Positions 1 through 18,896 of a stretch of DNA of 18,896 bases are shown piece by piece. Below the pieces are notes generated by a model. That model saw only the letters and a program-made list of their open reading frames with translations. It had not been told where the DNA came from and searched no databases. The stretch comes from an uncultured Flavobacterium sp. (GTDB lineage: Bacteria > Bacteroidota > Bacteroidia > Flavobacteriales > Flavobacteriaceae). The stretch is from positions 1 to 18,896 of the forward strand of contig NZ_CAMLIX010000079.1 of assembly GCF_946479975.1 (NCBI RefSeq), read 5' to 3'. The translations under genes were made by a program, and so were the position numbers. How positions within the stretch are numbered: the first letter of the stretch is position 1; every line of letters starts with the position of its first letter.

Positions 1-2
1 TC

Positions 3-1211
3 ATGATGGTTATGCGCCGATTAATGCGTAATGATTCTAGTTTAAAATGGCTTGAGCGTTATTTTATGCATCAAAATCCCCACAATCTTGATCGAGAATT
101 TATAATTATACTTGAAGCTGTTACAACAGGTGTTTTTCCTCCTGCTGCTCGTCAACTAATGATGCTAAACGTTAAAAACTGGCTAGATCAACTTACACAA
201 GGAGATACATTTGTAAATGAACAAAAATCACAATGGGTTAATTTTTTCGAAGCTATAGGTCCTCTCTCAGAAGGAAAATATCCTTTACTGGAAAAGTTTT
301 CCACTAATTGGAATTCTTTAGAAAATTCTTTAAAAGAAGCAAAAACATATCATATTATAAATAACCACTTTAAAAGCATTATCTCTTCTTCCTCTGACTT
401 TTCAAAAAGCACAAAAGTACAATTAGATGAAATTTTATCTTTACTGGTAACTAATTTTGATGATGAGGAACTTCCACTACAAGAACAGGTAAGATTCAAT
501 CAGCTAATCATTCAAATGGATGGAGATAAGAATGCGGCTCAGGCTGTCATGGATGCTGAAAAGCATATTTTTAATGAGCAAGTTGACTTCTTACAATTAC
601 TTACCAATGCTTCATTTAACCCCGAATTATCAGGAGCTACAAAAGTAACCCAAGCGCTTGCCGTTTCAATAAGTCAGCCTTGGATATTAGAAGCATATGA
701 TACATTTACGGCACAATGCAGAAATAAAATTCCGCAATCTATTGAATTATCTGTTGACGATTTCAAGGCTTCAACTAAAGACGGAAGTGAAGAAAACGAA
801 TTATTAAAAGAACAAGCAGCTTTCTATGATCGAGTTTTGGAAACAGAACTAGAAAAACTCTCTTTTCCATATGCTATCATAATTATTGGGGCTCTAGTAT
901 GCGTTTTAGGATTCTGGTTTTTTACTTTTCAGCCAATTATTGGGTGTTTAGCATTAGGAGGAGGAATTGTTATTATTTGGAATTCACTTAGCACACACAA
1001 AAAAGCTAAAAATAAAACTATTGAAAATGTCGCAGAACGAAGACAAAAAGGTATAGAAGTATTGAGAGGTTGTATTGCTGAAACTGTAGATTACAGAATA
1101 GAACATCTTTTTGAAGATAGTAAAGCCGAACAGGTAAGAAATCTAATTTCATCTATTACTCCTGAAGATTTTTCGAGTGTATCCAAAGAAGCAACTAGAA
1201 GTATCATTTAA
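3..1211 (+). CDS. Membrane-hairpin protein of unknown function, probably 5'-truncated by the window edge
   Basis: I do not recognise this family. The reading frame is open to the left edge, so the Met at base 3 may be internal; 402 codons are visible. Residues 1-285 are polar and look mostly helical. Residues about 288-306 and 310-328 are two hydrophobic segments with a very short turn (TFQP), which predicts a re-entrant or two-pass hairpin with both ends on the same side. Lysines right after the second segment (THKKAKNK) suggest that both ends are cytoplasmic. The last 70 residues are soluble and end in TRSII, a tail shared with two downstream genes. It lies 17 bases before the next gene, in one operon with the AAA+ ATPase at 1948-3501. 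A membrane anchor or scaffold for that ATPase is inference only. Confidence 0.8.
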   Translation: MMVMRRLMRNDSSLKWLERYFMHQNPHNLDREFIIILEAVTTGVFPPAARQLMMLNVKNWLDQLTQGDTFVNEQKSQWVNFFEAIGPLSEGKYPLLEKFSTNWNSLENSLKEAKTYHIINNHFKSIISSSSDFSKSTKVQLDEILSLLVTNFDDEELPLQEQVRFNQLIIQMDGDKNAAQAVMDAEKHIFNEQVDFLQLLTNASFNPELSGATKVTQALAVSISQPWILEAYDTFTAQCRNKIPQSIELSVDDFKASTKDGSEENELLKEQAAFYDRVLETELEKLSFPYAIIIIGALVCVLGFWFFTFQPIIGCLALGGGIVIIWNSLSTHKKAKNKTIENVAERRQKGIEVLRGCIAETVDYRIEHLFEDSKAEQVRNLISSITPEDFSSVSKEATRSII

Positions 1212-1228
1212 TAATAAATAATCGACAA

Positions 1229-1423
1229 ATGACGAAAATAATTTTAAGCAATCATTCAGAAAACTCTGAAGATACTGCAAATGAAACGAAAAGAGAGGTA
1301 AAAGTAAAACCTAACCTTTTTCAAGGAAGAATTGAAGCTGAGTTACAAAACGCAAAATTTCCAGATTGGGATATTATTCCACCAACTCAATTTATTAATC
1401 CGAGAATTAAGAGTCAACAATGA
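1229..1423 (+). CDS. Small (64 aa) hypothetical protein in the AAA+ operon
   Basis: I do not recognise this protein. The first 25 residues are acidic and polar (SENSEDTANETKREVK) and probably disordered. The second half has a hydrophobic-aromatic patch (LFQGRIEAELQ, then FPDWDIIPPTQFINPRI). No membrane segment, signal peptide or metal motif is visible. It starts 17 bases after the upstream stop, and its TGA stop overlaps the next ATG (ATGA at 1420-1423), so it is almost certainly translated as part of the operon. It lacks the Arg-x-Ile-Ile C-terminal tail of its three neighbours, but begins MTKIIL, which loosely resembles that tail. It could be an adaptor or assembly peptide for the neighbours; that is inference. 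Confidence 0.72.
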   Translation: MTKIILSNHSENSEDTANETKREVKVKPNLFQGRIEAELQNAKFPDWDIIPPTQFINPRIKSQQ

Positions 1424-1947
1424 AAGGTCCAAAAACTTATTCTGAATGGGTAAACTTTCTCAATAAATTTGGAGATGGAAATGATTCCGTACTTGACGAG
1501 CTTAATCAAGGAACTTTTGTTTTAGACGCTGGAACCGCAAATCGTTTTTACGCTAAAGTTGAAGAAGTTTATAAAAAAAGAAAACAAAACTGGCTGGATA
1601 AATTTCAAAGGTTTTTCGATCTACAAAGATTAAAGACAGAGGACGATTTTGAAATTGGGCTAAGAAATGGAAAACAAAATCTGCTAATTATAAAAAACTT
1701 TATTTCAATAGAAGCTTTCCCTGAAGATTTGCAAAAAACACTTAAAGAAGATTTGGAAAATTTCATTACTGAAATACGAACTTCACTAAAGGCCAATAAT
1801 TCAAAAGGTTCGGCAAAAAATGAAAAAATAGCACTTTTATTAAATTCTTTTCAACTTACCTCAGGATTTGCAGAGCAAAATAATCTAAAAACCATAACAA
1901 AAGACACAACTATAATTGCTCCAACAAGCAGAAAAATAATATTCTAA
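1420..1947 (+). CDS. Hypothetical soluble helical protein of the AAA+ operon
   Basis: This is a 175-residue protein that I do not recognise. Residues 1-125 are charged and look helical, with aromatic positions at regular spacing (SEWVNFLNKF, NWLDKFQRFFDLQRL). No catalytic motif, signal peptide or membrane segment is visible. From about residue 126 the sequence is rich in Asn, Ser, Thr and Lys and ends TSRKIIF, the same type of tail as the first and fourth genes of the operon. The start overlaps the previous stop (ATGA), and its TAA is followed directly by the ATG of the ATPase gene with no spacer, so translation of the three genes is probably coupled and their products made in related amounts. 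It is likely a partner or substrate adaptor of the ATPase (inference). Confidence 0.82.
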   Translation: MKGPKTYSEWVNFLNKFGDGNDSVLDELNQGTFVLDAGTANRFYAKVEEVYKKRKQNWLDKFQRFFDLQRLKTEDDFEIGLRNGKQNLLIIKNFISIEAFPEDLQKTLKEDLENFITEIRTSLKANNSKGSAKNEKIALLLNSFQLTSGFAEQNNLKTITKDTTIIAPTSRKIIF

Positions 1948-3501
1948 ATGGCAAATAAAGCAGAATTTAAAACTTCACTTCTACGAATGTTTAGAGCAAG
2001 AATACCTTTTATTTCAATTCGGAGCATAGAACGGGCAAGAGTTTTAGAAGTTATCCAGCAATTAGCAGAAGAGATCAATATACCTATTTACTTTCATAAT
2101 TTATCTCACGGAACTATTGATATAAAATCCAAAAAGAGCGTCAATGATGATCGTTCGGTTGCTGGTGGTTTGGACTATGCTGTTCAAAATATATCTCAAA
2201 GACAAAATCTAACATTTGTTTTCACAGAAGTAAGTGATATTGAGGATGACAATCTAGTTTCTAGACATTTATACGACTGTGTAATTCAAGCTATCGAACG
2301 TGGAGGAAGTATCTGCCTAATTACAACAAAAACGATCTGGCCTCAATTACAACGTTTAGGAATGACAATTACATTGGATGCTCCTAATGAAGATGAAATG
2401 TTAGAAGTTGTAAAAGAATGTGTTATGCCCTACAAAGGATCGATTCCGTTAGAATGGGAAGAAACAGATTACAAGATGGCCGCAACTATTCTAGCAAATA
2501 TGACAAAAATAGAGGCAGAAAATGTTTTGGCAACCCAGATGGCTAAAGGTTCACTAACTAAAGAAGACATAAAAGAACTAAGTAACGCTAAAGACAAATT
2601 ATTTAGTGATATATCCGGATTAGAAAAAGTAAAGATAGATTCTTCTACCCTTTCAGTTGCTGGGTTGAATGGCTTACAACATTGGCTGGATAATCAGAAA
2701 CAACTTTTAACAGCAGACTTAAAAGCTAGAAAAATGAGACCTCCTAGAGGCGTTTTATTAGTGGGTGTTCCTGGCTGTGGAAAATCTTTATCTGCTAAAT
2801 TCATTGCAGCAAATTGGAATTTACCATTATATCGCCTCGATTTAGCAGCTATTCAGGGGCAATATCTTGGACAATCTGAGAACAGACTAAAAGAAGCTTT
2901 GGCATCTGCAGATAATGCTGCACCTTGTGTATTATGGATAGATGAAATTGAAAAAGGTCTTTCTGGTGCAACAGGATCTAGTGATGGAGGAACATCAACA
3001 AGAATGGTTGGACAATTTTTGTTTTGGCTTCAAGAAAGTATGGCAAAAGTCTTTGTAGTATCTACTGCAAATGACGTGAGTAAATTACCTCCTGAACTTT
3101 TAAGAAGAGGAAGATTTGATGAGTTATTCTTTGTTGATCTGCCAGGTGAAACTGAAAGAAAAGACATTATTAATCTTTACATTAAACGTAATCTCTTGAA
3201 TGAGCCTTCTATCGAAACTTTAAATCAACTGGTTGAAATTTCAGATGGATTTGCAGGTTCTGATATTGAAGGAGCGGTAAGAGATATTGCTATTCAAGCA
3301 GTAATTCATGGAGATAGTATTGTAAATGACGATCTTTTTCAGAAGTGCTTTAAAAATATTGTGCCTCTCAGTAAAACCGCACCTGAAAAAATTGAATCAA
3401 TTAGAATCTGGGGAAGAGAAAGAGCTGTTCCTGCATCAGGGATTTCATGGGAAAATTCAAACAATGATAAATCTGTTGGTAAACGCTCAATTATTATCTA
3501 A
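1948..3501 (+). CDS. Ycf46-like AAA+ ATPase with an extra C-terminal tail
   Basis: A 517-residue AAA+ ATPase. Residues 1-230 match the layout of the Ycf46 N-terminal region: a degenerate nucleotide-binding-like fold starting near FRARIPFISIRSIERAR, with TLDAPNEDEM at about 141-150. The AAA module is complete: Walker A GVPGCGKS (273-280), Walker B VLWIDEIEK (328-336), sensor 1 VSTAND (371-376), arginine finger RRGRFDE (386-392) and the sensor 2 helix around GFAGSDIEGA (434-443). It should therefore be an active hexameric remodeller. The usual family sequence ends near WGRERAVPAS (about 488-497). About 20 further residues follow and end KRSIII, matching the tails of two operon neighbours. In the Ycf46 family the substrates are largely unknown; remodelling of the proteins encoded just upstream is inference. 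No terminator is evident after the gene. Confidence 0.93.
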   Translation: MANKAEFKTSLLRMFRARIPFISIRSIERARVLEVIQQLAEEINIPIYFHNLSHGTIDIKSKKSVNDDRSVAGGLDYAVQNISQRQNLTFVFTEVSDIEDDNLVSRHLYDCVIQAIERGGSICLITTKTIWPQLQRLGMTITLDAPNEDEMLEVVKECVMPYKGSIPLEWEETDYKMAATILANMTKIEAENVLATQMAKGSLTKEDIKELSNAKDKLFSDISGLEKVKIDSSTLSVAGLNGLQHWLDNQKQLLTADLKARKMRPPRGVLLVGVPGCGKSLSAKFIAANWNLPLYRLDLAAIQGQYLGQSENRLKEALASADNAAPCVLWIDEIEKGLSGATGSSDGGTSTRMVGQFLFWLQESMAKVFVVSTANDVSKLPPELLRRGRFDELFFVDLPGETERKDIINLYIKRNLLNEPSIETLNQLVEISDGFAGSDIEGAVRDIAIQAVIHGDSIVNDDLFQKCFKNIVPLSKTAPEKIESIRIWGRERAVPASGISWENSNNDKSVGKRSIII

Positions 3502-3713
3502 TTTTAAAGAAGCGATTTAGTTATTATTTTTTAATTAATAAATCTTCTAAACTATTTTTCAAATACAATAGTTCCGTCAAATTTATATTGATTATGAATT
3601 TACTTCGGAATTATTGTGTTTAATGTTTTCGAATAATTATTTTACTTTTTAGATAATGAATAAATTTAAATTCATAAATTTATTTGAAGTAGAAATTGCT
3701 TTAAACAAATACT

Positions 3714-4472
3714 ATGACTTGGGATCCAAAAAAATACAATCAATTTAAAGAAGAACGCTTTAAACCCTTTGAAGATCTTTCGGGTCATATTACGGATAAG
3801 CCCAATCTAAAAGTTATTGATTTAGGCTGCGGTACGGGCGAGCTGACAAAAAAGCTATACGATAAATTGACCGAACCTATAATTCTGGGCATAGATAACT
3901 CGGCAGAAATGCTGGCAAAAGCTCCCAAACAAGAAAATATTCAGTTTAAAGAAAAAACCATTTTAGAGCAATTGGAAGAAGAAACCAAATGGGACTTGAT
4001 TTTTTCAAATGCTGCCTTACAGTGGATTGATAATCACGAGAACCTTTTTCCGAAAATTATTTCTAAAATAAATCCAGACGGGCAATTGGCTGTTCAAATG
4101 CCTCAGCAAAACGAAAATATTCTTAATAAAATACTTTTCAATCTGGTTCAGGAAGAACCTTTTGCTTCTTATCTAAATAATTGGACAAGGCCTTCTCCGG
4201 TGCTAACTTTAGACCAATACGCAAAAATTCTTTTTGAAAATGGCGGTAAAGATCTCACGATATACGAAAAAGTATATCCTATAATTTCTTCTAATCAAGA
4301 TGATTTTTTCGATTTTATTTCTGGTTCAGCCTTAACGGTTTACCAAGAACGTTTAAATGAAAATGAATTTGAAGAATTAAGCAGCGAATTTAAAAAAAGA
4401 ATAAATACTTATTTCCCAAATGTTCCAGCTATATATGCTTTCAGAAGATTAATTCTATATGCTAGATTCTAA
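3714..4472 (+). CDS. tam: Trans-aconitate 2-methyltransferase
   Basis: A class I SAM-dependent methyltransferase, 252 residues, the same length as I recall for E. coli Tam, whose order of motifs it follows: TWDPKKY at the N terminus, SAM motif I VIDLGCGTGE (34-43), the acidic ribose-binding site GIDNSAEML (59-67), NAALQW (99-104), AVQMPQ (126-131) and the C-terminal RLILYAR. The family methylates trans-aconitate to its monomethyl ester with SAM in the cytoplasm. Trans-aconitate forms spontaneously from the aconitase intermediate cis-aconitate and inhibits aconitase. The gene stands alone on the + strand, 212 bases after the AAA+ operon and convergent with the LysM gene, but close to two aconitase genes. 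The ATG follows an A-rich leader without a Shine-Dalgarno sequence, as is usual in this phylum. A closely related small-molecule methyltransferase is the main alternative. Confidence 0.87.
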   Translation: MTWDPKKYNQFKEERFKPFEDLSGHITDKPNLKVIDLGCGTGELTKKLYDKLTEPIILGIDNSAEMLAKAPKQENIQFKEKTILEQLEEETKWDLIFSNAALQWIDNHENLFPKIISKINPDGQLAVQMPQQNENILNKILFNLVQEEPFASYLNNWTRPSPVLTLDQYAKILFENGGKDLTIYEKVYPIISSNQDDFFDFISGSALTVYQERLNENEFEELSSEFKKRINTYFPNVPAIYAFRRLILYARF

Positions 4473-4497
4473 TCAACGGTATTATTTGAAATAAAAA

Positions 4498-4527
4498 TTT
4501 AGAATGTTTACTCTTGATTATTCTAAA
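4498..4527 (-). terminator. Weak AT-rich hairpin at the stop of the LysM gene
   Basis: TTTAGAAT (4498-4505) pairs with ATTCTAAA (4520-4527) around a 14-base loop. Read on the minus strand the stem overlaps the stop codon of the LysM gene and is followed by a T-rich stretch, as a Rho-independent terminator would be. The stem has only two G-C pairs, so strength is doubtful. Confidence 0.35.
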
Positions 4528-5681
4528 ACGCGATTTACTTGAGAAAATGTTCTAGTATAGTAAGGCTCTTTTGTAGAAGAAATCATTACGCCTCCGTGAG
4601 TTGATGAATGAACAAATTTTATTTCGCCCTCAGCAACTTCTACAATCATTCCGACATGATTAATTTGGCGTCTGCCATTGGTTCTAAAGAAAATTAAATC
4701 TCCTTTTTGAGCTTCATCTGTTGTCACTTTTGTTCCAATTCTTGACTGCTCTATCGAACTTCTTGGCAATTTAATATCAAAATTATTGAATGTGCAGATC
4801 ATTAATCCCGAACAGTCGAAACCTTCTCTTGAAGTACCACCCGAACGATATCTAATTCCAATATTATCGGTAGCATTTGCAATAAGTTGATCTATTAATT
4901 CTGAATGGCTTCCAGATGTTACTCTAATATAGGTAGAATCTCTTTTTATTTCTGGTGCAGTTTCAGCAATTTGAGTTGATGAAGAAACTACATTTTCATT
5001 CGCTTGTTGAAGTGTTTGTGATGCTTGAATTGCATCGGCTTTTTCTTTTGGAACTCGAATTTTTAAAAGATATCCAACTGGAACTTTCCCTTTTATTGAT
5101 GGATTCTGACGTTCTAATTCTGCAACTGAAATTCCGTATTCTTTAGAAATTCCATATTTTGTTTCTTTAGGCTTAACCTCTCTAATAAGTTCTACCTCTG
5201 TAGAAACAATTTCTGGTACATTTTTACTTGGCTTTTCATCAATTGAAGCAATATTAGAAGGTATTACAATCTGTTGTCCTATTTTTAATCCTTCTGTTTC
5301 TAAAAGCGGATTGGCTTTCTTTAGATCATCAACAGTAATATTGTATTTTTTTGAAATTCCCCAAAGTGTTTCTTTAGCGGCAACTTCGTGCGTTCCTGAA
5401 GAACTAGTATTTGAAGAAGTATTATTTACGGCAATTTCAGAAGTTTTTGTTTTTGCCTTTGATGTACTTTTATTTTTATTAGGAATTAAAAGTATCGAAT
5501 TTAATTTTAGGGTTTTGGGAGCATCTGGATTAGCATCAGTAATCTCTTTTGTTTTAACTCCGTATTTTTTTGCTATAACAGTTAAATTTTCTCCTTGCGA
5601 AATTTTGTGCTTTATAAAATTCTCCTGCGAAAAGGCTCCAAAACTAAAAAAAAACAATACTATTATTAACTTATAAACCAT
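4518..5681 (-). CDS. Secreted LysM / NlpC-P60 peptidoglycan endopeptidase
   Basis: A 387-residue cell-wall hydrolase. Residues 1-19 are a signal peptide ending GAFSQ. Three LysM repeats, which bind glycan chains, lie at about 24-67, 97-141 and 169-211, separated by Ser/Thr/Asn-rich linkers. A C-terminal NlpC/P60 domain (about 258-387) carries Cys290 in FDCSG, His342 in INHVGM and His358 in FVHSS, the expected catalytic triad. The family cleaves peptide stems of peptidoglycan, commonly between D-iso-Glu and the diamino acid. The architecture is like that of LytE/LytF-type enzymes of other bacteria. It probably acts in the periplasm during wall growth or daughter-cell separation. The gene is monocistronic: it converges with tam and is preceded by about 250 bases of non-coding AT-rich DNA and the acnA terminator. 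Confidence 0.92.
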   Translation of the reverse strand: MVYKLIIVLFFFSFGAFSQENFIKHKISQGENLTVIAKKYGVKTKEITDANPDAPKTLKLNSILLIPNKNKSTSKAKTKTSEIAVNNTSSNTSSSGTHEVAAKETLWGISKKYNITVDDLKKANPLLETEGLKIGQQIVIPSNIASIDEKPSKNVPEIVSTEVELIREVKPKETKYGISKEYGISVAELERQNPSIKGKVPVGYLLKIRVPKEKADAIQASQTLQQANENVVSSSTQIAETAPEIKRDSTYIRVTSGSHSELIDQLIANATDNIGIRYRSGGTSREGFDCSGLMICTFNNFDIKLPRSSIEQSRIGTKVTTDEAQKGDLIFFRTNGRRQINHVGMIVEVAEGEIKFVHSSTHGGVMISSTKEPYYTRTFSQVNRVLE

Positions 5682-5934
5682 ACTCTATAATTTACATTTT
5701 TATTACTATTTAAAGAGCTCAAAACGTTTTATTTTAAACTCAAAAAAATCATTTTTATTACGTGTACGGCGAATTTAACTTTTTAAAGTAAAAAAACCTC
5801 AATATTTAACAACTATTTTTATTTCAGTTCTTAAATTTAAAACTGACTTAATATTAAAAAATGCTTTTTATTGAGTTTCAAGTTATTGTATTTTCTTCTA
5901 ATTTATCTTACAAATACATTATTTATATCAGCAT
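5682..5934. other. AT-rich intergenic region upstream of the LysM gene
   Basis: Non-coding DNA between the LysM gene start and the acnA terminator. It must hold the promoter of the LysM gene, but I see no clean TAnnTTTG box on the minus strand. No gene, RNA or strong repeat is visible. Confidence 0.6.
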
Positions 5935-5968
5935 TAAAAATAAAAACGCTCTGTTTTCACAGAGCGTT
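5935..5968 (-). terminator. Rho-independent terminator of acnA
   Basis: A perfect 10-bp stem (AACGCTCTGT at 5945-5954 with ACAGAGCGTT at 5959-5968) closes a 4-base loop. On the minus strand the stem is followed by TTTTTATTTTTAA. It lies 23 bases past the acnA stop and ends transcription before the LysM gene. Confidence 0.9.
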
Positions 5969-5991
5969 CAAATATTATTATTGATTGAAAC

Positions 5992-8256
5992 TTAAGCTTT
6001 TCCAGCTGCTATTAAGTTCAAGGCAGAACCAGCCACAAACCAGCCAATCTGACCAGCGTTGTATGTATGATTTGCTAAAATGATATCTTTAGTTCCATCT
6101 GCATGAACAAATTCTAAAGTCAACGGTTTTCCTGGAGCAAATTCTGTTAAGTCTAAGAAATTGATTGTATCATCTTCTTGAATTTTATCATAATCTGCTT
6201 CATTTGCAAAAGTCAATCCTAAAAGTCCTTGTTTTTTAAGGTTTGTTTCGTGAATACGTGCAAATGATTTTACTAAAACTGCTTTAACGCCTAAGAAACG
6301 AGGTTCCATCGCAGCATGCTCACGCGAAGATCCTTCACCATAGTTATGATCTCCCACAACAATAGACGGAACTCCCGCAGCTTTATAAGCACGAGCCACA
6401 GCAGGAACAGCATCGTATTGTCCTGTCAATTGATTTTTAACTGAGTTTGTTTTTTGATTGTAAGCATTCACAGCTCCAATCAACATGTTATTTGAAATAT
6501 TATCTAAGTGTCCGCGGAAACGTAACCAAGGTCCAGCCATAGAAATATGGTCAGTTGTACATTTTCCGAATGCTTTGATTAACAATTTAGCGCCGGTGAT
6601 ATTTTTACCATCCCAAGCAATAAACGGAGCTAAAAGCTGTAAACGCTCAGAAGTAGGACTAACCACAACCTGAACACCTGAACCATCGGCTGCTGGAGCT
6701 TGGAATCCTGGATCTTCAGCATAGAAACCTTTAGCAGGAAGCTCATCTCCTGTTGGAGCGTCCAGCCTTACTTCTTCGCCATCTTCGTTAATTAATGTAT
6801 CTGTTAATGGATTAAAACTTAAATCTCCCGCAATAGCTAAAGCTGTCACCAATTCTGGAGAACCAACGAAAGCTAAGGTATTTGGATTACCATCTGCTCT
6901 TTTTGAGAAGTTACGGTTGAAAGAGTGAACGATTGTATTCCTCTCTTCTTTTTCTGCTCCTTCTCTGTCCCACATACCAATACATGGTCCGCAGGCATTC
7001 GCGAAAACAGTTGCTCCAATTTTATGGAAAGTATCAATAAAGCCGTCTCTTTCGATTGTAGAACGTACAACTTCAGAACCTGGAGTAATTGTAAACTGTG
7101 ATTTAGTTTTTAAGTTTTTATCTGCAACTTGTCTCGCTAAAGAAGCTGCACGAGAAATATCCTCGTAAGAAGAGTTGGTACAAGAACCAATTAAACCAAC
7201 CTGAATTTGTAATGGCCAGTTATTTTTGATTGCCTCTTCTTTCATTTTAGAAATTGGCGTAGCCAAATCTGGCGTAAAAGGGCCATTCAAATGTGGCTCT
7301 AATGTAGATAAATCAATTTCGATAACTTGGTCGAAATATTGTTCTGGATTTGCATAAACTTCTGGATCTCCGGTTAAATAAGGAGCAATTTTATCGGCTG
7401 CATCGGCAACATCAGCACGATTTGTAGAACGTAAATAACGACTCATAGAATCATCATACCCAAAAGTTGAAGTTGTAGCTCCAATTTCTGCTCCCATATT
7501 ACAAATTGTTCCTTTACCTGTACAAGACATCGCTGTTGCACCTTCTCCAAAATATTCTACAATTGCACCAGTACCACCTTTTACAGTTAAAATACCTGCA
7601 ACTTTAAGAATAACATCTTTTGGAGCTGTCCATCCTGATAATTTACCAGTCAATTTAACTCCGATTAATTTAGGAAATTTAAGTTCCCAAGCCATACCAG
7701 ACATAACGTCTACAGCATCTGCTCCACCAACACCAATTGCTACCATCCCTAAACCACCTGCATTTACAGTGTGTGAATCGGTACCAATCATCATTCCTCC
7801 AGGGAAAGCGTAGTTTTCAAGTACAACTTGGTGAATAATTCCAGCTCCTGGTTTCCAGAAACCAATTCCGTATTTATTAGAAACCGACGACAAAAAGTCG
7901 AAAACTTCATTACTTTGTGTTTTTGCTCTCGCTAAATCTGTTGCTGCATCTACTTTTGCCTGAATCAAATGATCGCAATGTACCGTTGTTGGTACTGCCA
8001 CCTTAGATTTTCCAGCGTGCATAAATTGCAATAATGCCATTTGTGCTGTCGCATCCTGACATGCAACGCGGTCTGGTGCAAAATCAACATAATCTACTCC
8101 TCTTCCAAACGCCGTAGTAGGATTTCCATCCCAAAGGTGATTGTATAAAATTTTCTCTGTTAATGTAAGCGGACGACCAACGATTTCGCGTGCTTTATCA
8201 ACACGAGAAGGCATGTTTTCGTACACTTTTTTAATCATTTCGATATCAAAAGCCAT
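5992..8256 (-). CDS. acnA: Aconitate hydratase, mitochondrial type
   Basis: A 754-residue TCA-cycle enzyme that interconverts citrate and isocitrate through cis-aconitate, using a [4Fe-4S] cluster in the cytoplasm. The cluster ligands are Cys359 in [10 protein letters not shown] and Cys422 and Cys425 in [11 protein letters not shown]. Other active-site stretches present are HCDH (93-96), [11 protein letters not shown] (from about 158) and [10 protein letters not shown] (from about 640), which carries the catalytic serine and substrate arginine. Length and motifs fit the mitochondrial-type family rather than the roughly 890-residue AcnA/IRP1 type. The start chosen (8256) gives [15 protein letters not shown] after an A-rich leader. 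An in-frame ATG at 8295 would add 13 low-complexity Lys/Asn residues with no counterpart in the family. It lies downstream of acnB, but a terminator separates them, so it probably has its own promoter. Confidence 0.96.
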
Positions 8257-8321
8257 ATGTTTTTTGTTTTTATTATTCTTTTTTGAACATGACAAGTTAC
8301 AAAAAATAGAGCAATTATTAC

Positions 8322-8351
8322 AAAAAAAGCCCGAGTATTACGACTCGGGCT
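8322..8351 (-). terminator. Rho-independent terminator of acnB
   Basis: A 9-bp GC-rich stem, AGCCCGAGT (8328-8336) with ACTCGGGCT (8343-8351), closes a 6-base loop and is followed on the minus strand by seven T. It lies 22 bases past the acnB stop and 66 bases before the acnA start, so the two aconitase genes should be largely separate transcription units. Confidence 0.92.
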
Positions 8352-8373
8352 CTTGATTTATAATTAATCTTGA

Positions 8374-11145
8374 TTACATCACTAACTGTTTGTTAGACGG
8401 CGCAAACTTAGTTAAGTTAATCCCTTCCACAGCTGCTGTATATTCATCCATCGTAGGAGTTCTTCCTAAAATTGTAGAAAGAACCACGACCGGCGTAGAA
8501 GAAAGTAATGATTCTCCTTTTTTACCTTCTGTATCTTCTACAACTCTTCCTTGGAAAAGACGCGTTGAAGTTGCCATTACAGTATCTCCTTTCGCCGCTT
8601 TTTCTTGGTTACCCATACAAAGGTTACATCCTGGACGCTCTAAATACAACATGTTTTCATATTCTGTACGTGCAGCACCCTTTGGAGCATTATCGTCAAA
8701 TTCGAATCCTGAGTATTTTTGCAACACTTCCCAATCTCCTTCTGCTTTAAGCTCATCAACAATATTATACGTTGGAGGAGCTACAACAAGAGGTGCATTG
8801 AATTCAACTTTTCCTTTTTGTGCTTCAACATTTTTCAACATTTGAGCAAGGATTTTCATGTCTCCTTTATGAACCATACATGATCCAATAAATCCAAGAT
8901 CTACTTTTTTCACTCCACCATAAAATGATAAAGGTCTAATAGTATCGTGAGTATAACGTTTAGAAACATCCGCATTATTAACGTCTGGATCTGCGATCAT
9001 TGGCTCAGCAATTTGATCCAAATCAACTACAACTTCAGCATAATATTTAGCATTTGAATCTGGAGTTAAAGCTGGTTTTTCTGCCGATTTAATCTCAGTA
9101 ATTCTCTTATCTGCTTTGTTGATTAATCCTTGAAGAACATGCTTTTCGTTATCCATACCTTTATCAATCATGATCTGGATTCTGCCTTTTGCAATTTCCA
9201 ATGATTCGATTAAAGTTTCATCTTCAGAAATACAGATAGAAGCTTTTGCTTTCATTTCTGCAGTCCAGTCTGTAAATGTAAAGGCCTGATCAGCAGTAAG
9301 TGTACCAATGTGAACCTCGATAATTCTTCCTTGGAAAACGTTTTCTCCTCCAAATTGGTGAAGCATTTGCGCTTGTGTAGCATGAACCACATCACGGAAA
9401 TCCATGTACCCTTTCATATCTCCTTTGAAAGTTACTTTTACAGATTCTGGAATTGGCATAGACGCTTCTCCAGTAGCCAATGCAAGAGCAACAGTTCCTG
9501 AGTCAGCACCAAAAGCAACACCTTTAGACATTCTTGTATGAGAGTCACCACCAATAATAATAGCCCACTCATCGATAGTAATATCGTTAAGTACTTTGTG
9601 AATTACATCGGTCATTGAGTGATAAACACCTTTTGGATCACGAGCTGTAATTAAACCAAAATCGTTCATGAATTTCATCAATTTTGGAATATTTGCCTGC
9701 GCTTTTTTATCCCAAACTGAAGCAGTGTGACAACCTGATTGGTAAGCACCGTCAACGATTGGCGAAATTACTGTCGCTGCCATAGATTCTAGTTCTTGAG
9801 CAGTCATAAGACCAGTCGTATCTTGAGAACCTACGATGTTAACTTCTACACGAACGTCTGAACCAGCGTGTAAAACTTTTCCTGGAGCGATTCCTACTGC
9901 ATTTTTATTGAAGATTTTTTCAACTGCAGTAAGACCTTGGCCTTCATGAGAAATTTCTTTTGATGGAGCAAATACAAGAGGAGCTTCAACATCTAAAACT
10001 TTTGCTGCTAAAGTTTGAAGTTTTTTACCAAATACAATTGCATATGAACCACCAGCTTTGATAAATTCCATTTTCTGAGGTGTAAATGCCTTAGAAATGT
10101 CAATTAACTCTTGGTCACCATTATAAAGTTTTTTCTCTTTAATATTGATTGTCAAAACTGTACCAGTTTCAACAGAATATGTTTGTTCTAAAATTGGCTC
10201 GTCGTTTTCGTTACGAATAACGTTTCCGTCTGCATCAACTTTTTTAACCCAGTTTTTAAGATCTAAACCAATTCCACCTGTTACATCAACAGTTGTTAGG
10301 AAAATTGGAGAAATACCGTTTGTACCTCCAACAATTGGCGCAATATTTACGAAAGGAATATAAGGACTTGCTTGTCTTCCTGTCCAAAGCGCAACGTTGT
10401 TTACACCAGACATTCTTGAAGACCCTACTCCCATAGTACCTTTTTCAGCAATTAACATTACACTTTTATCAGGATGCTGTGCTTGTAATGCTTTAATTTC
10501 TTGCTGTGCCTGAGGTGTAATCATACATTGTCCATGAAGCTCACGATCTGAACGCGAGTGGGCTTGATTACCTGGAGAAAGTAAATCTGTAGAGATATCT
10601 CCTTCACCAGCAATAAAAGTAACCACTTTAATTTCGTCTGCCACTTCTGGAAGTTTTGTAAAAAACTCAGCTTGTGCGTAGCTTTCCAAAATTTCTTTTG
10701 CAATTTCGCTGTTATTTCTAAATGCCTCAATCAAACGATCTGTATCTGCTTCATAAAGAAAAACTTGCGTTTTAAGAACCTTTGCTGCTTCTTTTGCAAT
10801 TGCAGCATCAAATCCTAAAGCTAAATCTAATAAAACTTCAATTGAAGGCCCACCTTTCATGTGAGATAAAAGTTCAAAAGCAAAACCTGGAGTTATTTCT
10901 TCTACTACAGAATGACCTAAAATAATTTCTTTTAAGAACTTCGCTTTTTCACCAGCAGCACTTGTAGTACCAGGTAAAGTATTGTAAATAAAAAACTTAA
11001 GAGAATCTTCGCGATATGCGTTATCAACATCTTTAATTTGAGCAATGATTTCGCTTAATAATTCAGCTCCATCAATTGGTTTAGGGTGTAACCCTTGATT
11101 TTTTCTTTCTTCAATTTCTTGAATGTAATCCTGATAAATATTCAT
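8374..11145 (-). CDS. acnB: Aconitate hydratase B / 2-methylisocitrate dehydratase
   Basis: A 923-residue aconitase of the AcnB type, whose domain order differs from AcnA: an N-terminal helical HEAT-like domain (about 1-165), then the swivel domain and the catalytic domains. Visible signatures are GEGDISTDLLSPGNQAHSRSD (from about 180; the swivel domain), the GVGSSRMSG loop (from about 239), GGDSHTR (532-538), Cys756 in GSCMVHKGD, and Cys840 and Cys843 in RPGCNLCMGNQ, the three likely cluster ligands. Members work in the TCA cycle and may also act on 2-methylisocitrate. It is longer than the enterobacterial enzyme (about 865). The first cluster motif reads SCMVHKG where I recall SCMTNIG in E. 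coli. The start at 11145 (MNIYQDYIQEIEER) was preferred over an in-frame ATG ten codons upstream, because that extension is unlike the family and would swallow the leader. Confidence 0.94.
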   Translation of the reverse strand: MNIYQDYIQEIEERKNQGLHPKPIDGAELLSEIIAQIKDVDNAYREDSLKFFIYNTLPGTTSAAGEKAKFLKEIILGHSVVEEITPGFAFELLSHMKGGPSIEVLLDLALGFDAAIAKEAAKVLKTQVFLYEADTDRLIEAFRNNSEIAKEILESYAQAEFFTKLPEVADEIKVVTFIAGEGDISTDLLSPGNQAHSRSDRELHGQCMITPQAQQEIKALQAQHPDKSVMLIAEKGTMGVGSSRMSGVNNVALWTGRQASPYIPFVNIAPIVGGTNGISPIFLTTVDVTGGIGLDLKNWVKKVDADGNVIRNENDEPILEQTYSVETGTVLTINIKEKKLYNGDQELIDISKAFTPQKMEFIKAGGSYAIVFGKKLQTLAAKVLDVEAPLVFAPSKEISHEGQGLTAVEKIFNKNAVGIAPGKVLHAGSDVRVEVNIVGSQDTTGLMTAQELESMAATVISPIVDGAYQSGCHTASVWDKKAQANIPKLMKFMNDFGLITARDPKGVYHSMTDVIHKVLNDITIDEWAIIIGGDSHTRMSKGVAFGADSGTVALALATGEASMPIPESVKVTFKGDMKGYMDFRDVVHATQAQMLHQFGGENVFQGRIIEVHIGTLTADQAFTFTDWTAEMKAKASICISEDETLIESLEIAKGRIQIMIDKGMDNEKHVLQGLINKADKRITEIKSAEKPALTPDSNAKYYAEVVVDLDQIAEPMIADPDVNNADVSKRYTHDTIRPLSFYGGVKKVDLGFIGSCMVHKGDMKILAQMLKNVEAQKGKVEFNAPLVVAPPTYNIVDELKAEGDWEVLQKYSGFEFDDNAPKGAARTEYENMLYLERPGCNLCMGNQEKAAKGDTVMATSTRLFQGRVVEDTEGKKGESLLSSTPVVVLSTILGRTPTMDEYTAAVEGINLTKFAPSNKQLVM

Positions 11146-11172
11146 AATAAAAGCGGATTTATTTTTTTGTGG

Positions 11173-11180
11173 CAAATTTA
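11173..11180 (-). promoter_or_regulatory. Candidate -7 box of acnB
   Basis: On the minus strand the sequence reads TAAATTTG, a match to the Bacteroidota -7 consensus TAnnTTTG, 27 bases before the acnB start codon. No clear TTG -33 element is visible at the usual distance, so this is only suggestive. Confidence 0.4.
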
Positions 11181-11273
11181 AGCATTAAACCCGATAATTA
11201 AAAAAAATATAATAGAAGTCGGCTTTTCAAAAATTATTATTGTTAAAAAACGATTTTCGATGCTTGTTTTTGA

Positions 11274-11310
11274 CAAAAAATCAATTTTGAATTAAAAAAT
11301 TGATTTTTTG
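11274..11310. repeat. AT-rich 15-bp perfect inverted repeat upstream of acnB
   Basis: The arms at 11274-11288 and 11296-11310 are perfect reverse complements (CAAAAAATCAATTTT and AAAATTGATTTTTTG) around a 7-base spacer. It lies about 130 bases upstream of the acnB start. It could be an operator, a weak terminator or simply AT-rich DNA. Confidence 0.6.
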
Positions 11311-11500
11311 ATATTTTAAAATCTTTTCTTTAACAAAGTCGAAATTTAATGTTACAGAGTTAGTGCGATTTTACCTCTGTTTTCGCAAAGAATAGTTCTA
11401 AATAATAAATTATAACGTTATAGTTAGGTAATGAAGCGTCAATTTTGATTGCTTTTTAAAACAACTAACATTTTATCATTCGTAAAAACCAATAGTAAAT

Positions 11501-11542
11501 AAAACAAGAAAGCCTGATAAAATTATCAGGCTTTCTTGTTTT
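11501..11542 (-). terminator. Strong terminator of moxR
   Basis: Two perfect 20-base complementary arms (11501-11520 and 11523-11542) form a very long hairpin with core AGCCTGATAA / TTATCAGGCT. Both outer ends are A4/T4, so it could work in either direction, but only the minus-strand gene at 11556-12509 runs into it. It begins 13 bases past that gene's stop. Confidence 0.9.
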
Positions 11543-11555
11543 AAACTTTATATAA

Positions 11556-12509
11556 TTACATCAACTTTTTAATAATAACTTCTTCTGTTATTCCTTCCGC
11601 ATCTGCTTTATAATTTTTAATAATTCTATGACGTAAAATTCCAGTTGCGACCGCTTGAACATCTTCAATATCCGGAGAAAATTTACCATTGAAAGCAGCG
11701 TGTGCTTTTGCTGCTAAAATTAAATTTTGCGAAGCCCTTGGCCCTGCTCCCCAATCTAGGTAATTTTTCACAAATTCATTACTCAAGGCATTGTCCGGAC
11801 GTGTTTTACTTACCAAAGTAACCGCATACTCAATTACATTATCTGCTACAGGAATTCTGCGGATTAAATGCTGAAAATCGATAATTTCCTGTGCCGTAAA
11901 TAACGGATTAATAACTGTTTTTGCATCAGAAGTTGTTCGTTTTACTACTTGTACTTCTTCTTCAAAAGTTGGATATTCTAATTTTACAGCAAACATAAAA
12001 CGGTCTAACTGAGCTTCTGGCAAAGGATACGTTCCTTCCTGCTCGATAGGGTTTTGAGTTGCCAAAACAAAATACGGCAAATCTAACTTATGATGCTGTC
12101 CAGCAATAGTTACCGATCTTTCCTGCATGGCTTCAAGTAAAGCAGCCTGAGTTTTAGGCGGTGTTCTATTGATCTCATCGGCTAAAATAATATTAGAAAA
12201 AATTGGCCCTTTTATGAATTTGAAATTTCTATTTTCATCTAAGATCTCACTACCTAAAATATCAGAAGGCATTAAATCTGGCGTAAACTGAATTCTTTTA
12301 AAATCTAAACCTAATGCTTGAGACAAAGTATTAATCATTAAGGTTTTTGCCAAACCTGGAACACCAATAAGAAGTGCGTGGCCTCCAGAAAAAATACAAA
12401 GCAAAATTTGATCTACAACGGCATCCTGCCCTACAATGATTTTCGCTATTTCTTTTTTTAATTCATTTCTTTTTTGAACTAAATTATGAATTGCTGTTAC
12501 GTCAGACAT
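11556..12509 (-). CDS. MoxR-family AAA+ ATPase
   Basis: A 317-residue ATPase of the MoxR group. Walker A is GVPGLAKT (49-56), Walker B IILADEIN (107-114), sensor 1 ATQNP (150-154) and the arginine finger lies in EAQLDRF (165-171). The C-terminal lid (about 220-317) includes WGAGPRASQNL, typical of the family. MoxR proteins act as cytoplasmic chaperones that help activate or insert metal into protein complexes, usually beside genes for DUF58 and von Willebrand A proteins. None of these partners is present here: the gene is closed by a strong terminator downstream. Upstream is surA, separated by a hairpin terminator that leaves only about 20 bases for a promoter, so it may depend on read-through from surA or on a promoter overlapping the hairpin. 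Confidence 0.93.
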   Translation of the reverse strand: MSDVTAIHNLVQKRNELKKEIAKIIVGQDAVVDQILLCIFSGGHALLIGVPGLAKTLMINTLSQALGLDFKRIQFTPDLMPSDILGSEILDENRNFKFIKGPIFSNIILADEINRTPPKTQAALLEAMQERSVTIAGQHHKLDLPYFVLATQNPIEQEGTYPLPEAQLDRFMFAVKLEYPTFEEEVQVVKRTTSDAKTVINPLFTAQEIIDFQHLIRRIPVADNVIEYAVTLVSKTRPDNALSNEFVKNYLDWGAGPRASQNLILAAKAHAAFNGKFSPDIEDVQAVATGILRHRIIKNYKADAEGITEEVIIKKLM

Positions 12510-12529
12510 TTATGAGTATATTTTAAATT

Positions 12530-12571
12530 AAAAAGAGTTAGTTCTACGAATTCATAAAACTAACTCTTTTT
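12530..12571 (-). terminator. Terminator between surA and moxR
   Basis: Perfect 14-bp arms (AAAAAGAGTTAGTT at 12530-12543; its reverse complement at 12558-12571) enclose a 14-base loop. On the minus strand the stem ends in T5. It starts 16 bases after the surA stop. The long loop and AT-rich ends may allow partial read-through into moxR. Confidence 0.8.
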
Positions 12572-12587
12572 ATTTATTTAATAAAAA

Positions 12588-14021
12588 TTATTTTTTCAAC
12601 CAGTTGTTTGCAAAAGCACATTCTTTGTACTCTCCAATGATTTTGATGTAAGTATCTTTAATCTTAGTATCAAACCATTTTGCAATTGCGTTGATTTGTT
12701 TTTCTTTTAATGCCAGCTCTTTAATTTTTGTATAATCTTTGGCATAATCTGCAGTATGCTCGTCAATACGATTGGTAACTGTAATCAGTTTATAAGTCTT
12801 TTTACCTTTATCATCTGTATTTAAAATTGGCTGCGAAACTTCGTTTCCTTTTAAATTAGAAACCTGGCTGTATAAGCTAGGATCCATTTTTGTTAACTCA
12901 AAACGCGTATCTTGAGTCGTAGGGTTAACTAAAGTTCCACCATTTGCTCTTGTTTCTTTTTCATCAGAATCATTTCTAGCAGCATCTGCAAATGATATTT
13001 CGTTGCCAACAATTTTATTTCTAATGTTACTAATTCTTTCTTTAGCTTCTTTTAAAGCCGCTTCAGAAACTGTTGGAGCAATCAAAATATGACGAAGTTC
13101 AACTTCTTGTCCCTTTATTTTTTCAACCATAATAATATGGAATCCAAAATTAGTTTCAAATGGTGCAGAAATTTCTCCAGCCTGCAAACTAAACGCAACA
13201 TCCTTAAATTCTTTTACGAAAGGCGTTTTTCTTGTCATTTTATAATAACCTCCGTTTGGAGAAGATCCAGGATCCTGAGAATATAATACTGCTTTTGTAG
13301 CAAAACTAGAACCGTCTAAAACATCTTGTCTTATAGCATTTAATCTATCAATAACTTTTTGTTTATCTTCTTTGGAAATTTTTGGCTCAACCACAATCTG
13401 CGATACTTCCATTTCGGCACCAAAAGTTGGCAAATCTTCTTTTGGAATTTTCTTAAAGAAATTACGAACTTCTTCTGGAGTAATTTCGACATCTTTAACA
13501 ATCTTGTCCCTCATTTCTGAGGCAAGTTTCTGCTCTTTTAAGATATCTGCAAAATAGGTTTTAAATTCTTCTACAGAATTCTTTTTATAATACTCAACAA
13601 CTTTATTGATATCACCTCCAACTTGTTGTGTCATATAATTTAGACGCTCTTCCATCATACCTCTAACTTCGGCATCACTCACAATAATACTATCCTGAAT
13701 GGCTTGGTGAGCATATAATTTATCTTCTAGAAGTTTTCCAAGCATCTGGCATCTTGTGATATCTTTTATAGATCCACCTTGGGCAGTAATTTCTAAAAAT
13801 CCTTTATCAATATCAGAATCTAATACGATATAATCTCCTACTGTAGCGATAATTCCATCGATTTTCAATTTGCCGCCTGAGGGTTTTTCAGCAGGTTTTT
13901 CAGCAACAACATCAGGAATTATTTCTTGTGCTGCAATAATTGGAGCAAAAAAAAGAAAAAAACAAATTGTTAGAACAAACTTGTAATCAATTGTTTTTAG
14001 CTGTAATTTTTTTAATAACAT
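12588..14021 (-). CDS. surA: SurA-like periplasmic chaperone / peptidyl-prolyl isomerase
   Basis: A 477-residue exported protein. Residues 1-32 form a signal peptide with a long hydrophobic core (FVLTICFFLFFAPIIAAQ). Residues about 50-190 form the SurA N-terminal chaperone region, starting KIDGIIATVGDYIVLDSDI. Two parvulin domains follow, at about 203-302 (with GFHIIMVEK) and 307-417 (with LRHILIAP). A C-terminal helix (about 425-477) completes the SurA architecture. In other bacteria SurA escorts outer-membrane proteins through the periplasm to the BAM complex. A Cys pair (Cys91 and Cys468) may be exposed to the oxidising periplasm. The upstream ATG is followed by a typical Lys-rich signal-peptide start. 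A TAACTTTG box lies about 47 bases upstream, and a terminator separates the gene from moxR. Confidence 0.92.
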   Translation of the reverse strand: MLLKKLQLKTIDYKFVLTICFFLFFAPIIAAQEIIPDVVAEKPAEKPSGGKLKIDGIIATVGDYIVLDSDIDKGFLEITAQGGSIKDITRCQMLGKLLEDKLYAHQAIQDSIIVSDAEVRGMMEERLNYMTQQVGGDINKVVEYYKKNSVEEFKTYFADILKEQKLASEMRDKIVKDVEITPEEVRNFFKKIPKEDLPTFGAEMEVSQIVVEPKISKEDKQKVIDRLNAIRQDVLDGSSFATKAVLYSQDPGSSPNGGYYKMTRKTPFVKEFKDVAFSLQAGEISAPFETNFGFHIIMVEKIKGQEVELRHILIAPTVSEAALKEAKERISNIRNKIVGNEISFADAARNDSDEKETRANGGTLVNPTTQDTRFELTKMDPSLYSQVSNLKGNEVSQPILNTDDKGKKTYKLITVTNRIDEHTADYAKDYTKIKELALKEKQINAIAKWFDTKIKDTYIKIIGEYKECAFANNWLKK

Positions 14022-14067
14022 TATTTTAAATTTTATTTGAATGTAAAGCCTGCCTTAGATAACTCGC

Positions 14068-14075
14068 CAAAGTTA
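14068..14075 (-). promoter_or_regulatory. Candidate -7 box of surA
   Basis: The minus strand reads TAACTTTG, matching TAnnTTTG, 47 bases before the surA start. The -33 element is not clear. Confidence 0.4.
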
Positions 14076-14211
14076 TTTATATTTTCTGAAATACTTCCTG
14101 AAAGATAAATAATTAGTACAGTTCTTTCGTAACTTATAACGAACAAAAATAACAATTCAATTACATAATACAACTATCCGTTATACTATTAACAAAAAAT
14201 TATAGGATAGC

Positions 14212-14229
14212 TGTAAATTACTGTTTACA
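14212..14229. promoter_or_regulatory. Symmetric site TGTAAA-N6-TTTACA
   Basis: The two 6-base arms are perfect reverse complements with a 6-base spacer, the geometry of sites for dimeric regulators such as the CRP/FNR family. It lies between the divergent surA and amylase genes, about 190 and 290 bases from their starts. The regulator is unknown. Confidence 0.35.
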
Positions 14230-14516
14230 ACTTTATTTTTATTCCATTTTATATAATTGAAAAAGAGCGTGATCCTTTTCTATTTCACTGACTTAAAATT
14301 TCAATAAAAACCTAATTATTAGTCACATAAAAAAAAGTTCTTAACACTACAACGTTTTCGTAACGCAATATTTTTCTGCAAAATAGAATTACATCAAAAA
14401 AAACATACTTTAGATGCGTAATTATTAATTTTTACACCAAAAAACAAAACTATTCTCTTTTTATGGTTAAAAATTAGATAATTACAAAACAACTATTTAA
14501 CTCAACCACATCTATT

Positions 14517-15959
14517 ATGAAAAAACCTATTTTAAAATTGTGTCTCCTTTCGACACTAAGTGCAATGCTTTTTTCTTGTTCTCAAAATGAAATCAACGAA
14601 GTAGATTCAAAAGCCGAAAGTCAGAAATTTAAAATTATTGATGTTACGCATCATGACGGAAAACCGTTTAGTACAGGAACTTCCAGTTCTAATGCAACAG
14701 CAAAATATGTAGATAATCCAGGCGGAGGTGTTATGATGCAGGCCTTTTATTGGGATGTTCCCGCCGGAGGAAATTGGTGGAATACCATTGGCGGTAAAGT
14801 AACTGCGTGGGGAAATGCCGGAATTGGCTCCATTTGGCTTCCTCCTGCTTCGAAAGCACAAAACGGGCCATTTTCTATGGGTTATGATCCCACTGATTAT
14901 TTTGATTTTGGAGATTTTAACCAAAACGGAAGTATAGAAACCAGATTTGGATCTAAAACTGAATTGGTAAATTTAATCACAGCTGCTCATGCTGAAAATA
15001 TAAAAGTATACGCTGACATTGTAATTAACCACAACAGCGGAGGACAATCAGAGGCAAATCCGTTTACGGGAACCAATACCTGGACAAACTTTAGCGCTGT
15101 AGCTTCTGGAAAGTTTACTCGTAATTATAATGATTTTTATAAAAATAGTTACGGAAATAATGACGAAGGATCTTTTGGCGGTTTCCCCGATTTATGTCAC
15201 GCCAATCCGCATGTAAAAGATTGGCTTTGGCTTAGAGCCGATGGCGTGGGGAAATATTACAAAAACACCATGAAATTTGACGGATGGAGATTTGATTACG
15301 TGAAAGGTTTTGGTGCGTGGGTTGTAAATGCATGGAACGCAAATGTTGGTGGATTTTCTGTTGGAGAATTATGGGATTCGAATGTAAATGTATTAAATGA
15401 CTGGGCAAATAGCGCCAACAGTTCTGTATTTGATTTTGCATGTTATTATAAAATGAATGATGCATTTGACGGAAATAATCTATCTCTTTTGAATGATGAT
15501 ATGATGTGGAAAAGAAACCCGTACAAAGCCGTTACTTTTGTGACCAATCATGATACAGATGAAATTTACAGTAAAATGTTGGCTTACTCCTATATATTAA
15601 CACACGAAGGTTATCCTACCATTTTTTATAGAGATTATGAAGAATGGCTGGACAAAAACAAATTAAATAATCTAATCTGGATCCATAATAACAAAGCGAC
15701 AGGAACAACTTCGATTTTATATTCTGATAATGATGAATATGTAGCGAGAAGAAATGGTTACAACGGAAATCCTGGATTAGTTGTTTACATCAACAACTCA
15801 GACGCTTGGCAAGAAAGATGGATTCAGACCAATTGGGCAAATACTCAAATTAAAGATTTTACAGGAAATTCAACTTGGTTTCCAACTACTCAGGCAGATA
15901 AATGGGTAAAAATACAATGTCCTCCACGAGGATATTCAGTTTGGTCAATTAATCAGTAA
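14517..15959 (+). CDS. Lipoprotein alpha-amylase of archaeal type (GH13_7-like)
   Basis: A 480-residue alpha-amylase that should hydrolyse internal alpha-1,4 bonds of starch or glycogen. Residues 1-20 are a lipoprotein signal with Cys21 in LFSC; acidic residues soon follow (CSQNEINE), which would allow surface export. The TIM barrel starts at GVMMQAFYWD (71-80). The conserved GH13 regions are all present: DIVINH (167-172), the fifth region FPDLCH (223-228), GWRFDYVKG with nucleophile Asp260, GELWD with acid/base Glu284, and FVTNHDTD with Asp346. Domain C covers about 400-480. Several stretches (QAFYWDVP, GYDPTDYFDFG, ETRFGSK, FYRDYEEWLDKNKL, NLIWIH) are nearly those I recall from Pyrococcus furiosus alpha-amylase. 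No SusC/SusD genes flank it, so it stands outside a polysaccharide-utilisation locus. A terminator follows 20 bases downstream. Confidence 0.95.
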   Translation: MKKPILKLCLLSTLSAMLFSCSQNEINEVDSKAESQKFKIIDVTHHDGKPFSTGTSSSNATAKYVDNPGGGVMMQAFYWDVPAGGNWWNTIGGKVTAWGNAGIGSIWLPPASKAQNGPFSMGYDPTDYFDFGDFNQNGSIETRFGSKTELVNLITAAHAENIKVYADIVINHNSGGQSEANPFTGTNTWTNFSAVASGKFTRNYNDFYKNSYGNNDEGSFGGFPDLCHANPHVKDWLWLRADGVGKYYKNTMKFDGWRFDYVKGFGAWVVNAWNANVGGFSVGELWDSNVNVLNDWANSANSSVFDFACYYKMNDAFDGNNLSLLNDDMMWKRNPYKAVTFVTNHDTDEIYSKMLAYSYILTHEGYPTIFYRDYEEWLDKNKLNNLIWIHNNKATGTTSILYSDNDEYVARRNGYNGNPGLVVYINNSDAWQERWIQTNWANTQIKDFTGNSTWFPTTQADKWVKIQCPPRGYSVWSINQ

Positions 15960-15979
15960 TTTTAAAAATGACTATTCTA

Positions 15980-16007
15980 AGGCTGTTCATTATGAGCAGC
16001 CTTTTTT
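15980..16007 (+). terminator. Terminator of the amylase gene
   Basis: AGGCTGTTCA (15980-15989) pairs with TGAGCAGCCT (15993-16002), 10 bp with one G-U pair and a 3-base loop, followed by a T6 tract. It lies 20 bases past the stop. Confidence 0.92.
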
Positions 16008-16024
16008 ATAAAAAACATTTGTTC

Positions 16025-16090
16025 TTTTGCCACGAATTGCACGAATTAGCACGAATAAATTAGGGTAAATTTGTGCAATTCGTGGCAAAA
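16025..16090. repeat. Long intergenic palindrome built on GCCACGAATT
   Basis: The arms 16025-16042 and 16073-16090 are an 18-bp perfect inverted repeat; pairing extends to 16047/16068 with one G-U, giving a 23-bp stem and a 20-base loop. The left arm and loop also contain three CACGAAT units in a 10-base period (from 16031, 16041 and 16051). It lies after the amylase terminator and before the prfC promoter, with no gene of its own. It resembles short palindromes that I recall as recurring between genes in Flavobacterium genomes. Confidence 0.85.
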
Positions 16091-16169
16091 AAATTTACTC
16101 AAAAATCAAACTTGAAATTTAAGTCCCTTAATTAAGAACTGAATATTTTTATTAAGCCGTAATTAATAG

Positions 16170-16177
16170 TACTTTTG
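16170..16177 (+). promoter_or_regulatory. -7 box of prfC
   Basis: TACTTTTG is a perfect match to the Bacteroidota TAnnTTTG -7 consensus. It ends 19 bases before the prfC ATG, implying a very short leader (about 13 bases). The -33 element is weak (AT-rich, no clear TTG). Confidence 0.6.
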
Positions 16178-16196
16178 CAACCTATTTATACAAAAT

Positions 16197-17789
16197 ATGA
16201 GCTTTTTAAAAGAAATACAACGCAGAAGAACATTCGGAATTATATCGCATCCTGATGCTGGTAAGACAACTTTAACAGAGAAATTACTTTTATTTGGAGG
16301 TGCTATTCAAGAAGCGGGTGCTGTAAAGAATAACAAAATTAAAAAAGGAGCAACGAGTGACTTTATGGAAATCGAACGTCAGAGAGGTATCTCGGTTTCG
16401 ACTTCTGTACTTGCTTTTAACTATAAAGACAAAAAAATCAATATTCTTGATACTCCTGGACACAAGGATTTTGCTGAAGATACATTTAGAACTTTAACCG
16501 CTGTTGATAGTGTAATTGTTGTAATTGACGTTGCAAAAGGGGTTGAGGAACAGACAGAAAAATTAGTTTCGGTTTGTAGAATGCGTAACATTCCGATGAT
16601 TGTTTTCATCAATAAATTAGATCGTGAAGGTAAAGATGCTTTCGATTTGATGGATGAAGTAGAACAAAAATTGGGTTTAAAAGTAACGCCGTTAAGTTTT
16701 CCTATCGGAATGGGTTATGATTTCCAAGGAATTTACAATTTATGGGAAGAAAACATCAATCTTTTCAGTGGAGACAGTCGTAAAAACATCGAGGAAACAA
16801 TTGCTTTTTCTGATGTTCAAAACAATCCAGAACTAGATAGAATTGTTGGTGCAAAAGCGGCAGAAAGACTTCGTGAAGAATTAGAACTGATTGATGAAGT
16901 TTATCCAAAATTTGAGCGTCAGGATTATTTAGATGGAAAAATTCAGCCTGTATTTTTTGGTTCAGCTTTGAATAATTTTGGAGTTCGTGAATTATTGGAT
17001 TGTTTCGTTACAATTGCTCCTTCACCAAGACCAAAAGATTCTGAAACACGTTTAGTTGATCCAGCTGAAGAAAAAATGTCTGGTTTTGTGTTTAAAATCC
17101 ACGCTAATATGGATCCTAAACACCGTGACCGTCTAGCTTTTATTAAAATTGTTTCTGGAACTTTCGAAAGAAACAAACCTTATTACCACGTTCGCCAAAA
17201 GAAAAACTTAAAATTCTCTAGTCCAAATGCGTTTTTCGCAGAGAAAAAAGAGATTGTAGATATTTCTTATCCAGGTGATATTGTTGGTTTGCACGATACT
17301 GGAAACTTTAAAATTGGAGACACCTTGACTGAAGGTGAAATTATGAGTTTCAAAGGAATTCCGAGTTTCTCTCCAGAACACTTTAGATACATTAATAATG
17401 CTGATCCAATGAAAGCTAAGCAATTAGAAAAAGGTGTTGATCAGTTGATGGATGAAGGTGTTGCACAGTTATTTACATTAGAAATGAACAACCGTAAAGT
17501 TATTGGAACGGTTGGTGCACTTCAATATGAGGTAATTCAGTATCGTCTAGAGCACGAATATGGTGCAAAATGTACTTACGAAAACTTCCCTGTTCATAAA
17601 GCTTGCTGGGTAAAACCTGACGATGCTAAAAATGAAGAGTTCAAAGAATTTAAACGTATCAAACAAAAATTCTTAGCTCATGATAAATACGGACAATTGG
17701 TATTTTTAGCCGATTCTGATTTTACAATTCAAATGACTCAAAGTAAATATCCAAGTGTAAAGCTATTCTTTACATCTGAGTTTGATTAA
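16197..17789 (+). CDS. prfC: Peptide chain release factor 3
   Basis: A translational GTPase, 530 residues, nearly the same length as E. coli RF3 (529). It recycles class I release factors RF1/RF2 from the ribosome after peptide release. The G domain has G1 SHPDAGKTT (17-25), G2 within GISVSTS (64-70), G3 DTPGH (85-89) and G4 NKLD (139-142). The beta-barrel domain II (about 290-385) and the RF3 C-terminal domain (about 390-530) follow, with GTVGALQYEV and RLEHEYG typical of RF3 rather than EF-G. The ATG is preceded by a TACTTTTG box at 16170. The gene is monocistronic, flanked by terminators on both sides. Confidence 0.97.
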   Translation: MSFLKEIQRRRTFGIISHPDAGKTTLTEKLLLFGGAIQEAGAVKNNKIKKGATSDFMEIERQRGISVSTSVLAFNYKDKKINILDTPGHKDFAEDTFRTLTAVDSVIVVIDVAKGVEEQTEKLVSVCRMRNIPMIVFINKLDREGKDAFDLMDEVEQKLGLKVTPLSFPIGMGYDFQGIYNLWEENINLFSGDSRKNIEETIAFSDVQNNPELDRIVGAKAAERLREELELIDEVYPKFERQDYLDGKIQPVFFGSALNNFGVRELLDCFVTIAPSPRPKDSETRLVDPAEEKMSGFVFKIHANMDPKHRDRLAFIKIVSGTFERNKPYYHVRQKKNLKFSSPNAFFAEKKEIVDISYPGDIVGLHDTGNFKIGDTLTEGEIMSFKGIPSFSPEHFRYINNADPMKAKQLEKGVDQLMDEGVAQLFTLEMNNRKVIGTVGALQYEVIQYRLEHEYGAKCTYENFPVHKACWVKPDDAKNEEFKEFKRIKQKFLAHDKYGQLVFLADSDFTIQMTQSKYPSVKLFFTSEFD

Positions 17790-17810
17790 AACATCTATAT
17801 TGAAATACAT

Positions 17811-17848
17811 AAAAAGGCTGTCAAAATAAAAATTGACAGCCTTTTTTT
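17811..17848. terminator. Bidirectional terminator between convergent genes
   Basis: Perfect 14-bp arms, AAAAAGGCTGTCAA (17811-17824) and TTGACAGCCTTTTT (17833-17846), enclose an 8-base loop. T tracts on both strands let it end prfC (+) and the Cys-domain protein (-), whose stops are 21 and 23 bases away. Confidence 0.93.
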
Positions 17849-17871
17849 ATATTCCAAATATTTAAATTTGA

Positions 17872-18609
17872 TTATTGCCCTGTATAATTAATTCCTAATC
17901 CACCGGCAATATAAACTTTGGTAAGTTCTTCTGCCGCAACAATTATGTTTTTTGACAAGACATTATTTTTAACTGATTTTACAGCAAAAGGTATTTCTTT
18001 TGAAAGATAATAATCATTCGAAGTAATCGTAATAATAAGAGTTTTGCTATTCTTTAAGATTGTCGTGTTTATAGCAAATTCTCCTGTTTTAGGATTTACT
18101 TTTACAGCTTCATGCGAACCATTTACTGCTAGCATTAAATTAGAATACAACTCTTTATCAAAAGGCTTATTCGTTTTTACTTCTAGTAATTTCCCTTTTA
18201 TGTTTATAGAAATTTCCTCATTCAGATTTTGATTAGAAACTACTACACCCATTTTATATGGATGAGGTTTCGATATACTAATTTCTGTTGCAGATTTTTT
18301 ATTTTCTTGTGCCGACATATTTGACACAAGTAAAACCGATGCCGCAACCGCAGCATATTTTAAGCTATTGATTTTTGATGTTTCATTGTATTGAAATTCT
18401 TCTTCAAGCTGTGTCGTTTTTAATCTGGCACAAATATTTTTGTCTTTATTTTCTGAAATGAATTTGGCAACTTCAGAATTCGTTTTTTTGCTTAAATCTA
18501 TAACATTCTTCATACACGAATTGCAAAATGAACCGTTTGCATTGGGAATCATTTTATCAAAATTTTCAGAACAAGGCTCTGCTATCTCTAAAGTGAATTT
18601 CTTTTTCAT
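17872..18609 (-). CDS. Membrane protein with four-cysteine N-terminal domain and exported beta domain
   Basis: A 245-residue protein. Residues 1-65 hold a cysteine motif, Cys13-x15-Cys29-x2-Cys32-x27-Cys60, with EPCSENFDKMIPN and FCNSCMKNVIDLS; I recall similar N-terminal segments in several flavobacterial proteins of unknown function. It could bind a metal or an Fe-S cluster. A hydrophobic stretch follows at about 84-97, with a signal-peptidase-like end (SNMSAQE, about 96-102). Residues about 133-210 look like a small beta-sandwich of the carboxypeptidase-regulatory type (ISINIKGKLLEVKTNKPF... GEFAI). The charge pattern predicts a cytoplasmic Cys domain and an exported C-terminal part. The signal-like segment is unusually far (about 80 residues) from the N terminus. 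It shares a bidirectional terminator with prfC. Function is unknown. Confidence 0.85.
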   Translation of the reverse strand: MKKKFTLEIAEPCSENFDKMIPNANGSFCNSCMKNVIDLSKKTNSEVAKFISENKDKNICARLKTTQLEEEFQYNETSKINSLKYAAVAASVLLVSNMSAQENKKSATEISISKPHPYKMGVVVSNQNLNEEISINIKGKLLEVKTNKPFDKELYSNLMLAVNGSHEAVKVNPKTGEFAINTTILKNSKTLIITITSNDYYLSKEIPFAVKSVKNNVLSKNIIVAAEELTKVYIAGGLGINYTGQ

Positions 18610-18896
18610 ACTGTACTTCTTTTTAAGTTTAAATCGTTAAAATGATTCTTATTTATATAGAGTACATTATTCATCAAAAGGTTGGGAACTGAATTAAATA
18701 TTATTAGAAAAATTTTAAAACCTAATTATTAAGCATAAAAAAGCGCTAATATTTTATCAGCGCTTTCTTAAATTTGAATTAATCAACCTTACTAATTCAT
18801 TATAATTCAAAAATTAATCTTCAAAGGTTCACAAATCTAGTTTAATACCTTAACGAAAAGATTTTTTTTCGATTAAAGTAAATTTAATCAGATGAA
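18610..18896. other. Non-coding right end of the window
   Basis: No gene can be supported here. On the minus strand a frame open from the window edge closes at 18850-18852 after 14 codons (HLIKFTLIEKKSFR). It could be the C terminus of a gene outside the window, but this is too short to call. The hairpin at 18740-18766 lies in this stretch. Confidence 0.5.
18734..18766 (-). terminator. Probable terminator of a minus-strand gene beyond the right edge
   Basis: AAAGCGCT (18740-18747) pairs with AGCGCTTT (18759-18766) around an 11-base loop; on the minus strand the stem is followed by T6. No gene inside the window transcribes into it, so it implies a minus-strand gene to the right. Confidence 0.7.

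Follow-up and report, generated by a model that had tools for sequence, protein, structure and literature searches.

A conserved arginine-led hydrophobic tail on unrelated products of an operon with a Ycf46-type AAA+ ATPase: a candidate docking motif

Introduction

The IetAS anti-phage system includes a subtilisin-like protease, IetS, adjoining IetA, and cofactors of p97 read the C-terminal tail of p97 itself. For Ycf46, the literature among the matches listed consists mainly of plastid-genome papers. Few-residue terminal sequences are also described for ClpXP, where the available parts of PMC9775585 and PMC8138137 give a C-motif-2 (RRKKAI in MuA, RAKKVA in YbaQ) and an N-motif-2 of Met followed by basic and hydrophobic residues (e.g. 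MRVVI in DadA). The eukaryotic CIA targeting motif appears in the available text of PMC10623007 as [LIM]-[DES]-[WF]-COOH.

Here we analyse a window of 18,896 nucleotides from an uncultured Flavobacterium sp. (contig NZ_CAMLIX010000079.1), which contains the 3′ portion of a five-gene operon, A-B-C-D-E. No description of this operon or of its tail was found among the matches listed in the literature searched, mostly non-subscription, and A-B-C-D-E may be an undescribed mobile accessory system.

Results

Thirteen genes were accepted in the window. Its start cuts gene B, so what the initial annotation called the first gene is a fragment, the last 402 residues of a protein of approximately 566 in relatives. 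Gene A is placed upstream of base 1 by comparison with relatives, in which it adjoins the other four operon genes. No homology between any of the five proteins was detectable (best hhalign probability 1.2%), in agreement with the original view of a protein feature shared by otherwise unrelated neighbours, and the A–D proteins scanned had no match above the Pfam cut-off, leaving four unannotated families. The operon is rare and patchily distributed in five phyla, occurring also in Bacillota, Fusobacteriota and Actinomycetota, on plasmids and in one satellite-phage record. Ten large neighbours picked by hand indicated no common role: HerA/mad8-like matches were seen at two loci (L017 and L135), SspH/mad8-like matches at L028, an Argonaute-model match at L002, a type I restriction protein at L005 and a TPR protein at L137, while the remaining four gave no match. 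TPR repeats lie near the operon in L019 and L137, and a PspA gene in L010.

The proteins encoded by B, D and E, all on the + strand, end in TRSII (1194..1208; codons ACT AGA AGT ATC ATT TAA, 1194-1211), TSRKIIF (1924..1944; ACA AGC AGA AAA ATA ATA TTC TAA, 1924-1947) and KRSIII (3481..3498; GGT AAA CGC TCA ATT ATT ATC TAA, 3478-3501), endings and codons that the annotation had read correctly. It had also stated that none of the ‘other eight genes’ ends in this way. That holds for a strict pattern, R-x-I-[IL]-[ILVF]?$, which matches B, D and E only, but the other genes number ten, and two of them (AcnB, KQLVM; MoxR, KKLM) fit a looser pattern, [RK]-x-[ILVM]-[ILVM]-[ILVFM]?$. Loss of the tail from homologues had been set beforehand as one refuting test; by the looser pattern 121/121 B, 119/120 D and 120/121 E retain it, counting the window's own protein with the best 120 listed homologues of B and of E and with the best listed homologues of D. 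As a background, we took 1066 ORFs of at least 100 aa outside the operon, drawn from locus flanks rather than whole genomes, among which the strict pattern was found once and the looser one nine times (0/59 and 3/59, respectively, in flavobacterial flanks).

Gene E (1948..3501, +) encodes a 517 aa Ycf46-type AAA+ ATPase, as judged from Pfam, homologues and predicted fold, with the AAA domain at residues 269-397 (2752..3138, +; PF00004, E-value 5.6e-28, 98.4 bits) and a predicted fold nearest to p97/Cdc48. The tail follows a variable linker (3442..3480, +), with mean column entropies of 2.67 bits for the linker and 0.81 for the tail. Its arginine, R513, does not vary among 32 E proteins, which come from at least four phyla; the 31 others are 46–94% identical to that of the window. 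In the AlphaFold model residues 503-516 are disordered (pLDDT under 50) and the tail is free, not docked on E. Gene D (1420..1947, +; 175 aa, from its ORF and homologues) shows an even sharper step, from 2.40 bits in the linker to 0.14 in the tail. A tail conserved beyond a variable tether in unrelated proteins, a feature of C-terminal docking motifs read by one partner, is thus seen in D and E.

The polar linker that the annotation described before each tail was therefore borne out for D and E. In B, by contrast, no variable linker precedes the tail: residues −24 to −6 are conserved too (0.42 against 0.32 bits for the tail). The B fragment (3..1211, +) was studied through a 16-row alignment of relatives and hydropathy; Flavobacterium johnsoniae UW101, a laboratory strain, is among the sources listed for B homologues. 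It comprises a long soluble part, a hydrophobic stretch and a C-terminal region of approximately 70 residues. The arginine of its tail is one of 25 invariant columns among these 16 divergent sequences (24–78% identical to the first row). The hydrophobic stretch (fragment residues 289-330; 867..992, +), with Kyte-Doolittle values up to 2.57 in 19-residue windows, is perhaps a membrane hairpin, and B is probably membrane-bound; its topology is unsure, because with a threshold of 1.5, 8 of the 16 relatives show two segments, 7 a single one and 1 more than two.

Gene C (1229..1423, +), defined by its ORF and relatives, encodes 64 aa ending FPDWDIIPP..NPRIKSQQ. A copy of the motif stands at its N-terminus (MTKIIL, 1229..1246, +), where relatives have comparable starts: MTKIIL or MNKIIL in L001, L002 and L128 and, by a loose pattern, a motif-like start in 12 of the 37 C proteins of A-bearing operons. 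A second short motif, LPxW[DS][ILV]xPP-like with a basic end, lies at 1358..1420 (+) by comparison with relatives, and some orphan B proteins (L123 and L126) also carry it at their C-terminus.

Protein A, 149–173 aa in 26 relatives, has a domain in which one Cys, two His and one Glu are invariant. Its model was poor (pLDDT 57) and a fold search gave no match; comparison of A and B profiles with solved structures returned only coiled-coil, designed or weak matches, and homology of A to DUF1257 was rejected (hhalign probability 0.5%). With A modelled poorly and the E tail free, the attempt to locate a tail-binding site from structure was abandoned. A itself carries the motif at its N-terminus in 24 of 26 relatives, against a background of 28/1066, a count that depends on starts chosen by a script favouring those followed by a motif-like stretch; A of both Actinomycetota loci (L023 and L028) lacks it. 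Motif copies at the N-terminus, in A as in some C proteins, were not foreseen by the annotation.

The tail of E goes with A. Every locus that combines A with an intact E has it (37/37, loci that are not mutually independent); the same E pattern occurs in 15/1066 background ORFs. In a wider count it is present in 37/38 A-bearing loci, the sole miss being the frameshifted L026. In the same wider count the B tail is missed in 2/38 (L026 and L028) and the N-terminal motif of A in 4/37 (L023, L028, L127 and L128, the last with an upstream start taken; L026, whose A is in fragments, was left out), with patterns looser still: their backgrounds are 177/1066 and 148/1066, respectively, and L027 too is picked up by the B pattern. 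Our conclusions rest on the stricter counts. The D tail, in a departure that the annotation did not anticipate, is present in 19 of the 38 A-bearing operons and absent from the other 19. Three operon-type loci (L021, L027 and L029) lack A in the available, possibly incomplete, genomes, and none has the E tail. In L027 and L029, a line with three B paralogues, C ends shortly past WSxEPP and a recognisable tail is missing from every B. In L021, B keeps R-N-I-M-I near its end and C ends RR; A is therefore not strictly required for a kept tail. About two evolutionary changes underlie the association with A. L004, whose contig begins within D, has the tail and is uninformative on A.

The annotation had placed the ATPase tail on an extension beyond the point where Ycf46 proteins usually stop, and this is upheld by 51 distant Ycf46 homologues, 29 of which have no comparable tail, many stopping near R-x-W-A-x-x-R-x-V-P-A. 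A short Arg-led tail ends the other 22. One of the 51, L055, matches the E-type tail, a chance match in an ordinary Ycf46 end. A tree including 10 of the 51 separates these from operon E (100/100). An acidic ending, R-x-Φ-[DE]-Φ (e.g. RTLDF), is common to tailed distant ATPases and to HHH proteins encoded next to them, beside radical SAM genes, a further feature not foreseen. In this count the pattern that selected the ATPases was slightly more permissive than the one for the neighbours, and a single locus, L066, supplies 6 of the 16 tailed neighbours, so that the accompanying p-value treats them as more independent than they are. DUF1257-like, DUF2997, radical SAM and HHH_3 domains are not found in the A, B, C or D proteins scanned. 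We also considered the tailed distant loci as contractile injection systems and rejected this, as Pfam showed radical SAM, HHH_3 and DUF2997 in those tested; among them, only L035 has a phage-baseplate-type neighbour.

Discussion

Of the roles first proposed for the tail, a common docking signal is the best reading of the sequence comparisons. Sorting is unlikely, since none of the four window proteins matched T9SS C-terminal domain or other secretion-signal models in Pfam and NCBIfam and the operon occurs in Bacillota, Fusobacteriota and Actinomycetota; a secretion signal was accordingly rejected. We suggest, with a probability of roughly 0.5, that R-x-Φ-Φ(-Φ), where Φ is I, V, L, M or F, is the docking motif of a single A-B-C-D-E machine. 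Most or all subunits would bear the motif at a free end, in D and E by way of a flexible tether, and each copy would add as a short β-strand to a pocket on a common hub. B, the two small proteins (C and D) and the AAA+ ring of E could thereby be gathered on one scaffold, which E would then remodel with ATP. The partner that the annotation sought upstream of the window may be A: it lies upstream in relatives and belongs to the system, and we consider it the most likely hub and reader of the tails. As the motif is also at its own N-terminus, A could self-assemble. The role of such a machine is perhaps protective, against phages or membrane stress.

An alternative that we regard as unlikely is that the ends are degron-like: a protease such as ClpXP, or E, would seize these basic-then-hydrophobic tags to unfold or remove subunits and so adjust subunit levels or reset the complex. 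The tails, like the N-terminal ends of A and C, do resemble ClpXP C-motif-2 and N-motif-2 in the available text of PMC9775585 and PMC8138137, and the motif occurs at both N- and C-ends, like ClpX tags. However, E has an invariant arginine with I, V or L at fixed places, while the ClpX tags tabulated in the accessible part of PMC9775585 are loose. The tail of E is absent in all three loci without A, where the proteases are presumably still in the cells, and no operon protein matched a protease model (A compared with Pfam only).

Recognition of the tails by E itself seems rather improbable; here the N-terminal domain or the p97-like surface of the ring would bind the tails of partners and, in competition with them, its own, as an autoinhibitory or recruiting switch. 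E is the only family common to the A-E operon and the radical-SAM/HHH operons with shared tails, and its nearest predicted fold is suggestive. Against this, E of L021, L027 and L029 keeps the N-terminal domain without the tail, the modelled tail is undocked, and the coupling of tails to A goes unexplained. We give still less credence to a host protein outside the operon, a localisation or quality-control factor. Such a reader would account for the B tail kept in L021, which lacks A; yet the tails are absent along with A in L027 and L029, and a host reader for an operon that keeps its motif in five phyla would need to be almost universal. Chance, or the composition bias of an AT-rich genome, might produce the 3/59 looser matches in flavobacterial flanks, but we reject it as having next to no probability, given the low flank background, a tail kept in 360/362 listed homologues, counting those of the window itself, and the related tails seen at loci of Betaproteobacteria and Actinomycetota.

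Under the docking reading, four unannotated families would become one testable machine, the tail would offer a five-residue handle for finding binding partners among the operon products, and it would serve as a simple guide for spotting further clients in genomes. More tentatively, the two kinds of tail could be dialects of an ancient Ycf46 C-terminal address code, R-x-Φ-x-Φ, common to the ATPase and the clients in its operon, all-hydrophobic in A-E (N-terminal in A) and acidic in the radical-SAM-HHH operons, each with a dedicated hub. If the docking logic extends to the acidic-tail operons, it may shed light on the function of Ycf46 ATPases, which would be to act on clients that share the ATPase's end.

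Among known systems, E belongs with the Ycf46/SpoVK-type ATPases, a group of cyanobacterial and plastid Ycf46 proteins and their bacterial relatives, by its AAA domain and its long similarity: it is homologous over most of its length to L030-L080 (31–43% identity, most matching residues approximately 14–497). Their tails, by contrast, are R-x-Φ-[DE]-Φ or absent, and the distant loci tested neighbour DUF1257, DUF2997, radical SAM and HHH_3, not A-D. No PADLOC model fits the four operon proteins of the window as a system, so assignment to a known defence system was rejected. E does match IetA models of PADLOC in its AAA part (93.2 bits), but scores 76.9 bits against the NCBIfam IteA model, far under the cut-off of 510, and an IetS-like protease had no PADLOC or NCBIfam match among the three other operon products of the window (A compared by Pfam only). 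The ClpXP motifs likewise place a basic residue before a hydrophobic end, at both termini, whereas the operon tails are more tightly conserved, position by position, than those in the available text of PMC9775585, and are seen on the products of one operon, with flank ORFs sampled. The CIA motif, as far as the accessible text of PMC10623007 describes it, is also a C-terminal address of a few residues on unrelated proteins that one complex reads, and its letters resemble the acidic tails of the Ycf46/radical-SAM operons. The tails of the window differ from it in being bacterial, Arg-led and all-hydrophobic, and in sitting on the subunits of one operon.

Conservation of the shared tail

The 3′ portion of an operon occupies positions 1–3501 of the window: gene B, which the window edge cuts, followed by C, D and E, of which E encodes a Ycf46-type AAA+ ATPase. 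The shared C-terminal tail described in the initial annotation was confirmed (TRSII in B, SRKIIF in D and KRSIII in E, with different codons). Among 1066 background ORFs from outside the operon, each 100 aa or longer, the strict ending R-x-I-[IL]-[ILVF]? occurred once, and the looser ending [RK]-x-[ILVM]-[ILVM]-[ILVFM]? nine times; the corresponding counts in flavobacterial flanks were 0/59 and 3/59. Among the best homologues listed (120 rows per search), taken with the window's own proteins, the looser ending was retained in 121/121 B, 119/120 D and 120/121 E, the misses being one D ending GRKI and one E ending WSGNII. Kept in these nearest homologues and rare in background ORFs, the shared tail is not a chance match.

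Mean column entropy was far lower in the tail than in the preceding linker for D (0.14 vs 2.40 bits) and E (0.81 vs 2.67 bits), so it is the tail, rather than the tether, that is under selection. B differs in that its residues −24 to −6 are conserved as well (0.42 vs 0.32 bits in the tail), so B has no free linker; the linker-like stretch previously proposed to precede each tail thus holds for D and E only. B carries hydrophobic segments approximately 70–100 residues ahead of its C-terminus (of 16 relatives, eight have two segments, seven have one and one has more). The tail would share a side with the large domain if the segments form a hairpin, but not if there is a single one. C has a second short motif, LPxW[DS][ILV]xPP (window 1358–1420), which recurs at the C-terminus of two orphan B proteins, L123 and L126 (PAWDLLPP, PPWDIKPL), from the order of locus L017; judged by sequence, C looks as if fused onto them.

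The tail across phyla

Relatives' operons contain a fifth gene, A, which lies upstream of B in Bacteroidota, Pseudomonadota, Actinomycetota and Paenibacillus- and Planococcus-type Bacilli, and downstream of E in Clostridia, Negativicutes, Enterococcus, Streptococcus-satellite and Fusobacterium loci. A-bearing operons span five phyla (Bacteroidota, Pseudomonadota, Bacillota, Actinomycetota and Fusobacteriota), and we infer that the window's own genome also carries A. The tail Arg is among 25 invariant columns in 16 B proteins (24–78% identical to the first row), and R513 is invariant across 32 E proteins, which represent at least four phyla and are 46–94% identical to the window's E. The endings of B, D and E are VRRVM, RRNILI and RRQVLG in a betaproteobacterial locus (L006) and ARAVI, RRKVIF and FRNVLV in a Paenibacillus-family genome (L132); those of B and E are NRRIRV and KTRKVLV in Clostridia (L014) and ERKII and TRKLLV in Fusobacterium (L137). 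D has the tail in 19 of 38 A-bearing loci, lacking it in Clostridia-type operons and some others. In the Allobaculum sp. Allo2 locus (L026), several frameshifts break the operon, with A, B, D and E present as fragments.

The N-termini of A resemble the tail (MARIIL, MRRPIL, MPRPML). The start M-x?-[RK]-x-[IVLM]-[IL] was present in 24/26 A vs 28/1066 background ORFs, the starts of those 26 having been picked by a script favouring a start before a motif-like stretch; taking the nearest start instead, with a looser pattern, gave 33/37 and 148/1066. A loose pattern also gave a motif-like start in 12/37 C. Families A–E are mutually without detectable homology (best hhalign probability 1.2%), so within the reach of hhalign the shared end does not derive from a common ancestor protein.

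Candidate readers of the tail

Of the loci that have A and an intact E, 37/37 carry the E tail, against 0/3 operon-type loci without A (L021, L027 and L029) and 1/51 distant Ycf46 loci (L055, a chance match). In a search of 15 genomes, 12 matched A, one by fragments only, and A was not found in those of L021, L027 and L029. In L027 and L029 the end of C is gone too, and no recognisable tail is present on the B proteins. Because the tails go with A across loci, A is the best candidate and most likely the reader. The A-less state needs only two changes on the tree, and R-N-I-M-I persists on B of A-less L021, an argument against a strict rule linking A and tail. Structure prediction (pLDDT 57 for A; 81 for E, with residues 503–516 disordered and undocked) did not single out a reader. 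The predicted fold of E is closest to p97/Cdc48, which fits an unfoldase or remodelling role.

The strongest rival is that the tails are ClpX-type degrons: ClpXP C-motif-2 and N-motif-2 (PMC9775585) are similar in character at both termini. The invariance of the tail Arg, the loss of tails where A is missing and an operon without a protease match speak against this, but not decisively. Alternatively, E could read the tails itself, its own included, which would best account for tails in two different Ycf46 operons. The earlier observation is confirmed and extended, and of the docking, sorting or processing signal then suggested, a putative common docking motif is the best supported reading.

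Distribution and genomic neighbours

Strong B matches (counts include the centre genome and leave out weak partial matches near E 1e-4) were found in 2/395 Bacteroidota and 2/150 Flavobacterium genomes, 1/200 from the order of L006, 5/104 from the family of L009, and 1/150 and 2/147 from the orders of L029 and L027, whose centres are A-less. The order of L017 gave 1/196, plus six genomes with a divergent B: four larger regions without A, C, D or E nearby and two with C only. Plasmids of Komagataeibacter and Comamonas carry the operon, as does Streptococcus satellite phage Javan368 at its right-hand end (L139, MK448457.1, 9674–14257), a record that stops exactly at A's stop codon and whose limits should be treated with care. 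Its four annotated operon genes are labelled hypothetical proteins and C is unannotated. This presence in few genomes, plasmids and a satellite phage suggests a mobile accessory system. The Fusobacterium record of L137 (NZ_CP084075.1; 2.1 Mb, filed as a plasmid, single annotated feature) looks like a mislabelled chromosome.

Neither the operon nor the tail was found among the papers listed by the literature searches, nor the operon as a named family in Pfam, NCBIfam or PADLOC (A against Pfam only). The system may have a defence role; no PADLOC model fits the operon, and hand-picked neighbour genes gave mixed hints. An ATPase-like gene of approximately 1000 aa matching a HerA/mad8 or SspH/mad8 model lies beside the operon in L017 (6138–9122), L135 (4070–7111) and L028 (749–3706), and may encode a sixth partner. 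These loci come from different phyla or sources. Orphan B homologues ending REIIA accompany a C-like gene in L121 and L122; in L121, the one tested, an SPFH/zinc-ribbon gene and a zinc-ribbon-like gene precede B. This make-up is similar to that of Bacillus membrane-stress operons.

Acidic tails in distant Ycf46 operons

The ending R-x?-[LIVM]-[DE]-[LIVFYM] was present on 22 of 51 distant Ycf46 homologues. Around these 22, 16/242 neighbour ORFs carried an acidic tail (nine loci: L032, L042, L047, L049, L054, L059, L066, L068 and L079; 6/16 in L066), vs 1/328 around the 29 others (Fisher p = 9e-6, ignoring the clustering in L066). All seven tailed neighbours tested matched HHH_3, six above the Pfam cut-off and one just below. 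Of the genes nearby, the two tested (L032, L042) encode radical SAM proteins; DUF2997 occurs in L032, L054 and L056, and DUF1257 in L044. With tails on Ycf46 ATPases and their neighbours in both operon types, an end shared by ATPase and partners appears to be a broader theme with two dialects. In letters alone, the acidic dialect resembles the eukaryotic CIA client signal [LIM]-[DES]-[WF] (PMC10623007).
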